A stretch of 64,000 nt of DNA from Maribacter caenipelagi (GTDB lineage: Bacteria; Bacteroidota; Bacteroidia; Flavobacteriales; Flavobacteriaceae), in the NCBI RefSeq assembly GCF_004364175.1, contig NZ_SNZW01000011.1, forward strand, positions 620,001 through 684,000, written 5' to 3'. Made by a program: the position numbers and the translations under genes. Shown here one piece after another: positions 1-64,000 of this stretch (its first letter is position 1; the number at the start of each line of letters is the position of its first letter). The notes under the pieces were generated by a model. It was not told the origin of the DNA, did no database searches, and saw only the letters and a program-made list of their open reading frames with translations.

Positions 1-251
1 TGCGTTGAGAAAATGACCAAAATGACAATGGCAAAATTCTTTGCCAGTTCGCCTGGACTCAATCCCCAAGTATAGCCATCCTTATCTGCAATGCCTTCGT
101 TGTACTTTTTAAGGATATTGACCAGAAAGAACAGGACAGCGAGCGTTTTCATTCCCGCAATCGTGTATTGCGAAAAGTCGCTGGCCTGTATGGTCTGGAA
201 AACGGTATCGATGTATTCCAGTCCGATTCCTAAGAGAATGGTCGCCGTCAT
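1..251 (-). CDS. traJ: Conjugative transfer protein TraJ, N-terminal part (runs off the window)
   Basis: The minus-strand frame opens with ATG at 251 and stays open to base 1, giving 83 residues of an incomplete protein. It begins MTATILLGIG and has two hydrophobic stretches, around residues 34-50 and 71-83, which fits the polytopic inner-membrane TraJ (VirB6-like) of Bacteroidota conjugative transposons. It starts two bases after the stop of the DUF4141 gene, exactly where traJ follows traI in CTnDOT. TraJ proteins normally exceed 300 residues, so most of the gene lies to the left. Identification rests on position and topology, since the conserved core is not in view. Confidence 0.75.
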   Translation of the reverse strand, partial: MTATILLGIGLEYIDTVFQTIQASDFSQYTIAGMKTLAVLFFLVNILKKYNEGIADKDGYTWGLSPGELAKNFAIVILVIFST

Positions 252-253
252 TT

Positions 254-835
254 TTAGTATTCGGTTTCTCGATTATTGACTTTATCCTGCATTTTTCTAA
301 AGGAAATGATGTCACGATAGCGTTTGGTTTTGGTTGTAATGTTGGAAACCATTTGCTTGGATTCCTGCTCTTTTGCTTTCAGGATTTCAGCACGTTCGGC
401 ATCGCTCATTTTTAGGTAATCGCTGGATAGGACTTCATCAATAAAATCTACTGTGTCCAATGAGTTTTGTACTATGGCGTCAAACGATTCCACAACCCTT
501 GAAACTTCATCGGGTTTGATGTAAGGCGAATTCAAAATATCCTGTAAATCATTTTGCATTACGTTGATAAGACGCTGATTATTCTGTCCAATTTCCTCAA
601 CTGCTCTCAGTTGCTCAACAACGCTTGACACTTTCTCTATTGCCTCTTTTGCATCTTTTAAGAACTTCACAGACTTAATCATTTGTGCTGTCTGTTTACC
701 TGATTCTATAAGCTGTTTAACCAAGCTGATAAAATTGGTATTGTCATAAGTGGGCATTCCCTGTGCATTGGCATTGCCTGAAATAAATAAGGTCAGGGCT
801 ACCGTCATTACTAAAATTTTGATTTTTGTCTTCAT
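254..835 (-). CDS. traI: Conjugative transfer protein, DUF4141 / TrbJ-like (TraI position)
   Basis: This 193-residue protein has a signal peptide (about residues 1-25, ending GNANAQ) followed by a mostly helical, charged body with coiled-coil character. That matches the DUF4141 family found between the VirB4 ATPase and TraJ in Bacteroidota elements. The family is related to TrbJ/VirB5-type periplasmic proteins of type IV secretion. It lies 4 bp downstream of traG and 2 bp upstream of traJ, so all are probably one transcript. CTnDOT TraI is the positional counterpart and is not a relaxase. The exact role in pilus or channel assembly is not established from the sequence. Confidence 0.82.
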   Translation of the reverse strand: MKTKIKILVMTVALTLFISGNANAQGMPTYDNTNFISLVKQLIESGKQTAQMIKSVKFLKDAKEAIEKVSSVVEQLRAVEEIGQNNQRLINVMQNDLQDILNSPYIKPDEVSRVVESFDAIVQNSLDTVDFIDEVLSSDYLKMSDAERAEILKAKEQESKQMVSNITTKTKRYRDIISFRKMQDKVNNRETEY

Positions 836-839
836 ACTA

Positions 840-3242
840 TTATGTTTTAGATGTGAATTGAATTATTGCTTTTTGCATATCGTGATGCTGGTTGTAGAGC
901 TTCATTATTTCTTCGTTTTCCTGTCCATCGGTCAAATAGGCGGCATATACTTCCTTCGGAACTTCGAGACGGAAAATGTTACTTTCCCTGCCAATTTTGA
1001 TAAACATTTCGGTGTACTTGCGCGGTCCTGAAAGATTGTTCTTGATGGATTTTAATTGGTTCAGGTCGTGGCTCGATAGGTTAAGCCTTTTGACCAATTC
1101 GTCATAGCCCTTTTCGTTATTCAGGCTGTAAATGACTTGGGTGTTTTCAAGAATACTCGCTGAAGTTGAGTTGTTCGGTAGCTGATTTATGGATTGCAGA
1201 ATAATCCCAATCGCACCATTCTGTTTACGGATGGCTTGATAGTAAAATTCCACGCTTTCCAATACGTTTTCAAATTTCAGTTGTTTGGCAAACTCATCAA
1301 AAAGGATGATTCCCTTTTCAGCACGATTCTTCCAGATGGTTCTTTGAATGGCAGACTTGATGAGCTTGAGCATCACAGACAGGATTTCCTTGTTGTCTTT
1401 GACTTCATCCAGTTCAAAGACTATCAAGCGTTTGTCCTCTATTTTATAGGTTTGGTCTTCACTTACTTCAAACAGAAAGCTATATAGACCATCGCCGACA
1501 TATTCGGACATTACGTGCAAAAAGCTCGTGACATTGAAGTAGTCGGGATGGATTTTTAGGTTGCTCAGAAGGTCGTTCTGATTCCTTTCTATAAAGCTGT
1601 AAAAACCATCTAAAGAGTGATTTTCAGAAACGCTATCGTAATAATGGCGCAATATCTTTTTAACTGATACCGATTGTGCTTTGTTTACTTTTAAATCCGA
1701 AGCAAAGAGTTCAAACAAGAAAACGGATAAGTCTTCCAATCGTTCCGGTGTAAGGTCATTGGTATCACTTATGTAAAAAGGATTGATGCCTAAGTTCTTT
1801 CCACTTTCGTAGCGAAGCACCGTGTATTTTTCAGGATAGAGTTTGGCAAACTTGGTGTAAGAGCCACCCAAATCTATGATAACCAACCGAACACCACTTT
1901 CAAAAAATTGGCGTAGGATGTTATTGGCCAAAAAGGATTTCCCTTCGCCTGTTGGTGCGAAGATGGCGAAGTTCCGTGCTTTTATTCGTTTCTTCTTTTC
2001 ATCCCAAACATCCTTAAGAACAGGAATGTTATGTTCACGGTCATTAAAGATGATTCCGGTAGTATCAGAATTGTAATTGGTGTTATTGATGAACAGGCAA
2101 AGTGCGTGCTTTAAATCTGTTACGTATAAATTATTATTTGAGAAGTTAGATGAGAAACAGCAATAACTATTCAGGATGTAATTTTTACGTTCTTCGCCTC
2201 TGGGATAGTATGGGATGATATCCAGTTCCTTAAATTCGGTCTTTATTTTTGAACCGATTCGACTTAGATTCTCAGGGTTTTTATCCCAATACACAATGTT
2301 TAAATGACCACGAATAATGCGTGCATTATCATCGGCATTGATTTGGTCAAGGATGTGCTGAATTTTCCCTAAAACCACTTTATTCTGTGAACCGAAATTT
2401 GAACTTTTATTGAGTTCTTCAATCTTTTTATCCAGTAGCTTGCGCCACTTCTGTTTGTCATCGAGATATAGGATTTGGTTGACGATATGGTTCTCATTAA
2501 GCGTAAGCCCTAAACCATCAATAAACCCTTGATGAAACACAAAATCGTCAGAAGTGAATTTCTCATTGGTTTTGCTACTCTGTACACTTTCCCCAAAGCA
2601 CAGTTCGCTGTTGATGGCCAGGGCATCAAAATGGTTTTCGCCAATATTGACGCTTTTTTTGTCCAGTAAAATATCGGTATCGTAGCCTTCATTAAAGCCA
2701 TTGAAATAGGCACTTGTTAGTTGCTGTATCTCTTCCGCTTTAAGCGAAACAAAATCCATCTTTCGGCTATTATTGATGAAGGAAACCGAATCGCTAACCG
2801 AGTTTACAAAGCTTTTAATATTGTCATCCAGTTCCTGTACGATTCCTTTTGAAACTTTTCTGAAAGGGTTGACGTATTTCGGATTGTTGAGTGCCTTATT
2901 TTTGGTCAATATGAAGAACAAATAGCAGCTGTGCTCGATATGTCCACGACCTTTAAAATGCTCGTGGGTAGCTTTTTCCAAAAAGGTGGAATTCGGAAGT
3001 TGTTCTGAAGAATAGGATTTCTTCAAGTAGATATCCTGTTTATGAACCACAGTACCAACTGGCAAAGACTTTAATGCCTGAAACCAAGCACCGTGCATAT
3101 CTTCAAAATCCTTTTCAGACAACGAGTATATTTCCGGCAGATTTCCTTTGTAGCACAAAATAACATTGCCATTATTGGCAAATACGATATTGTCCTGAAT
3201 ATCTACGATGGGTTGATATGCCGAAAGGTTAATCTTGTTCAT
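840..3242 (-). CDS. traG: TraG-family conjugation ATPase (VirB4-type)
   Basis: The protein has 800 residues, the usual size for Bacteroidota TraG, which is the VirB4-like ATPase energising the type IV secretion channel (not the coupling protein of the same letter in other systems). The N-terminal half carries the TraG N-terminal domain. Walker A APTGEGKS is at residues 429-436 and Walker B GIILFDEF near 644-651, followed by a QSINQLP segment typical of the family's sensor region. The start overlaps the end of traF by 14 bp, which suggests translational coupling. It acts at the cytoplasmic face of the inner membrane. No frameshift or missing motif is seen, so the machine looks intact here. Confidence 0.95.
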   Translation of the reverse strand: MNKINLSAYQPIVDIQDNIVFANNGNVILCYKGNLPEIYSLSEKDFEDMHGAWFQALKSLPVGTVVHKQDIYLKKSYSSEQLPNSTFLEKATHEHFKGRGHIEHSCYLFFILTKNKALNNPKYVNPFRKVSKGIVQELDDNIKSFVNSVSDSVSFINNSRKMDFVSLKAEEIQQLTSAYFNGFNEGYDTDILLDKKSVNIGENHFDALAINSELCFGESVQSSKTNEKFTSDDFVFHQGFIDGLGLTLNENHIVNQILYLDDKQKWRKLLDKKIEELNKSSNFGSQNKVVLGKIQHILDQINADDNARIIRGHLNIVYWDKNPENLSRIGSKIKTEFKELDIIPYYPRGEERKNYILNSYCCFSSNFSNNNLYVTDLKHALCLFINNTNYNSDTTGIIFNDREHNIPVLKDVWDEKKKRIKARNFAIFAPTGEGKSFLANNILRQFFESGVRLVIIDLGGSYTKFAKLYPEKYTVLRYESGKNLGINPFYISDTNDLTPERLEDLSVFLFELFASDLKVNKAQSVSVKKILRHYYDSVSENHSLDGFYSFIERNQNDLLSNLKIHPDYFNVTSFLHVMSEYVGDGLYSFLFEVSEDQTYKIEDKRLIVFELDEVKDNKEILSVMLKLIKSAIQRTIWKNRAEKGIILFDEFAKQLKFENVLESVEFYYQAIRKQNGAIGIILQSINQLPNNSTSASILENTQVIYSLNNEKGYDELVKRLNLSSHDLNQLKSIKNNLSGPRKYTEMFIKIGRESNIFRLEVPKEVYAAYLTDGQENEEIMKLYNQHHDMQKAIIQFTSKT

Positions 3243-3513
3243 AATCGAAGCCAGAATTTCTTTTGTTACTAATGATTTTTGGAAAAGCCTTAGCCATTTG
3301 GAATAGTTGTGGATTGTGGGCTATTCTCGTCAGCGCCACATAAAGGGAAGCGTTGAAAACCAACACACCTATTATTATCCCAAAGCTGAAAGAGAAGATG
3401 ATGATGAGCAACGAAGCCAAAATAGAAACCATCATCAAAGCAAACAGGGAAATGGGCAGCCCAAAAATGACCGCCCTTTTCCTGATGTTTTTATAGACTT
3501 CGAACCGTTTCAT
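3229..3513 (-). CDS. traF: DUF4133 conjugation protein TraF
   Basis: A 94-residue inner-membrane protein beginning MKRFEVYKNIRKRAVIFG with two closely spaced hydrophobic helices (about residues 17-38 and 42-60) and a short polar tail. This is the DUF4133 architecture, a VirB3-like component that always sits just before TraG in Bacteroidota conjugative elements. Its ATG directly follows the traE stop codon with no gap, and its 3' end overlaps traG by 14 bp. VirB3-type proteins associate with the VirB4 ATPase. Assignment is by family look, size and strict gene order. Confidence 0.9.
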   Translation of the reverse strand: MKRFEVYKNIRKRAVIFGLPISLFALMMVSILASLLIIIFSFSFGIIIGVLVFNASLYVALTRIAHNPQLFQMAKAFPKIISNKRNSGFDYEQD

Positions 3514-3801
3514 TTATACAACGATTCCTATTAGGTAAGTAAAGATTCCGACTACTGCACCTGCAATCAATACAAATACTAAAACTCGGGTAATCCCCTT
3601 TTTTAAATCTGCATTTTCCCCAAAAAAATGTCCTGCGTTAAACAGGAAACCTACAAGGAAGATTACACCGAGAAGTATTGGAAAAATAGTTCGGATAGTG
3701 TCGCCTACATCGTTAACTGAATCTTCAATGCCACCAATTTGAGCAAAAAGCGAAGTGGTTAAGAGCGAAAGAATGGATGCTAAATAGTGTGATTTTTTCA
3801 T
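3514..3801 (-). CDS. traE: DUF4134 conjugation protein TraE
   Basis: A 95-residue protein with a signal peptide (about residues 1-20, ending SLFAQ) and two transmembrane helices (about 39-57 and 72-93) separated by a short loop containing GENADLKKG. This is the DUF4134 family, the VirB2-like pilin or channel subunit named TraE in CTnDOT. It is the first of the leftward tra genes in view, so the operon promoter should lie in 3802-3990, shared with the divergent amidase gene. No exact TTTG / TAnnTTTG promoter stands out there. Confidence 0.9.
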   Translation of the reverse strand: MKKSHYLASILSLLTTSLFAQIGGIEDSVNDVGDTIRTIFPILLGVIFLVGFLFNAGHFFGENADLKKGITRVLVFVLIAGAVVGIFTYLIGIVV

Positions 3802-3990
3802 AACGGAACAGTTTAAATTTTTGGTTCATTTTCGTTATTGGAAATTTACATATATTTGAACTTAAATAACTGAAAATCAAATAACTGTGAATAAAATATT
3901 ATTTGATATTGTTTGAATTCCGTTGCTATTATTTGGCATCAAATCCTATGGATTTTTGAAGGGAAGTTGTTGATAACCCGAAAATTGAAA

Positions 3991-4632
3991 ATGAAAAATC
4001 TGCTCAAAAACGTCAGTTTTGTGATTTTGGTTCTAAAAATGTGCTTCATTTTTGGACAAGAATCGACTGCTCAAAAACGAATAATAATTGACGTTGGACA
4101 CGGCGGAAAAGATGCTGGTGCAATTGGTATAAATGACATTCAAGAAAAAGATGTGGTTTTATCGATTGCAAATGAGATTTTAAAGTTAAATGACGACTTG
4201 GAAAAACCACTCGATATTTATTTGACCAGGTATAAAGACACTTTAATATCATTATCGGACAGGACTAAACTGACCAAAGCCTTAAATGCTGATTTGTTTG
4301 TGTCTTTGCATTGCAATCATTCCGATAATCCGGATGCAAGAGGTATTGAAGTTTACGCTTCAAGAAAACAAGAAAAATTCTCAAAAGCATCGGTTTTTAT
4401 GGGCTATCAAATTGAAAGTGCACTTTGTGAAGCAATAGGCTATGATAGCAGAGGTGTGAAGTTTACGAACTTTCAGGTGCTAAGGGAAACAGCAGATTAT
4501 TGTACTGCCATATTAATAGAATTGGGCTTTTTATCCAATTGGGATGAAGAAAGCTATATCTCAGACAACCACAATATTGAGCGTATCGCACTATCGATAT
4601 TATTATCCATTCAAAAATCAATAGAATTATGA
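3991..4632 (+). CDS. N-acetylmuramoyl-L-alanine amidase, secreted (Amidase_3)
   Basis: The 213-residue product hydrolyses the amide bond between muramic acid and the stem peptide of peptidoglycan. I chose the ATG at 3991 because it begins a typical signal peptide (MKNLLKNVSF..., ending near QESTAQ); an upstream ATG at 3913 would add 26 unlikely residues. Zinc-ligand motifs of the family are visible: DVGHGGKDAG (His about residue 37), a Glu in QEKD, SLHCNH, and the catalytic Glu in IELGF. It is divergent from the tra operon and 188 bp away, so it is probably the wall-opening enzyme of the conjugation machine rather than a housekeeping amidase, although this is inferred from position. Confidence 0.88.
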   Translation: MKNLLKNVSFVILVLKMCFIFGQESTAQKRIIIDVGHGGKDAGAIGINDIQEKDVVLSIANEILKLNDDLEKPLDIYLTRYKDTLISLSDRTKLTKALNADLFVSLHCNHSDNPDARGIEVYASRKQEKFSKASVFMGYQIESALCEAIGYDSRGVKFTNFQVLRETADYCTAILIELGFLSNWDEESYISDNHNIERIALSILLSIQKSIEL

Positions 4633-4727
4633 AAGATATTTTTTTAGAGTTAACGAAGAGCTTGAAGGACATTGTTTTACAATGTGTTTCAGAAGTTATT
4701 TTACTGTACAAATCCTTTAGAAGTTAG
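4629..4727 (+). CDS. Small ORF of 32 codons coupled to the amidase
   Basis: ATG at 4629 overlaps the amidase TGA in an ATGA junction, a classic translational-coupling arrangement, and the frame runs 32 codons to TAG at 4725-4727. The peptide starts MKDIFLELTKSLKDIVLQ and alternates hydrophobic and charged residues, so it could form one amphipathic or membrane-seeking helix. I recognise no family. The ATGA overlap is the only evidence that it is real; it may be chance, since the following 116 bp hold no gene until arsR. Confidence 0.4.
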   Translation: MKDIFLELTKSLKDIVLQCVSEVILLYKSFRS

Positions 4728-4779
4728 ATTACCTAAGTTTATTATCTACACATTATAAAAAACAATTTATTCAAAAGTG

Positions 4780-4821
4780 TATTTAAGTATTTGCTTAAAT
4801 AATATAATAATGATATATTTG
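4780..4821 (+). promoter_or_regulatory. Promoter and ArsR operator of the mercury cassette
   Basis: An 8-bp inverted repeat, TATTTAAG (4780-4787) and CTTAAATA (4794-4801), lies just ahead of arsR. It overlaps a TTTG at 4790-4793, which with TATATTTG at 4814-4821 makes a Bacteroidota-type -33/-7 promoter with a 20-bp spacer. ArsR/SmtB repressors bind AT-rich inverted repeats of this kind and block polymerase until metal binds. The positions are seen; the function is inferred. Confidence 0.6.
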
Positions 4822-4843
4822 TGGCCACTTTAAATCAAAAAAG

Positions 4844-5215
4844 ATGAGCTTGGAAATAACCTGTACACGGAACGAAGCAGACAAGAAGCAAATATCGAGA
4901 TGTAAGGAAACCATAGAGAATTCTTCAGGTAGCTTAGAAGCAATAAGCAAAATTTTGTCTCTTGCGGGAAGCGAGGTACGACTGAAAATTCTATTTCTAT
5001 TGAACATAGAGAATGAACTGTGTCCTTGCGATATTGCTGACATTCTTGAAATGAGTGTTCCTGCCGTATCCCAACATATCCGTAAAATGAAGGATGCGGG
5101 AATTATTACATCGAGACGTGAAGGGCAAACATTGTATTATTCGCTGGTAAAGAGTGAGGACAATGTTTTGAATGGAATTTTCAATTCAATTTCAGCAAGA
5201 AAGAAAACAGCTTAG
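4844..5215 (+). CDS. ArsR/SmtB-family metal-responsive repressor
   Basis: A 123-residue winged-helix repressor. Residues about 40-100 form the ArsR fold, with ELCPCDIADILEMS giving the CxC pair in the alpha-3 region that ligates soft metals in ArsR/CadC-type sensors, then SVPAVSQHIRKMKDAG as recognition helix and RREGQTLYY as the wing. Further Cys residues near the N-terminus (C7, C22) could complete a thiolate site. It opens the three-gene mercury cassette, 12 bp before merT, and its own promoter overlaps an inverted repeat. Given the neighbours, Hg(II) is the probable inducer, but the family also senses As, Cd and Pb. Confidence 0.9.
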   Translation: MSLEITCTRNEADKKQISRCKETIENSSGSLEAISKILSLAGSEVRLKILFLLNIENELCPCDIADILEMSVPAVSQHIRKMKDAGIITSRREGQTLYYSLVKSEDNVLNGIFNSISARKKTA

Positions 5216-5227
5216 AAAGTTTACATT

Positions 5228-5830
5228 ATGGCACCGAATAAAACTTCAAATACCGCGGCCTATACCGGCATTTTTACCGCAGTTGCAGCATCAATATGTT
5301 GTATAACCCCTGTCTTGGCATTAATTGCTGGAACAAGCGGAATTGCATCTACATTCTCTTGGGTCGAGCCATTTAGACCCTATCTTATCGGCTTGACCAT
5401 TATTGTTTTGGTCTTTGCCTGGTACCAGAAACTACGACCGAAAACACAGGAAGAAATAGATTGCGCCTGTGAAGATGATGCGAAACCATCGTTTTGGCAA
5501 TCCAAACGGTTCTTATTGATAGTAACACTATTCGCCGCATTGATGCTGGCCTTCCCGTACTATTCCAATCTATTTTATGCACAGCCCGCCAAGGATATCG
5601 TCTATGTCTCTCAATCCAATATCAAAAAACAGACTTTTGAAGTCGCTGGAATGACCTGTGCAGGTTGTGAGGCACACGTAGAAAGCGAAGTCAATAAATT
5701 GGACGGAATTATTTCTATCAAAGCCAGCTACGAAAATGCTAATACCATAGTGGAATTTGACAAGACCAAAACCGATTTGCCCACAATCCGAAAAGCTATA
5801 GAAAGCACGGGGTACAAAATAATAGAATAA
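5228..5830 (+). CDS. merT: Mercuric transport protein MerT fused to a MerP-like HMA domain
   Basis: A 200-residue inner-membrane protein. Residues about 12-75 carry the MerT pair of helices with the vicinal cysteines in ASICCITPVLALIAG that accept Hg(II) in the membrane. A soluble loop has CACEDD, then a third helix lies at about 95-115. The last 65 residues form a heavy-metal-associated domain with GMTCAGC, equivalent to MerP. Such MerT-MerP fusions move Hg(II) from the periplasm to the cytoplasm for reduction by MerA. No merA is in the window. The stop overlaps the next start by one base (TAATG). Confidence 0.9.
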   Translation: MAPNKTSNTAAYTGIFTAVAASICCITPVLALIAGTSGIASTFSWVEPFRPYLIGLTIIVLVFAWYQKLRPKTQEEIDCACEDDAKPSFWQSKRFLLIVTLFAALMLAFPYYSNLFYAQPAKDIVYVSQSNIKKQTFEVAGMTCAGCEAHVESEVNKLDGIISIKASYENANTIVEFDKTKTDLPTIRKAIESTGYKIIE

Positions 5831-6036
5831 TGAAGATTCAATTAAAATCTACGATTACCTGTCCAGAATGCGGCCACAAAAAGGCTGAAGAAATGCCAAC
5901 CACCGCCTGTCAATTCTTTTATGAATGTGAGAATTGCAAAACTGTTCTGAAACCAAAAGAAGGGGATTGTTGTGTATTCTGTTCTTATGGTACTGTGGCT
6001 TGTCCGCCGATTCAAGAAAATAAAAATTGTTGTTAA
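5830..6036 (+). CDS. GDCCVxC-domain protein (mercury-cassette associated)
   Basis: A 68-residue, cysteine-rich cytosolic protein with CPECGHKK near the N-terminus, CENCKTVL in the middle and GDCCVFCSYG followed by CPPIQ near the end, closing with NCC. This is the GDCCVxC family, in which one cysteine is selenocysteine in some bacteria; here all positions are ordinary Cys codons. The family is regularly found beside merT genes. Its zinc-ribbon-like cysteines suggest metal transfer or sequestration. It overlaps merT by one base and ends 17 bp before the convergent dnaC-like gene. Confidence 0.85.
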   Translation: MKIQLKSTITCPECGHKKAEEMPTTACQFFYECENCKTVLKPKEGDCCVFCSYGTVACPPIQENKNCC

Positions 6037-6053
6037 AAAGCCATACCTTAAAT

Positions 6054-6716
6054 TCACTTCCGTTTATCCCCAGCTTTAGTATCAAAAGCAATCAAATTAA
6101 AAAGTTCTCGCATTCGGCTACGCACACGATTACCATAGCGTTCTTCCAGTTCTTCAGCATTGAGATTGGTGGTGGCGTGGGTCTTGATTTTGTGTTTGGT
6201 TTGTAAGTACAGCTCGTATCGAGATAAAAGCACTTCGCCCATCACATTAAGATCCTTTCCGTAGAATCTGCCAGACGGTTCCACGCCTAAATCATCAAAA
6301 CAGTAAAATTTGGTGTTACCATATTCTTCAACGGTTTTAAAGCCTAAATGATTAAAACTGAAGGTTACGTTTCGGCAGGGAATCATTTCGTAAGGGCGTT
6401 GCAACGGAACCAAATGGCGCAACAATTTCATCAAACTGGTTTTGCCGCAGCCAACGGGTCCGGAAAGTAAAATGCCTTTGTCAATGTCAATACCATAAGT
6501 CTCACAGTTGTCTTTATCCTTGATGAAGTAGGAACAGAGCTTCAGCCAAATATCCTTGTCTTCATCATATATCCTAAACTTTTCGCCAAACAAAAGTTTG
6601 CCTTTGGCATTTAGGTAAATCAAGATTTTTGGAAAATCATAGATCACACTTTTACCATCAAATTTTCCGAGCGAATATTCCACGCCACCTTCGGTTATTT
6701 TAGAGGGGTTGTCCAT
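6054..6716 (-). CDS. DnaC/IstB-like AAA+ ATPase (helicase-loader type)
   Basis: This 220-residue protein has one AAA+ domain with Walker A GPVGCGKTS (residues 86-94), Walker B FYCFDDLG (about 137-144), and a TTNLNAEELEERYGNRVRSR segment that contains the sensor and arginine-finger region of DnaC/IstB proteins. It probably loads a replicative helicase on excised or transferring element DNA. Its start overlaps the end of the upstream replication-like gene by 17 bp. DnaC-like proteins next to an initiator-like gene are usual in Bacteroidota ICEs and plasmids. IstB of transposons is the other possibility, but there is no transposase partner. Confidence 0.85.
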   Translation of the reverse strand: MDNPSKITEGGVEYSLGKFDGKSVIYDFPKILIYLNAKGKLLFGEKFRIYDEDKDIWLKLCSYFIKDKDNCETYGIDIDKGILLSGPVGCGKTSLMKLLRHLVPLQRPYEMIPCRNVTFSFNHLGFKTVEEYGNTKFYCFDDLGVEPSGRFYGKDLNVMGEVLLSRYELYLQTKHKIKTHATTNLNAEELEERYGNRVRSRMRELFNLIAFDTKAGDKRK

Positions 6717-7452
6717 AATCTTTGTTTTTAGTGGTTCGCAAGTTGTCCTTGATTTGGGACGCTTGTTTTTTGTTTGGTTTGTTTTCCTCGTCGAATATTT
6801 CGGTTCTGTCCATCCAGTTGATGGCTACGGCTCGCCAATCTCTGATTTCCTTGCCATCGCCAGTTTGCCAATTTCTGGTCTGGTAATGCTCATAGAATTT
6901 TTTAGCTTCATCAGCATCAAAACCTTTTTCTTCAAAAAAAATAAAAACGGCCTGCCAGCCCTTTGGTTGTTTTATATAGTTTTCTTGTTTGATATTGTTT
7001 GTATTAGATACCAATGCTTGTCCATCTATGGGACGGTGTTGGTTCACAACCTGTCCATTTTTGGGATGGTGGTGTCCCTCAAGCGGTACACCTCTGGGAT
7101 GGTACTGTTCCGCAAGTTGTTCTAATATGGGATTGTACTGTCCCACAACCGGTTCATCACTTGTCCCAATAATGGCCATCTTTATTTTGCTGCCTTTGTA
7201 GGGATTGTTGGAAGGGAAATAGGTTAAGTATTGCCAAGAATCTAACTCGACGATGCATCTGTGATATGTAGACTTAGAACCTATTTTAGCACATCGCATC
7301 AAATCGCGACGGTTTACATAAAATTCATCCATAAAGCGGCAACTGTTCCATTCTTGGAATAGCGCCATATACAAACTGATATGGGATGGGTTAAGGCGGT
7401 CATCAAAATAGAACTTTTCAAAAGCCGCATTAAGTAGCTTTATATAGTTCAT
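6700..7452 (-). CDS. Replication-initiation-like protein with winged-helix N-terminus and four 11-residue repeats
   Basis: The 250-residue protein starts MNYIKLLNAAFEKF. Residues 16-90 look like the winged-helix domain of plasmid/phage initiators and DnaD-like proteins (LNPSHISLYMALFQEWN, GSKSTYHRCIVELD). Residues 104-147 hold four tandem 11-residue units, each with an x-Q/H-Y/H-x-P core, encoded by exact 33-bp periodicity. The C-terminal region has KGWQAVFIFFEEKGF and RDWRAVAINWMDR, as in proteins paired with DnaC-like loaders. It overlaps dnaC by 17 bp and lies 3 bp after the HTH gene. I infer an initiator or loader adaptor; no nuclease or relaxase motif is visible. Confidence 0.7.
   Translation of the reverse strand: MNYIKLLNAAFEKFYFDDRLNPSHISLYMALFQEWNSCRFMDEFYVNRRDLMRCAKIGSKSTYHRCIVELDSWQYLTYFPSNNPYKGSKIKMAIIGTSDEPVVGQYNPILEQLAEQYHPRGVPLEGHHHPKNGQVVNQHRPIDGQALVSNTNNIKQENYIKQPKGWQAVFIFFEEKGFDADEAKKFYEHYQTRNWQTGDGKEIRDWRAVAINWMDRTEIFDEENKPNKKQASQIKDNLRTTKNKDYGQPL
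7029..7160. repeat. Four tandem 33-bp degenerate repeats inside the replication-like gene
   Basis: The motif TGGGAYKGT starts at 7029, 7062, 7095 and 7128, exactly 33 bp apart. Each unit continues with a CAA at the same offset in all four copies. Because 33 is a multiple of three, the repeats stay in frame and give 11-residue protein repeats. Spacing and position within an initiator-like gene resemble replication iterons, although the same pattern could come from selection on the protein. Confidence 0.8.
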
Positions 7453-7455
7453 CGC

Positions 7456-7740
7456 TTAAGAATTTAGACCGTGGTGCACACGGTTGGCATCCATAACTTT
7501 TTGAATTTCCTCGGTATCGTAATAGATAATGCCACCCACCTTGGTGTATGGTAATGTGCCATTGATACGAAGATTTTGTAAAGTGCCTGGACTTACTTGT
7601 AGCAAGTCCATAACCTCAGAAGATTTGAGGTATTTTTTGAGTTTCCCGCTGGCTTGTCTGGTAAGTAATTGTTTAATGTCATCGAGCAATTCCATTTTGA
7701 ATTCCCGAAGGTCGTCTGTGGTAATAATACTTGTTGGCAT
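7456..7740 (-). CDS. Excisionase-like helix-turn-helix protein (HTH_17)
   Basis: A 94-residue DNA-binding protein. Residues 38-86 form a MerR-like HTH_17 domain (LKSSEVMDLLQVSPGTL, LPYTKVGGIIYYDTEEI), the fold of Xis2-type excisionases and small element regulators. The first 35 residues are a charged helix. It is the first gene of a leftward three-gene set with the replication-like protein and the DnaC-like ATPase, 3 bp from the next start, and its upstream region contains inverted repeats and the neighbouring rteC. In CTnDOT, RteC activates an operon that begins with comparable xis genes, so this is a plausible excisionase, but binding to att DNA is not shown. Confidence 0.78.
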   Translation of the reverse strand: MPTSIITTDDLREFKMELLDDIKQLLTRQASGKLKKYLKSSEVMDLLQVSPGTLQNLRINGTLPYTKVGGIIYYDTEEIQKVMDANRVHHGLNS

Positions 7741-7761
7741 AATAGAACGGTTTTAAAAGAA

Positions 7762-7800
7762 AGGGACTATCTGGGTTTATGATTTTAAATGATAGTCCCT
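7762..7800. promoter_or_regulatory. 10-bp perfect inverted repeat ahead of the xis-like gene
   Basis: AGGGACTATC (7762-7771) is the exact inverse of GATAGTCCCT (7791-7800), with a 19-bp spacer. It lies 22 bp before the xis-like start, so it may be an operator or a 5'-leader hairpin controlling that operon. Function is inferred from position only. Confidence 0.5.
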
Positions 7801-7862
7801 GACCTGATTTGACTTTCGTTCTACAAATTTGAATAGGTTTATTGGATTTTATTCCCCAGTAC

Positions 7863-7877
7863 GACCGTACTACGGTC
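7863..7877. promoter_or_regulatory. Palindrome of CCGTA/TACGG type, candidate RteC operator
   Basis: A 7+1+7 palindrome, GACCGTACTACGGTC, lies 123 bp upstream of the xis-like gene. The same half sites recur at 8003-8013, 9064-9079 and 9086-9101. In CTnDOT, RteC binds inverted repeats upstream of the excision operon, and this site occupies a comparable place. The assignment is inferred. Confidence 0.5.
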
Positions 7878-7985
7878 AAAATTTAACATTTTGAAATTTG
7901 ATGGGTTTTGTAGTATTATGGTGCTTCTAAAGTGGAAACGGTGTGCTAAATCATATCAAATTATATGAAGACGCCTTCCAAAATA

Positions 7986-8019
7986 AAAAGACCGTAGGTC
8001 AACCGTAGTACGGTCTTTT
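7986..8019 (-). terminator. Hairpin terminator after rteC
   Basis: AAAAGACCGTA (7986-7996) and TACGGTCTTTT (8009-8019) form an 11-bp stem with a 12-base loop, 20 bp past the rteC stop and flanked by A/T runs. It would act as an intrinsic terminator in the leftward direction. The right half also contains a CCGTA-G-TACGG palindrome (8003-8013), so it may double as an operator. Confidence 0.7.
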
Positions 8020-8039
8020 GTTAACAGTAAAATAGCTTG

Positions 8040-8876
8040 TTATTCTTCGCTTTTGTCCATTTCTATCAGTAACGAGGTGGAAAGCTCATCGAGAAATAGT
8101 GTCCTACTGTTCTTGCGGTTTTTGATGTCCTGATAGGTTTTGTAGATGTCCTTTGGCTCAATATCGAAAAGCTGTTGCATTTTTTTGGAAACCTGCATTA
8201 TGGCTTGATTATCCTGTTTGCCCAATCCCTTTGAGCAGAGTGCATAAACGAGTTCAACATAATCTGTATTTGAAAATGGCCAATGTATCTTTTCAATTGG
8301 TTTAGCACCATTTAATTTGCCGTTCAATCCTTTCCGAATTCGATGCTTTTTTTCATCCAAATATATCACTAACAAATCATACGCCTTGTATTTGCCAAGT
8401 AGCATATCCCTTGGTGTGCAAAACTCTGGGTCTTGAAAGTAAAATTTGGAAGTTGTTATATGGAATGTTTCGAGATAATCTCTGGTGTAGTATTCCTTGT
8501 CAAAATGGGTAGCACCGGAATTTACATAACGTCCAAAATCGATATTGTACAGGAAAAAGCGATTTACTTTGCTGATTTTCTTTTTAATCGATTTTAGTTG
8601 GGCATCCTTATCGCCCTTTGGAAGTTGAATCTCAAAGGAATGTATTTCTGAAAAGTAGATGAGCCTTATAAGAGGAACCTGCTTTACCTTTTTAAAGAAA
8701 TTTATTTCATCTTGTATCGTCTGAAATTTAGTGTCAATGATTTCCTTTTTGTAAGAACTCAATAGTTTGCGACAGGCTTTGATGGAAAGATATGCCTGTT
8801 CTAAAATATTTCCATTCTGAATTTTAAACTCATCCAGATCCTTTAATAATTTTTTTGATTGTAATTGCGAATTCAT
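8040..8876 (-). CDS. rteC: RteC-family regulator of element excision
   Basis: The 278-residue protein matches the RteC family of Bacteroidota conjugative transposons. The most telling segment is IDFGRYVNSGATHFDKEYYTR (around residues 113-134), followed by FHITTSKFYFQDPEF and a C-terminal helical region. In CTnDOT, RteC is the transcriptional activator of the excision operon under the RteA/RteB two-component system. No RteA or RteB is in this window. Here rteC is followed at its 3' side by the xis-like operon, separated by a hairpin terminator and CCGTA/TACGG inverted repeats. It ends DELSTSLLIEMDKSEE with no sign of truncation. Confidence 0.88.
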   Translation of the reverse strand: MNSQLQSKKLLKDLDEFKIQNGNILEQAYLSIKACRKLLSSYKKEIIDTKFQTIQDEINFFKKVKQVPLIRLIYFSEIHSFEIQLPKGDKDAQLKSIKKKISKVNRFFLYNIDFGRYVNSGATHFDKEYYTRDYLETFHITTSKFYFQDPEFCTPRDMLLGKYKAYDLLVIYLDEKKHRIRKGLNGKLNGAKPIEKIHWPFSNTDYVELVYALCSKGLGKQDNQAIMQVSKKMQQLFDIEPKDIYKTYQDIKNRKNSRTLFLDELSTSLLIEMDKSEE

Positions 8877-9063
8877 AAGCAGGAACTTTAACGTTGTAAA
8901 CCATAGAAATGGGATTTAGTTGATACGATTTATTGGTGGTTGTCATAGTCCTACAAAATGATGTAAATGAAAGTCACGGAACATAAAATTTGTGGCTCAT
9001 TGTTGTATTTTAGGGAACTATGTGTAAAGTAGCTTTACTTTGTAATTGTACAAGGAAAACGTG

Positions 9064-9102
9064 CCGTATATAATTACGGAATAGTCCGTATTTTTCTACG
9101 GA
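9064..9102. promoter_or_regulatory. Two CCGTA-N6-TACGG inverted repeats upstream of rteC
   Basis: CCGTA/TACGG pairs lie at 9064-9079 and 9086-9101, each with a 6-base spacer, in the 275-bp gap between rteC and the LuxR-type gene. The same half sites occur with a 1-base spacer on the other side of rteC. They could be operators for rteC autoregulation or, since they sit just past the LuxR stop at 9152, part of a terminator. I see no other feature in 8877-9151. Confidence 0.5.
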
Positions 9103-9151
9103 TTATTTGTTAGGTACTGCAAATAGTGGTTTTTATATAAACTCAATTTAC

Positions 9152-10066
9152 TTACTTTTTCTTCCGAAATCGCTTCAAAAATTCACGCCTATTCTTTACG
9201 CCCGTTTTTTTGAAGATATTTGATGCGTGTTTTGATACGGTACTTTCTGCAATGAATAAATCTTTGGCGATGTTTCTGTAGCTTAAATTACTTAAAATTG
9301 ACAAAGCCACTTCGATTTCTCTACGGGTCAAATCTTCATAGATGATTTTGCGCTCGACCGATTCGTCACGTTGTTTTTTCTTCAACGCAAAGACCTCATA
9401 CATTCGGTTATTGTTTTCTATGAAGTACAAATACCTATCTGCTTCAATTGCTGTTATGGCAAAGAAAGCCAAGTTCATTACGGTAAATGTTATCCATTGA
9501 TAATCGCCGATGACTGTGCAAATAGGCAACAGGGCAATACTTGCTACACTTACCATTGAGAGTTTGTTTCGTCTTACTATGAAAGGATTTGGATTGCTGG
9601 GATTCGATATACGACGATAGAAAATAAACAGAAAAACAAAAGCGACAGCAGATATAGGAATGGTAAATAGAAAGCGTGCAGAATTAAGTGAATCTGTCAG
9701 AAAATAAGGGATAAGAAACAGTACTACAAAACTCACGCTTGCGAGTATAGCAAGGTTTCTTATGGATGAATTGAATTTCAAAACTACAATATCGTATTCT
9801 TTATAGAGATAGTAAACAATATAAACGCACAATGCAATGGCGACACCATACGTGATAATATACTGTAAAATAAATGGACCAGGAAAGTCGTCAATTGGCA
9901 AAAAACCACCAGTAGCATTATAAGCAACAAACAGGATTCCGAGGTAGAGAAAACGCCTTAGACTACTTCGCGTTTTCTTTCTGGAAAAGTAGAGTGTAAG
10001 CAATACTATGAACGTATCTATTAATAGATAGAAAAAAGTTGTCCAATGTATCGATGTGCCAAACAT
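9152..10066 (-). CDS. Seven-helix membrane protein with C-terminal LuxR-type HTH
   Basis: The 304-residue protein has about seven transmembrane segments (roughly 11-27, 38-54, 65-88, 103-123, 132-150, 170-187 and 190-206). A linker follows, then a LuxR/GerE helix-turn-helix at about 243-300 with LTRREIEVALSILSNLSYRN and ESTVSKHASNIFKKTGVKNR. A membrane-tethered one-component regulator is the simplest reading: ligand or membrane state is sensed by the helices and DNA is bound from the membrane. It lies 5 bp downstream of the asparaginase-like gene, so the two are cotranscribed. Its target is unknown; it may control the neighbouring metal or excision genes. Confidence 0.8.
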   Translation of the reverse strand: MFGTSIHWTTFFYLLIDTFIVLLTLYFSRKKTRSSLRRFLYLGILFVAYNATGGFLPIDDFPGPFILQYIITYGVAIALCVYIVYYLYKEYDIVVLKFNSSIRNLAILASVSFVVLFLIPYFLTDSLNSARFLFTIPISAVAFVFLFIFYRRISNPSNPNPFIVRRNKLSMVSVASIALLPICTVIGDYQWITFTVMNLAFFAITAIEADRYLYFIENNNRMYEVFALKKKQRDESVERKIIYEDLTRREIEVALSILSNLSYRNIAKDLFIAESTVSKHASNIFKKTGVKNRREFLKRFRKKK

Positions 10067-10071
10067 TTACG

Positions 10072-10560
10072 CTACTTCTCATTGCGCTCAAATTTGTTGG
10101 TTTCTAAATTCTTGGAAACATTGTCCCAATTAAAAATTTGTCCGTTCATAGCAATATAAACATCCGGTTTTAGAAGCTGTAATGAGCTAATTGCATACCC
10201 CAAATTAAAGGGTGCATCTGTATCTGCAGATGAACCCAAAATGAAAGACCCAACTAAAACGATTGTTTTGTTCAAATTGAGTTTTCCTATATATTTTGCG
10301 GTATCCTCCATCGTGAAAGTACCGTGGGTAATCAGTATCTTAGTCGCATTAGTTTCCTTTATCTTGCGCACCAACAGCTTTCTGTCATCATCTGTTACGG
10401 CACGACTGTCTTTTTTAAAAACATTTTCTATGGTGTATTCAAAATCGATATTGGCTTTATTCAAAAAATCTTCAATCCCTACGTTGGATGAAGTAATACC
10501 AACATCATCTGTATAGTCCAGTCCCTCGATTGTGCCGCCTGTTGTGAAAATATGAATCAT
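10072..10560 (-). CDS. Single-domain asparaginase-like protein
   Basis: The 162-residue protein is the N-terminal domain of the asparaginase/glutaminase family. TTGGTIEG (residues 6-13) and ITHGTFTMEDT (77-87) hold the two catalytic threonines of that family, and DTDAP (112-116) lies at the expected end of the catalytic core. Full asparaginases are about 330 residues with a C-terminal domain that completes the active site in the dimer; that domain is absent, though the ending KFERNEK looks natural. Standalone versions of this domain occur in Bacteroidota. It precedes a membrane LuxR gene by 5 bp. Enzymatic activity is possible but not assured. Confidence 0.75.
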   Translation of the reverse strand: MIHIFTTGGTIEGLDYTDDVGITSSNVGIEDFLNKANIDFEYTIENVFKKDSRAVTDDDRKLLVRKIKETNATKILITHGTFTMEDTAKYIGKLNLNKTIVLVGSFILGSSADTDAPFNLGYAISSLQLLKPDVYIAMNGQIFNWDNVSKNLETNKFERNEK

Positions 10561-10641
10561 TGATTAAGACCTATTCTGACTTATAAAGATAGCTTTAATT
10601 TATTTGAAACTACTTTTATTTGCTCGGCCGTAATAAGCGTT

Positions 10642-12612
10642 CTAAGAATCCTGCCACTTCATTTTCTGCAATCTAACGGCATTGAGAATAGCAAGCAAAG
10701 CAACACCTACATCAGCAAATACGGCTTCCCACATCGTGGCTAATCCACCTGCACCAAGAATTAGTACAATGACCTTAACCCCAAAGGCAAGCCCAATATT
10801 TTGCCATACGATACTTCGAGTTGAACGGCCAATTTTAATCGCTCTTGCAATCTTACTTGGCTGGTCGGTCTGTATGATAACATCGGCTGTTTCAATGGCG
10901 ACATCACTTCCTAAACCACCCATCGCAATACCTACGCCACTTGCTGCCAAAACGGGTGCATCGTTAATACCATCGCCAATAAATGCTACTTTGGTTTCGG
11001 GTTGCTTTTTGAGCTCTTCAACCTCATTGAGTTTATCTTCGGGCAACAGTCCGCCTTTTGCCCAATCGATGTTTAACTCTTTTGCAACCTGTTGTGTAAT
11101 TGAGTCTTTGTCGCCTGATAGCATTATGATTTTTGAAATCCCTGCATCTCTAATTTGTTTAATGGCTTGGTGCGCATCATCCTTCAATTCATCCGCAATA
11201 GTTACATAACCTGCAAATGTTCCATCTATGGACACCATAACGATGGATTCTACAATCCCATCTGTTTCCGAAGGGACTTCTATGCTGTTTGAGGTCATCA
11301 AGGCTTTGTTACCTACCAAAACGGCTTTTCCGTTGACTGTTCCCTTTAATCCCTTTCCTGCAACTTCCGAAACATTGGTCGCTTCATAATCTGAACCGTC
11401 TGCTTTATATTCGAGAATCGCCTTGGCGATAGGATGGGTGGATTGTTCTTCCATCGCCAACAGGTATTTCATAAACTCAGCTTCCTCAAATGTGATGGAA
11501 TTGATTTCCTTGATTTTAAAAACCCCTTTGGTAACGGTTCCTGTTTTGTCCATTACAACCGTGTTCACTTGGGTCATTGCATCGAGAAAGGATGCACCTT
11601 TAAAAAGAATACCGTTGCGGGATGCCGCACCCAATCCGCCGAAATAGCCGAGAGGAATAGAAATGACTAAAGCACAAGGACAGGATATTACAAGAAATAT
11701 CAACGCTCGGTACAACCAATCCCTAAACACATAATCATCTACAAAAAAGTAAGGTAAAAACGTAAGTCCGATGGCAAGGAATACAACGATAGGTGTATAA
11801 ATCCGAGCAAATTTTCTGATGAACAATTCGGTCTTTGATTTTCTGGCGGTTGCATTCTGTACCATATCCAGAATTCGTGCAATGGAACTATCTTTAAATT
11901 CCTTAGTAGTCTCGATTTCGATTACGCCATCAAGGTTGATACTTCCGGCAAAAACGGTATCGCCTTTAGCAATAGTATCAGGTTTGCTTTCGCCTGTCAA
12001 GGCAGCAGTATTAAAAGAACCCTTTTCAGAAAGCAGAATACCATCAAGCGGAACTTTTTCGCCTACACGTACCTGTATCTTTTCGCCAATTTCAACAGTC
12101 TCGGGATTTACTGAAACAAAGTCGCCATCACGATAAACCAAAGCTTCATTGGGTCTTACATCGAGTAAGGCTTTTATATTTCCTTTCGCACGGTTAACGG
12201 CCGCATTTTGGAAGAGTTCGCCCACAGCATAAAACAGCATTACGGCAACACCTTCGGGATATTCGCCAATGGCAAATGCACCTAAAGTGGCTATGGACAT
12301 TAAGAAGAATTCCGTAAAAAAATCACCATTTTTAATACTTTTCCAGCCTTCTCTTATCACCGGAAAACCTACAGGGATATAGGCTACCGTGTACCATACT
12401 ACGCGAATCCATCCTTTGAAGAAAGGAAACGCATCAAAGTAATCAATAGCGATTCCGGCTATCAACATCACAAAGCTGAAAATAGCCGGTAGATAGGTTC
12501 TAAAATTTGAAATTTCTTCAGGGCTGCTATGGTTATGGCCATCGTCGTGACTGTGCTCGCCTTGTTGTTTTTTTGGTTCTAAGTCACGTAAGTTTATTTT
12601 TTTCTTTTTCAT
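10642..12612 (-). CDS. Zn/Cd-exporting P1B-type ATPase
   Basis: A 656-residue heavy-metal ATPase pumping divalent soft metals out of the cytoplasm. The N-terminus carries a His-rich segment (GEHSHDDGHNHS, residues 18-29) instead of an HMA domain. TGES is at 206-209, the membrane metal site SCPCALVISIPLGYFGG at 310-326, the phosphorylated Asp in DKTGTVTKG at 355-363, and STHPIAKAI and GDGINDAP follow. The CPC plus IPLGYFGG signature is that of the P1B-2 (Zn/Cd/Pb) group rather than the copper group. The next gene towards its 5' side is a CDF transporter, and the set probably forms the divalent-cation arm of the island. Confidence 0.93.
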   Translation of the reverse strand: MKKKKINLRDLEPKKQQGEHSHDDGHNHSSPEEISNFRTYLPAIFSFVMLIAGIAIDYFDAFPFFKGWIRVVWYTVAYIPVGFPVIREGWKSIKNGDFFTEFFLMSIATLGAFAIGEYPEGVAVMLFYAVGELFQNAAVNRAKGNIKALLDVRPNEALVYRDGDFVSVNPETVEIGEKIQVRVGEKVPLDGILLSEKGSFNTAALTGESKPDTIAKGDTVFAGSINLDGVIEIETTKEFKDSSIARILDMVQNATARKSKTELFIRKFARIYTPIVVFLAIGLTFLPYFFVDDYVFRDWLYRALIFLVISCPCALVISIPLGYFGGLGAASRNGILFKGASFLDAMTQVNTVVMDKTGTVTKGVFKIKEINSITFEEAEFMKYLLAMEEQSTHPIAKAILEYKADGSDYEATNVSEVAGKGLKGTVNGKAVLVGNKALMTSNSIEVPSETDGIVESIVMVSIDGTFAGYVTIADELKDDAHQAIKQIRDAGISKIIMLSGDKDSITQQVAKELNIDWAKGGLLPEDKLNEVEELKKQPETKVAFIGDGINDAPVLAASGVGIAMGGLGSDVAIETADVIIQTDQPSKIARAIKIGRSTRSIVWQNIGLAFGVKVIVLILGAGGLATMWEAVFADVGVALLAILNAVRLQKMKWQDS

Positions 12613-12645
12613 ATGTTCTAATCAAGTTTGATATCATTTTAAAAA

Positions 12646-13443
12646 CTACTTCGATAATTTCAATATTCTCAATGCACCGCGCATTACAAAAGTGAAAACG
12701 ATGCCGCCAATCACTAAATCGGGCCATTTACTATTCAGAAAATAAACCAGCACCCCAGCTACTATAACACCACCATTAACAATAATATCATTGGATGTAA
12801 AAATGGCACTTGCCTGCATATGAGCCTCTTGACTCTTTGCCTTGTTGATGAGCCAGAGCGATATCAAATTACCTGCCAATGCGAAAATTGAAACGATAAT
12901 CATCCATTGAAACAAGGGTGTTTCGGTATTGCTAAAAAACCTTCTCAAGACCTCTGCAAACCCAAGTGTTGCCAATGCCATCTGAAAGTATCCGCTGTAT
13001 TTCGCAACCTTCTTTTTTCTTGAAATGGCACCGCCTACCGCAAATAGGCTTAATGCATATACGATGGAATCTGCCAGCATATCTAATGAGTCTGCCACAA
13101 GACCCATCGAAGAAGAAATCCAACCGGTGGTCATTTCGATAACGAAAAAGCCAAAGTTGATGCCCAAGACCCACCATAGGATTCTTTTTTGTTTGGATTG
13201 GTCTTCCATTACGGGTGGTTCGGCTTCTGTGGTTCCTTCTAAGGAATCCCCAAGTTTTAAGCTGGCTATAGACGTTTTTATCGCCTTGACGTCGTCCACG
13301 TGATATACTTCCAATTTTCTGTTTGGAATATCAAAATCCAAGTGTTTTACTTGAGCATAAGACTCTAACTTCATCCGAATCATCTGCTCTTCTGAAGGGC
13401 AGTCCATTTTAGTTATTATAAAAGTGCTTTTTTTCAAAATCAA
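12646..13443 (-). CDS. Cation diffusion facilitator with N-terminal HMA-like domain
   Basis: A 265-residue inner-membrane transporter. Residues 1-70 are an HMA-like ferredoxin fold in which the usual MxCxxC is changed to MDCPSEEQM, so one cysteine remains. Residues 87-265 have the CDF helices, with the helix-II metal-site pattern DSLDMLADSIVYA and a second ASAIFTSNDIIVNGG in helix V, consistent with divalent cation/proton antiport. It lies between the P-type ATPase (33 bp away) and the Fur-type gene (21 bp away) on the same strand. Zn, Co or Cd export is likely; selectivity cannot be read from sequence. Confidence 0.85.
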   Translation of the reverse strand: MILKKSTFIITKMDCPSEEQMIRMKLESYAQVKHLDFDIPNRKLEVYHVDDVKAIKTSIASLKLGDSLEGTTEAEPPVMEDQSKQKRILWWVLGINFGFFVIEMTTGWISSSMGLVADSLDMLADSIVYALSLFAVGGAISRKKKVAKYSGYFQMALATLGFAEVLRRFFSNTETPLFQWMIIVSIFALAGNLISLWLINKAKSQEAHMQASAIFTSNDIIVNGGVIVAGVLVYFLNSKWPDLVIGGIVFTFVMRGALRILKLSK

Positions 13444-13464
13444 TCTAATTTGTTCGTTTGTTTA

Positions 13465-13887
13465 TTAAAGTAAATTACTGCTGCATTTTTCGCATATTCC
13501 CGTAACCACGAGATTAACATCCTCTGCCAAATATCCATCTGGCAAGTTGATATGCGGGATTTTTTGTTCCGTTAAACAAACTGTTTCGTCACAGTTAGTG
13601 CAATGAAAATGTAAATGCAAATCCTGTTCTATTTTACAATTACAGCCTTCTTCACAAAGTGCGTATTTAGAGATTCCAGTTCCGTCATCTATGTGATGCA
13701 CCACGTTTTTTTCTTCAAACGTTTTTAGGGTTCGGTACAATGTGGTTCTATCCGCTTTTGCGAAAGCATTCTCAATATCAGTCAGGGCGATGGCGGCATC
13801 CCTATCGGCCATATACTTATAAATCAAGATGCGCATTGCGGTGGGACGCACGTTATGGTCATTTAATGTTTTTTCAATTTCAGTCAT
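13465..13887 (-). CDS. Fur-family metal-responsive repressor (Zur-like)
   Basis: From the ATG at 13887 this is a 140-residue protein beginning MTEIEKTLNDHNVRPTAMR. That start gives the normal Fur N-terminus and an 8-base overlap with the upstream CDF gene, whereas an ATG at 13935 would add 16 residues atypical of the family. Winged-helix residues include ADRTTLYRTLKTFEEKN. The dimerisation domain has DLHLHFHCTNC, and the second cysteine pair is in GICEKCSS, forming a structural zinc site. Placed within zinc/cadmium export genes, it probably senses Zn or related cations and controls this block, although Fur-type metal specificity is only inferred. Confidence 0.85.
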   Translation of the reverse strand: MTEIEKTLNDHNVRPTAMRILIYKYMADRDAAIALTDIENAFAKADRTTLYRTLKTFEEKNVVHHIDDGTGISKYALCEEGCNCKIEQDLHLHFHCTNCDETVCLTEQKIPHINLPDGYLAEDVNLVVTGICEKCSSNLL

Positions 13888-14521
13888 TTTGTGCGGTGTT
13901 ATAATTGATATTTTTAGCTTTATTGTAGGCTTCATAGCCTTCTTTTGCAGCGTACGGAACGATAAGTAATGCCGCCACAGGATCTGCCCACCACCAGCCT
14001 AACCAGTTGACCAATAGCAATCCTATAAGTACGACCACGGTTTGGTATAAGCAAATAAAGGTGTCTTTAGCATCAGCCAGCAAGGCTGGACTGTCTAATT
14101 TCTTTCCATACTTTCTTTTGAAATAGATCAGGATAGGATTTACAACCAGGGAAACCAATAATATAATCAGTCCCATCGTGCTCCAGTTTGCGGTTTCTTT
14201 ATTTATAAGCTTTGTAATGGAATCGTAGGAAATGAAAATACAGATGAGCGTAAAGGAAACTGCAATTACGTTTAACGTGATTTTTTGTCTTCGTTTTACT
14301 TTTTCTTCATCGATACCTTTAATCTCGCCGTGTAGTCGCCAGCCTAATGTTCCCGCACTAACCACTTCAATCGTGCTGTCCAATCCCCAACCTATCAGAG
14401 CCGAACTATTTGCCGTAAATCCAGCAATAAGCGAGACCGCAACTTCAATAACATCGTAGATGACGTTCCAAATCTGTAAGGTTCTTGCTACTTTTAAGTT
14501 TTTCTTTCTTTTTTCTTTCAT
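13880..14521 (-). CDS. CDF-like cation transporter
   Basis: A 213-residue membrane protein with about six helices. Helix II contains SSALIGWGLDSTIEVVSAG and helix V ALLADAKDTFICLYQ, the acidic motifs of a compact CDF branch that lacks the cytoplasmic C-terminal domain. Its 3' end overlaps the Fur-type gene by 8 bases and it starts 6 bases after the CzcB gene stop, so czcA-czcB-CDF-fur is one transcriptional line. It should export divalent cations from cytoplasm to periplasm, from where the CzcCBA pump can take them out of the cell. Confidence 0.8.
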   Translation of the reverse strand: MKEKRKKNLKVARTLQIWNVIYDVIEVAVSLIAGFTANSSALIGWGLDSTIEVVSAGTLGWRLHGEIKGIDEEKVKRRQKITLNVIAVSFTLICIFISYDSITKLINKETANWSTMGLIILLVSLVVNPILIYFKRKYGKKLDSPALLADAKDTFICLYQTVVVLIGLLLVNWLGWWWADPVAALLIVPYAAKEGYEAYNKAKNINYNTAQND

Positions 14522-14527
14522 TCCATT

Positions 14528-15757
14528 TTAATCATCGTCACCAAGTTCCCCTTTTTTCATCTCTCCCATAAGGTAATAGGCATTATTAAAGGCAAAATGA
14601 GTATTTGGGTCTGGGGTTTCAAAAAAACGTATGGCTATCCAGTCACCATCCTTCTCGCCCGTAGTGACTTCTACTGGTATAAAACTCCAAGTGTTGCCTT
14701 CCCTTTGCGCTTTAAACACATAATCCCTACCACCTTCTGTAATAATGGCACTTTCTGGTAATGCGGTTTCAGCGGTTTCAGCGTTATCAACTTCAATCCT
14801 ACCTTTAATGTACATTCCTGGGATAAGACCACCACCTTTGTTCTCAATTTCTGCGTGTACGTGCACCGCTTTGGGATCTTGCTCGAAGGTTTTTCCTACT
14901 GAATAAATTTCGGCAACGAGTTCCGTTCCTGGTCTTGATTGAACGCTAAATCGTACTTGTTGACCTTTTTTTACCCTATCAACATCTTTTTCGAAAACCA
15001 TTAAATCTGCGTGTACGTGGTCTGTATCTACTATTTCCATTAGGTTGGTCTGTGGCTCCACATATTGTCCAGTTTTTATAAAAACTTTTTCTACAACCCC
15101 TGCAATGGGACTGCGCAATGCAACACGCTGGTAGATAGTGCCATTGCGCACGCCATTCACATTGATGTTGTACTGTCGCAATTGTGCTTCCAGCCCGTTT
15201 ACCATTGCGGTAGATGACTGATAGTCTGCCGTTGCCTTTTGGAAATTCATACCAGATGCCACACCAGCTTCATAAAGCCTTTTTTGACGTTCGTATTCTT
15301 GTTTTAAAAACCGACTGTTGCTGTGTGCATTTAAGTAATCGCTCTGTATCCGTATGATGCTGGGATGTGAGAGATAGGCAACCGCTTGATTTTTTTTCAC
15401 TTCATCACCTTCTATTACTTCTATGGATGCCACATTTGCTCCTGTTATGGCGGTAATGGATGCTTCGTTTTGGGGTGGTACTTCCAGCGTGCCATTTGCT
15501 TCTACATAACCGCTCATATAACGTTGTGAGAGCGAGTCAATTTCCATCTGTAAGGCTTCAAACTGCTGTGCCGTGAGCATTACTTCCTTAGCTTCGCCTT
15601 CCATATTATCTTCTTCATCTTCCCCTTCAGAGTGATTTTCTTCTGTTTCAGAATGGGTGGCTTCATCGTGGCCATCTTCAGTTTTTGACTCGCCACAGCT
15701 GAATAATGTCAATGCCATAAGCATTGTGGTAATCGGTATATATTTTAATTTTTTCAT
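14528..15757 (-). CDS. czcB: CzcB-type periplasmic adaptor lipoprotein
   Basis: The 409-residue membrane-fusion protein links the CzcA pump to the outer-membrane channel. The N-terminus is a lipoprotein signal with a lipobox at about LFSCG, followed by a His/Glu/Asp-rich stretch (residues 27-56) that could bind divalent metals. Biotinyl-lipoyl halves flank an alpha hairpin (about 110-230), including ASIEVIEGDEVKKNQAVAYL and ALRSPIAGVVEKVFIKTGQY. It starts 6 bp after the pump stop codon. The acidic/His-rich segment favours a Zn/Co/Cd role, in agreement with the HME signature in the partner pump. Confidence 0.9.
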   Translation of the reverse strand: MKKLKYIPITTMLMALTLFSCGESKTEDGHDEATHSETEENHSEGEDEEDNMEGEAKEVMLTAQQFEALQMEIDSLSQRYMSGYVEANGTLEVPPQNEASITAITGANVASIEVIEGDEVKKNQAVAYLSHPSIIRIQSDYLNAHSNSRFLKQEYERQKRLYEAGVASGMNFQKATADYQSSTAMVNGLEAQLRQYNINVNGVRNGTIYQRVALRSPIAGVVEKVFIKTGQYVEPQTNLMEIVDTDHVHADLMVFEKDVDRVKKGQQVRFSVQSRPGTELVAEIYSVGKTFEQDPKAVHVHAEIENKGGGLIPGMYIKGRIEVDNAETAETALPESAIITEGGRDYVFKAQREGNTWSFIPVEVTTGEKDGDWIAIRFFETPDPNTHFAFNNAYYLMGEMKKGELGDDD

Positions 15758-15763
15758 CTTTTT

Positions 15764-18700
15764 TTAGTTTTGGAAATATTGTAGTTTAAACAAGGCTTCT
15801 AAATAATTATCGAGTGCGTCCAGTGCATCCATTTCGGTCTGTATGGCATCACGTATAATTTGCGTGAATGCTGCATAATCAAGCGCACCTTCTTTGTAGG
15901 CGAGCAATGCGCCTTTGCGCTGGTCTATGGCAAGTGGCAGAGCTTCGGTTTTATAGAAAAACCAAGTATCTCGCCATCGTGTATAATTTTGCTGTGCTTG
16001 TGTATATTGGGATTGCAGCTCGCGTTGTTTGAATGCGGCATTGGTTTCTGCAATCTGTGCATCCAGTTTAGCAGCTTTTGCGCGGCTGCGGTCTGGGCCA
16101 GAAAACAGCGGTATGGAAATCCCTGCCTGATAGGTGTAGAAACCACTATCGCCATTTACACGTTGCAGGCCACCTTGCAGATTAAACTGGGGCAGTAAGC
16201 TTGCCCTTGCTGCATCATAGCTTGCTTGTGCTTCGTCTATACGCTTTCGCGAAAGCGATAACTCGGGATGTTCATCCAATGTATCATCAGTCTCTAACAC
16301 CGAAATTTCGGTAGCTTCAAATTCATCAGCTACGGTGTACATCGTATCTGGTGTCAACCAAAGATTGAGTTTTTGTAATGCGATTAAATAATCTGTTTCT
16401 GCCTGCTGAAACCTGTTGGTTATCTGTAACGCTTGATTGCGCGCAGCAGCATATTCCAGTCTCGAAATGGCTTCGACTTCAAAATTGAGTTCTACAGATT
16501 GTGCAAATTGACCATAAATGCTGTCCAGTTCTCGATAAAGAACAAATTTCTTCTTTGCCTGAAAAGCTTCTGACCAGGCTTTTTTGACTTCCAGTTCTAT
16601 CTGGATTTCAGATAGGTCAAAAGCTGTTTCGGCTAACTGGATGCGTTGTTGTTGCAAGCGTTTTTTGGCACCTATTCCCAATAGATCAATATTTTGTTGA
16701 CCGATACCTATCAAGGTATAAATGCCCTGACCATCTGCCACTTCTTCGCCACCTGTAAATACTTTAGTATTACCGAAGTCATAGGCATTGCCCGTGAGTG
16801 CGCTCTGTCTTTCTATTTCGAGTTGGCTCGTCTTGAGTGCTGGATAATTCTCTTTGGCAATTTCTACAGCCCGAGATAAGGTAATGGGTGTAATGCTATC
16901 CTGAACAATGAGGTCTGGCACAGGTGCTTGTGTTTGTTGCGCTTTCGCCAAAGCGGTACCACCTAACATAAAACCAAGTATTAAAATCGTGGTCAATGCT
17001 TGCGGATTAAACGAACCAATCTTGTTCTGGTCTTTGCGCTCACGTCGCTTTTCTATAAAGATATAGAGTACAGGAAGTACTATCAACGTGAGTAGGGTGG
17101 CCGTAAGCATCCCACCAATAACTACCGTAGCGAGCGGTTGTTGCACCTCTGCACCGGCTGATGTGGAAAATGCCATAGGTAAAAACCCAAAAATATCTGT
17201 GGTAGCCGTGAGCATAATGGGGCGAATACGTTCTTTAGTCCCTTGAAATATTCTATCCTTTATGCTTGTAACACCTTCTTTCTTTAAAGAATTAAATCGG
17301 TTAATAAGTACCAGCCCGTTAAGAACTGCGACACCAAATAGCACAATAAATCCTACACCTGCCGAAATACTAAATGGCATATCTCGAAGCCATAAAGCAA
17401 ACACACCACCAATGGCCGCCAAGGGTATCGCGATGTAAATCATTAGCGATTGTGAAAAGGATTTTAAGGCAAAGTATAACAGTACAAATATCAAGAACAG
17501 GGCGATGGGCACAACAATTGTTAAACGATCCTTAGCGCTTTGTAGGTTTTCAAACTCTCCACCATAGGTAATATAATATCCTGATGGCAAGTCCAGTTCT
17601 TCATCTAACTTTTGTTGTATATCTTTTACAACAGACTCCACATCTCTGCCTCGTGCATTTACACCTACATAGGTTCTTCTATACGTATTGTCACGTGAGA
17701 TTTGCATAGGTCCAGGGACGTATTCAATTTCGGCTATTTCGATAATGGGTATCTGATTGCCATCCTTAAGATCGATATACATATTGCGTAGGTCATCGAT
17801 ACTTTTTCTATGGCTTTCATCAAATCGTACCACGAGATCAAATCGTTTCTCGCCTTCAAAAATTACTCCTGCGGTTCCGCCAGCGAATGCGGTACTTATG
17901 TAATCATTTACTTTTTGAATATCCAGTCCATATTGCGCCATTTTATCACGCTTATATTTTACGGTCATCTGTGGTAATCCTGCAGTTCGTTCTGCACTCA
18001 CATCACCAGCGCCAGGAACGGTCTGTATAATCGCTGCCATTTCCTGAACCTTTTGTGATAACACATCTAAATCTTCGCCATACAGCTTTACAGCAATATC
18101 TTCTCTTACGCCTTCTAACAGCTCGTTAAATCGTAACTCTACTGGTTGGGTAAAAACTAAATTTACACCCACGACTTCATCATCCAGTTTATCTCTTATA
18201 GCATCTATCAAACCTTCTTTAGTAGAAGCTGTTGTCCACTCGTCGATATCCTTGTTTAGGATGATGTACATATCTGCAATATCCATAGGCATAGGATCGG
18301 TAGGAATATCTGCAACACCTATACGAGCAGTTACCGTCTTGATTTCAGGGAAACTTTCTAATAGGATAGTTTCTATTTTCTTGGAAACTTCAATAGATTC
18401 GGATAATGAACTTCCTGGTCTAATGAGCGCTTGCATTGCTAGATCTCCTTCATCAAGCTGGGGCACAAATTCTCCACCCATATTAGAAAAGATAAAACCA
18501 GCAATAAGAAGTAATACGGCAGCAGCTGATAAAACAATAAGTTTTAGTTTAAGGGCTCCCTTTAATAATGGCATATATGCACTATGAATAGCACCTATAA
18601 TTTTATCACTTATTTTTTCGAGCCAGCGCTCAAACCTGCCGAACCAGTTTTTGGTATTTTGTACTGGTTTCATAAAAAGCGCTGCCATCATAGGCACATA

Positions 18701-20185
18701 CGTGAGACACAAGATGATGGCACCTATCATTGCAAACCCAAAGGTGTATGCCATAGGTTTAAACATTTTACCTTCTACACCAGTTAGAAAAAGTATAGGC
18801 GTAAAAACGATGAGGATAATTATCTGTCCAAAAAAAGCGGAACCCATCATCGTGCTTCCTGCATCATAAGCCACTTTATCCATCACGCCTTGATTGAATT
18901 TTAGCTTGCCAGACCTAATCCGTTTTTGGATCTCATAAACCGTTCCTTCTATAATAATTACCGCACCATCTATGATAATCCCAAAATCAATAGCTCCCAA
19001 GCTCATTAAGTTTGCCCATACATTAAATTGCTTCATTAATATAAAGGCAAAAAGCAAGGACAACGGTATGGTCGTGGCCGTTATGATGCCACCTCTTAAA
19101 CTACCCAACAATAAAACAAGGGCAAATATCACGATTAGGGCGCCTTCCAGTAAATTGGTTTTAACGGTATCGGTCGTTCTGGCAATTAGCTCACTACGAT
19201 CAATGATAGGGGCGATAGTGAGACCTTCTGGCAGGGATTTTTCAATTTCTGCCATACGATTCTTAACATTTTGAATAACCGCATTAGGGTTTGAACCTTT
19301 TAGCATCATTATTATTCCTCCCACGGCTTCCTTACCGTCTTGCGTAAAAGCACCATAACGTACCTGATTCCCAAAATGGACGCGTGTTGCAACATCTCCA
19401 ATAGTTACGGGAATGTTGCCCTCGTTAATAATCGAAATATCTTTAATGTCTTCCAAAGAGCGAATAAGACCTTCACCTCTTATGAAATTTGACATTTTAT
19501 TTTTTTCTATGTAAGCACCGCCTGTATTCACATTGTTCCGAGCGAGAGCCTCATACACTTGTGAAATACTAATACCCAAACTATTCAACTTATCTGGGTT
19601 GACAGCGACCTCGTACTGTTTAATACTGCCTCCATAAGAGTTGACCTCTACCACGCCTTCCAGTAATGTGAGTTGTCGTTTGATAACCCAATCTTGCACG
19701 GTGCGCAGTTCCATAGGCGAATACTTGTTTTCAAAACCCTCCTCTGGCTTTATAGTGTATTCATAGATTTGACCTAAACCAGTAGAGATGGGACCCATAG
19801 ATGGACTTCCAAATTTTTCAGGGATAGATTCGCCCAGTTCGTTTAGTTTTTCCTGTACCAGCTGTCGAGGAAGATAGGTTCCCATATCGTCTTCAAAAAC
19901 GATAGTAACTACGGAAAGGCCAAAGCGTGAGATAGATCTTATTTCTGTAACGCCTGGTAAATTACCCATAGATAGTTCTACGGGATAGGTTACGAACTGT
20001 TCAATATCTTCCGTTCCCAGATTGGGCGATTGCGTGATGACCTGCACCTGATTATTGGTAATATCTGGGACAGACCCAAGGTTTACTGTTGCCATTGACC
20101 AAATGCCAACTCCTATAAGAGTCAACGTGAACAGACCAATGATGAATTTGTTATTGATTGAAAAATCAATGATTCTGTTAATCAT
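15764..20185 (-). CDS. czcA: CzcA-type RND efflux pump fused to a CzcC/TolC-like outer-membrane factor
   Basis: At 1,473 residues this protein is about 430 longer than a normal CzcA. Residues 1 to about 1,045 are a complete heavy-metal RND pump, with the divalent-cation signature in helix 4, AIDFGIIIDGAVIIIEG (D400, D406, E413), typical of Zn/Co/Cd/Ni pumps. After the last pump helix (FIEKRRERK) there is a signal-like hydrophobic segment ending LAKAQQ (about residue 1,080), then a TolC-like domain with TPITLSRAVEIAKENYPALK and a second repeat ending LEALFKLQYFQN. CzcC is normally a separate gene. Cotranslation would fix pump:channel stoichiometry, or the product is cleaved after the internal signal. 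Three copies of a 16-bp palindrome, one of them in cusB nearby, mark this region. Confidence 0.92.
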   Translation of the reverse strand: MINRIIDFSINNKFIIGLFTLTLIGVGIWSMATVNLGSVPDITNNQVQVITQSPNLGTEDIEQFVTYPVELSMGNLPGVTEIRSISRFGLSVVTIVFEDDMGTYLPRQLVQEKLNELGESIPEKFGSPSMGPISTGLGQIYEYTIKPEEGFENKYSPMELRTVQDWVIKRQLTLLEGVVEVNSYGGSIKQYEVAVNPDKLNSLGISISQVYEALARNNVNTGGAYIEKNKMSNFIRGEGLIRSLEDIKDISIINEGNIPVTIGDVATRVHFGNQVRYGAFTQDGKEAVGGIIMMLKGSNPNAVIQNVKNRMAEIEKSLPEGLTIAPIIDRSELIARTTDTVKTNLLEGALIVIFALVLLLGSLRGGIITATTIPLSLLFAFILMKQFNVWANLMSLGAIDFGIIIDGAVIIIEGTVYEIQKRIRSGKLKFNQGVMDKVAYDAGSTMMGSAFFGQIIILIVFTPILFLTGVEGKMFKPMAYTFGFAMIGAIILCLTYVPMMAALFMKPVQNTKNWFGRFERWLEKISDKIIGAIHSAYMPLLKGALKLKLIVLSAAAVLLLIAGFIFSNMGGEFVPQLDEGDLAMQALIRPGSSLSESIEVSKKIETILLESFPEIKTVTARIGVADIPTDPMPMDIADMYIILNKDIDEWTTASTKEGLIDAIRDKLDDEVVGVNLVFTQPVELRFNELLEGVREDIAVKLYGEDLDVLSQKVQEMAAIIQTVPGAGDVSAERTAGLPQMTVKYKRDKMAQYGLDIQKVNDYISTAFAGGTAGVIFEGEKRFDLVVRFDESHRKSIDDLRNMYIDLKDGNQIPIIEIAEIEYVPGPMQISRDNTYRRTYVGVNARGRDVESVVKDIQQKLDEELDLPSGYYITYGGEFENLQSAKDRLTIVVPIALFLIFVLLYFALKSFSQSLMIYIAIPLAAIGGVFALWLRDMPFSISAGVGFIVLFGVAVLNGLVLINRFNSLKKEGVTSIKDRIFQGTKERIRPIMLTATTDIFGFLPMAFSTSAGAEVQQPLATVVIGGMLTATLLTLIVLPVLYIFIEKRRERKDQNKIGSFNPQALTTILILGFMLGGTALAKAQQTQAPVPDLIVQDSITPITLSRAVEIAKENYPALKTSQLEIERQSALTGNAYDFGNTKVFTGGEEVADGQGIYTLIGIGQQNIDLLGIGAKKRLQQQRIQLAETAFDLSEIQIELEVKKAWSEAFQAKKKFVLYRELDSIYGQFAQSVELNFEVEAISRLEYAAARNQALQITNRFQQAETDYLIALQKLNLWLTPDTMYTVADEFEATEISVLETDDTLDEHPELSLSRKRIDEAQASYDAARASLLPQFNLQGGLQRVNGDSGFYTYQAGISIPLFSGPDRSRAKAAKLDAQIAETNAAFKQRELQSQYTQAQQNYTRWRDTWFFYKTEALPLAIDQRKGALLAYKEGALDYAAFTQIIRDAIQTEMDALDALDNYLEALFKLQYFQN

Positions 20186-20304
20186 AGATTAATGTATTAA
20201 TTCAGTTAAAAAACGAGTTTGCGTTTTCGCATAGCAAAAACATAGTTGAGCATTCCCATTAGGAAAACTTCAAAAAAGGATATAGTTATCCTATGAAAAC
20301 TGAA

Positions 20305-20616
20305 TTATGCCCGAGGTGGCTGAAAAAGGGAATGGGGAATATCTTTGCCAAGGTCATCGAAATGGGCAAAGAATTCTTGAGGAATAGCAGGCTGTAGCGG
20401 TTGAAATGCAACAAGCCCAAAATTTATCGTGTGAACGTGACAACAATGACATTGACAGAAAGGCGAGCATAACTCACAGTCTTGGTCGTGGTCGCCATCA
20501 ATATCAATTACTGTAACAACTTGGGTATCATCGGCACTATTTGTCGCATCGCTACAAGGCACTACATTGAGTGCCAAGAAATAAAACGATAAAATGATTG
20601 CTACACCTTTCACCAT
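20305..20616 (-). CDS. Small Cys/His-rich secreted protein (DUF6660-like)
   Basis: A 103-residue protein with a signal peptide (about 1-20) and, in the mature part, the dense cluster CELCSPFCQCHCCHVHT preceded by an acidic GDHDQD run. The cluster should bind soft metals such as Cu, Zn or Cd in the periplasm. It is the first gene ahead of the CzcA pump, 119 bp upstream, among proteins that hand metals to RND pumps. I believe it belongs to the DUF6660 group of small Bacteroidota proteins found beside czc genes, but I am not certain of the family name. Confidence 0.7.
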   Translation of the reverse strand: MVKGVAIILSFYFLALNVVPCSDATNSADDTQVVTVIDIDGDHDQDCELCSPFCQCHCCHVHTINFGLVAFQPLQPAIPQEFFAHFDDLGKDIPHSLFQPPRA

Positions 20617-20660
20617 GCAAAGATAAAAATATTTTGGTGCAACTGTGTTGCAAATGATTT

Positions 20661-22394
20661 TTACAACGAATCAATCACACTTCCGCAAGTCAACATTGCA
20701 TCGCCATAGTATGGATTTCTTATTTCTTCTTCCATACTTAGCCATACCGCACCTTTATTGTTATTTGCCATAGGGCATTTCTGAATGTAATAATTTGTCG
20801 AGTTTTCTATGCTCATTGCAATAGGCACGATATTCTCGTTTAGAATGACGAAGTGAGCGCGCTGGTTTTCCAGATTATCATTGTTTGCAATGGCATCCAG
20901 CATCTCAATACTTTTGGTTAAATGTTGTTTTTCCATCGTACCTAAATCATCAGTCGATATTGTTTTTAATTTTTCTGACGTCGTTTTCGCGAAAGCGGAA
21001 ACCTGACCAGCATCGCTTGCCACAAAGGCATCTTTCATTTTGAGATACGACGGTAATGCTTCACTAAAGTCAGAACTAAACGCATTACTGAAACTCATTT
21101 CCATATCACCCATCATAGCCGATTCATCCTGCATCATTTGCTGATTCATCATTGATTTTTTACCCTGTAACTGTGCCGCTGCATCTACTGTAAATGTTCC
21201 ATTGGTAACAATTTCATCGCCATTATTTAATCCGGCCGATACTTGGTAAGTTTCGCCAGAGCGATTGCCCAAGGTTACTTCGCGCATTTCAAATACAGGC
21301 TCGTTAGGATTGGTTTTCACATATACCAATGAGCGCTCGCCCGTCCATAACACAGCACTTGCAGGCACGGTAAGGGTGTTTTCCATAGTTTGTGTTGCGC
21401 CTTTGACTTTACCCGTCACAAACATTCCTGGCTTAAACAGGTCATTCTTATTTTGCAGAGTTGCACGTACCGTTATCGTTCGTGTAGCATTATTTAGAAT
21501 AGGGTCGATGAATGAGATAGTGCCTTCAAATTCCTTATTGGGATAAGCATTGGTCGTGATATTGATTTTTTGCCCAATGTTGAATTGCGCTATTTGATTT
21601 TCATAGGCATCAAATTCTGCCCAAACCGAATTGAGGTTGCTCAACTTCACAATAGGCTGTCCTTGATTTAAATAATCGCCTTGTGCTGCCATTACTTCTG
21701 AAACCGTTCCGGAAACCGTTGCATAAATCGGGAAGTTCTCGCGCACTGTTCCGCTTTCTTCTATAGCATTGATTTGTGCTTCTGAAAGTTTCCAATTTTT
21801 GAGTTTGTTGCGCACGGCTTTGTATAAAGCAGGTTGCGATTCTTTCAACGATGCTGCGGTAATCAATTCCTGTTGTGCCGCTACAAGGTCTGGTGCGTAA
21901 ATGGTTGCGAGTAGCTGACCACGGTTTACTTGCTGTCCTTCATAGTTAACGTTGAGTTGTTCTATCCTTCCTTTAAAATAGCTGGATTGTACGGTATTGT
22001 TTTCTTCGTTTGCAGCTATTTTTCCCGAAAGAGATATCATCCCATCATCATCGCTTGTTTCTGCATTACCCACAATGGTAGTTTGAATATTTGCTAATGC
22101 CATAGCATTTTCGGTCATTTTTATCTCGTTTGCTGCGAGACCTTCAGCACCAGCTTCAGCAGGGATTAAGTCCATTCCACATATAGGACAATCGCCAGCT
22201 TCTGGTTGCATAATCTGTGGATGCATTGAGCACGTCCACATCTGGTCTGCACTCTCGCCAGAATGGTCGTGGTCGGACATATCGGACATATCCTTATTTG
22301 CCATAGTATCACTTGACCCGTTTCCAAAAATGAGCCAGCCTGCGCCCAAACCTATTATTATGGCTATTGCTATATATAAAATGTTCTTATTCAT
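20661..22394 (-). CDS. cusB: CusB-type adaptor with heavy-metal-binding and DUF3347 domains
   Basis: The 577-residue periplasmic adaptor starts with a membrane anchor (residues 5-22), a Met/His/Asp-rich stretch, and a heavy-metal-binding domain with WTCSMHP and CPICGMDLIP (53-78). A membrane-fusion core follows (IEQLNVNYEGQQVNRGQLLA, IYATVSGTVSEVMAAQGDYL). The last ~140 residues form a DUF3347 domain with KCPMANNN, GAVWLSMEEEIRNPYYG and a closing Cys. A standalone relative of that domain lies at 28496-29086. Met-rich and HMBD features point to Cu/Ag. Its matching pump CusA is 11 kb away in the same orientation. A variant of the 16-bp palindrome lies inside it at 20982. Confidence 0.9.
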   Translation of the reverse strand: MNKNILYIAIAIIIGLGAGWLIFGNGSSDTMANKDMSDMSDHDHSGESADQMWTCSMHPQIMQPEAGDCPICGMDLIPAEAGAEGLAANEIKMTENAMALANIQTTIVGNAETSDDDGMISLSGKIAANEENNTVQSSYFKGRIEQLNVNYEGQQVNRGQLLATIYAPDLVAAQQELITAASLKESQPALYKAVRNKLKNWKLSEAQINAIEESGTVRENFPIYATVSGTVSEVMAAQGDYLNQGQPIVKLSNLNSVWAEFDAYENQIAQFNIGQKINITTNAYPNKEFEGTISFIDPILNNATRTITVRATLQNKNDLFKPGMFVTGKVKGATQTMENTLTVPASAVLWTGERSLVYVKTNPNEPVFEMREVTLGNRSGETYQVSAGLNNGDEIVTNGTFTVDAAAQLQGKKSMMNQQMMQDESAMMGDMEMSFSNAFSSDFSEALPSYLKMKDAFVASDAGQVSAFAKTTSEKLKTISTDDLGTMEKQHLTKSIEMLDAIANNDNLENQRAHFVILNENIVPIAMSIENSTNYYIQKCPMANNNKGAVWLSMEEEIRNPYYGDAMLTCGSVIDSL

Positions 22395-22398
22395 AATC

Positions 22399-22890
22399 TT
22401 ATTTTTCGTTTTCTAAACGTTCAATCATTGCTTTCATCTCTGCAATTTCCTTACGTTGTGCCTTAATGATTTCTTCAGCCAATTTTTTTACTTCAGGGTC
22501 TTCAATATCTGCTCGTTCACTTGTTAAAATAGCAATGGAATGGTGTGGTATCATTGCTTTCATCCAAAGTACATCGCCCACGGTTGATTTTTGGTCGCGT
22601 ACCAGTCCTAATGCTCCCAAAAACAATATAACACTACCTGCGAGAATTGCAATATTCTTTTTCTTGTCTTGATACATATTCAACATAAATAACAACATAA
22701 TAACAGCCATAGTAGCTATTCCTAAACACACCATATAAAATCGTGTAAGACTGAACCACACGTGATCAAACTCGTAGGTATTTAAATACATTGTGATGTA
22801 CATTGCTATAAATGATGACCCTAGCATAAGGAAGAATTTAGTGTATTGGCTCATTCCTTTGTTCTTGTTTTCGTGTTCGTTTGAATTCAT
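22399..22890 (-). CDS. DUF305-like membrane protein
   Basis: A 163-residue protein with three transmembrane helices (about 17-36, 47-68 and 77-96) and a C-terminal soluble helix pair with the DUF305 hallmark MIPHHSIAI, which carries the vicinal histidines of the family. DUF305 proteins bind copper in some cases and are common in Bacteroidota copper islands. It lies 4 bp ahead of cusB and is likely cotranslated with it. The function proposed, periplasmic copper handling or delivery to the adaptor, is inferred from gene company. Confidence 0.82.
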   Translation of the reverse strand: MNSNEHENKNKGMSQYTKFFLMLGSSFIAMYITMYLNTYEFDHVWFSLTRFYMVCLGIATMAVIMLLFMLNMYQDKKKNIAILAGSVILFLGALGLVRDQKSTVGDVLWMKAMIPHHSIAILTSERADIEDPEVKKLAEEIIKAQRKEIAEMKAMIERLENEK

Positions 22891-22915
22891 AATTTTTGGT
22901 TTTAATTGTTACTAA

Positions 22916-23623
22916 TTATTTGATTTTCGTTTTTAGTTTTCTGATTGATGGGGAACTGATATACCACAAAACGAAACCGCTTAAGATAGTTATCAATCCC
23001 AAAAGTGAAAATGCCCTTAACAACAACGTGTTGAAATTATCCCTTCCCTGATAATCCATCGTATGGGTCATCCATAGAAAATCAAACCAGCGCCAGTCTC
23101 TGTGTCTCACCGTTTGAAAAGCGCCATTTTCAACCGCCACATAGGCTTTTAAATTTTGTGGTGACTCATACGAGATTTCATAAGCTGGAAGTGGGCGACC
23201 TCGATATTCGTGATGTGGCCCAACAGAATCGACTAATTGAATTTTTACTATTTCTAAATCGTTCAACATATACCTATTTGCAACTTGTTGTGCATCTTCT
23301 TTAGAAATTCCGTTTTTCATTTGTCCCGTTCTTGCGTTATAAAGCTTTGCATCATTAATCCAATAATAAGGTTCATTTGCTATTTCCAGAAGTTCCAAGG
23401 ATTGGATAGGTTCATTTGTAGTAAGTTGGGCTGTGCCGAGCAAATTATTAAATGTGGTCTTTAAAGGTGCTTCTTTCTTAAAATGGTCGCCGTGTATCTC
23501 GTCAATGTCCGTCCAGCTGAAATACATCCCACTAATCGTCCACATCAGAAACTGAATACCTAAAAAAACACCCAAATAGCGGTGGGATTTTCTAATCCAT
23601 TTCGCTGTTTTTCTGTTCACCAT
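22916..23623 (-). CDS. PepSY-associated membrane protein
   Basis: A 235-residue protein with one N-terminal helix (about 15-35; IRKSHRYLGVFLGIQFLMW) and one C-terminal helix (about 205-225), with a periplasmic region between containing YEISYESPQNLKAYVAVENG. This is the short PepSY_TM type, related to iron-uptake/reductase-like proteins. The RKSHRYLG motif with its paired basic residues and His could bind haem or metal. It sits one base from the DUF2911 gene and 25 bp before the DUF305 gene, in the copper block. The role is unknown; transmembrane electron transfer for copper reduction is one possibility. Confidence 0.75.
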   Translation of the reverse strand: MVNRKTAKWIRKSHRYLGVFLGIQFLMWTISGMYFSWTDIDEIHGDHFKKEAPLKTTFNNLLGTAQLTTNEPIQSLELLEIANEPYYWINDAKLYNARTGQMKNGISKEDAQQVANRYMLNDLEIVKIQLVDSVGPHHEYRGRPLPAYEISYESPQNLKAYVAVENGAFQTVRHRDWRWFDFLWMTHTMDYQGRDNFNTLLLRAFSLLGLITILSGFVLWYISSPSIRKLKTKIK

Positions 23624-23624
23624 A

Positions 23625-24209
23625 TTATTTTATTTCAAAAGGAAATTCAATCGTGACTTTTTCCCAACTCATTGAGATTGTTCCTGAAGTCTCTGTTGTT
23701 TTGTTTACTTTATACTCTAAATGTTCTTTAATTTCTTCGGAAATTTTAGGTATCACTTTAAATCGTAATACATCATCATTTTCAGTATAGTCGTCCTTAC
23801 CGTGTTGGTTCCAATTCCTGTTGAAAATGACAGTCCATTCTTCTTGATTCGGAATTACAAAAAATCCATATTTCCCAGCTTTTAATTCTTTACCGTCAAT
23901 TTCTAAATCCTTATTTGTTTCAAGCCAAGTAGCCATATGGGCACCAGCCTGCCAGACTTGGTCGTAAGCCAACAATCCACCGAAAATGATTCTATTCCTC
24001 ACGCCTGGCGACGAATAATCTATATGGATATGTGCATCGCCTATCATCGCCATTGCCGATGTGTGTGGACTTAGGGTTTTTTTGTTCTCGGATTTAGGTT
24101 CACTCTGGGTATGATTGTGCTCTGTCTCTATTTTGGGATTGTTCTTTTCTTCGTTTTTACAACCGATGAAAGCAACTACCAATAGGATTATCAAAATTTT
24201 ATATTTCAT
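23625..24209 (-). CDS. DUF2911 lipoprotein
   Basis: A 194-residue protein with a lipobox at FIGC (residues 14-17), a His-containing linker (HNHTQ) and a DUF2911 domain from about residue 50 (IDYSSPGVRNRIIFGGLLAY, VWQAGAHMATWLETNKDL, GKYGFFVIP, WTVIFNR). DUF2911 proteins are common Bacteroidota periplasmic or surface lipoproteins of unknown function, with a beta-sandwich look. It is immediately upstream of the PepSY gene and downstream of the copper ATPase. The MAMIGDAHIHIDY segment provides Met and His ligands, which would suit a metal-handling role. Confidence 0.85.
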   Translation of the reverse strand: MKYKILIILLVVAFIGCKNEEKNNPKIETEHNHTQSEPKSENKKTLSPHTSAMAMIGDAHIHIDYSSPGVRNRIIFGGLLAYDQVWQAGAHMATWLETNKDLEIDGKELKAGKYGFFVIPNQEEWTVIFNRNWNQHGKDDYTENDDVLRFKVIPKISEEIKEHLEYKVNKTTETSGTISMSWEKVTIEFPFEIK

Positions 24210-24228
24210 AAGTATTCAATTAGTTAGA

Positions 24229-26730
24229 TTATATTTTTTTACTTTTTAGACGTAATGAGTTGGCAATTACCGATACCGAACTGAAGCTCATCGCCAAAGC
24301 CGCAATCATTGGGGATAATAGTATTCCGAAAAACGGGTACAGTAGTCCTGCTGCTATAGGAATACCCAGCGTGTTATAAATCATTGCAAAAAAGAGGTTT
24401 TGTTTGATATTGCGCATTACGACATCACTTAGGTTTCTTGCCTTTACGATTCCGTGTAAATCGCCTTTCACCAAGGTAATTGCTGCACTTTCAATGGCAA
24501 CATCCGTACCTGTTCCCATAGCGATACCTACGTCACTTTTTGCCAACGCTGGGGCATCGTTTATGCCATCACCTGCCATTGCAACCACCTTGCCTTGCTC
24601 TTGTAATTTCTCGACTTCTTGTAATTTGTTTTCCGGTAGCATACTTGCTTGAAAATCGGCAAGGTTAAGTTCATCTGCGACAGCTTTGGCGGTGTCGTGA
24701 TTATCACCAGTAAGCATAATGACCGCAATTCCCTTATTCTGCAAATCCTTGATAGCTTTTGCACTCGTTTCCTTGATTTTGTCGCCGATAACGACGTAGC
24801 CGGCAACTTGACCTTCAACAGCGAGATAGGAAACCGTTTTCCCTTGTTTTTGGTAGGATTGTGCCTCTTCTTCCATAGCTTCGGAAACTGTAGTATTGCC
24901 CTTTTCCATCATTTTAGCATTACCCAAGGCTACTTCTTTTCCGTTCACTTTACCTTCAACACCCTTTCCTGTAACTGCGTTAAATCCATCTGCCTTTAAA
25001 AATTCTGCGTTTTGTTCTTTGCCATATTTTACGGTGGCTTCTGCCAGCGGATGTTCACTTTGGCTGTTCAAGGAAACAATGTATTGCAGTACTTCGGTTT
25101 CGGTAAACCCCTTGTCAAAAGAACCCACTTTCTCGACCGTTGGTTTTCCTTCGGTTATCGTTCCTGTTTTGTCTACAATTAGCGTATCTACCTTATCCAT
25201 TTTCTCAAGGGCTTCAGCATTCTTGATAAGCACCCCATTTTGTGCGCCTTTACCAACACCGACCATTACGGACATAGGTGTCGCAAGCCCCAAAGCACAC
25301 GGACAGGCGATAATCAATACGGCAATGGCATTGACCAAGGCATAAACATAGGCTGGCTCTGGCCCCCAAATTGCCCAAATGGCAAATGTAACAACAGCGA
25401 TTATAACAACTATTGGCACAAAATATCCCGAAACGGTATCTGCCAACTTTTGGATGGGCGCACGGCTTCGACTGGCATCGTTGACCATCTGTATTATCTG
25501 TGATAACAAGGTATCGGAACCTACCTTTTCGGCTTTCATTAAAAAAGATTGGTTACCATTGATTGTTCCGCTACTTACTTTATCATCTATTGATTTGTTT
25601 ACGGGAATGGGTTCACCAGTAATCATCGATTCGTCGATGGAAGTTTCACCTTCGGTGATCACGCCATCCACGGGAATCTTATCGCCCGGCTTGACACGCA
25701 GAATGTCACCCAATTCAATTTCATCGATGGCCACTTCTTGTTCTTCGCCATCAACTACCTTTACAGCCTTGTTAGGTGCCAATTTTAAAAGTTCCTTGAC
25801 TGCGGAATTGGTCTTGCTATGCGCACGAGCTTCCAGAACCTGCCCAAGCAATACCAAAGTTAGAATGACCGTTGCCGCTTCAAAATAGACGTGAACGGTA
25901 CCTGCCTCGGTCTTGAATTGATCTGGGAAAAAATCGGGAACGAGCATCCCGAACACGCTGAACAGCCAAGCAACACCTGCACCGATACCGATAAGCGTAA
26001 ACATATTTAAGTTCCACGTCTTTATACTGCGGTAGGCACGTTCAAAGAACATCCAAGTAGCGTAGAATACCACAGGGATAGAGAGCGCAAATTGAATCCA
26101 ATTCCAATAGTTTAATTCTAAAACATCATATAATGGATTGTTGGGCAGCATTTCGGACATTGCAATGATAAAAATGGGCAATGTGAAAGCGACCGCTATC
26201 CAGAATTTTTTAAGCAGTTTTTTATAGGTCTTTTCTTCTGCGGATAAATCGGGTTCCATAGGAACTAAATCCATCCCACAAATTGGACAGCTTCCCGGTT
26301 CATCCTTAATAATTTCGGGATGCATCGGACAGGTATATTGGGTGTCGGAAGTAGCCTTTAGGTTCACTTCTTCAACCAAATCCATCCCGCAAACAGGACA
26401 ATCGCCTGGTTTGTCGTAAGTCTTGTCGCCCTCGCAATGCATCGGGCAATAGAACGTTCCCGTTCCTTTGCCTTTGGGTTTCTCTACTTTCTTCTTATCG
26501 TGGGTATGATGATGTTCCCCATTTTGATGGATGCTGTATTGCCCACCGTTCGTTTTCAGCGCCTCTTGAAATTTTTCGATGGGAATATGTGATTGCATTT
26601 CAATGGTCGCTTCGGCTTTTTTTAAATCGACAGATGCATTAGTTACACCTTCGATTTTGGAAAGCGTCTGTTCGACGTGGGTTCTGCAACCGTTACAGGT
26701 CATTCCGTGTATATGGTAAGTATGTTTCAT
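24229..26730 (-). CDS. copA: Copper-exporting P1B-type ATPase with HMA and two HMBD domains
   Basis: From the ATG at 26730 this is an 833-residue pump; that start lies 2 bases past the upstream stop and gives a normal HMA domain (MKHTYHIHGMTCNGC), whereas an ATG at 26784 would run back into the permease gene. After the HMA come a His-rich linker and two heavy-metal-binding domains (FYCPMHCEGD...CPVCGMDLV and YTCPMHPEII...CPICGMDLVP). The catalytic core has CPCALGLATP, DKTGTITEGKP, HPLAEA and GDGINDAP. CPC plus the downstream YN and MxxSS helices place it in the Cu(I)/Ag(I) group. It exports copper to the periplasm for the CusCBA pump and the oxidase. Confidence 0.94.
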   Translation of the reverse strand: MKHTYHIHGMTCNGCRTHVEQTLSKIEGVTNASVDLKKAEATIEMQSHIPIEKFQEALKTNGGQYSIHQNGEHHHTHDKKKVEKPKGKGTGTFYCPMHCEGDKTYDKPGDCPVCGMDLVEEVNLKATSDTQYTCPMHPEIIKDEPGSCPICGMDLVPMEPDLSAEEKTYKKLLKKFWIAVAFTLPIFIIAMSEMLPNNPLYDVLELNYWNWIQFALSIPVVFYATWMFFERAYRSIKTWNLNMFTLIGIGAGVAWLFSVFGMLVPDFFPDQFKTEAGTVHVYFEAATVILTLVLLGQVLEARAHSKTNSAVKELLKLAPNKAVKVVDGEEQEVAIDEIELGDILRVKPGDKIPVDGVITEGETSIDESMITGEPIPVNKSIDDKVSSGTINGNQSFLMKAEKVGSDTLLSQIIQMVNDASRSRAPIQKLADTVSGYFVPIVVIIAVVTFAIWAIWGPEPAYVYALVNAIAVLIIACPCALGLATPMSVMVGVGKGAQNGVLIKNAEALEKMDKVDTLIVDKTGTITEGKPTVEKVGSFDKGFTETEVLQYIVSLNSQSEHPLAEATVKYGKEQNAEFLKADGFNAVTGKGVEGKVNGKEVALGNAKMMEKGNTTVSEAMEEEAQSYQKQGKTVSYLAVEGQVAGYVVIGDKIKETSAKAIKDLQNKGIAVIMLTGDNHDTAKAVADELNLADFQASMLPENKLQEVEKLQEQGKVVAMAGDGINDAPALAKSDVGIAMGTGTDVAIESAAITLVKGDLHGIVKARNLSDVVMRNIKQNLFFAMIYNTLGIPIAAGLLYPFFGILLSPMIAALAMSFSSVSVIANSLRLKSKKI

Positions 26731-26732
26731 AA

Positions 26733-27959
26733 TCATTGAATAAAAAATTTGACAATTAATCCACCAGCAAGCCATACGTAACAAATGAAGGCCGCATATT
26801 TTAATATCGTTTCCAGTAATGGACTTTTGGGTGCCATTTCGCTCATTGAATGTTCAACGTCTTTACGCTTGAAAAACCCTAAGTAAATCAGGTATCCTGA
26901 TATTGCGAGAAAGGCGATATTTAGATAGAATGTGTAATCAATCTTGAAATGGTCTTTATCTTGAATCTTGACCTGCGAAGGGTCTGGTAACATACCCAAC
27001 AAATCGAATGAATAGTGCAAGGCTAAGGATGTTCCAATTAGAGCGGTAAAGAGTAGGAACAAAATGAAAAACGACATTTTCCAACCGTAATACTTTGCGT
27101 TAATACGTAGTACAGGAAAAACCACCAAATCACTAAAAATAAATGCCATTACACCTGCAAAACTCACACCTTTACCAAACAGTAAAGCTGCTAAGGGAAT
27201 GTTGCCCATTGAACCGATAAAAGTCAAAAACGCAGCAACCGGCCCCACAACAATATGTTCCAGAACTTCGAGAAAGGTAAAATCCGTTTTTCCTTGACCA
27301 CTATTGATAAATAGCGTTTGGAAAAACGAATCTGGGACGAAGGCCGCTACGATTCCAGCAATGGTAAAACCAACGGTTACATCCTTCCAGACCATCTGCC
27401 ATTCCATCTTGTATTTCTTGGCGACCCTTGCCCAGCTATCTTCCTGCTGTATCTGCTTTTTCCAGTCTTTGGAATCATCCATTTCATCATCATCCTGACC
27501 TTCAAGATTTTTCTTCGCTTTTTCAATGAGTTTTTTGGGATTGATAATGCGGATAAGGACCCAGCAGATGAGTATGAGCAATATTCCACCTACATATTCC
27601 CCGACCACAAACTGCCATCCCAAAAAGATGGAAATGATAATTCCCAATTCAATGACCAAGTTTGTCGATGCCAGTAGGAAGGCAATAGAGGACACAAAAC
27701 TCGCCCCCTTTTTGAAAAGGGATTTTGCGCTTGCCAAAGCTGCAAAGCTGCACGAGCTACTGATAAATCCGAAAAATGTACCCAACAGCACACTTTTGGA
27801 TTCGTCTTTCCCCATTGTTTTCTGCATCCGTTTTTCGGTTACAAAAATCTGTATCATACTACTGATAATGTAACCCAAAATGAAAGCCCAAAGCGCCATC
27901 CAGAAAAATCCGGTGGTCGTATAAGCAGCTTCGCCCCATTGTTTTAGAAAATCGTTCAT
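26733..27959 (-). CDS. Permease of the ArsP/YraQ (DUF318) family
   Basis: I start it at 27959 (MNDFLKQWGEAAYTTTGFFW), nine codons after an alternative ATG, giving 408 residues. About eight to ten membrane helices carry the family signature SSSCSFAALASAK, and a second related repeat follows (SMGNIPLAALLFGKGVSF), with a charged cytoplasmic loop (about 150-195) between. Relatives export trivalent organoarsenicals (ArsP) or are of unknown specificity. Its 3' end abuts the copper ATPase by 2 bp, so copper or another thiol-reactive ion may be the real substrate. The conserved Cys in SCSFAA could be the metal site. Confidence 0.85.
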   Translation of the reverse strand: MNDFLKQWGEAAYTTTGFFWMALWAFILGYIISSMIQIFVTEKRMQKTMGKDESKSVLLGTFFGFISSSCSFAALASAKSLFKKGASFVSSIAFLLASTNLVIELGIIISIFLGWQFVVGEYVGGILLILICWVLIRIINPKKLIEKAKKNLEGQDDDEMDDSKDWKKQIQQEDSWARVAKKYKMEWQMVWKDVTVGFTIAGIVAAFVPDSFFQTLFINSGQGKTDFTFLEVLEHIVVGPVAAFLTFIGSMGNIPLAALLFGKGVSFAGVMAFIFSDLVVFPVLRINAKYYGWKMSFFILFLLFTALIGTSLALHYSFDLLGMLPDPSQVKIQDKDHFKIDYTFYLNIAFLAISGYLIYLGFFKRKDVEHSMSEMAPKSPLLETILKYAAFICYVWLAGGLIVKFFIQ

Positions 27960-28039
27960 ACGTCTTTGTTTTATTGTGCCTGACAAGGGAAGAGCTACTA
28001 ACTAACCAACCATCAACTTGCCCTTCCCATACCAGGACT

Positions 28040-28495
28040 TTATTCCAAACTGTCTTTTAACGCTGTCATATAATCTATTATCATCCTCTTATCTTCATCT
28101 GAAAGAATTGCATCCCTGTGAATGAGTGTATAAAAATCCAAAGGCATTTTATCTTCTTCAATTTGGCTTATGATAGACCGAAGTTTACTGTTCTTTCGCC
28201 GGTCTGAAAATGTTGCCCATTCATTAAAATTAAGTTCGTCCTTACCTTCTTGTATGTGGTCTTTCAGATACCAAGCCGCAGGCTGTATCTTACTATACCA
28301 CGGGTAATCTGTATTATTACTGTGGCAATCGTAGCAAGAAATCTGCAACCGATTTTTTATCGTTGCAGGTACTTGATTTTCGACCATAAAATCACTTTGC
28401 GGTACAGTATCGCTCTCGTTCAGGATTATTGGAAAGGACTGAATCACTATCAATGCCACAAGGGCAAGCCACGCTATGATTTTTAAAAACTTCAA
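28040..28495 (-). CDS. Haem-binding domain protein (Haem_bd, CxxCH)
   Basis: A 151-residue protein with an N-terminal membrane anchor (about residues 5-22) and a single c-type haem motif CYDCHSN (C54, C57, H58). The downstream NTDYPWYSKIQPAAWYL and the FNEWATFSDRRK segment are typical of the Haem_bd family in Bacteroidota. It should be a periplasmic monohaem cytochrome. Its start touches the end of the DUF3347 lipoprotein gene, which suggests joint translation. A role in redox handling of copper with the multicopper oxidase is inferred from location. Confidence 0.88.
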   Translation of the reverse strand: MKFLKIIAWLALVALIVIQSFPIILNESDTVPQSDFMVENQVPATIKNRLQISCYDCHSNNTDYPWYSKIQPAAWYLKDHIQEGKDELNFNEWATFSDRRKNSKLRSIISQIEEDKMPLDFYTLIHRDAILSDEDKRMIIDYMTALKDSLE

Positions 28496-29086
28496 TTAGT
28501 TGATTTCTCGCTGTACTTTACCGCATTTCAACATTTTGTCACCGAAATAGGGGTTTCTAATTTCCTCGTTCATACTAAGCCAAGCACCACCCTCATTATT
28601 ATTATACATAGGGCAGAATTGCTCGTATATCTTCATCTCAGTTCCGGTAATGGCAACCATATCGGTCAGATCCTTGCTCAATATCTTAAAGTGCTCACGC
28701 TGGTGTGCCATATCACTTTCTGAAATGTGTTCTGCGTGTTCAATTGCGTCTTCCATAATATCCTTGAGTTCCTGTTGCTCACTATCTGAATAGCTGGATG
28801 CATCAAAACTACCCAAAGCACTTGCAAGCGTGGTGCCCAGTTGTTTTGCCTTGTCATTATTTGTTTCGACAAGTGCATCTTTTAGTTTAAAATAGTCTTG
28901 TAGAACTGCTTTTGCACCTTTGTTTTCATTCATTTCCATATCGTCTTTGTCATCCATAGACTCTTGATGCATTTCGTTGCTCATAGGTGTAGCAGGTTCA
29001 TTTTTGTTTCCTTCTTTGCAGGAAACCGTAAGCATCATTGTGGCAGCAAGCGCCATTGTTCCTATTGTTCTTTTTACTGTTTTCAT
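28496..29086 (-). CDS. DUF3347 lipoprotein
   Basis: A 196-residue protein with a lipoprotein signal (Cys at about 23, TVSCKEG), a Met/Asp/Glu/His-rich linker (residues 34-58) and a DUF3347 domain with FCPMYNNNEG and GAWLSMNEEIRNPYFG, ending with a conserved Cys. The domain closely parallels the C-terminus of the CusB-type protein at 20661-22394, including the WLSM-EEIRNPY core. Conserved Met, Cys and His residues suggest copper binding at the outer membrane or periplasm. It lies between the multicopper oxidase and the haem protein. Confidence 0.88.
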   Translation of the reverse strand: MKTVKRTIGTMALAATMMLTVSCKEGNKNEPATPMSNEMHQESMDDKDDMEMNENKGAKAVLQDYFKLKDALVETNNDKAKQLGTTLASALGSFDASSYSDSEQQELKDIMEDAIEHAEHISESDMAHQREHFKILSKDLTDMVAITGTEMKIYEQFCPMYNNNEGGAWLSMNEEIRNPYFGDKMLKCGKVQREIN

Positions 29087-29116
29087 TTTTGTTATTTATT
29101 TAAGTTAATAATTGTT

Positions 29117-31438
29117 CTAAAATCTTAATGAAAGTCCACCACCCCAACCAAAGCGATTGTCGTAGCTTCCCATAAGAGAAAAATCTCTACTCAGCACATA
29201 TTCAAGGCCTACTTGCCAAGTCGTCTCTTCCTCAAAATCAGTTCCCTGTTCTAAATCGTTGACCCAACCAAAATCCATTTGGTATTCATATTCGCCATAG
29301 AGGGCTACATTTCTGAAAATCATAGTTGCCGTAGCGAAAGAAATTGTGGGTCTAAGTTTATTGTCAATTCTCAAATCGGAATCAATAAGTAACGGCAGTA
29401 AATACCTCACACCAACAACACCCGTTGTGGAAATCTCATCAAGACTATCTTTACCCTCGTTTTCAACATTTACACCACCAAATACCCTGAAGTAGCTATT
29501 GAGCCAACGCTCATACGTAAATTCGGCTTCCAGATTCTCATTCCAACCGTACTCGCCACGTAGGGTAAATTGATTCCGAATATTAGTGGCCGTATAAAGC
29601 AGTTCCGTCATATGACTTGCACCGGTAACTTCGCCCCAAGTCCAAATATGGTCTGCTTCGGTGGTCAGGTTGGACAATGGATAACCTTTTAATCGCTCAT
29701 CACGAGGGGTGTCATAACTGAATACTCGCGCCATTCCGCTGTTAATGTGATAAAGAACGTGGCAATGGAAGAACCAATCACCGTACTCAACGGCATCAAA
29801 TTCGATGACTACTTTCTGCATAGGTGCGACATTGACCGTGTGTTTCAACGGACTTCGTTTGCCATTTTCGTTCAATACCCGGAAAAAGTGACCGTGCAGG
29901 TGCATAGGGTGGTGCATCATTGTCATATTGTTCAATGTAATACGGACGACTTCACCTTGATTGATTTTGATTTTATCGGTCTCGGAAAGCGGTACACCAT
30001 TGATTGACCATACATAACGATTCATATTTCCCGTAAGGTTGAAGAGCATTTCCCTAATAGGTTTATCATCATCAAACTCTGTATTTTCAGGTGCTTTCAG
30101 GTAGTGATAATTGAACTCTGGATTACCACCCGTTTTCATATTGTTGCCAATGACTTTGTCCTGTGGAATCATATAACCCATTTTCATTCCACCATCCATT
30201 TGCATCTTATCGTCTTTCATTTTCATATCCTGATGAGCCATATCGTCGTGCATCATTTTCGTGGAATCCTTATCTTTTTGCATTCCATCCATCTTCATAG
30301 CGTATTTTTTCATCTTCTTAATGGAATCATTTTTTGATGGATTTATCTTGGCAGCAGGGGCACCCATTTTCATATCCATAGCCATCATTTCCTGCATTTG
30401 CTTAATGAGGTCAGGTTTTGGCACATCTGGTGCTTTCAATACTTCGCCAGTTCCTAAAAAAGCGGAAGCCTGTCCGGAACCATCTTGTGAAGTGGCTCGT
30501 ATTTCCAATTTCCCGCTATTGGGAATGGTAACAATGAAGTCATAGGTTTCGGCTACGCCGATAAGGGTTTTGTTTTTCCTGACGGGAACTACATCCAGAC
30601 CATCAGATGAAACCAACAGCGGGTCGTCGCCCCCAAACGTGAGCCAGAAATAAGAGGCAGCAGCGGCATTTACAAAGCGGACACGGACTTTTTCCCCAGG
30701 TTCAAACTCTGGGTATTGACCTTCTGCTTGTCCATTTATAAAAAAGAGGTCGTAATAATTGTCAAGTATGGCCATATCCGGCATACGTTGCCACATCATT
30801 TTCAGCTTAGCACCCGTGGCACCTTTGGCAATAACCTTGTCCCAACTTTGTATCTGATTTTTCTTGATGAGATACCATTCATTGCCACGCTTCAAATTTC
30901 TGAGTTGGGATTTTGGATTTTCGTCCATCCAATCGGATAGTACGAGCACTAAATCCTTGTCATATTCTAATTCCGTTTCTTTCGGGTTGATTTGAATTGA
31001 GCCATAAACACCACGTTGTTCTTGAAGTCCTGTGTGTGAATGATACCAGTAGGTACCCGATTGCTTTAGGGCGAACTTATATTGTTGTGTCTCGCCAGGT
31101 TTTATGGGTGGTGTCGTCAGGTAGGGTACGCCGTCGTAAAAGTTGGGAAGAATTAAGCCGTGCCAATGTACCGAGGTTTCCTTATCCATCTTATTTGTTA
31201 CGTTGATGATGGCAAATTCCCCTTCATTAAATTCAAGATTTGGTCCGGGAATACCGCCATTAATGACCATAGCTTTAACGTCTTTTCCGGTATAGTTGAC
31301 TGTTTCGTAACCAATAGTCAAATCATAGACCCGTTCTGGCCAATTGTCAACATTTTCTTCTGTCTCATTCGATACAAATTGTGCTTTTGCGCCAAAAGTG
31401 ATGAGCATTGTTAGAAGTAATGTGATTTTATATTTCAT
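29117..31438 (-). CDS. Multicopper oxidase (PcoA/CopA) fused to a PcoB/CopB-like outer-membrane barrel
   Basis: The ATG at 31438 opens a signal peptide (MKYKITLLLTMLITFGAKAQ), giving 773 residues; an ATG at 31480 adds 14 unlikely residues. The oxidase part shows all four copper motifs: SVHWHGLILP, TYWYHSHTG, HHPMHLHGHFF and WFFHCHVLYH followed by GM (axial Met). A Met/His/Asp/Lys-rich loop (about 360-440) is the expected copper-storing region. The last ~170 residues (from DHIWTWGEVTG) match the barrel of PcoB/CopB, ending in an outer-membrane C-terminus with final Phe (SLRF). PcoA and PcoB are normally separate; here oxidase and barrel are one chain, which would anchor Cu(I) oxidation at the outer membrane. 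Confidence 0.92.
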   Translation of the reverse strand: MKYKITLLLTMLITFGAKAQFVSNETEENVDNWPERVYDLTIGYETVNYTGKDVKAMVINGGIPGPNLEFNEGEFAIINVTNKMDKETSVHWHGLILPNFYDGVPYLTTPPIKPGETQQYKFALKQSGTYWYHSHTGLQEQRGVYGSIQINPKETELEYDKDLVLVLSDWMDENPKSQLRNLKRGNEWYLIKKNQIQSWDKVIAKGATGAKLKMMWQRMPDMAILDNYYDLFFINGQAEGQYPEFEPGEKVRVRFVNAAAASYFWLTFGGDDPLLVSSDGLDVVPVRKNKTLIGVAETYDFIVTIPNSGKLEIRATSQDGSGQASAFLGTGEVLKAPDVPKPDLIKQMQEMMAMDMKMGAPAAKINPSKNDSIKKMKKYAMKMDGMQKDKDSTKMMHDDMAHQDMKMKDDKMQMDGGMKMGYMIPQDKVIGNNMKTGGNPEFNYHYLKAPENTEFDDDKPIREMLFNLTGNMNRYVWSINGVPLSETDKIKINQGEVVRITLNNMTMMHHPMHLHGHFFRVLNENGKRSPLKHTVNVAPMQKVVIEFDAVEYGDWFFHCHVLYHINSGMARVFSYDTPRDERLKGYPLSNLTTEADHIWTWGEVTGASHMTELLYTATNIRNQFTLRGEYGWNENLEAEFTYERWLNSYFRVFGGVNVENEGKDSLDEISTTGVVGVRYLLPLLIDSDLRIDNKLRPTISFATATMIFRNVALYGEYEYQMDFGWVNDLEQGTDFEEETTWQVGLEYVLSRDFSLMGSYDNRFGWGGGLSLRF

Positions 31439-31508
31439 AGTTCTTAATTTTATTTGGATAAAATTACCGCTGTTAATCAATAGCTTGTGTCATAATCTTG
31501 GTTGTTAT

Positions 31509-32075
31509 CTATATAATTTTGTCCAATGAATTCCTAAAGTTTTTCTGTTGTGATTTATACTCGGTCAGGCTCATTCCCGTTTCGTTTTTGAACTGGCCAC
31601 TTAAATGATTGATATGGCTATAATCCAATAGTTGACTTATCTCGGTAAAATTCTTTTCCTGTGTTTGTATGAGTTCCTTGACCTTTTCGATTTTCAGTTT
31701 AATGAAGTATTTTTCAATGGTATTTCCTTGTGTGAATGAGAATACCTTACTGATTTTTGAATAGTCTTGATGTAATTTTTCTGATAGGTGCTTAGATAAT
31801 TTGTCGCTTAGTTGGATGGGTAGATTTTCCATCATTTTTATAAGAATAATTTTCACCTGCTCAGTTAGTGTATCCTCAGCAGAATCGATAATTGCGAAGC
31901 CGTTATTACTCAGAATTTCCTTAGTAGCATATCGCTCATCGTCGTTCTTGATGTCAAGTTTTACACGTCCCAATTCAATTTCTTTTAGTTCAATGCCCTG
32001 CAATTCAATTTCAGATTTGAGCACCTTGATACATCTATCACAAACCATATTTTTTATGTAAAAATCCTTGACCAT
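31509..32075 (-). CDS. AraC-type regulator with HMA-like metal-sensing N-terminus
   Basis: A 188-residue protein joining two folds. Residues 1-65 resemble an HMA domain with MVCDRC (residues 10-15), a soft-metal site. The C-terminal half has an AraC-type helix-turn-helix with FTEISQLLDYSHINHLSGQF and TGMSLTEYK. A metal-binding chaperone-like domain on an AraC DNA-binding unit suggests a copper/silver-responsive activator of the cus genes. It is the last gene of the cusA-cusC-araC line, 2 bp behind cusC, so it would be autoregulated. Whether Cu(I) or another ion is sensed is not determined. Confidence 0.82.
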   Translation of the reverse strand: MVKDFYIKNMVCDRCIKVLKSEIELQGIELKEIELGRVKLDIKNDDERYATKEILSNNGFAIIDSAEDTLTEQVKIILIKMMENLPIQLSDKLSKHLSEKLHQDYSKISKVFSFTQGNTIEKYFIKLKIEKVKELIQTQEKNFTEISQLLDYSHINHLSGQFKNETGMSLTEYKSQQKNFRNSLDKII

Positions 32076-32077
32076 AA

Positions 32078-33295
32078 TTAATTGATTAGATAGTTAATAA
32101 TGGCCGATTGTACATAGTACATTTGCACCGACTCGATTTGATTCATCTGAAACTTCAACTGCAATTCCTGAATGTCCAGCACATCGTTAAAATCGATAGT
32201 GCCAGTTTCATAATTTTTTACCAGAATTTCTTCGGCATCTTGGGCTTGTTTTAGATTGCGTTCTTGTGTGTAGTAAGCAATGCGAGCTTGGTTGCGTTGT
32301 GATTGCGCTTTCGCGAAAGCGGATTCCAGCACATTCAATCGCTGTTCCCTTTGGGTCTCTATTTCTTGCTGTCGCAGTTCATTTTGTTTTGAAATGGATT
32401 TGTAGCGGTTATTGAAAATGGGTATAGAAATCGACACCATTGGCATCAATACATCTTTCCCATTATCGCTGAAGTTAACATCGCTACGTTCGGTTACGGG
32501 CAAGTAATCCACACCAAAACCAATCATAGGTAAGCTTTCACGCTGGTTGAGTAGTTCAGATTGTGCCACAGATTCATAAAGTTTATCGTATTTGAGCAGT
32601 TCAGGATTGAGCGCCAGCGCTTCATTGTCATAAAAAGGGTCTTCCTGCGGAATTTCCATTTCTGGAACTACGTCAACAGTCATCATTGATTCACGGTTGA
32701 GCAAATTGTTAAAAGCTGTTTGTTCTGCCGTAAATTCTTCTTCCAAAACTTCCTTTTGTTGCTGTAACTCATTTTGCCGTATTTGAAGTCGCAACACATC
32801 TACGGCACTCGCTTTACCTACTTCTACAGACGTGAGTGCAAGTTGCTCATAGGTTTGCAATAGCTGTATATTTTCATCCAGCACAGCTTGCTTGGCACGT
32901 ATAGAATACAGGCTATAATAGGATTGTGCGACCGAAAGTGCGAGCTTGCGCTTTGCAATCGTGATTTCCACATATTCGGCATCTGCCATTGCGGTGGCAT
33001 AATTTTCACGAGTGGTTATGGTGCCAAACCACGGCAACATCTGTTTTACACCAATTCGTGCACGTTGTGCGCCCACTCTGGTTTCTGGCTCGCTCACAAA
33101 ATAACCGGCACTCACTTCAGTATTTGGAATCCAGTTGGCTTCGTTTACCTTTTCTTCGGCGATGTTGTATCGCAATTCAAAGGCTTGAATTTCTGGATTA
33201 TTAGCTTCAGCTTCCTGAATGTAGGACTGTAATTGTTGCGCTTTCGCGAAAGCAGTAACAAACAAGAACACGAGTATATATTTCAATTTTTTCAT
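32078..33295 (-). CDS. cusC: TolC-family outer-membrane factor (CusC-like)
   Basis: A 405-residue outer-membrane channel protein with signal peptide (MKKLKYILVFLFVTAFAKAQ) and the duplicated TolC helical pattern, for example LALSVAQSYYSLYSIRAKQA and EEILVKNYETGTIDFNDVL. It provides the exit duct for CusA and the CusB adaptor. The start overlaps the CusA stop in ATGA, indicating coupling, and two copies of the 16-bp CGCTTTCGCGAAAGCG palindrome lie in it (32306 and 33239), both read as AFAKA. Length is normal for Bacteroidota CusC-like factors. Confidence 0.9.
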   Translation of the reverse strand: MKKLKYILVFLFVTAFAKAQQLQSYIQEAEANNPEIQAFELRYNIAEEKVNEANWIPNTEVSAGYFVSEPETRVGAQRARIGVKQMLPWFGTITTRENYATAMADAEYVEITIAKRKLALSVAQSYYSLYSIRAKQAVLDENIQLLQTYEQLALTSVEVGKASAVDVLRLQIRQNELQQQKEVLEEEFTAEQTAFNNLLNRESMMTVDVVPEMEIPQEDPFYDNEALALNPELLKYDKLYESVAQSELLNQRESLPMIGFGVDYLPVTERSDVNFSDNGKDVLMPMVSISIPIFNNRYKSISKQNELRQQEIETQREQRLNVLESAFAKAQSQRNQARIAYYTQERNLKQAQDAEEILVKNYETGTIDFNDVLDIQELQLKFQMNQIESVQMYYVQSAIINYLIN

Positions 33296-36200
33296 TTGTT
33301 TGCTCTTTTAAGTTGGTATTCCTTTTTCCAGCTATATAGAACTGGCAACAAAAAATAGGACGTAACATCGATTATCATTCCGCCAAAAATGGGTATCGCC
33401 ATTGGTATCATTATGTCGCTTCCTTTTCCTGTAGATGTAAGTACTGGTAGTAATGCCAAAACCGTGGTTACGGTAGTCATCAAACACGGACGAATACGTT
33501 TACCTGCGGCTTCCAAAGTGGCGAGACGAATGCCTTTTTTGTTGTCTGGTTCGTTGCTTTTGAAAGATTGGTCTAAATAGGTGGCCATTACCACACCATC
33601 ATCCGTAGCAATACCGAAAAGGGCGATAAAACCTACCCAAACGGCCACACTTAAATTGATGGTTTTCATATTGAACAAGTCCCGCAGATTTTCGCCGAAA
33701 AAGCTGAAGTTGAAAAACCAATCTTGCCCATACAACCAAATCATTATGAAACCACCTGCAAAGGCTACGGCAATGGCGGTAAACACCATAAGCGATGTAG
33801 AAACCGACCTGAACTGGAAATACAAAATCAAGAAAATAACCAGCAAACAGAGTGGTACGACAACCGATAAGGTTTTCTCTGCCCGCAACTGATTTTCATA
33901 AGTACCCGTAAAGCGATAGCTAACACCTTGTGGTACGACCAGCGAACCGTTATCAATATTTTGTTGAATCAAGGCTTGGGCATTTTCTACCACATCTACT
34001 TCGGCAAAGCCGTCGAGTTTGTCAAACAGCACGTAGCCAATAAGAAAAGTGTCTTCGCTCTTAATAACTTGTGGACCTTGCTCGTATCGAATTTCAACCA
34101 ATTCGCCCAGCGGTACGGGACTTCCTTTTTCAACAGGAATATAGATATTACGCAAGTCGTCTGGATTTGCCCGCAATTCTCGTGGATAGCGAACTCGAAC
34201 GGCATAACGCTCACGACCTTCCACGGTTTGCGTTAGTGGCATACCGCCCACGGCCACTTGAAGGATTTCCTGCACGTCCATAATGGACACGCCATATCGA
34301 GCCAATTGGTCTCGTTTTATATCTATAAGCAAATACGGCTTGCCCACGATACGGTCTGCAAAAACAGCTTGTTCCTTAACGCCTTCGGCTTGTTTCAATA
34401 TGTCTTCCAGTTGTAGTCCAAAGTTTTCAATGGACTTTAAATCGGGACCTTTTACCTTGATGCCCATAGGCGCACGCATTCCCGTTTGTAGCATTACCAG
34501 TCGAGTTTCGATGGGTTGCAACTTAGGTGCAGATGTCACGCCTGGTAATTTGGTTACTCGAACTATCTCGTTCCAAATATCATCAGAACTTTCGATTTCT
34601 GGTCGCCAGTTTCGGTAGTACTCGCCATCTTCATCTTCAATCAAATCTTCGCGTGTAACGGTAGTCTTGAACGATGCTTCGGCATAGTTGACATTATCAT
34701 CTATCTCATTGTTTGGGTTGATGATGAACTTGTCATTCTTCAGTACAAATAATCCATCCTCATTGACCTTGTACCGCTGTCGCTCGCCAGAACTATTTCG
34801 CATATATTCCGATTTATACTGAATGACATTCTCATACATCGAGAGTGGTGCTGGGTCAAGAGCACTTTCTGTTCTACCAGCTTTTCCTACTACAGTTTCG
34901 ATTTCAGGGATGCTTGCCACCGCCATATCGAGCTGTTGTAAGACTCGCTTGTTTTCTTCAACACCTGCGTGAGGCAGGGAAGTAGGCATCAACAGGAATG
35001 AACCTTCATTGAGCGCTGGCATAAATTCCTTGCCTGTGTTGCGCATTATAAGGATACCCAGCGTGAGCACCGTAGCAGGAATGATTAAGAACAGATATCG
35101 GTTCTGAAGTGCCCATTTCAAAATACGTTCATAGTATATCCTGAAAATCGAGAACACACCGAGCAGCCCAAAACAGATGATGGAAACAAATATCAGGTTC
35201 ATCACGATGCTTCGGTCAAAGCCCAATGGTCGCCAGTATTCTGCTAATAAAACTACGATGGCAACAGATGAAATGATAATGTCAAGCAGGTTTTTACGCT
35301 TTCGCGAAAGCGTACCACGCATCCTAAAAAATGATGTTGCAGCAAAAGCGATAAGAATAAGCCCCAGCCAAAAGCCGTAAACGATGGCGAGAATTCCTAA
35401 CAAAACGAGTAAACCATTGATGGCGTACTGTGTACGTTCCTGCAAATTCGTCTTACGGAAAAGGAATGCCGCAATGGGTGGAATGAGAAATAGTGCAATG
35501 ATAAGCGATGCTGTGAGTGCCATTGTTTTGGTAAAGGCAAGCGGACGGAATAGTTTTCCTTCGGCACCAATCATTGTGAATACGGGTAGGAAACTGATAA
35601 TGGTCGTTAGTACAGCTGTTAATATAGCACCAGAAACTTCGGCGGTTGCGTTGTAGATGATTTCGTTTGTGGTGTATTCCTTACCATTTTCATTAAGTCG
35701 AAGCTTTTCATCTTCCAAGTGCCTAATCATATTTTCGGCGAGTATCACACCTACGTCCACCATCGTTCCTATGGCAATGGCAATACCTGAAAGGGCGACG
35801 ATATTGGCATCAACATTAAAGAGCTTCATCGTGATAAAAACCATCAAAACCGCCACGGGTAACAATCCTGAAATAAGGAGGGATGCACGCAGATTAAAGA
35901 CCATTATGATAATGACCAAAATGGTAATCAAAATTTCTAAAGTCAGCGCTTCGTTAAGCGTGCCTAACGTTTCTTGAATGAGTTCAGTACGGTCGTAAAA
36001 CGGCACGATGGTTACTTGCGAAGTGCGACCATCTGCCAATGTTTTTGTGGGAAGTCCAGAGCTTATTTCAGCAATTTGAGCCTTGACATTATTGATGACT
36101 TCCAACGGATTTGCACCGTAGCGAGCGACTACGACACCACCTACGACTTCGGCACCTTCCTTGTCGAGAATTCCACGCCTGGTAGCTGGACCCAAATGGA

Positions 36201-37044
36201 CGTTCGCCACATCTTTGATGCGGATAGACGTAAAGTTTTCAGAATCTACTACGGCACTTTCAATATCTGTGATGGACTTGACGTAACCCAATCCGCGCAC
36301 GAGATATTCCGCTTGATTGATTTCGAGGGTTTGTGCGCCTATGTCTTGATTGCTCTGCTTAACGGCCTTGACCACATCGCCCATACTCACGTTGTATTGA
36401 CGCATTTTTTCTGGGTCGATATCCACTTGATATTCCTGAACATAACCACCTATGGAAGCCACTTCAGAAACACCACTTGCAGACGATAATCCGTACTTCA
36501 CATAGTAATCCTGTATACTACGCAATTCCTGTAAATCCCATCCACCAGTCACGTTACCCTCTTTGTCGCGACCTTCCAGCGTATACCAAAATATCTGTCC
36601 CAGACCTGTGGCATCTGGCCCAAGAGAGGGATTGACACCATCGGGCAAAAGGTTTGCAGGAAGTGAGTTCAGTTTTTCAAGTATGCGACTGCGTGACCAG
36701 TAGAACTCGATGTCTTCTTCAAAAATGATATAGATGCTTGAAAATCCAAACATAGACGAACTACGAATGGTTTTCACACCTGGAATACCGAGAAGCGAAG
36801 TGGTAAGAGGATATGTGATTTGGTCTTCAATGTCCTGTGGCGAACGCCCTTGCCACTTGGTAAAAACAATTTGCTGGTTCTCGCCAATATCAGGTATGGC
36901 ATCAACGGCAACTGGGTCTGTAGGTAAAAAGCCCGTTTCCCAATTAAAGGGTGCGTTGACCACGCCCCAACCCACAAATAGGGCGAATAGTAGAACGGCA
37001 ACAAGTTTGTTTTCTATGAGAAATTTAATGCTCTTATTCAGCAT
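33292..37044 (-). CDS. cusA: CusA-type Cu/Ag RND efflux pump
   Basis: A 1,250-residue RND pump, slightly long because of an inserted hydrophobic segment after helix 6 (about residues 550-640, containing LAIVYGFWLGLILIAFAATSFF). The helix-4 signature GIAIAIGTMVDVGVILAEN is that of monovalent Cu(I)/Ag(I) pumps and differs from the divalent signature in the pump at 15764-20185. The periplasmic part has Met pairs such as MLQTGMRAPMGIK that fit the methionine relay of CusA. It overlaps cusC by 4 bp at its end. One palindrome lies at 35297, in the inserted segment. It works with CusC and the CusB adaptor. Confidence 0.93.
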   Translation of the reverse strand: MLNKSIKFLIENKLVAVLLFALFVGWGVVNAPFNWETGFLPTDPVAVDAIPDIGENQQIVFTKWQGRSPQDIEDQITYPLTTSLLGIPGVKTIRSSSMFGFSSIYIIFEEDIEFYWSRSRILEKLNSLPANLLPDGVNPSLGPDATGLGQIFWYTLEGRDKEGNVTGGWDLQELRSIQDYYVKYGLSSASGVSEVASIGGYVQEYQVDIDPEKMRQYNVSMGDVVKAVKQSNQDIGAQTLEINQAEYLVRGLGYVKSITDIESAVVDSENFTSIRIKDVANVHLGPATRRGILDKEGAEVVGGVVVARYGANPLEVINNVKAQIAEISSGLPTKTLADGRTSQVTIVPFYDRTELIQETLGTLNEALTLEILITILVIIIMVFNLRASLLISGLLPVAVLMVFITMKLFNVDANIVALSGIAIAIGTMVDVGVILAENMIRHLEDEKLRLNENGKEYTTNEIIYNATAEVSGAILTAVLTTIISFLPVFTMIGAEGKLFRPLAFTKTMALTASLIIALFLIPPIAAFLFRKTNLQERTQYAINGLLVLLGILAIVYGFWLGLILIAFAATSFFRMRGTLSRKRKNLLDIIISSVAIVVLLAEYWRPLGFDRSIVMNLIFVSIICFGLLGVFSIFRIYYERILKWALQNRYLFLIIPATVLTLGILIMRNTGKEFMPALNEGSFLLMPTSLPHAGVEENKRVLQQLDMAVASIPEIETVVGKAGRTESALDPAPLSMYENVIQYKSEYMRNSSGERQRYKVNEDGLFVLKNDKFIINPNNEIDDNVNYAEASFKTTVTREDLIEDEDGEYYRNWRPEIESSDDIWNEIVRVTKLPGVTSAPKLQPIETRLVMLQTGMRAPMGIKVKGPDLKSIENFGLQLEDILKQAEGVKEQAVFADRIVGKPYLLIDIKRDQLARYGVSIMDVQEILQVAVGGMPLTQTVEGRERYAVRVRYPRELRANPDDLRNIYIPVEKGSPVPLGELVEIRYEQGPQVIKSEDTFLIGYVLFDKLDGFAEVDVVENAQALIQQNIDNGSLVVPQGVSYRFTGTYENQLRAEKTLSVVVPLCLLVIFLILYFQFRSVSTSLMVFTAIAVAFAGGFIMIWLYGQDWFFNFSFFGENLRDLFNMKTINLSVAVWVGFIALFGIATDDGVVMATYLDQSFKSNEPDNKKGIRLATLEAAGKRIRPCLMTTVTTVLALLPVLTSTGKGSDIMIPMAIPIFGGMIIDVTSYFLLPVLYSWKKEYQLKRANK

Positions 37045-37154
37045 AACATTTGATGTATTAGATAATTGGAATTACGTGTTGCAGAATATGGCAAACACGA
37101 GTTTTTAGCCCACTACAGCATAGCTATTGGGCTTCATTCAAAAAATCTAACAAA

Positions 37155-37574
37155 TCAAATTAAGAAAGTCTGGTACATCACTTGCACATCCCGTTTGACA
37201 AAGGGTCGCGGGTAATCTTCAAAAGGAACTTCTTCAGATTCGGTTCCTTCAAATAGGTTTATATAAGAATATGTAAAAGCAGCGATGAACGTTTGCTGCT
37301 CGAAAGAAAGTGTGTCAAAAGATATTTTAAGGTCGTCTTTGCCTTCCTTTACAATTTGTTGGTCAGTACAACAAGATTTCTCAGTCATTTTAGGATTCTC
37401 ACAAGTTTTGGTAGGTTGCGCTTTTTCCATTCCGCAACCTTCAGCTTTTGAGAATAAACTGAAATCGACCAAATTGTCCCCACAATAATGCATATCCACA
37501 GTAAATGACATAGTAGAGAACATCACTACAAAGGCCATCGAAATGGATAATATTTTATGGAAAACCTGTTTCAT
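37155..37574 (-). CDS. HYC_CC_PP-family secreted metal-binding protein
   Basis: A 139-residue protein with signal peptide (about 1-25), then the family landmarks in order: MHYCGDNLVDFSLF (HYC at 29-31), GCGMEK, CENPKM, SCC (67-69) and a C-terminal YPRPFVKRDVQ. Conserved Cys, His and Met would bind copper in the periplasm. It is 110 bp upstream of cusA and on the same strand, so it is probably the first gene of the cusA-cusC-araC transcript. Similar genes accompany Bacteroidota cus clusters. Confidence 0.85.
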   Translation of the reverse strand: MKQVFHKILSISMAFVVMFSTMSFTVDMHYCGDNLVDFSLFSKAEGCGMEKAQPTKTCENPKMTEKSCCTDQQIVKEGKDDLKISFDTLSFEQQTFIAAFTYSYINLFEGTESEEVPFEDYPRPFVKRDVQVMYQTFLI

Positions 37575-37655
37575 CGTTGCAAAATTACAAAAATTTAACA
37601 GTTTCTATTGGGATTAACAGAAATTTAATTTTCTCATTAAGTTTATAGACAACAA

Positions 37656-38768
37656 TTATTTCCAATGTCCAGTTGCAATTAAAAGCCTTTTCATCTTAAT
37701 GAGTTGGTCTTCATCTTTGAAATATTTATGGTTAAGCATCTTTTTAAGCTGACCAATTGTTTCAGTCGAAGTTAATCCCGTCTTTTCACAAATTTGATGA
37801 AACTTTTGAAGTTCCTCTAACTTAAATTTTGCCTTTTCAACAAATTGTTCGCCATTTTCAGATTCTTCATAACTTGATTGAATTTCGAAATGTTTTTCTA
37901 TTGTTCCTGGCTTTCCAATTATCAACTTCTCAGCATTACTCTGAATGATAGCGTTGGTCGTAAACACATAATCCCTATCGTGAACCATTCTATGAATTAT
38001 AGTTTGACCATCAGCAATGCTGTTCGGAAAGATTTCCAAATAATATTGAGTATCTAACGGTAAAGTTATTACTGAGTCAGGATTGAAAAGGCCTTCGAAT
38101 CGCGTTGATTTTATACCACGTATAGATACTGGATTATCGCAGGTAATCAATGGTGCATCTTTATCATTAATTCGATGGACATTTATCGTGCAATCATATT
38201 TAGAGTCCACAAACTCTTTCCATTTCTCTAAGTGCTGCACCAAGAATTTAATCCTGTTTCGCTCTTTAAATTCTTGTCTAACTTTATCTATATCCTTTAT
38301 ATTGAACTCGTGTCTTTCTTCTTCAAACGTAAATTTCACCTCGCCATTTTCGTCTGCATACAGTAGCATTCTATCTAAAATTTGGTCAGTAAAGGCATTT
38401 TGATGATTAAGAAATCTTGGTGTTCTAAAGTAAAGAGATAGACATACGTATAATACCTGTTTCTTTTGCTCAGGGGTCAATATTTTCACACTTTCATCAA
38501 CAAGTAGTCTATATATTTTGGGAAATTCTGAATCTACGTGTTCGGCGTAATGGTGTTCTAAATCGTATTTCCTATCAACTTCAGCATTCGGAATTGTGTA
38601 AAGATTTTTTTTGAAACAGATACTTTTCGTGCTAATCTTTTCAAGTAGCAAATCGTCTTCAAGTCTATAAGCATCTACTAAATAGTTGCCCTTTTTGGCT
38701 TCGACACCAAATTTTTTTAGGTAGGAACGTGGTATATAGTGTTGTTTGATGGGTTCGTTTTTTGCCAT
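37656..38768 (-). CDS. DUF4238 protein, last gene of a four-gene unknown operon
   Basis: A 370-residue cytosolic protein opening with MAKNEPIKQHYIPRSYLKKFG. The HYIPRSYLKKF segment (10-20) is the DUF4238 signature. The central part has CLSLYFRTPRFLNHQN and a later TCDNPVSIRG. Function of DUF4238 is unknown. It lies 11 bp after the HNH-like gene as the end of a four-gene leftward operon between the copper genes and the integrase. No transmembrane segment is seen. Nuclease or toxin activity is possible, given the company, but no catalytic motif is clear to me. Confidence 0.75.
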   Translation of the reverse strand: MAKNEPIKQHYIPRSYLKKFGVEAKKGNYLVDAYRLEDDLLLEKISTKSICFKKNLYTIPNAEVDRKYDLEHHYAEHVDSEFPKIYRLLVDESVKILTPEQKKQVLYVCLSLYFRTPRFLNHQNAFTDQILDRMLLYADENGEVKFTFEEERHEFNIKDIDKVRQEFKERNRIKFLVQHLEKWKEFVDSKYDCTINVHRINDKDAPLITCDNPVSIRGIKSTRFEGLFNPDSVITLPLDTQYYLEIFPNSIADGQTIIHRMVHDRDYVFTTNAIIQSNAEKLIIGKPGTIEKHFEIQSSYEESENGEQFVEKAKFKLEELQKFHQICEKTGLTSTETIGQLKKMLNHKYFKDEDQLIKMKRLLIATGHWK

Positions 38769-38779
38769 ATCTTAAATAT

Positions 38780-39490
38780 TTAATTGTACAGTCCAGGAAT
38801 ATATGTTTTAGGTGTAAGAAAAGGAATTGATAATCTCGCTTGAACGGTTTGATTAAAATTAAAATTTTTGAAATCTGTTATTTCGTAAAAATCGTTTCGT
38901 GTGGGTTCAGAATCTAAAGCATAAACAACACCAAATGGTGGGAAGGTAATTTCACCAAGATGATGAAACCCTTTTTCGGTTCTTGCCATTCCCCAGCCAT
39001 TTCTAACTTGTTTTGTAATGGTGTGGTAAACAAATACTCTCAAGCTATCTGGAAGCGCCCTTGAATCCTTATCCAAAATAAAATCCGCAAGCCCTTCTAA
39101 ATTTAAAAGTTGGTCGCTTGTATCTATCGCCATAAACATTGCTAAAATCTGTTTGAGAATGTTTAGTGGCTGTAAGGCATATTCAAAAGTAATATCTTTT
39201 GATGCCAAAATTCTATGTGTCAGCGCCATCATTCCCATATAGGCGAATTTCTTGTAGCTGTCCCCATAGTAACTACCTGTGAGATTGTTACAAGATTTGC
39301 ATAAGTAATATCCACCTGCACCTTGATTACTTCGAATTTTTTTACCGTATAGAAAACTTTTTTTGTCGTGAAGATGGACGGACTTTTGAAAGAATACAGG
39401 GTTAGAATTGAAGGCACTTTGTGGCGGAACGTGCTCGAACGTCAATTTTGCATACTTACCGCAGATTCTGCAAATTCCTACTTTCTTCAA
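38780..39490 (-). CDS. HNH-like zinc-finger protein in the four-gene operon
   Basis: A 236-residue protein. The N-terminal 75 residues have CRICGKYAKLTFEHVPP and, further on, YYLCKSCNNLTGSYYG; CxxC + EHVPP + CxxCN is the pattern of HNH endonucleases, with His in EHVPP as catalytic candidate. The rest (about residues 80-236) is alpha/beta and unfamiliar, ending SIPFLTPKTYIPGLYN. It starts 7 bp after the PD-(D/E)XK-like gene. A DNA-cleaving role, perhaps within a defence system, is inferred. The finger may alternatively only bind DNA. Confidence 0.65.
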   Translation of the reverse strand: MKKVGICRICGKYAKLTFEHVPPQSAFNSNPVFFQKSVHLHDKKSFLYGKKIRSNQGAGGYYLCKSCNNLTGSYYGDSYKKFAYMGMMALTHRILASKDITFEYALQPLNILKQILAMFMAIDTSDQLLNLEGLADFILDKDSRALPDSLRVFVYHTITKQVRNGWGMARTEKGFHHLGEITFPPFGVVYALDSEPTRNDFYEITDFKNFNFNQTVQARLSIPFLTPKTYIPGLYN

Positions 39491-39497
39491 CTAATAC

Positions 39498-40274
39498 TTA
39501 GTAATTAAGATTTTTAATTTTCTCAGTTAAACCATCACATTGAATTCTTTCTTTGGCTTCTCGTTCAATCCTTAAACCCAGACCTTTCGTCTGGTTAATA
39601 TGGTTTGATGTAAGTTGATTGACATAGGCATAGATTATTCCAACTTCCGTATTCATTTTTGTGTTCCAGTCGAAATCATACAGTTCTTTCAATTCTTCAG
39701 TTGGTGTTGTTCTAAAGACGAAATTTGGATTATTATAGTGTCTGCCATCGTCCAGCAATATGACCATAAGAAAGACCCTACTAAAACCTATGTTTATGTA
39801 ACCATCTGCTTGCTTTGTCCCTTTTTTCTGAACGCTTGTAATCTTGTTGATTTTTGGCGGTTGATTTTCTAAGGATTCTGATTTTACTATTTTACATTCT
39901 ATGCCAACTGCATTGCTTTCATTGCCTTCTTTGTAAAGAAGGATGTCAATGTCGCCAGGTTTCTTTTTAGGTTCTGTTATTGGTTCTTTCACGCCACAAT
40001 GATGGATGACAGAGGATGATGAAAATAGATTTTTGAAAAGTATATGTTTAAAATCGGCATTGCTCATCAACCAATTAATAACATCGTCTTCATTTTCAAA
40101 GGTTCTGGTCACGCTTGCACCAGGCTGAGGATTATTCACAAAAAATGAAATTTTTGATGCACCTGTAATAGGTTGTCTATCTGAAATAACAAATTGTGTA
40201 ACCTCGTATTCAGGCGGTGGTTCTTTTTGAATGAAAGTCCTAATTGTTTTTTTGAGTCTCGCCAGTATTTTCAT
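39498..40274 (-). CDS. Putative PD-(D/E)XK nuclease-like protein in the four-gene operon
   Basis: A 258-residue protein with KPGDIDILLYKEG followed by NAVGIECKIVKSE; the order of GDID and ExK with a spacer of about 17 residues fits a PD-(D/E)XK nuclease core (approximately residues 113-139). The region before it is N-terminal and unassigned; after it, KKGTKQADGYINIGFSRVFL continues the alpha/beta core. No transmembrane segments are evident. It starts 3 bp after the first gene of the set. The motif match is my reading and no homologue was checked. Confidence 0.6.
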   Translation of the reverse strand: MKILARLKKTIRTFIQKEPPPEYEVTQFVISDRQPITGASKISFFVNNPQPGASVTRTFENEDDVINWLMSNADFKHILFKNLFSSSSVIHHCGVKEPITEPKKKPGDIDILLYKEGNESNAVGIECKIVKSESLENQPPKINKITSVQKKGTKQADGYINIGFSRVFLMVILLDDGRHYNNPNFVFRTTPTEELKELYDFDWNTKMNTEVGIIYAYVNQLTSNHINQTKGLGLRIEREAKERIQCDGLTEKIKNLNY

Positions 40275-40277
40275 AAA

Positions 40278-41189
40278 TTAGAATGGCAATATTTGGTCGG
40301 TAAATTGCTTGAATATCTCGCTGGCAAGTGTTTTGTTTAAAGCCCTTGCAGCAATTAAATCCCCGAGTTTTGACTTTAACAATTGCCCGAAAGATTTCTT
40401 ACTTAGCTTGGGAATATCATCTCGTAGCTCATCAAATTCATCAAAAATGATTTGCTGGCCAATTCCCAATTTTTCGACTTCTTTTAGAACACCCTCAATA
40501 AGTGCTTTTAACTCTTCATCAGAACTACTAATTTTCGTGTAGTCTGTAACTTGCGCTTTTCTTGACTGTTCTATTGCATACTTTCCTTCCAGCGTAAGTC
40601 TGGCGCCTGTATCTTTTGTAGTAATAGTATCAATAAGATTTCTGTTTTCAAGCATTTTGGCATAATCCCAATCTTCGCCGTGATTGTTCAACTTTATACC
40701 ATTGCCTTCCAGAATCCATTTGATAGAATGATATAATCTGTCATCATAAAGCTCATAGAGTTTGCTAAGAATGAGGTCGAGCCTACCTTCGGTGTCAAGA
40801 TTCTTGCGTTCTTCTAAATTAATTTCTTCAGCTCTTATTATTGCATCGGAAATGAATAGCATTTTCAAGTAGTAGTCAAGACCATTGATTTCATCTTTTA
40901 GGGCTTGAATTATGTTTTTAATCCTTTGGTCAATACCTAATTTGAAGCCAGTATTATAACCTCTTTGGGCTTTGAATTCATATCTAAAGTTTGTGTGTTC
41001 AGGTTCAAAGGAAGTTTTTACATAGTCTATAACCTCGTTTTCCCATCGTTGCTTTTCTTCCTTTAGGCTTTCTAAATCATTTTCAGTTCTTGAGGACTTA
41101 TACTTTTCGACCAGAGCTTCGCCCTCAATTATGTATTCGTCGATTTGACTTTTGAAATCTATCCATTTGACCTTTAAAACCATACGCAA
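40278..41189 (-). CDS. Unknown helical protein, first gene of the four-gene operon
   Basis: A 303-residue protein I do not recognise. Residues 1-110 are strongly charged and coiled-coil-like (LVEKYKSSRTENDLESLKEE). Residues 130-240 contain RLDLILSKLYELYDDRLYHS and LTLEGKYAIEQSRK, which resembles a winged-helix end. The C-terminal region has DELRDDIPKLSKKSFGQLLK. It could be a DNA-binding or scaffold subunit for the two nuclease-like partners downstream. Its 3' end is 3 bp before the next start. The first 86 bp upstream separate it from the integrase gene end. Confidence 0.6.
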   Translation of the reverse strand: MRMVLKVKWIDFKSQIDEYIIEGEALVEKYKSSRTENDLESLKEEKQRWENEVIDYVKTSFEPEHTNFRYEFKAQRGYNTGFKLGIDQRIKNIIQALKDEINGLDYYLKMLFISDAIIRAEEINLEERKNLDTEGRLDLILSKLYELYDDRLYHSIKWILEGNGIKLNNHGEDWDYAKMLENRNLIDTITTKDTGARLTLEGKYAIEQSRKAQVTDYTKISSSDEELKALIEGVLKEVEKLGIGQQIIFDEFDELRDDIPKLSKKSFGQLLKSKLGDLIAARALNKTLASEIFKQFTDQILPF

Positions 41190-41275
41190 AAAGTTTAGCT
41201 TGTAAAGGTAGAGGAATGAAATTCTAAAATGTTAAAATTTCTATTTAAGATGTTCACAGCTGGTAAACAATTTGC

Positions 41276-42487
41276 CTAAAAATTGACAACGCTGTCCAAA
41301 GCATCATCTGCATCTTTGTGGATGAAGTTGGCTTGATATTTTATTGTAGTAGTAACAGATGAATGCCTGTAAAGTTTTTGAAGCATTTTAATGGGAATTT
41401 TGTCTTCTGATATATGACCAAAGCTGTGTCGAGCGATATGCATAGTTACCTTTTTGGTAATTTTTGCTTTCTTGGCGACCCCAAACAAATATTTATTGAA
41501 TTTTTTAGTAGCTGTTTTCGTTTTGGCATATACATCTTTTGCATCCTTGAAATCTGCCTTTTTCATTTCTGGAAAGACAAAATCGTCATTGTTCTGCTTC
41601 TCAGGTTTGTAATATTCTAAAATCGGGAAGACCTTTTCCGGTATTTTGAGAGATAATAATTTGGAATTTTTATTCATACGGTAGTGAAGTCTATCGTCAT
41701 AAATATCTGACCATCTGATTTTAAGCAAATCGGCAGCTCTGATACCTGCAAAATAGAAACTGAATAACCATACGTTTCGTGCGTGAGTTTCATTTTCAGT
41801 AAGATTTTTAGCAGATTCAAACGACTTTATTTCTTTCTTGGTCAATCCTATTTTTTCAGTTTCAGGGAATTTTATCCTAATCTTACCTAAGCCAAATGGA
41901 TAAAATTTTCTATCAACAACACCCATTTTTATCGCTCTGTTGTATATTGTTCTTATAACAACAAGATTATTAACTATTGACCTTTCAGAGAGATTTAATT
42001 TTTTCAAATAAATCTTAAATTTTCTCAAAAAGGCTTCGTCTATTTCTTGAAAGGTCAACTGCTTTGACTTATTAAAGTTTATTACGTGGTTAACACGGGC
42101 CTTATCGGTAGACAGTTGAGAGAGCTTTTTATTGGATTCAAGTTCGGAAAGAAAATCTCTTGCAACTTCATAAAAAGTATTCGATTTTGACTCTGAATAG
42201 AGTGCTTCTTTTATTTGATTTGCAGAGAAATCTTTTTTATCGGACTGTAAATCTATTAGTGTTTTATTGGCCTCTAATAGCTTGGTGGAAATCAAATTAT
42301 TTAATCTGTTGGCATTAGTATGGGACTTCCTAACACGTAAGTTCTTCTCATCCCAATCTTTTAAATCTATGTAATGACCAACATAGTGATATGTTGAACG
42401 ACGGTTCTTGGTTATACGGATTGCCAAAGGATAAAGCCCTTCTTTATTTGGTTTCTTTCTTATAACTACTTTTGCATTTGAGGCCAT
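41276..42487 (-). CDS. int: Tyrosine recombinase (integrase) of the ICE
   Basis: From ATG 42487 (MASNAKVVIRKKPNKEG) it has 403 residues; an ATG at 42544 would add 19 odd residues. The N-terminal region is the arm/core-binding type of Bacteroidota integrases (TKNRRSTYHYVGHYIDLKDWD). Catalytic residues are present: R250 (GIRAADLLKI), H350 and R353 (HIARHSFGH), H375 (LYRHSSVTTT), Y384. It catalyses integration and excision at the tRNA-Leu att site, whose core begins about 155 bp from its start. The gene reads leftward, away from the att site. All catalytic residues being present suggests an active enzyme. Confidence 0.95.
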   Translation of the reverse strand: MASNAKVVIRKKPNKEGLYPLAIRITKNRRSTYHYVGHYIDLKDWDEKNLRVRKSHTNANRLNNLISTKLLEANKTLIDLQSDKKDFSANQIKEALYSESKSNTFYEVARDFLSELESNKKLSQLSTDKARVNHVINFNKSKQLTFQEIDEAFLRKFKIYLKKLNLSERSIVNNLVVIRTIYNRAIKMGVVDRKFYPFGLGKIRIKFPETEKIGLTKKEIKSFESAKNLTENETHARNVWLFSFYFAGIRAADLLKIRWSDIYDDRLHYRMNKNSKLLSLKIPEKVFPILEYYKPEKQNNDDFVFPEMKKADFKDAKDVYAKTKTATKKFNKYLFGVAKKAKITKKVTMHIARHSFGHISEDKIPIKMLQKLYRHSSVTTTIKYQANFIHKDADDALDSVVNF

Positions 42488-42595
42488 ACCATTGAATTTT
42501 AGATTATAAAGATAATCAATTTTGGTACAACATAGGTACAACATTTATTGATTTTAAACCATATTAAATGAAATCAATTAAAATTAAATATTTAT

Positions 42596-42626
42596 TAATC
42601 AGTTGATTATAAGTATATTTAATCAA
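42596..42626. repeat. TAATCA/TGATTA repeat cluster between int and att
   Basis: Half sites TAATCA (42596-42601), TTGATTA (42603-42609) and TAATCAA (42620-42626) form two inverted pairs with short spacers. They lie between the integrase start and the att core in AT-rich DNA, the usual place for integrase or excisionase binding. The function is inferred from placement. Confidence 0.45.
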
Positions 42627-42640
42627 ATTTACCATCAAAT

Positions 42641-42696
42641 ACGCTGGATTCAAAATCCAGTTCTTCGGAGTGCGGGTTCGATTCCCGCCTCGAGTA
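42641..42696 (+). other. att site: 3' half of tRNA-Leu(CAA)
   Basis: The sequence holds the anticodon arm CTGGA-TTCAAAA-TCCAG (anticodon CAA at 42651-42653), a variable arm, the T arm GCGGG-TTCGATT-CCCGC (42672-42688) and the acceptor 3' strand CTCGAGT with discriminator A to 42696. The D arm and 5' acceptor strand are absent; the upstream DNA is AT-rich element sequence. This is the footprint of integration in a tRNA 3' part, with the full tRNA re-formed at the other end of the element. The exact crossover point is unknown. Confidence 0.88.
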
Positions 42697-42699
42697 CTT

Positions 42700-42733
42700 A
42701 AAACCCCTGAAATTAATTGATTTCAGGGGTTTT
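42700..42733 (+). terminator. Intrinsic terminator behind the tRNA-Leu fragment
   Basis: A 14-bp perfect stem, from AAAACCCCTGAAAT (42700-42713) and its complement (42720-42733), with a 6-base loop and flanking A/T runs. It directly follows the tRNA 3' end and so is the original tRNA terminator, now orphaned on the chromosomal side. Confidence 0.85.
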
Positions 42734-42810
42734 CTTATTTTTTAGGGTAGCGTTTAGGGTAATGTTATTTTTAGTATGATATCTTTAATTTGCTTTAGCT
42801 ACAATTAAAA

Positions 42811-43854
42811 TTATCCTAAAACATCATTCATTTTCGCCTTTTCAATTTTGGATAGTTTATGCTCATTTGATTTTAATTGGTCCATAATACTATTTGCCAA
42901 AAACTTTGCCAAGTTAACAGGTACGGCATTACCGATCATTTTATAGCCTGCCGCAACTTTTTTGTAGTGGAAGGTAAAGTCATTGGGAAAGGTCTGTATT
43001 CTTGCACATTCTCGTACACTTAGTCTTCTGTATAGATGTTCTTTACTTGGTACGAATACTCGAACATCTTTATCTACAAGTTTCATTTTTGGTGCCTGTG
43101 GATGTATCGGCGCATGTCTGCCACCTGCTTGTATGGTAAAAGATTGCTCGTCCCAATTGCGAACACGATTTCTAGACATGTACATGGTCGAAAAGCCACC
43201 GATCATATATTCATGATTGGGAATAGCACACCTTTCGCCGTTGGTGTTATTGAATTCTAAAGCAGGAATTGCCGTTTCTTTTAAATCTGAAATGGTCGTT
43301 TCAAGAGTTATTTTAGGAAAAGTCTCAGTCGGGAATTCATATTTAAAATTTAAGTCTTTTCTAATGCCTATAAAGAAAACACGTTTTCTGTCTTGGGGTA
43401 CATTATAGTCAGATGCGTTGAGCATTTTAAACGAAAGGTCATAACCGGTACCAGCATTTTTTAAAAGATTTTTTATGCCATCAAGAGCTGTACTATGTTT
43501 GCCAATAAGCATGCCGCTTACGTTTTCTGCTAAAAAGAATTTGGGTTGCTTGGCTTCCAGTATTCTTATAAAATCATAGAATAGCTGTCCTCTTTTATCT
43601 TGAATACCTCTTGCGGCACCAGCTGCACTCCAACTTTGACATGGTGGCCCACCGATGATTCCGTCGCAATCGGGCACATCATCCGTAGGTATATCTACAA
43701 TACTTCTTTTGTCAAAAACAGTATTGGGGTGATTCTTTTCATAAGTCTCCCAAATATCCTTATCATATTCATTTGCCCAAATGACATTAAAGCCAGCTTG
43801 TTCAAAACCGAGATCAAGTCCGCCTGCTCCAGCAAAAAAGGATACTATATTCAT
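42811..43854 (-). CDS. DNA (cytosine-5) methyltransferase
   Basis: A 347-residue type II C5 methyltransferase with motifs in canonical order: FFAGAGGLDLGFEQAGF (motif I), GGPPCQSWS with catalytic C72 (motif IV), AENV (motif VI), QDRKRVFFIG (motif VIII), RRLSVRECARIQTFPNDF (motif IX) and GNAVPVNLAKFLANSI (motif X). The target-recognition region is about residues 190-260. It follows a PLD-family gene on the same strand after 111 bp and probably protects host DNA from it. It is the first gene beyond the att site and not part of the ICE unless the island is composite. Confidence 0.93.
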   Translation of the reverse strand: MNIVSFFAGAGGLDLGFEQAGFNVIWANEYDKDIWETYEKNHPNTVFDKRSIVDIPTDDVPDCDGIIGGPPCQSWSAAGAARGIQDKRGQLFYDFIRILEAKQPKFFLAENVSGMLIGKHSTALDGIKNLLKNAGTGYDLSFKMLNASDYNVPQDRKRVFFIGIRKDLNFKYEFPTETFPKITLETTISDLKETAIPALEFNNTNGERCAIPNHEYMIGGFSTMYMSRNRVRNWDEQSFTIQAGGRHAPIHPQAPKMKLVDKDVRVFVPSKEHLYRRLSVRECARIQTFPNDFTFHYKKVAAGYKMIGNAVPVNLAKFLANSIMDQLKSNEHKLSKIEKAKMNDVLG

Positions 43855-43965
43855 TTTCTTATGCTATTATATATTTCTTAGAGTATCTAAAAGGGTTTTT
43901 AGATAAAAAATCATATGAAGGCAAAAATACATTTTAGAATTTCAAATTGCTTTTAAATCAATCAT

Positions 43966-45300
43966 CTATTTTACTTGTATGGTTTCCTTCTTACGTTTCA
44001 TATTGGTAACATTATTTTCAAAAGCCTTTATAGTACTTTGGTCTTTAATAACGAGATGCATACCTACTTCGCAATGTATTCCGCTATAATTTAATTCTGG
44101 CATATTCATGAATTGAGTGATATTCACATTGTCTAGATAAGTAAATTGGGTGGGAGTGAAATTATAGGAGCAGTATATGAGTGTGTTATCAATGAGTATA
44201 AATTTTGAATGTATGTGCTCATTGACGAAGTATTCAATATTCTTAGAGAGCTTGACTTTACTGTAAAATTGCTGAAAGCTATTTGTGTTTGCAGGTCTTC
44301 TAAATTTTATGTCTTTAAATTTCTCTGCATCTTCGTTCAAAGGCGCAAATGTCTGTGATAAACAAGTGACTTGTATGCCTTTGTTCGCCATGGTAATAAC
44401 GTCGCCCAATATACCTTTACGTATTTCATTTTTATTGATAGTAGAATGATGCTTAGCATTGAATTCATAATTAAATGCCGCCAAATGCTGTGCACAAACT
44501 ATAATTCTTTTTTTTGCTTCTGCTATATGTTCTGATAGAGTTTTTTCTAAAATGTTCGCAGAATTGTCATAAAACGGAGCAGTAATAAATACCGAATTTG
44601 AAAATTTAAACTCTAGTTTCTCGTACGTATTGCATGTGGTATTTAAAGAGGTCCTATAATTTTTAATAGTAATTGAATTACTGATTAAATTAGTGTAAAA
44701 CACTTTTATGTTTTCCTCGTAGTTTGGTTCGTCTTCTATACAAATCATAGATTCGTTTTTGACCAAATCTCGTACAGCTAAATTAGAAGAACTCAATAGA
44801 AATAGATATCCATTTTTCTTTTTAATGTAAGCCGATTTAATGTGTAAAGAATAGGGTAAGGAGCCTCTCGAGAATTTTTTTACACGCGCACTTCTTACAT
44901 ATAAATGAGGGAATACATATAAATTAAAATTTTCGTGCGATGTTGATCTGTACATTTCCCCATAAATTTTTCTAGCTAAGTTATACTTAGTCACACTTTT
45001 GTCTGACTTTTCTCCTGTTACTAGATTTTTTAGAATTTTAGGTTTGTTATGATCATAACCTTCTAAAGGTATAGTAATTACATTCACGATAATGCCACTC
45101 GCTGCTATTTCTTTGAGATAATCATGTAAATGTTGGTTGTTGTACAAATACCAAGAAATGTTGATTTCTTCAATGTCATTTTTTTGCTCTTCTATAGTTT
45201 CTATAAATTTTTCAAGCAATAATGGAGAGCCACCTTGTTCATAAAAATCAAATCGATTCTTATAATTATCAGGTTCATCAAAGAAAGTTTTAAATGGCAT
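43966..45300 (-). CDS. PLD-family nuclease, probable restriction partner of the methyltransferase
   Basis: The 444-residue protein has the second HKD motif HSKFILID (364-371) followed by CSYNF, and a degenerate first one at about residue 153 (HIKSAYIKK, then SSSNL) in which the Asp is replaced by Lys. PLD-type nucleases include restriction enzymes such as BfiI and the NgoFVII family, and being directly upstream of a cytosine methyltransferase supports a restriction role. The long region between the motifs would hold target recognition. It starts MPFKTFFDEPDNYKNRF. Other PLD functions such as lipid cleavage or DNA repair are less likely here. Confidence 0.7.
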   Translation of the reverse strand: MPFKTFFDEPDNYKNRFDFYEQGGSPLLLEKFIETIEEQKNDIEEINISWYLYNNQHLHDYLKEIAASGIIVNVITIPLEGYDHNKPKILKNLVTGEKSDKSVTKYNLARKIYGEMYRSTSHENFNLYVFPHLYVRSARVKKFSRGSLPYSLHIKSAYIKKKNGYLFLLSSSNLAVRDLVKNESMICIEDEPNYEENIKVFYTNLISNSITIKNYRTSLNTTCNTYEKLEFKFSNSVFITAPFYDNSANILEKTLSEHIAEAKKRIIVCAQHLAAFNYEFNAKHHSTINKNEIRKGILGDVITMANKGIQVTCLSQTFAPLNEDAEKFKDIKFRRPANTNSFQQFYSKVKLSKNIEYFVNEHIHSKFILIDNTLIYCSYNFTPTQFTYLDNVNITQFMNMPELNYSGIHCEVGMHLVIKDQSTIKAFENNVTNMKRKKETIQVK

Positions 45301-45569
45301 TTATACTGATAATAGTTTGGCTACCTAAATAGAGTTTGTTTTGACTGTGCTTAAAGATAGGCATCTGTTTGTTTTATGTCGCATACTTAAGCACAATTGA
45401 AATGGTCGAAAGTATATTGCGAAATGTTTTTTACAGAATAAAAAGTGATTGATAAATTTTTAATAAAATAAAATAGACGCATTAATTTTAGTACTACTTT
45501 CGGTCATTATTTTTAATAGGTTAATACATTGATTATTAGTGGTGAAAAGGCTATAGATCAAAATTATAC

Positions 45570-46523
45570 ATGGATCAATACATAATTTATTTAGGTTTTA
45601 TTGTAGCAGCTTATGCTGTGATCGCTAATGATGTTATACAAACATTAGGGACTTTTATTATCTCTAACGCAAATGTTAAATGGTGGCTTTTATGGGGCTT
45701 TGCCGGATTTATTTTGACCGTTACTTTGGTCAATGGCTGGTATATTAACGGTGGTGACGTTTCTTATGGTAGGTTGTCGAATATTCCGTTACCTGATCCC
45801 ATGCCCTGATGGTATTTGTTGGCGCCGATCTCTTTACTGGTAATTACCCGTTTTGGTATACCTGCGAGTACTACATTTATGATTTTAAGTGTTTTTTCAT
45901 CGAGCCAATTGATAGAAAAGATGATTCTTAAATCGGTATTTGGATATTCATTGGCTTTCGTTGCCGCTTTTGTGTTGTATTTACTTTTGACGAAAAAATT
46001 TGAATCTCCGGCTTCTATTCGATTAATGAATAAGAAAAAGCAGCGCACTTATTGGTTAGTTGCGCAATGGTTTTCAACCGGCTTTCTTTGGTCGCAGTGG
46101 TTAATACAAGATTTTGCCAATATTTTTGTATTTCTTCCGAGGCAATTATCATTGTATGAACTCGTATTTTCTTTAGCGCTCATTTTGCTCATAATGGCGT
46201 ATATATTTAATTCGAAAGGTGGTAAGATTCAAGGGATAGTGAATCAAAAATCGAATACTCAGCATATACGTTCGGCCACAATAATAGATGCTTGTTATGG
46301 TCTTCTGTTATTCTTTTTTACGACAGTAAACACGATACCCATGAGTACTACATGGGCATTTATCGGAATTTTGGCAGGTAGGGAAATTGCTATAAGCTAT
46401 CGCCTAAAGAAAGGAGAATTGAAAAAAACCTATAAAATGTTGGTCAACGATTTTGCCAAAGTAAACTTGGGTCTTTTTGTAAGTATTCTAATTGCCTATC
46501 TAATTCAGTTTATGAAAGGATAA
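45570..46523 (+). pseudogene. PiT-like phosphate permease interrupted by one in-frame TGA
   Basis: The reading frame from ATG 45570 has a TGA at 45807-45809 and then continues in the same frame to 46523. The first half has VIANDVIQTLGTF, the second GIPASTTFMILS, which are the two halves of a PiT-like repeat signature; both belong to one protein of about 317 residues with some eight helices. The residues around the stop are PDPMP-stop-WYLLAPIS, so a single TGG-to-TGA change (Trp) would explain it. The flanking reading frame is otherwise clean, so inactivation is recent, or the base is a sequencing error. Reinitiation at TTG 45816 would give a 235-residue fragment. Confidence 0.75.
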
Positions 46524-46524
46524 C

Positions 46525-47439
46525 TTATTTTACACTGATCAATACCGCCTCGCAACTTTGTAGGTCGGAGTTCAAAACAATATTTTCAGATTTTTTACCG
46601 TCAGATATTTCTAACGAAACCGTATTTGGTGGCGAATCTCCCAAATTATGCGCATAAAGGAATAAGTCGTTAGATTTTTTTGAATCGAGTTTTATTTTGA
46701 ATTCTTTTTTCCAATAGGTTAAATAATACTTTTTAATTACTTGTACACCGTTCAGATAAATAGATACAATATCACCATCTTGTCTACCATGGTCCCAAAT
46801 TTTTACAACGATATCTTCAGAGCTGAACTCGAACTCTTTGGTATATGAAATTTTTCTGCCATCGAAACTATCTCTAATCTCAGTGTTGTTTTCAGGTTTG
46901 CTTTCAACTTTAATATTAGGCTTGTTCTTGGTTTGGACAACAGCAGTTTCTTTAGGTGCTATTTGCTCTTTTGCTTTCGTTTTTTTCTTGCTTTTCGATT
47001 TCTTTTTAGAAGTGACCGTGTTGACATTTGCCAATTGTTGTTTTTTCTTTCTTTCGTCAGATGCTGCATTTGTAATCGAAAAGAACGGAGTAACTTTTTT
47101 AGCAATATTAAATTTATCATCTGGGAACAACTCTATGGCAACTACTTGATATCTATTGCCAGAACCAATGTTCTTTGCCAATTCAATACCATCTTCAAAA
47201 CCGTCATTTTTAAAGGAGCCTAGTTCTTGTACGACCATTTCATTACGTACTAGAAAAAAACGAATAGACTTACTAGTATCTATTTTCACGGTATTCCACT
47301 TCAAAGTAATTTTGTCTGGTATATTCCAGGCTGTATTTTCATTTGGGGAAACGATATTTATGGTAGCTATATCTTGCGCAAAACTAAAAGTAGATACTAG
47401 TAGTAGGGCAGATAAAAATATAAAATGAATTTGGCGCAT
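46525..47439 (-). CDS. Secreted protein with Lys-rich linker, unknown function
   Basis: A 304-residue protein with a signal peptide (about 1-21, ending FSFAQ). Residues 25-125 look like a beta-sandwich (INIVSPNENTAWNIPDKITL). A highly basic linker lies at about 130-175 (KKKSKSKKKTKAK). The C-terminal ~110 residues (SSEDIVVKIWDHGRQDGDIV, IYLNGVQVIKKYYL) resemble a domain recurring in Flavobacteriaceae exported proteins. It ends two bases from the convergent permease gene. I recognise no enzyme motif; an envelope-associated, possibly nucleic-acid- or polyanion-binding protein is plausible from the linker. Confidence 0.7.
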   Translation of the reverse strand: MRQIHFIFLSALLLVSTFSFAQDIATINIVSPNENTAWNIPDKITLKWNTVKIDTSKSIRFFLVRNEMVVQELGSFKNDGFEDGIELAKNIGSGNRYQVVAIELFPDDKFNIAKKVTPFFSITNAASDERKKKQQLANVNTVTSKKKSKSKKKTKAKEQIAPKETAVVQTKNKPNIKVESKPENNTEIRDSFDGRKISYTKEFEFSSEDIVVKIWDHGRQDGDIVSIYLNGVQVIKKYYLTYWKKEFKIKLDSKKSNDLFLYAHNLGDSPPNTVSLEISDGKKSENIVLNSDLQSCEAVLISVK

Positions 47440-47749
47440 AGGTAATGTCTTATCTTAAAGATAGGTTTGAACAATTATTAGTTCAATACCTCTATAATCT
47501 ACAAGATATATGGCATTTAACGAAAAACTGCATGAATTTAATATAAATGCTATTGTTTTTTTAATGGTATGAAGCCTAAATCCATATCTATAGCATAGAT
47601 ATTGCGTTTTATGGAGAGTGATTTCAATAAGTTGTTACTACTATTCTAAAGTTTTTTAGATTTTATTTTTCAATGTTAAATATTGGAAAAAATCCTAATA
47701 ATTGGAAATATTCCATAATTTAGCTATCCCGAATTTTTTAAGGATAGTT
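47440..47749. promoter_or_regulatory. Intergenic control region ahead of dinB with TGGAA-N3-TTCCA dyad
   Basis: This 310-bp gap holds no gene. Close to dinB, TGGAAATATTCCA (47703-47715) is a dyad, and another TTGGAA lies about 20 bp upstream. The dyad is placed where a damage-responsive repressor could act on the translesion genes. The rest is AT-rich with no further feature that I can support. Confidence 0.4.
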
Positions 47750-48964
47750 ATGAGCAAAACCATTTTACATATCGATTTAGATACTTTTTATGTATCCGTT
47801 GAGCGGCTCAATAATCGTGAGTTGCAGCATAAGCCTTTGTTGGTGGGTGGTACGGGAGATCGCGGAGTGGTAGCGGCGTGTAGTTATGAAACTCGCGGAT
47901 TCGGAGTGCATTCTGGTATGCCCATGAAAATGGCACGTGAACTTTGCCCCGATGCTTTTGTAATTCGTGGTAATGCGGGCGAGTATAGTAAGCATTCTGA
48001 TGTGGTGACCGAAATCATAAAAGAGTACGTACCAGTATTCGAAAAATCGAGTATCGATGAGTTTTATGCAGACCTCTCTGGTATGGACCGCTTTTTTGGT
48101 TGCTACCAATATGCATCAGAAATGCGAAAGAAGATTATTAGGGAAACGGGACTCCCCATTTCTTTCGGATTATCTGCTAATAAAGTAGTTTCTAAAGTAG
48201 CTACGAACGAGGCGAAACCTAATAACCAATTAAAGATAGATGAGGGGTTGGAGAAACCTTTTCTAGCTCCGTTATCCATAAAAAAAATACCAATGGTGGG
48301 CGATAAGACCTACCAGACCTTACGGAACCTGGGTTTGCGGCAAGTACGTACCGTACAAGAAATGCCCATGGAAGTCATGCAAAGGGTGTTGGGTGCTAAT
48401 GGCGGAGTAATATGGAAGCGTGCCAATGGCATTGATAATACTCCTGTGATTCCGTTTAACGAAAGAAAATCTATCTCTACAGAACGAACATTTAACAAAG
48501 ACACCATAGATGTCAATAGGCTGCGTGGTATTCTTATTGCCATGACCGAAAATCTGGCATATCAATTACGAAGGGGCGAGAAGCTAACGGCATGTATTTC
48601 GGTAAAGATTAGGTATTCTGATTTTAATACCTATTCAAAGCAGATGCGAATACCCTATACGAGTGCCGACCACATTTTAATTCCCAAAATTCTAGACCTG
48701 TTCAAGAATTTATATAACCGTAGGTTATTGGTACGACTAATAGGTATACGTTTCAGTCACCTAGTATCCGGTAATTATCAGATCAACCTGTTCGATGACA
48801 CCGAAGAAATTCTAAGTCTTTATAACGCTATGGACAACATTCGTAAACGCTACGGAGATAAAAGTGTATTGCGGGCATCGGGCATGGGAGCAAAAACAAT
48901 AGGGAGAATGCATAATCCCTTTAACGGATTACCACCAGTGGTGTTAGCGCATAGAAAATTGTAA
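47750..48964 (+). CDS. dinB: DNA polymerase IV-type (Y-family) polymerase
   Basis: The ATG at 47750 begins MSKTILHIDLDTFYVSVERL; an ATG at 47702 would add 16 non-family residues. The 404-residue protein has the Y-family catalytic acids D9 and D103-E104 (HIDLD and SIDEFYADLSG), a thumb with KIPMVGDKTYQTLRNLG, and a little-finger domain ending DKSVLRASGMG. It precedes a DnaE2-type polymerase on the same strand, so the pair may act as the ImuB/DnaE2 translesion pair of other bacteria; it keeps the catalytic acids, unlike ImuB. No imuA is next to it. Confidence 0.92.
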   Translation: MSKTILHIDLDTFYVSVERLNNRELQHKPLLVGGTGDRGVVAACSYETRGFGVHSGMPMKMARELCPDAFVIRGNAGEYSKHSDVVTEIIKEYVPVFEKSSIDEFYADLSGMDRFFGCYQYASEMRKKIIRETGLPISFGLSANKVVSKVATNEAKPNNQLKIDEGLEKPFLAPLSIKKIPMVGDKTYQTLRNLGLRQVRTVQEMPMEVMQRVLGANGGVIWKRANGIDNTPVIPFNERKSISTERTFNKDTIDVNRLRGILIAMTENLAYQLRRGEKLTACISVKIRYSDFNTYSKQMRIPYTSADHILIPKILDLFKNLYNRRLLVRLIGIRFSHLVSGNYQINLFDDTEEILSLYNAMDNIRKRYGDKSVLRASGMGAKTIGRMHNPFNGLPPVVLAHRKL

Positions 48965-49287
48965 GCCCACTAGCCCCCAAAGGGGGAATGAAATGATGTT
49001 GGTTGTTCATTGTTGGTTGTTGGTTGTTGGAGGTGTTTGTCCGGTCGAGCGCAGTCGAGACCTCTATTTAGTTGATGGTTGTTCGATGTTGGTTGGTATG
49101 TCCGGTCGCGAAGAGTCAAGATTTGTTTGTTAAGGAAGAAATAGAAAAAAGAATATAGAAAATAGAGAAGAGATGTAGCGAAATGCGCGTTGCGCTAAGC
49201 GCCGAGCGCAAAAAAAGCGCATAGCGCGCCGTGTCAAGCGAACAGCGAAAAAAACGAACAACCAACAACCAACAACCAACAACCAAA
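48965..49287. repeat. Repeat-rich intergenic region: TTGGTTG units, palindromic REP-like sequences
   Basis: This 323-bp gap is almost wholly repeats. It holds a GCCCCCAAAGGGGGAAT palindrome (about 48973-48990), TTGGTTG units (about 49000-49035), GGTCGAGCGCAGTCGAGACC (about 49044-49063), GC-rich GCGC hairpins (49185-49230) and a (CAACCAA)n tandem run that ends one base before the polymerase start (49257-49286). The CCCCC element recurs at 59531-59555 and the (CAACCAA)n run at 52396-52430. No gene is evident. Confidence 0.75.
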
Positions 49288-52200
49288 ATGTACCTAAACT
49301 GTCATACATACTACAGCCTTCGCTACGGAACCTTTTCGGAACTGGAGCTCTTGCAATTGGCAAAAGACCATGGGGTAACGCAATTGGCATTGACCGATAT
49401 CAATAACACATCCGCTTGTTTAAATTTTGTTCGTAAGGCACCAGAATATGATGTAAAGCCTATTTTGGGAATCGATTTTAGAAATGGGGTAGAGCCCTGC
49501 TTTGTAGGTATAGCCAAGAATAATGAGGGGTTTTTAGAACTCAATGATTTCTTGTCGCATCACATTCACAACGAAAAGAAAATTCCGGAAATAGCTCCGC
49601 AGTTTAAACACGTGTTCATTATTTATCCGTTTGAGAAAGTGCTTCAGCATGAAAAGAAAATTTTTGCCGAACATGAATTTATAGGGGTTTCCGTCAACGA
49701 GCTAAAGCGACTTCGGTTTTCAAAATTATTGGAGCAGCGCGATAAAATTGTGCTATTGCAACCCGTTACGTTTCGTAATAAGCGCGATTTTAACGCACAT
49801 CGGTTATTACGTGCCATAGATAATAACACCTTGCTGAGTATGTTATCGGTTACCGAACAAGCGGACGAAGATGAAAAAATGTATGCCATACCCAATTTGG
49901 CGGCGCATTTCTCAGAACATAGTTTTATACTGGAAAACACCCAGCGGTTAATGGATGCCTGTTCTATCTATTTTGATTTCTCCGTAGAAAGAAAAACACA
50001 AAATTTAAACAGATACTTAGAGACCGAAGAAGACGATGAGGCATTGCTTGAAAGTTTGTGTCAAGAAGGTTTGCCTAAGCGGTATCCAGAAATGAACCAG
50101 GCTGTTTTAGACCGCTTGGCAAAAGAGCTCTACCTCATTAAAAAAATGAATTTTGTCTCTTATTTTCTTATCAATTGGGATATTATTTCCTATGCCCGAA
50201 AGCAGAAGTTCTTTTATGTTGGGCGGGGTAGCGGAGCCAATAGTATTGTGGCATACTTGCTTTTTATTACCGATGTGGATCCTATGGAGCTGGATCTGTA
50301 TTTTGAGCGTTTTATTAATCTGTATCGTGTAAATCCGCCCGATTTTGATATAGATTTCTCGCATCTTGACAGACCGGTGATGACGGAGTATATATTTAAT
50401 AGATTCGATAATGTGGCGCTTTTGGGTACTTACGTTACGTTTCAATCTAGGGGAGTAATTCGGGAATTGGGTAAGGTATTCGGGCTACCAAAAGATGAAA
50501 TAGATTTATTATGTAATGGTGATGTTGAGGCGAGCAGATTGGACAATATATCTGCTTTGGTATTGAAATACACCCAGCTGCTACATGGCATGCCCAATTA
50601 TTTGAGTATTCATGCTGGCGGAATCTTAATTACCGAGAAACCTATTCACTGGTTTTCTGCGACCAATATGCCCCCAAAAGGATTTCCCACCACACAGTTC
50701 GATATGGTCATCGCCGAAGATGTTGGTATTTTTAAGTTCGATATTCTTGCCCAACGCGGACTCTCCAAAATAAAAGAAACGCTTGATATTTTAGAACGCG
50801 ACCGCCCAGAAGAATTTGCCAAGTTCGATATTCATGATATCAAGGCATTCAAAAACGACCCTAAAATCAATAATATGGTAAAAACGGCACAGTGCATGGG
50901 TTGCTTTTATGTAGAATCTCCCGCTATGCGGATGTTGTTGAAAAAGCTAGAGGTAGATACCTATTTGGGTTTGGTAGCGGCAAGTTCCATTATTCGCCCG
51001 GGAGTGTCTAAAAGCGGAATGATGCGCGAGTATATTCTTCGACACCGTAACAAGGGCAGGGCAGAAGAATTAGCGCATCCGGTAATGCTGGAAATTATGC
51101 CAGAGACGTACGGAGTAATGGTGTACCAAGAAGATGTCATAAAAGTAGCCCACCATTTTGCCGATTTAGATCTGGGTGAAGCCGATGTGCTACGGCGTGG
51201 TATGAGCGGTAAATTCCGTTCGAGGGAAGAGTTCCAAAAAGTGCAAGATACCTTTATGGATAATTGCCGTAAAAAAGGCTATACCGAAAAACTTATTAAA
51301 GAAGTGTGGGACCAAGTGGCAAGTTTTGCCGGCTATGCTTTTGCCAAAGGGCACTCGGCATCGTATGCGGTAGAAAGCTATCAAAGTTTGTTTTTACGAG
51401 CGTACTATCCGTTGGAATATATGGTGGCGGTGCTCAATAATGGTGGCGGATTTTACAAGCCCGAGTTTTATGTGCATGAAGCCCGTATGTTGGGCGCAAC
51501 CATACATCCGCCTTGCGTAAATAGAAGTAATGCGGCAAATAAAATTTATGGTAAGGATCTGTATTTAGGGTTGGGTTATCTGCGGGAACTAGAAGAACGG
51601 GTCATGGAGCGTATTCTAAAAGAACGTTTTCTTAATGGTGAATTTAATTCGTTGGAAGATTTTTTGGATAGATTGATTATCTCCATAGAACAAGTCAGTA
51701 TTTTAATACGGATTAACGCCTTTAGGTTTACCAACATCAATAAGCATGAATTGCTCTGGAAAGCACATTTATTATTGAACAAGACCAAGAAAATAGACCA
51801 CCCCAAATTGTTTGCGCCACGACAGCAACATTTTGAGATTCCGTCATTATACAGTACAAATTTAGAAGTAGCCTTTACGCAATTAGAGTTGTTGGGCTTT
51901 AGTCTATGTAGTCCGTTCGAGCTTTTGGCAGAAGCACCTTTAAACACATCGAGCTGTAAAGATTTAGAGCGTTATTTGAATAGAAATATTGATATCTATG
52001 GATATTTAATTACGGTAAAACGTACCAGAACGCACACAAAGAAAGCCATGTTTTTTGCTACGCTGTTGGATCAACAAGGGCAAGTTTTTGATACTGTACT
52101 GTTCCCGCCAGTAGCGGAAAAATATATGTTTAGGGGTAGGGGAGTATATCGGTTTTATGGAAAGGTGGTCAGTGAATTTGGCTTTTTGAGTATTGAGGTC

Positions 52201-52317
52201 ATTAAAATGCAAAAGCAAGATTTCATCCAAGACCCAAGATATGCCGATATGAAAACTAGTGTTAAGGTTTTTGATCAAAAGAAAATTGGTGAAGAGAAAA
52301 TAGAGGTTAGAGAATAG
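49288..52317 (+). CDS. dnaE2: DnaE-type DNA polymerase III alpha, short form (error-prone DnaE2-like)
   Basis: From ATG 49288 (MYLNCHTYYSLRYGTFSELE) the protein has 1,009 residues, about 15% shorter than the replicative alpha subunit. It has an N-terminal PHP domain (CHTYYS in place of HLHxxYS), the palm motifs VGRGSGANSIVAYL and PPDFDIDFSH with the catalytic Asp pair, and a helix-hairpin-helix and OB region in the last 250 residues. An ATG at 49231 would translate the tandem repeats as an RTTNNQQ run and is rejected. Together with dinB upstream it probably forms a mutagenic translesion unit. A separate replicative dnaE is at the right edge. Confidence 0.9.
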   Translation: MYLNCHTYYSLRYGTFSELELLQLAKDHGVTQLALTDINNTSACLNFVRKAPEYDVKPILGIDFRNGVEPCFVGIAKNNEGFLELNDFLSHHIHNEKKIPEIAPQFKHVFIIYPFEKVLQHEKKIFAEHEFIGVSVNELKRLRFSKLLEQRDKIVLLQPVTFRNKRDFNAHRLLRAIDNNTLLSMLSVTEQADEDEKMYAIPNLAAHFSEHSFILENTQRLMDACSIYFDFSVERKTQNLNRYLETEEDDEALLESLCQEGLPKRYPEMNQAVLDRLAKELYLIKKMNFVSYFLINWDIISYARKQKFFYVGRGSGANSIVAYLLFITDVDPMELDLYFERFINLYRVNPPDFDIDFSHLDRPVMTEYIFNRFDNVALLGTYVTFQSRGVIRELGKVFGLPKDEIDLLCNGDVEASRLDNISALVLKYTQLLHGMPNYLSIHAGGILITEKPIHWFSATNMPPKGFPTTQFDMVIAEDVGIFKFDILAQRGLSKIKETLDILERDRPEEFAKFDIHDIKAFKNDPKINNMVKTAQCMGCFYVESPAMRMLLKKLEVDTYLGLVAASSIIRPGVSKSGMMREYILRHRNKGRAEELAHPVMLEIMPETYGVMVYQEDVIKVAHHFADLDLGEADVLRRGMSGKFRSREEFQKVQDTFMDNCRKKGYTEKLIKEVWDQVASFAGYAFAKGHSASYAVESYQSLFLRAYYPLEYMVAVLNNGGGFYKPEFYVHEARMLGATIHPPCVNRSNAANKIYGKDLYLGLGYLRELEERVMERILKERFLNGEFNSLEDFLDRLIISIEQVSILIRINAFRFTNINKHELLWKAHLLLNKTKKIDHPKLFAPRQQHFEIPSLYSTNLEVAFTQLELLGFSLCSPFELLAEAPLNTSSCKDLERYLNRNIDIYGYLITVKRTRTHTKKAMFFATLLDQQGQVFDTVLFPPVAEKYMFRGRGVYRFYGKVVSEFGFLSIEVIKMQKQDFIQDPRYADMKTSVKVFDQKKIGEEKIEVRE

Positions 52318-52395
52318 AAAAAGCGCCGTTCGCTATTCGCAATACGCCACGCGCAGATTACGCGTCCAGCGTGAGGCGTCTAAGGCTTGGCGAAA

Positions 52396-52430
52396 TAACC
52401 AACAACCAACAACCAACAACCAACAACCAA
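52396..52430. repeat. (CAACCAA)n tandem repeat after dnaE2
   Basis: Five 7-bp units (AACCAAC register) follow the polymerase gene and end next to the stop of the small membrane protein gene. A run of the same unit precedes the polymerase start at 49257-49286, so the gene is flanked on both sides. The unit is also present inverted at about 49000-49035. Confidence 0.85.
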
Positions 52431-52432
52431 TA

Positions 52433-52570
52433 TCAAAAAGCCTCAAGCACATATCCCAGTAACCAAAATAATATCAGGAACACAAAAAAGGTTCCTATAC
52501 ATCCACATTTACCTCCGCCTATTTTCTTAGCTCCATACCAAGCGCCAATGATTTGAATTAATTTTTTCAT
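52433..52570 (-). CDS. Small membrane protein of 45 residues
   Basis: ATG at 52568-52570 opens a 45-codon frame ending TGA at 52433. The peptide begins MKKLIQIIGAWYGAKKIGGG, then a KCGC cysteine pair, then a long hydrophobic helix ending LLGYVLEAF. A basic N-terminus, glycine hinge and single transmembrane helix are a believable small membrane protein. It is convergent with dnaE2. I do not recognise a named family; its composition and clean start argue for a real gene. Confidence 0.6.
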   Translation of the reverse strand: MKKLIQIIGAWYGAKKIGGGKCGCIGTFFVFLILFWLLGYVLEAF

Positions 52571-52620
52571 AAGAGCAATTTACGTGTTTTGGCGGTCACT
52601 TTTACACCAAAAAGTAACTC

Positions 52621-52669
52621 AAAAAAAATTGGTTCTGACATTACCTGTAAGGAAAGCCAAAACCAATTT
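52621..52669 (-). terminator. Terminator of the carboxylesterase gene
   Basis: AAATTGGTT (52626-52634) pairs with AACCAATTT (52661-52669); the leftward transcript then meets a T-run. It begins 19 bp after the esterase stop. The loop is long (26 bases) and may contain a small inner stem, so the efficiency is uncertain. Confidence 0.6.
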
Positions 52670-52687
52670 GTATCTATTAAAATGCTT

Positions 52688-54319
52688 TTAGTTGTTCTTA
52701 TATGCCTTGTCTAAAAACTCATAGCGTGCATCATTACGGGCTTCTATCAATTTGCTTTCCGTATCAATGACCATAACAGCAGGGTTTTTGTCTTTTGCCG
52801 TTGCCGCTTCCCAATTAGGCAAACCTTCACCATTTGGGTTTCCGGTTTTAATGAAATTAGCAAAATACGTCATCATCTCTTTAGAAACTTTGTAATCATC
52901 GGCAGTCCATGCATAATCCTCAACCAAATGAAGATTGCCCATACAATATTCAATTTCACAAGCGTGCGGAGCACCAACAGCTACTGGGGCAGGAGGTGTG
53001 TCTGAGCCTTTTGACACAGTGCCACCAGCTAAACCAGATGCTAAAGTATTATCAACTAAAGGTGGTCTCAATTTGCTGTATAAATATCTGTAAACAGGTT
53101 GGTCACTATTTTTTCTATGTAAATCGAACCATTTCCAAGTACTATAAGAGATAAATCTATCAGATGCTAAAGCAGTAGCAGATAATTCAATTTCTTTTTC
53201 AGAACTATGAGGGTACAGTTCTAACACCTTTTTATATTCTTTTGGGTAAGCTTCTTTTACTTTGTTTACATAGTTTTCATCTGTATAAGGACCTTGTGTA
53301 AAAGCCATACCTGGTATCTCGGCAGAATTCCACCCTAATAATAATGGGACCATAGCCTGTTCTTTATTTTCAAAGATTTCAGGAAGTGTTTTAGGTAGAA
53401 AATAACCGTCTAGAACAGTAGGGAAACCAAATTTTTTTGACTCATTATATATTTCGTATACTTCTCTGGTGCTCAATTTACGTAATGCTGCAATAGATGG
53501 GTAACCGGCATTTTCAGCAAATTCCTTACCCATATTTTCTGCATCTTTTAATGAAACAGGTGACATAGTAGGGTTGATGCCAGCACCACTTTCACCTATA
53601 GCTCCTGCAATTAAATCTTTAGATAATGGCGACGCCATTTGTTGACTTGTACCAATAGAACCAGCCGATTCGCCTGCAATGGTTATTTTATTGGGGTCGC
53701 CGCCAAAAGCGGCAATGTTTTTATTAACCCATTTTAACGCTGCATTTTGGTCTAGTAGGCCGTAGTTTCCAGAAGCTTTATAAGAGGCTTCAGTACTTAA
53801 TTCTGGGTGAGCTAGAAAACCAAAAATATTAAGTCTATAGTTGGTCGTTACTACCACAATGCCTTCTTTGGCCATACTTTCTCCATCATAACGAGGCTCA
53901 GAGGCATCGCCCGCAACATTCCCACCGCCATAGAAATATAGAAGAACGGGTAAGTCTTTGGTATTTCGGTCTGCAGGTGTCCAAACATTTAAATACAGAC
54001 AGTCTTCGCTAACTCCGTTTGATCTCGATTTCATATCACCGAACACCATAGTTTGCATAGGGCGTGGACCAAAGGCTTTGGTCTCTTTAATTCCGCTCCA
54101 GTGTTCTAAAGGTTGTGGTGCCTTCCATCTAAGCTCACCTATTGGTGGTTTGGCAAACGGAATGCCGAAGTAACGTTGAATTCCGGTGTGAGTGTCGTAA
54201 TTACCTTCTATGATTCCGTTTTCAATAATTACTTGAACAGGAAATGAATTAGTTTCTTGGGCGTTTGTAAAATTGAAGGTCAACAAAAGGCTGAATAGGA
54301 TAATTTTAAGATTTCTCAT
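52688..54319 (-). CDS. Secreted type-B carboxylesterase
   Basis: The ATG at 54319 starts a signal peptide (MRNLKIILFSLLLTFNFTNAQ), giving 543 residues. Family landmarks are EDCLYLNVWTP (105-115), the nucleophile in GESAGS (Ser218) and the catalytic His in GAPHACEIEY. The oxyanion-hole motif is YGGGN in place of the usual HGGGF. It hydrolyses carboxylic esters in the periplasm or outside the cell; natural substrates cannot be told from sequence. Neighbours do not form a pathway with it. An intrinsic terminator follows. Confidence 0.9.
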   Translation of the reverse strand: MRNLKIILFSLLLTFNFTNAQETNSFPVQVIIENGIIEGNYDTHTGIQRYFGIPFAKPPIGELRWKAPQPLEHWSGIKETKAFGPRPMQTMVFGDMKSRSNGVSEDCLYLNVWTPADRNTKDLPVLLYFYGGGNVAGDASEPRYDGESMAKEGIVVVTTNYRLNIFGFLAHPELSTEASYKASGNYGLLDQNAALKWVNKNIAAFGGDPNKITIAGESAGSIGTSQQMASPLSKDLIAGAIGESGAGINPTMSPVSLKDAENMGKEFAENAGYPSIAALRKLSTREVYEIYNESKKFGFPTVLDGYFLPKTLPEIFENKEQAMVPLLLGWNSAEIPGMAFTQGPYTDENYVNKVKEAYPKEYKKVLELYPHSSEKEIELSATALASDRFISYSTWKWFDLHRKNSDQPVYRYLYSKLRPPLVDNTLASGLAGGTVSKGSDTPPAPVAVGAPHACEIEYCMGNLHLVEDYAWTADDYKVSKEMMTYFANFIKTGNPNGEGLPNWEAATAKDKNPAVMVIDTESKLIEARNDARYEFLDKAYKNN

Positions 54320-54514
54320 GATGATTAAATGTATTATTGTCTCATTTTGTAACAATAATACATTTATTTTTTAATTATATGATAATCTGACCATTAAAAT
54401 TTAGTATTATTGATAAAATTTACTATCAGATATTGATGATTTAAGCAATTGTAATAATTGTAGTATTATAAAATTAATTGTTGTCGATACGTATTTCATA
54501 AAAAAATAAAGCTT

Positions 54515-55534
54515 ATGCGGTCTATATTTCTAATTCTGTTTCTTGTCATTTCTTCATTTGGATTTTCTCAACAAACCCGATTAGAAGAACTGAACTCTTT
54601 GGTGAAGCCCAGAATGCGAGTAATAATAGATAATGATTTGGGAGGTGATCCTGATGGACTCTTTCAATTAGCACATCACTTAATGTCACCATCCGTAGAA
54701 ATAAGAGGGATAATTGCTTCCCATTTATATGAACAAGGTTTTGGCGGACCTGGAACTTCAGAATACGCAAAAGAACAGGCGATGAAAGTTATTAATATCT
54801 TGGGGCTCGAAGATTCTGTTGATGTGTATTTAGATAAAAGCCAAAGTTTGGTTGATGTTACAAAACCTATAGATAGCGAAGCAGTCCAGGTAATCATTAA
54901 AGAAGCAATGCGTACCGATACAGATTTGCCTTTGTATGTTGTGTGTGGTGGAGGTTTAACTAACATCGCAAGTGCTTACTTACTTGAACCTGAAATTGCA
55001 GAAAAATTAACCTTGGTTTGGATCGGTGGTCCAGAATATACAGATATTGCAATACCGCCACCTGGGTATACAACTTTAGAATATAATTTAGGAATCGATA
55101 TTAAAGCCGCTCAAGTTATATTCAATGATTCAGACATCAATATATGGCAAGTACCAAGAAACGTCTATCGACAACCTATAATGTCAGATGCCGAACTATT
55201 GATAAAAGTTAAAGGTAAAGGCAAGCTTGGTAATCATTTATTTAATGTGATGAAAGAGGCTTATGCGAAATTGGATAAATGGAATATACCTATGGGTGAA
55301 GTTTATATTTATGGAGATAACCCATTAGTGCTTCTGACCGCTCTTCAGTCGTCATTTGAGCCAGACCCATCATCGAGTAGCTATGTTATAAAACAAGCTC
55401 CAATTATAAATGAAGAGGGTTTGTATAAAGTCAATTTAAAAGGTCGAAACATTCGAGTATATCAACAGCTTGATAATCGCTTGTTGTTTGACGATTTCTT
55501 TACGAAGTTGGTGTTGTTGGGGGTTGAAAAATAA
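54515..55534 (+). CDS. Nucleoside hydrolase-like secreted protein
   Basis: A 339-residue protein with a signal peptide (about 1-18, ending FGFSQ). Residues 37-55 contain IDNDLGGDPDGLFQLAHH, the Ca-binding aspartate cluster of the inosine-uridine nucleoside hydrolase family (usually DxDxGxDD), and VVCGGGLTNIASAYL near 141-156 is the second signature. Calcium ligands D39, D41 and D45/D47 are present. The secreted location suggests scavenging or modification outside the cytoplasm, in keeping with other exported Bacteroidota members whose substrates may not be nucleosides. It ends 2 bp from the convergent oxidoreductase gene. Confidence 0.82.
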   Translation: MRSIFLILFLVISSFGFSQQTRLEELNSLVKPRMRVIIDNDLGGDPDGLFQLAHHLMSPSVEIRGIIASHLYEQGFGGPGTSEYAKEQAMKVINILGLEDSVDVYLDKSQSLVDVTKPIDSEAVQVIIKEAMRTDTDLPLYVVCGGGLTNIASAYLLEPEIAEKLTLVWIGGPEYTDIAIPPPGYTTLEYNLGIDIKAAQVIFNDSDINIWQVPRNVYRQPIMSDAELLIKVKGKGKLGNHLFNVMKEAYAKLDKWNIPMGEVYIYGDNPLVLLTALQSSFEPDPSSSSYVIKQAPIINEEGLYKVNLKGRNIRVYQQLDNRLLFDDFFTKLVLLGVEK

Positions 55535-55536
55535 GG

Positions 55537-56508
55537 TTATCGACTGCTTAAACGTTCTAAAATATCGATAACCAAAAGTCCTTCTTCAGCAGAGCATGGG
55601 TTTTTATTGTTTCCTAAAAAGAAATTAACAGTTGCTTCGATCATTGGCTCTTGAACATGTTTAGGGTTGTTGAATTCAAATACTCTTTCCTCTGTTTTGG
55701 ATATAAGGTGAACTTTCGATCCAAAAAACGAAAATTTGATACATCCGTTTGTTCCATATATAATACATTGATCTTTTTGATTCACTTTGGAAACATTAAA
55801 ATTCCATATGCCTTGAAATTGAACTCCATTTTTAAATGATAGAATTCCATTCACCATTTCTTCCACATGACTATTGTTAGATTGTTTGGTAAAGCCGTGC
55901 ATTTGATCAATTTCTCCAAAAAAGTGAAGCATTAAATCTATGTGATGCGGAGCCAGATCATAGAAATAGCCACCACCTGATATTTCTGGTTGTATTCTCC
56001 AATTCTCTTTTTTGTCAGAAGCAAATAGTTCATTTTTAGATTGTAAAACTTGTAATCCAACGTGAAGCACATTGCCAATAGCATTAATTTCTAGTAATTC
56101 TTTTACTTTTAAGAAAGCGGGTAGTTTACGTCTGTAATGAGCCATGGTTAATTTACCTGTGCTATTTACTAATGCTTCACAAATTTGGTTAGCTTCATTT
56201 GGGTTCAGTGCCATTGGTTTTTCTAAATACACATTTTTATTTGCCTTTAGAGCCTGTATGGTATAGGTAAGGTGAGAAGATGGGGGAGTGGCAATATATA
56301 CTGCATTGATATTTGGGTCGTGTATAATATCATCAGCAATGGTAGTCCATAACGGTACCCCATGGCGTTGTGCAAAATCTTTGACCTTAGCTTCATTTCT
56401 GCGCATGACCATTAGCAAGTTGGAGTTTTCCACTTTTTGAAAAGCAGGTCCACTTTTTACTTCGGCAACATCTCCACAACCAATTATTCCCCAATTAATT
56501 TCTATCAT
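55537..56508 (-). CDS. Gfo/Idh/MocA-family oxidoreductase
   Basis: A 323-residue NAD(P)-dependent oxidoreductase. The Rossmann motif is IIGCGDVAEVKSG (8-20), the family EKP motif is in YLEKPMALNP (about 93-102), and ISGGGYFYDLAPHHIDLM includes the conserved DxxxHxxD-type segment around 174-190. Members act on sugars, inositols or pyrrole-type substrates. No sugar-specific partner lies beside it, so the substrate is open. Length and motif order are normal. Confidence 0.9.
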   Translation of the reverse strand: MIEINWGIIGCGDVAEVKSGPAFQKVENSNLLMVMRRNEAKVKDFAQRHGVPLWTTIADDIIHDPNINAVYIATPPSSHLTYTIQALKANKNVYLEKPMALNPNEANQICEALVNSTGKLTMAHYRRKLPAFLKVKELLEINAIGNVLHVGLQVLQSKNELFASDKKENWRIQPEISGGGYFYDLAPHHIDLMLHFFGEIDQMHGFTKQSNNSHVEEMVNGILSFKNGVQFQGIWNFNVSKVNQKDQCIIYGTNGCIKFSFFGSKVHLISKTEERVFEFNNPKHVQEPMIEATVNFFLGNNKNPCSAEEGLLVIDILERLSSR

Positions 56509-56624
56509 TTAAGGTTTTCTTTTTATTTCTTACTAAAGTTACAAATTAGGGATGGGTTATCTTTTTTAGGTATAGAATTCTTAATAATGAATTTGTTGAA
56601 TTATTTTTGAGCAAAATGATATAA

Positions 56625-57494
56625 ATGGCATCAGGATTTTTTGCAGTATTGGATGACGTAGCGGCCTTGTTGGACGATGTAGCGTCAATGAGTAAAATAG
56701 CTACTAAGAAAACGGCTGGTATTCTCGGTGATGATTTAGCGGTAAATGCAGAAAAAGCATCAGGATTTGTCTCTCAAAGAGAATTACCGGTACTTTGGGC
56801 CATTACAAAAGGTTCGTTGCTCAATAAAATTATTATTCTACCCATTGCATTTTTATTAAGTGCTTTTTTACCTTGGGCGGTAACTGTTGTTTTGGTGCTT
56901 GGCGGAATTTATCTTGCTTTTGAGGGTGCTGAAAAAATTCACGAGTTCTTTGTTCCTCATGAGAATGAACATAGTGCTGCCGATTTGAAGCCCATGACGA
57001 AAGAGGAAATTCTTGAATTGGAAAAAACAAAAGTAAAATCTGCCATTGTCACCGATTTTATATTGTCGATTGAAATTGTAATTATTGCTTTAGGAGCGGT
57101 AATAAAAGAACCTTTAGAAATTCAAATAGCTGTAGTCTCTGTGGTGGCATTAATTGCTACCGTTGGCGTTTATGGCATTGTAGCGCTTATTGTACGTATG
57201 GATGAGTTTGGTACACGATTAATAAACCTGAATGAAGATGATAATAGTATCTCCGATAAAATAGGTCGGTTCTTTGTTAATGCACTACCAAAGGTAATTA
57301 AAGCTTTATCGGTTATTGGAACAATTGCATTATTATTAGTTTCTGGGGGAATATTTGTCCATAATATTGATTTCTTTCATCACCTGCTACCTAATGTGCC
57401 GAGTATTATAGTGGAATTCTTAGCCGGACTTATCGTAGGATTTGTTGCATTGTTACTGTTCAATGGTATTAAAAAGCTATTTAAAAAGAAGTAA
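56625..57494 (+). CDS. DUF808 (YedI-like) membrane protein
   Basis: A 289-residue inner-membrane protein beginning MASGFFAVLDDVAALLDDVA, the DUF808 hallmark, followed by SMSKIATKKTAGILGDDLAV. About six helices follow, with an acidic/His patch (HEFFVPHENEHS) near residue 110-120. The family is widespread and of unknown function, with a possible transport or stress role. It stands alone with a downstream convergent pseudogene. No operon partner is seen. Confidence 0.92.
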   Translation: MASGFFAVLDDVAALLDDVASMSKIATKKTAGILGDDLAVNAEKASGFVSQRELPVLWAITKGSLLNKIIILPIAFLLSAFLPWAVTVVLVLGGIYLAFEGAEKIHEFFVPHENEHSAADLKPMTKEEILELEKTKVKSAIVTDFILSIEIVIIALGAVIKEPLEIQIAVVSVVALIATVGVYGIVALIVRMDEFGTRLINLNEDDNSISDKIGRFFVNALPKVIKALSVIGTIALLLVSGGIFVHNIDFFHHLLPNVPSIIVEFLAGLIVGFVALLLFNGIKKLFKKK

Positions 57495-57538
57495 TGAATA
57501 CATACTTCAAAATCATTGATCGATAATTATAGAGACCA

Positions 57539-58122
57539 TTAATAGGTTTTCGCTTCACCTTTAATGGCATTGTAAATCGTCAAGAATACAATTTCAGCAT
57601 CTAAGGCTAACGACCATTTTTCCATATAAAAAATATCGTAGCGAACCCTATTTGCAATATCAGCTCTTTCCACAATTTCACCTTTGCAACCTTGTATTTG
57701 AGCCAAACCTATTATACCAGGTTTTAAGAAATGACAAACCGAATATTTATCGACAGAACTTTCGTACTGCTGCGTGTGTACCACCATATGTGGTCTAGGG
57801 CTCACAACGCTCATATCACCCATAAAAACATTAAAAAATTGAGGGAGTTCATCTATGCTGGTCTTTCTTAAAATTTTGCCCAATGTAGTAACCCTAACAT
57901 CATTTTGCTTACCATTTGAGTATCGCTAGTGGAACTCTTGGTCATGAATCTAAATTTATAACAGCTAAAGATTTCTCTTTTGACCCCATGCCGTTGTTGT
58001 TTAAAAAACAAAAGTCCTTGAGAATCGATTTTCATAAATAGACATAGTAACGGAGTTAACCATGACAGTTTAACACGATAACAAAGTTTGGTACTAATAT
58101 GTAAAAGACGGGTTTTATTAAA
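57539..58122 (-). pseudogene. Decayed undecaprenyl-phosphate sugar transferase fragment (5' truncated, frameshifted)
   Basis: Reading leftward, an open stretch from 58122 contains LSWLTPLLCLFMKIDSQG, LFFKQQRHGV and YKFRFM, then loses frame at a run of Ts near 57903-57906. The next frame continues VRVTTLGKILRKTSIDELPQ, SVVSPRPH and LKPGIIGLAQIQG to the stop at 57539. Together these give the C-terminal catalytic domain of the bacterial sugar-transferase family (WcaJ/EpsL type). The N-terminal membrane domain is missing and upstream frames have stops. The 114-residue intact piece alone could not work. Confidence 0.85.
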
Positions 58123-58312
58123 TTATAATAATCTAAATCTAATGGGCAAGCCCTTAGATTCAAAAATAGATACAGCTCCATATAATTCGAAAAAATCAAT
58201 TATTTTATTCATACTTTTCTGTTTTAAGTTAGTGCTCAAAGAAGTTAGAAGTTGCAAAAAAAGGTAATTGAAGATAAGAATTTGGAATTGTTGTACCCAT
58301 TAAAAAAAGAAA

Positions 58313-58338
58313 AAGCCTCTCAATTTCTTGAAAGGCTT
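58313..58338 (-). terminator. Intrinsic terminator of tRNA-Asp
   Basis: AAGCCTCTCAA (58313-58323) pairs with TTGAAAGGCTT (58328-58338) over a 4-base loop, with one G-T pair, and a T-run follows in the leftward direction. It lies 16 bp past the tRNA 3' end. Confidence 0.85.
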
Positions 58339-58353
58339 AGCGTAATTGCTTTG

Positions 58354-58427
58354 CGGTCTGGACGGGACTCGAACCCGCGACCCCCTGCGTGACAGGCAGG
58401 TATTCTAACCAACTGAACTACCAGACC
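58354..58427 (-). tRNA. tRNA-Asp (GTC)
   Basis: A 74-base gene on the minus strand. The acceptor stem is GGTCTGG/CCAGACC, the anticodon arm reads CCTGC-CTGTCAC-GCAGG with anticodon GTC, the T arm is CGGGTTCGAGTCCCG, and the discriminator base is G. CCA is not encoded, as usual in this phylum. A terminator follows at 58313-58338. No integration scar is seen at its 3' end. Confidence 0.97.
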
Positions 58428-58499
58428 GTGGCGTTTAGCGAGTGCAAATATATGTGGTTTATTTAATTGCACAAACATTTTTTTTACTTTTTTTTCAGT

Positions 58500-59429
58500 C
58501 TAGAGAAATTTATTTCTTTCTACGAGAAAAGTATTGAGCACCGTTGAGAAATCTCTGTGTATATCGATGTCTACATATTTGATTTTATATTGCGCACATT
58601 TCAATTTTATGTCAGATAAATACGCGGTAATACGTTCATTATAAGCTTCTTTAATATTATCGGCATATAAGTCTAAATGTTCGCCGGTTTCTACATCGAC
58701 AAATCTTTTGGGTGTATTTTCAAAATTGAAGAATAATTCACGCTGTTTGTCCATCGGGTGAAAAAGTACCACATCGTGCTTATTATATTTCAAATGACGT
58801 AGCGCTTCAAACAATTCATCGTCGTTTTTTTCGGTCTGAAACATGTCTGTGAACAAAAAAATGAGACTTCTTCGCTTAATATTTTCTGCAATCTGATGTA
58901 AATAGGTGTACGTTTTTGTCTCTTTTGGTGGGTTTTTAGCCATACCCACGGCACTTAACTGTGCCAATAGCATTTGAAAATGACGCTCGCTTCCTTTTTC
59001 CGGGGCATAATAATTATAGGCATCAGAGTAAATGCTTAATCCTACAGCATCACGCTGTCTTTTAAGCACGTTCATCAGCGCAGCAATAGCTAAGACACTA
59101 TATCCTATTTTATTTAAAGAATCCATTCTTAAATTGTCTACCTGTGGATAATACATAGATGCGGAATTATCCAATATCATATGACACCTTAAATTGGTCT
59201 CTTCCTGATACCTTTTGGTGTAGAGTTTATCGGTCTTGGCAAAAAGCTTCCAGTCTATATGTTTGGTGCTTTCGCCATTGTTATAGATTTTATGCTCGGC
59301 AAATTCCGCAGAAAACCCGTGAAACGGACTCCGGTGTATACCACTAATAAAACCTTCTACTACTTGGTTAGCGAGTAGCTCAAGATTTGAGAATAGAGAT
59401 GATTTGTTTAATTCTGATTGTAGATTCAC
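58500..59429 (-). CDS. DUF58 protein (MoxR-associated, von Willebrand-like)
   Basis: A 309-residue protein beginning MNLQSELNKSSLFSNLELL. It carries the DUF58 core (GIHRSPFHGFSAEFAEHKIYN, DIDWKLFAKTDKLY pattern) and a VWA-like domain with ILDNSASM (a MIDAS-like DxSxS variant) and FLFTDMF. Such proteins usually sit with a MoxR ATPase and BatA/BatB genes in an aerotolerance or envelope-chaperone operon, but none of these is in view to the right, where thioredoxin follows. Function is not established. Confidence 0.9.
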   Translation of the reverse strand: MNLQSELNKSSLFSNLELLANQVVEGFISGIHRSPFHGFSAEFAEHKIYNNGESTKHIDWKLFAKTDKLYTKRYQEETNLRCHMILDNSASMYYPQVDNLRMDSLNKIGYSVLAIAALMNVLKRQRDAVGLSIYSDAYNYYAPEKGSERHFQMLLAQLSAVGMAKNPPKETKTYTYLHQIAENIKRRSLIFLFTDMFQTEKNDDELFEALRHLKYNKHDVVLFHPMDKQRELFFNFENTPKRFVDVETGEHLDLYADNIKEAYNERITAYLSDIKLKCAQYKIKYVDIDIHRDFSTVLNTFLVERNKFL

Positions 59430-59493
59430 ACTTCTAAAGATACTAAAGACCGTTAAATTTTAAGTATGCGAGGAATTAAAATTATCCCAAATA

Positions 59494-59520
59494 AAAAAAT
59501 CCTGCAAAAGCAGGATTTTT
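59494..59520 (-). terminator. Intrinsic terminator after thioredoxin gene
   Basis: AAAAAATCCTGC and GCAGGATTTTT form a stem of about 11 bp with an AAAA loop, 38 bp past the trxA stop and followed by a T-run in the leftward direction. It is nearly symmetrical, so it may act in both directions. Confidence 0.9.
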
Positions 59521-59557
59521 TAAATTTTATATTCCCCCTTTGGGGGTTAGGGGGCTT

Positions 59558-59875
59558 TTACAAAGCTGCGTCAATAGCATCTGTGTAAACTTTCTTAGGT
59601 GATACACCTACTTGTCTGCTTACAATTTCACCGCCTTTAAATACTAATACGGTAGGTATATTACGAACCCCGTACTTAGCTGCGAATTCTTGATTTGCAT
59701 CTACGTCAACTTTACCAACAACAGCTTTGCCGTCATATTCAGTACTAACTTCGTCGATGATAGGACCTACCATACGACAAGGACCGCACCATGCTGCCCA
59801 AAAATCTACTACTACTGGTTTGTCGCTTTTTAAAACTACCTCGTCAAAAGTAGCATCTGTTATTTCTAATGCCAT
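59558..59875 (-). CDS. trxA: Thioredoxin
   Basis: A 105-residue cytosolic thioredoxin with the active site WCGPC (29-33), the conserved cis-Pro loop RNIPTVLVFKGG and normal length. It reduces disulfides of ribonucleotide reductase and other targets. Upstream is the replicative polymerase gene and downstream a strong terminator; the gap to dnaE is 210 bp with no gene, so it likely has its own promoter. Confidence 0.97.
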   Translation of the reverse strand: MALEITDATFDEVVLKSDKPVVVDFWAAWCGPCRMVGPIIDEVSTEYDGKAVVGKVDVDANQEFAAKYGVRNIPTVLVFKGGEIVSRQVGVSPKKVYTDAIDAAL

Positions 59876-60085
59876 CTTATTTACTTTTATTGATTATGCA
59901 AATTTAGTCAATTATTCTTCTGTTTCCTTACAGGCTAACAATTCGTTTTGCCTATTAAGGTATCAAGCTAATTTATCAATTATTAGAGTTCTTTTCTTAT
60001 CTCGAACTTCTAAATAAAACTTATAATTAACCGCTAATGCAGATTAAAACAACCATTTCAATTTATAAACTTGATATATACCGCT

Positions 60086-63000
60086 TTAATTCAGTTTAAA
60101 GTGAACGTCTTGTTTTTCTAAAAGTTGTAATAACTCGGTCGAAATATTTACTTTTTGTTTCCTACTATTTAAAGTTACCTTGATTTTTTCTTGCATTTCA
60201 TAAACTATAAAATTGACATTGTGATCTCCTTTATGATTGGTAAAGGTTTCTTTTAATGTGCGTACATTCTCTTCTTTTAATTCGGCGATGTTCAATTTTA
60301 TCGTAAGTTTTTTGGCGTAAGTTTCCATTACTTCTTGTAAAAGCATAAAACTATTGAACTGCATTCTAGGATCTCCTTTTTTACCGGTATCCTTATTCAT
60401 CCATCCGTCACGAACAAAGAGTTTTACATAGGCAAATGAATTGATCATTAAGAAGTGTCTGAATTTAAGATACTCCTCGCCAAAAATCCTAAATTCATAG
60501 GAGTCCGTGTAATCTTCCATGGTAAATGCTGCCCACCCTTTTCCGTTTTTAGAAACCCTGTGCTGCACATCTGTAATTACGGCTGCAAATGTAAGTTCTC
60601 TATTCACATAGGTTGGTAAATCATGCACACAAGCTATATTGGCATTACAGAATGCCTTTACCTCGGTTTTGAAATCATCTAATGGGTGCCCGGATATGTA
60701 AATACCTACCACTTCTTTCTCGCGACGTAGTTTTTCCATTGTACCCCATTCTTCACATGGTGGTACAACAGGCTCTGGTATCTGCACTTCGCTCGCATCG
60801 CCAAATAGACTTACTTGGCTAGAGTTCTCACTTTCTTGAAACTTAGCTCCGTATTTTATTGTCTTCTCTAAAAAGGTAACTCCGTCTCCCTCATTATGAA
60901 AATATTGTGCTCTGTGCGTATCACCGAAAGAATCGAAACCACCGGCAACGGCTAAACTTTCAAATGCTTTTTTATTGGCTGCACGAAGGTCTATACGTTT
61001 GGCAAAATCGAAAACCGATTTATACGTTCCTTCTTCTTTTCTATTTTCAACGATGGTTTCAACAGCACCACGACCAACTCCTTTTACGGCACCCATACCA
61101 AAACGGACGGCCCCGGCATCGTTCACGGCAAATTTATAGTACGATTCATTTACATCTGGTCCCAATACATCTAAGCCCATTCGCTTACATTCTTCCATAA
61201 AGAAAGTAACCTGTTTAATATCGTTCATATTATTACTCAATACCGCCGCCATATATTCAGCAGGGTAGTGGGCTTTGCAATATGCAGTTTGGTATGCGAT
61301 CCATGCATAGCAGGTGGAGTGAGATTTGTTAAAGGCGTAGGCTGCGAATGCTTCCCAATCTTTCCAAATTTTTTCTAATTTATCAACGGCATGTCCTTTT
61401 GTTGAAGCTTGTTCAATGAACTTTGGCTTCATCTTATCTAATACATGCTTTTGCTTTTTACCCATCGCCTTACGCAAAACATCGGCTTCACCTTTTGTAA
61501 AGTCCGCCAATTTTTGCGATAACAACATCACTTGCTCTTGGTATACTGTAATACCGTAGGTTTCTGCTAAGTATTCTTCGTTAGCATCAAGGTCATATAC
61601 AATTTCTTCGGTACCATGTTTACGGGCAATGAAACTAGGTATGTATTCCATCGGACCAGGACGGTACAAAGCGTTCATGGCAATTAAATCTGCAAAAACG
61701 GTAGGCTTTAACGCCCTCATGTGTTTCTGCATACCGGGAGATTCATACTGGAATACACCAACGGTTTCTCCTCTTTGAAAGAGCTCGTAAGTTTTTATGT
61801 CGTCTAAAGGAAAGTTCTCTGGGTCTAATTCAATACCGTGTTTGGCCTTTACGATTTTTACGGTGTCCTTAATTAAGGTCAGTGTTTTTAATCCCAAGAA
61901 ATCCATCTTCAACAATCCTGCATCTTCCACTACGGAATTGTCGAACTGTGTACAGTACATTTCAGAATCTTTAGCAAGTGCTACGGGTACGAACTTGGTA
62001 ATATCGTCAGGAGTAATTATTACCCCACAAGCATGAATACCGGTGTTACGTACAGATCCTTCTAAAATATAAGCTTGGTTTAAGGTTTCGGCCTCAAGAC
62101 CATCGCCCTCGGATATCGCTAGAAGTTCATTTATCTTTTCTAAATCTTCTGACCTAAATTTCGCCCGTAAGATTTTTTCATCGATCCCAATAATCTTTTT
62201 TAGCTTCGACATATCGGGTATCAACTTCGCCATTCGATCGGAATCTTGCAAAGGCAAATCTAAAGCACGGGCAGTATCTCTAATTGCAGATTTGGCAGCC
62301 ATGGTACCATAAGTGATAATCTGTGCCACTTGATTTGAACCGTATTTATCGATCACATAATCCATTACACGACCACGCCCTTCATCATCAAAGTCAATAT
62401 CAATATCGGGCATACTCACACGATCCGGATTTAGAAAACGCTCAAAAAGTAGGTCGTACTTAATGGGGTCTAAATTCGTAATCCATAAACAGTAGGCAAC
62501 GGCCGAACCTGCAGCAGATCCACGACCAGGACCTACCGAAACATCCATAGCTCTAGCGGCCCTTATAAAATCTTCTACAATTAAGAAATAACCAGGGTAA
62601 CCGGTTTTCTCAATTACTTTTAGCTCAAAGTCTAATCGTTCATCAATTTCGGGTGTAATTTCGCCATACCTTTTCTTCGCACCTTCATAGGTAATGTGAC
62701 GTAAAAATTTGTTCTCACCTCGTTTGCCCCCGTCTAATTTATCTTCCTCAAATTGAAATTCTTCGGGAATATCGAAAGCAGGTAACAGTACATCTCTTGC
62801 TAAGGTGAAGGTCTCCACTTTGTCAACGATTTCTTGAATGTTGATAATGGCTTCAGGAATGTCCTTAAAAAGCTCTTTCATCTCATCAGATGACTTAAAG
62901 TAGTATTCTTGGTTCGGTAACCCGTATCGATACCCACGACCACGACCAATTGGGGTAGCTTGTTTTTCACCATCCTTAACACATAAAAGAATATCATGTG

Positions 63001-64000
63001 CATGAGCATTTTCTTTTTCTGCGTAATACGTATTGTTAGTGGCAACAAGTTTTACATTGTGTTTTTTGGCAAACTGAATCAATACATGGTTTACACGATC
63101 TTCATCTTCTTGACCGTGACGCATGATTTCAATGTATAGATCATCACCAAAAGTTTCTTTCCACCAAATCAACGCTTCCTCGGCTTGATTCTCACCAACG
63201 TTCAATACTTTACTTGGAACCTCACCATACAAGTTTCCTGTTAAAACAATAACATCTTCTTTGTACTGCTCAATAACTTTCTTATCGATACGAGGTACAT
63301 AATACTTACCCGAAACGAATGCTATAGAAGACATTTTTGCAAGGTTCAAATACCCCTGTTTGGTCTTGGCAAGCATTACTATTTGATACCCGTTGTCTTT
63401 TTGAGATTTGTTGGTGTGATCTTCACAGACCTGAAATTCGCAACCTATAATTGGTGTGATTTCTTGTTCAGGTTCTGGTAATTCGGTTAAAGGTTCTTGC
63501 CCTTCTTCTAAAGTGCCGTTTTGGGTAGCTTCGAATAGTTTTTGGTTTGCTTCATTTCTAGCTACTACACCTTTATTGTGGTTCAGTACTCCGTTTACGA
63601 AATGGAAAGCACCCATCATATTCGCATGATCCGTCATAGCAACCGCAGGCATTTTAGCTTTTGCGGCGGCAGCAACTAAAGCAGGTACGCTAATAGTTGA
63701 TTGAAGGATGGAGAATTGAGTGTGATTATGTAAGTGAGCAAAACTTGCATTTTCTAAGGTGGCTAGGTTCTCTTGTATTTCTTCTTGAGAAACTCCGCCA
63801 GTATCTTTTGCCCAAAGTGCATCGGCTATTTTCTTCGATGCCTTTTTAAGATTGATATGTTTAAGACCAATAAGTTCAATCTCTTTCGGATTCGCCTCAG
63901 AGAAATTCTTGAAATAATCGGGTTGAACATCTAATTGTTCTTTGGTGTACTGTTGCTTACGTATAAGCTCAAGAAAACAACGTGTGGTTGCTTCAACATC
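60086..64000 (-). CDS. dnaE: Replicative DNA polymerase III alpha subunit with N-terminal exonuclease, C-terminal part
   Basis: The frame is open from 64000 to the stop at 60086, so at least 1,304 residues are present and the true start lies outside the window. The visible N-terminal end contains DVEATTRCFLEL, the motif III of DnaQ-like 3'-5' exonucleases, then a PHP domain with FAHLHNHTQFSILQ and AMTDHANMMGAFHF. The palm has GPGRGSAAGSAVAY and MPDIDIDFDDEGR with the catalytic Asp pair. A tudor/OB end follows (REKEVVGIYISGHPLDDF). Bacteroidota fuse proofreading exonuclease and polymerase in this way. It is distinct from the short DnaE at 49288. Confidence 0.96.
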   Translation of the reverse strand, partial: DVEATTRCFLELIRKQQYTKEQLDVQPDYFKNFSEANPKEIELIGLKHINLKKASKKIADALWAKDTGGVSQEEIQENLATLENASFAHLHNHTQFSILQSTISVPALVAAAAKAKMPAVAMTDHANMMGAFHFVNGVLNHNKGVVARNEANQKLFEATQNGTLEEGQEPLTELPEPEQEITPIIGCEFQVCEDHTNKSQKDNGYQIVMLAKTKQGYLNLAKMSSIAFVSGKYYVPRIDKKVIEQYKEDVIVLTGNLYGEVPSKVLNVGENQAEEALIWWKETFGDDLYIEIMRHGQEDEDRVNHVLIQFAKKHNVKLVATNNTYYAEKENAHAHDILLCVKDGEKQATPIGRGRGYRYGLPNQEYYFKSSDEMKELFKDIPEAIINIQEIVDKVETFTLARDVLLPAFDIPEEFQFEEDKLDGGKRGENKFLRHITYEGAKKRYGEITPEIDERLDFELKVIEKTGYPGYFLIVEDFIRAARAMDVSVGPGRGSAAGSAVAYCLWITNLDPIKYDLLFERFLNPDRVSMPDIDIDFDDEGRGRVMDYVIDKYGSNQVAQIITYGTMAAKSAIRDTARALDLPLQDSDRMAKLIPDMSKLKKIIGIDEKILRAKFRSEDLEKINELLAISEGDGLEAETLNQAYILEGSVRNTGIHACGVIITPDDITKFVPVALAKDSEMYCTQFDNSVVEDAGLLKMDFLGLKTLTLIKDTVKIVKAKHGIELDPENFPLDDIKTYELFQRGETVGVFQYESPGMQKHMRALKPTVFADLIAMNALYRPGPMEYIPSFIARKHGTEEIVYDLDANEEYLAETYGITVYQEQVMLLSQKLADFTKGEADVLRKAMGKKQKHVLDKMKPKFIEQASTKGHAVDKLEKIWKDWEAFAAYAFNKSHSTCYAWIAYQTAYCKAHYPAEYMAAVLSNNMNDIKQVTFFMEECKRMGLDVLGPDVNESYYKFAVNDAGAVRFGMGAVKGVGRGAVETIVENRKEEGTYKSVFDFAKRIDLRAANKKAFESLAVAGGFDSFGDTHRAQYFHNEGDGVTFLEKTIKYGAKFQESENSSQVSLFGDASEVQIPEPVVPPCEEWGTMEKLRREKEVVGIYISGHPLDDFKTEVKAFCNANIACVHDLPTYVNRELTFAAVITDVQHRVSKNGKGWAAFTMEDYTDSYEFRIFGEEYLKFRHFLMINSFAYVKLFVRDGWMNKDTGKKGDPRMQFNSFMLLQEVMETYAKKLTIKLNIAELKEENVRTLKETFTNHKGDHNVNFIVYEMQEKIKVTLNSRKQKVNISTELLQLLEKQDVHFKLN

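Follow-up and report, generated by a model that had tools for sequence, protein, structure and literature searches.

The two gaps that flank rteC in the 64-kb window (the whole stretch of DNA that was analysed) appear to carry the sites of two different regulators, which together would form a two-step switch for the excision of an integrative conjugative element. In the first step a one-component membrane regulator of the GerE type would bind an array at 9064-9101 as two side-by-side dimers, with 22 bp between the units, next to the -33 promoter element of rteC, and would activate that gene. In the second step RteC would bind two tripartite operators located between rteC and xis. O2 (7853-7876) keeps a fixed distance to the leader of the excision operon, and O1 (7991-8014) stands upstream of O2 by one helix-phased interval; once both are occupied, probably with the intervening DNA looped, the excision operon would be switched on. 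We put the probability of this chain, in which looping is an optional part and both binding and the direction of control are inferred from sequence comparison, at roughly 0.72. The features concerned are as follows.

7456..7740, minus strand: xis-like HTH_17 gene, first gene of the excision operon (Pfam PF12728, 1.4e-09)
7741..7820, minus strand: conserved xis leader, with AACGAAAGTCAAATC, a hairpin (arms 7763-7771 and 7791-7799) and a T-rich tract before the xis start
7824..7831, minus strand: proposed -7 element of the excision operon, CAAATTTG (conserved in the alignment; the -7 role is presumed)
7853..7876, minus strand: operator O2, proposed RteC site, 138 bp from O1 (ACCGTA-G-TACGGT-CGTAC-TGGGGA)
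7991..8014, minus strand: operator O1, proposed RteC site (tripartite, ACCGTA-C-TACGGT-TGACC-TACGGT)
8040..8876, minus strand: rteC (Pfam PF09357, 3e-64; AF2 model pLDDT 86.7)
9025..9053, minus strand: proposed rteC promoter (TTG at 9053-9051, 19-nt spacer, TACTTTA at 9031-9025)
9064..9101, no strand assigned: upstream array U, proposed GerE-type operator (half-sites 9064-9068, 9075-9079, 9086-9090 and 9097-9101)
9152..10066, minus strand: gene for the membrane regulator, gerE (Pfam GerE, 4.3e-12; AF2 pLDDT 79.9; hydropathy; sequence matches to LuxR-HTH entries in the PDB)
10072..10560, minus strand: asparaginase-N-terminal-like gene (Pfam PF00710, 2.1e-20)

Read along the minus strand, the genes thus run asparaginase-like, membrane LuxR/GerE-type regulator, rteC and xis-like HTH gene, and a TraG-family conjugative ATPase lies further along (840-3242). 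The rteC product belongs to the RteC family (PF09357, 217.1 bits against a curated cut-off of 25.3, residues 59-276), and its gene adjoins an operon whose first gene (7456-7740) encodes an excisionase-like HTH protein, an order common to most relatives. Named genomes supplied 75 of the loci compared, and 27 came from 17 of 60 related genomes; most of these loci retain the gene order. The asparaginase-like gene accompanies gerE in nearly all loci with a gerE of more than 50% identity and enough flank (L034 has a gerE without this companion), and the asparaginase-N-domain-like gene (10072-10560) is possibly part of the signal.

Four inverted repeats of CCGTA and TACGG had been described in an earlier note, at 7865-7875, 8003-8013, 9064-9079 and 9086-9101, and each was recovered at exactly those positions; within the 64-kb window the exact CCGTA-N1-TACGG pattern occurs only at the first two and the exact CCGTA-N6-TACGG pattern only at the last two. 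Three further features were absent from that description. An additional CCGTA at 7992-7996 renders the 8003 site tripartite, the 8003 and 7865 palindromes are separated by 138 bp, and the four upstream half-sites join without a break into a single array, CCGTA-6-TACGG-6-CCGTA-6-TACGG, with a register of 11 bp and TACGG-N6-CCGTA in its middle.

When up to two mismatches are allowed, the N1 pattern has 23 matches in the window against 10.6 expected, a number reached by 0 of 100 shuffles, and the N6 pattern has 18 against 11.5 expected; as 5 of 100 shuffles equal the latter count, the loose N6 pattern is unremarkable by itself. The window holds 108 five-base half-sites in all, a density that predicts 0.97 for the two gaps, which contain nine. 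Across the 4.28-Mb genome the 15-mer GACCGTANTACGGTC is found with zero or one mismatch solely at the two downstream places (with two mismatches at nine further places, the reversed control giving 7 in all), and the array core CCGTA-6-TACGG-6-CCGTA is exact only in the array at 9064-9101 (with up to two mismatches at one further place; control 4). The test was also made in the reverse direction, from motif to locus, in the same 299 whole genomes of the family that had already been used for the locus search. Sixteen of these contain the exact four-half-site array, at one place each (reversed control 0), and all 16 places adjoin gerE, rteC and xis. The exact downstream pair, for which a distance of 113 to 143 bp from start to start was permitted, occurs at 22 places spread over 20 genomes (control 0), with a spacing of 138 bp in 19 of the 22 and of 137, 139 and 128 in the rest. 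Twenty of these places have a locus of their own, with xis in all 20 and rteC in 19 (the exception being L292), and the remaining two fall in L270 and L273, both with rteC. The half-sites stand at near-constant distances from the rteC and xis start codons across many genera, and conservation in close relatives, the check by which the earlier note had been willing to let its proposal fall, was borne out. At L292/L296 (G263:C1:658386-658536) the downstream operator pair and xis are present and rteC is not adjacent; the sole RteC match in that genome lies about 29 kb from the L292 pair.

Presence of the upstream repeat follows presence of gerE. We scored the upstream pair as present where one CCGTA-N6-TACGG with at most one mismatch lay no more than 330 nt from the rteC start. 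When 1.1 kb or more of upstream sequence was required, 108 loci remained, and the pair was present in 56 of 58 with gerE compared to 0 of 50 without (Fisher p 7e-29, a value that ignores the relatedness of the loci and, since co-variation in cis tracks phylogeny, exaggerates their independence). Under a laxer demand for flank, satisfied by 195 of 196 loci, the pair was found in 67 of 72 loci with a detected gerE and 1 of 123 without, and this lone locus (L221) displays a cut-off gerE end in its own sequence. The strict four-half-site array (at most 4 mismatches in 20) is found in 50 of 67 loci of the RteC cluster to which the window belongs and in 3 of 15 of the next cluster.

The letters of the upstream repeat also change with the GerE-type protein. 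The five gerE-bearing loci that lack the pair (L056, L065, L171, L180, L190) all encode V-R-KHASNIF in the recognition helix, three of them (L056, L065, L190) having motifs such as TTCACAT instead of the pair, and among the distinct helix sequences compared the residue that precedes KHAS is S or T in every array-bearing protein in which it can be seen. In L035/L038, where the recognition helix reads EKTASKHAS, the half-sites are TACGT-type. Two loci (L176, L183) keep the upstream CCGTA..TACG pair while their downstream sites are altered, to ACCCGA..TCGGGT and similar. A further locus, L182, retains the ACCGTA arms downstream with altered partners, and thus does not separate the two readers. 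The upstream CCGTA-N6-TACGG array is therefore most likely, on these comparisons, the site of the GerE-type regulator and not that of RteC. The promoter-like TTG-N19-TACTTTA, which we take to be a promoter from the Bacteroidota consensus and whose TAnnTT columns are conserved in the alignment, starts 10 bp downstream of the array; this placement fits an activator of rteC, the direction being presumed.

The GerE-type protein itself is predicted, from its AF2 model and hydropathy, to have about seven hydrophobic helices (5-217) followed by a C-terminal LuxR/GerE HTH (248-300), the latter also recognised by PF00196 (45.9 bits against a cut-off of 23.5). No receiver domain was found in it, the Pfam search at E 0.001 giving GerE only. 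Foldseek with the model returned no match at E 0.001, and in that search the HTH part aligns with NarL/FixJ-type structures at E-values none of which reached 0.001. A membrane protein of this receptor-like form may be the entry point for a signal from outside.

Evidence on the downstream sites comes from 196 RteC loci, the number left after a starting set of 231 was made non-redundant in downstream sequence (L072 lacks a full RteC frame); their proteins were clustered. Of the 67 loci in the window's cluster, 65 have at least one exact palindrome and 50 have both; the next cluster has 2 of 15 (both palindromes in each), and the 114 others have none. At the same two places other clusters have half-sites of other kinds (ACCCAA/TTGGGT, TCGGTA/TACCGA, ACCTTA/TAAGGT), such that ACCGTA belongs to the window's cluster, ACCCAA to four others (19, 23, 8, 10), and TCGGTA, ACCTTA and others are found elsewhere. 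Within the window's cluster the third half-site of O1 is kept in 57 of 65 loci, and the third element of O2 is TGGGGA, a mismatch to the half-site, in 60 of 65. Five loci of this cluster that lack gerE keep both exact palindromes, and in one of these (L067) the rteC frame is broken; in L037 the gene upstream of rteC is a tyrosine recombinase and no gerE stands beside rteC. In the phylum-wide loci L233-L259 tripartite sites were found in 8 of 27, with L251, L256, L257 and L258 being places already in the set.

Two other candidates for the reader of these sites are disfavoured. The xis genes of L099 and L100 are 89% identical and the leader motif is unchanged, yet both copies of the site differ together, so Xis is not the determinant. 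In one genome (G122) two elements coexist that differ in site type (L148; L220/L288), which makes a host factor unlikely. Co-variation with RteC subfamily, together with a fixed place before the xis leader, makes RteC the probable reader of the downstream palindromes. A mutual-information scan between RteC residues and half-sites was discarded, being confounded by phylogeny. As the same half-site letters are assigned to RteC and the GerE-type protein in the window's lineage, each protein may show some cross-binding to the sites of the other.

The distance between the two downstream copies varies in steps. The leader motif was identified in 140 loci, of which 109 have a site-2 palindrome and 107 were tested for a second copy against dinucleotide shuffles. 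A significant second copy was found in 93 of the 107, at distances of 117-119 (3 loci), 125-128 (22), 135-139 (67) and 196 bp (1), with none of the 93 pairs at 120-124 or 129-134; in the 14 loci without one, the best distances include 72, 81, 107, 108 and 124, off the classes. The classes are separated by about one helical turn, and at least nine changes of class are required on the RteC tree (92 tips). Rayleigh values favour a period near 10-11 bp, in loci that are related and with a period that was fitted. Helical phasing of O1 and O2, as judged from some nine inferred changes and this fitted period, is therefore suggestive. Across the 52 cluster loci whose copies are 138 bp apart, identity is 93-94% in the palindromes and 53% midway between them, and the 33 nt ahead of O2 show conservation too (84%). 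The start of O2 precedes the leader motif by 56 nt in 65 of 66 cluster loci. This spacing is most simply read as a loop, or as cooperative binding to a single face of the helix. The same comparison leads us to propose operator letters for the eight RteC clusters in which an operator pair reached significance.

Several alternatives to this scheme were considered. Chance clustering of a short motif might be entertained given how common five-base half-sites are (108 in the window) and how readily shuffles match the loose N6 count, but it is refuted by the conserved placement across many genera and by reversed controls of 0 in 299 genomes for both composite motifs, and we regard its probability as negligible. 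It is also conceivable that RteC alone reads everything, with the N1 palindromes acting at the excision operon and the N6 array serving as an autoregulatory site; the half-site letters are identical on both sides of rteC in the window's lineage, and an 11-bp step is present in both. However, the upstream pair is missing from rteC loci that lack gerE despite retained downstream sites, its letters stay in L176 and L183 where the RteC sites have altered, and they change with the GerE helix, which together make this explanation unlikely. The same observations bear on two claims of the earlier note. Its idea that RteC works through inverted repeats beside the excision operon fits the downstream palindromes, as they co-vary with RteC and keep a fixed place, but does not extend to the upstream array; and it offered two explanations for the two spacer classes, of which two regulators agrees with an upstream pair that follows gerE and a downstream pair that follows RteC, while two binding modes of RteC is not supported, given the absence of the upstream pair without gerE and its persistence in L176/L183.

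The 8003 site could instead be the rho-independent terminator of rteC and no operator at all, as the minus strand of the window reads AAAGACCGTA-loop-TACGGTCTTTTT. We consider this improbable: in the window's RteC cluster a T4 run follows the site in only 24 of 65 loci and a 9-bp outer stem is possible in only 26 of 65, whereas the third half-site is retained by 57 of 65. In addition, a second copy of the palindrome stands 138 bp away, and other RteC subfamilies replace both copies. In the window's own lineage the operator may nonetheless double as a terminator. A more serious competitor, although not the reading we favour, holds that RteC binds O1 and O2 independently with no loop, the phased spacing reflecting shared descent or some other constraint. 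The dominance of one spacing (138 bp in 55 of 93) could simply be ancestral; against this stand the changes of class, at least nine and about one turn apart, the lack of any significant pair between classes and the poor conservation of the interval.

Between O2 and xis lies the leader, in which the AACGAAAGTCAAA motif is strongly conserved and which folds strongly (z -4.55). Both-side changes were found in 4 of the 5 predicted pairs of its hairpin, counted over a chosen 50 of 60 sequences with no shuffled control; the ten listed sequences omitted from the alignment include several with a quite different stem. The hairpin with its T-rich tract is perhaps an attenuator or a small RNA, possibly comparable to RteR of CTnDOT. 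A search with up to three mismatches gave 6 copies of the leader motif in the window compared to 4.0 expected, one only being exact, and a scan of 7400-9300 against Rfam returned no match at E 1. An antisense match between the leader and the 5' region of rteC, spotted by eye, was dropped as it is not conserved in the alignment. The downstream gap of L022 contains a 53-bp insertion between O2 and the leader hairpin, and several other xis leaders are also about 50 nt longer.

RteC of CTnDOT is described as having a winged-helix fold. For the RteC of the window, modelled on an alignment of 43 of 51 listed sequences, a sequence search of the PDB gave no match at E 1, and Foldseek and VIA-align 2 with the model gave no match at E 0.001 and barely covered residues beyond 185. 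The best rows were translin-like helical bundles (Z 7.0, rmsd 3.1, 117 aligned), in a Z range that is common for the tool; the predicted fold has no confident DNA-binding match.

Some loci may feed rteC through a different input. Of the five loci in the window's cluster that lack gerE, four have sites of the AGGCA type at -113 to -134 from rteC, as do loci of some other clusters; these sites resemble the sigma-54 promoter consensus. Their sigma-54-like score is 21.5 of a possible 22.5 in L037, L039, L044 and L187 and 18.5 in L036, L172, L093, L175, L178, L173 and L157; L067 scores 14.5, and in L139 (18.5) and L181 (19.5) the site lies at other positions. The cluster-8 loci with such sites are L187 and four others. 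A score of 18.5 or more was found in 0 of 72 gerE-bearing loci, and 1 of 195 control stretches scored 19.5. Absence of gerE in L173, L157, L172, L175, L178 and L187 was judged on the roughly 500 bp before the RteC match. The pattern suggests that the input module of rteC has been swapped between a GerE-type and a sigma-54-like form. A wider generalisation, which we advance tentatively and hold at somewhat short of even odds, is that RteC proteins are looping activators, each subfamily with its own tripartite operator (half-site, inverted, direct) present in two copies on the same helix face (about 11, 12 or 13 turns apart), and that the promoter feeding rteC has been exchanged between 7-helix LuxR and sigma-54-like modules with the RteC output module left intact.

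The lac, ara and gal operators are read through DNA loops in a manner that depends on helical phase, and the present system resembles them in having two operator copies whose spacings differ among loci by roughly whole turns of the helix, the likeness here being one of spacing pattern only. NarL/FixJ-type proteins with a LuxR HTH (GerE, NarL, LiaR, VraR, DegU) are similar to the GerE-type protein in the sequence of the C-terminal HTH and in having dimer-type inverted half-sites beside a promoter, but differ in that here no receiver domain was found and seven N-terminal membrane helices are predicted. In CTnDOT the RteC site consists of inverted half-sites that precede the excision promoter; the present locus shows two tripartite operators at phased distances. 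A close parallel is with CTnDOT/CTnERL of Bacteroides, which share an RteC family protein next to an excisionase-like operon and, presumably, a regulator one step above rteC. In CTnDOT RteB activates rteC, whose product controls excision and transfer genes (PMC1976400, PMC10865816). At the present locus the adjacent input gene encodes a single membrane LuxR-type protein, and RteA/RteB were not seen beside rteC. Titles and the opening parts of abstracts in the open literature yielded neither RteC operator letters nor a LuxR-type regulator of rteC. The locus would represent a variant of the CTnDOT-type cascade, alike in its output half and different in its adjacent input gene.

In Bacteroidota a large family of mobile elements spreads under the control of RteC, and the comparison made here predicts which RteC acts on which element. 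It suggests that RteC subfamilies with different half-sites are mutually insulated even within one cell, and it makes DNA looping by RteC addressable by a simple spacing experiment.
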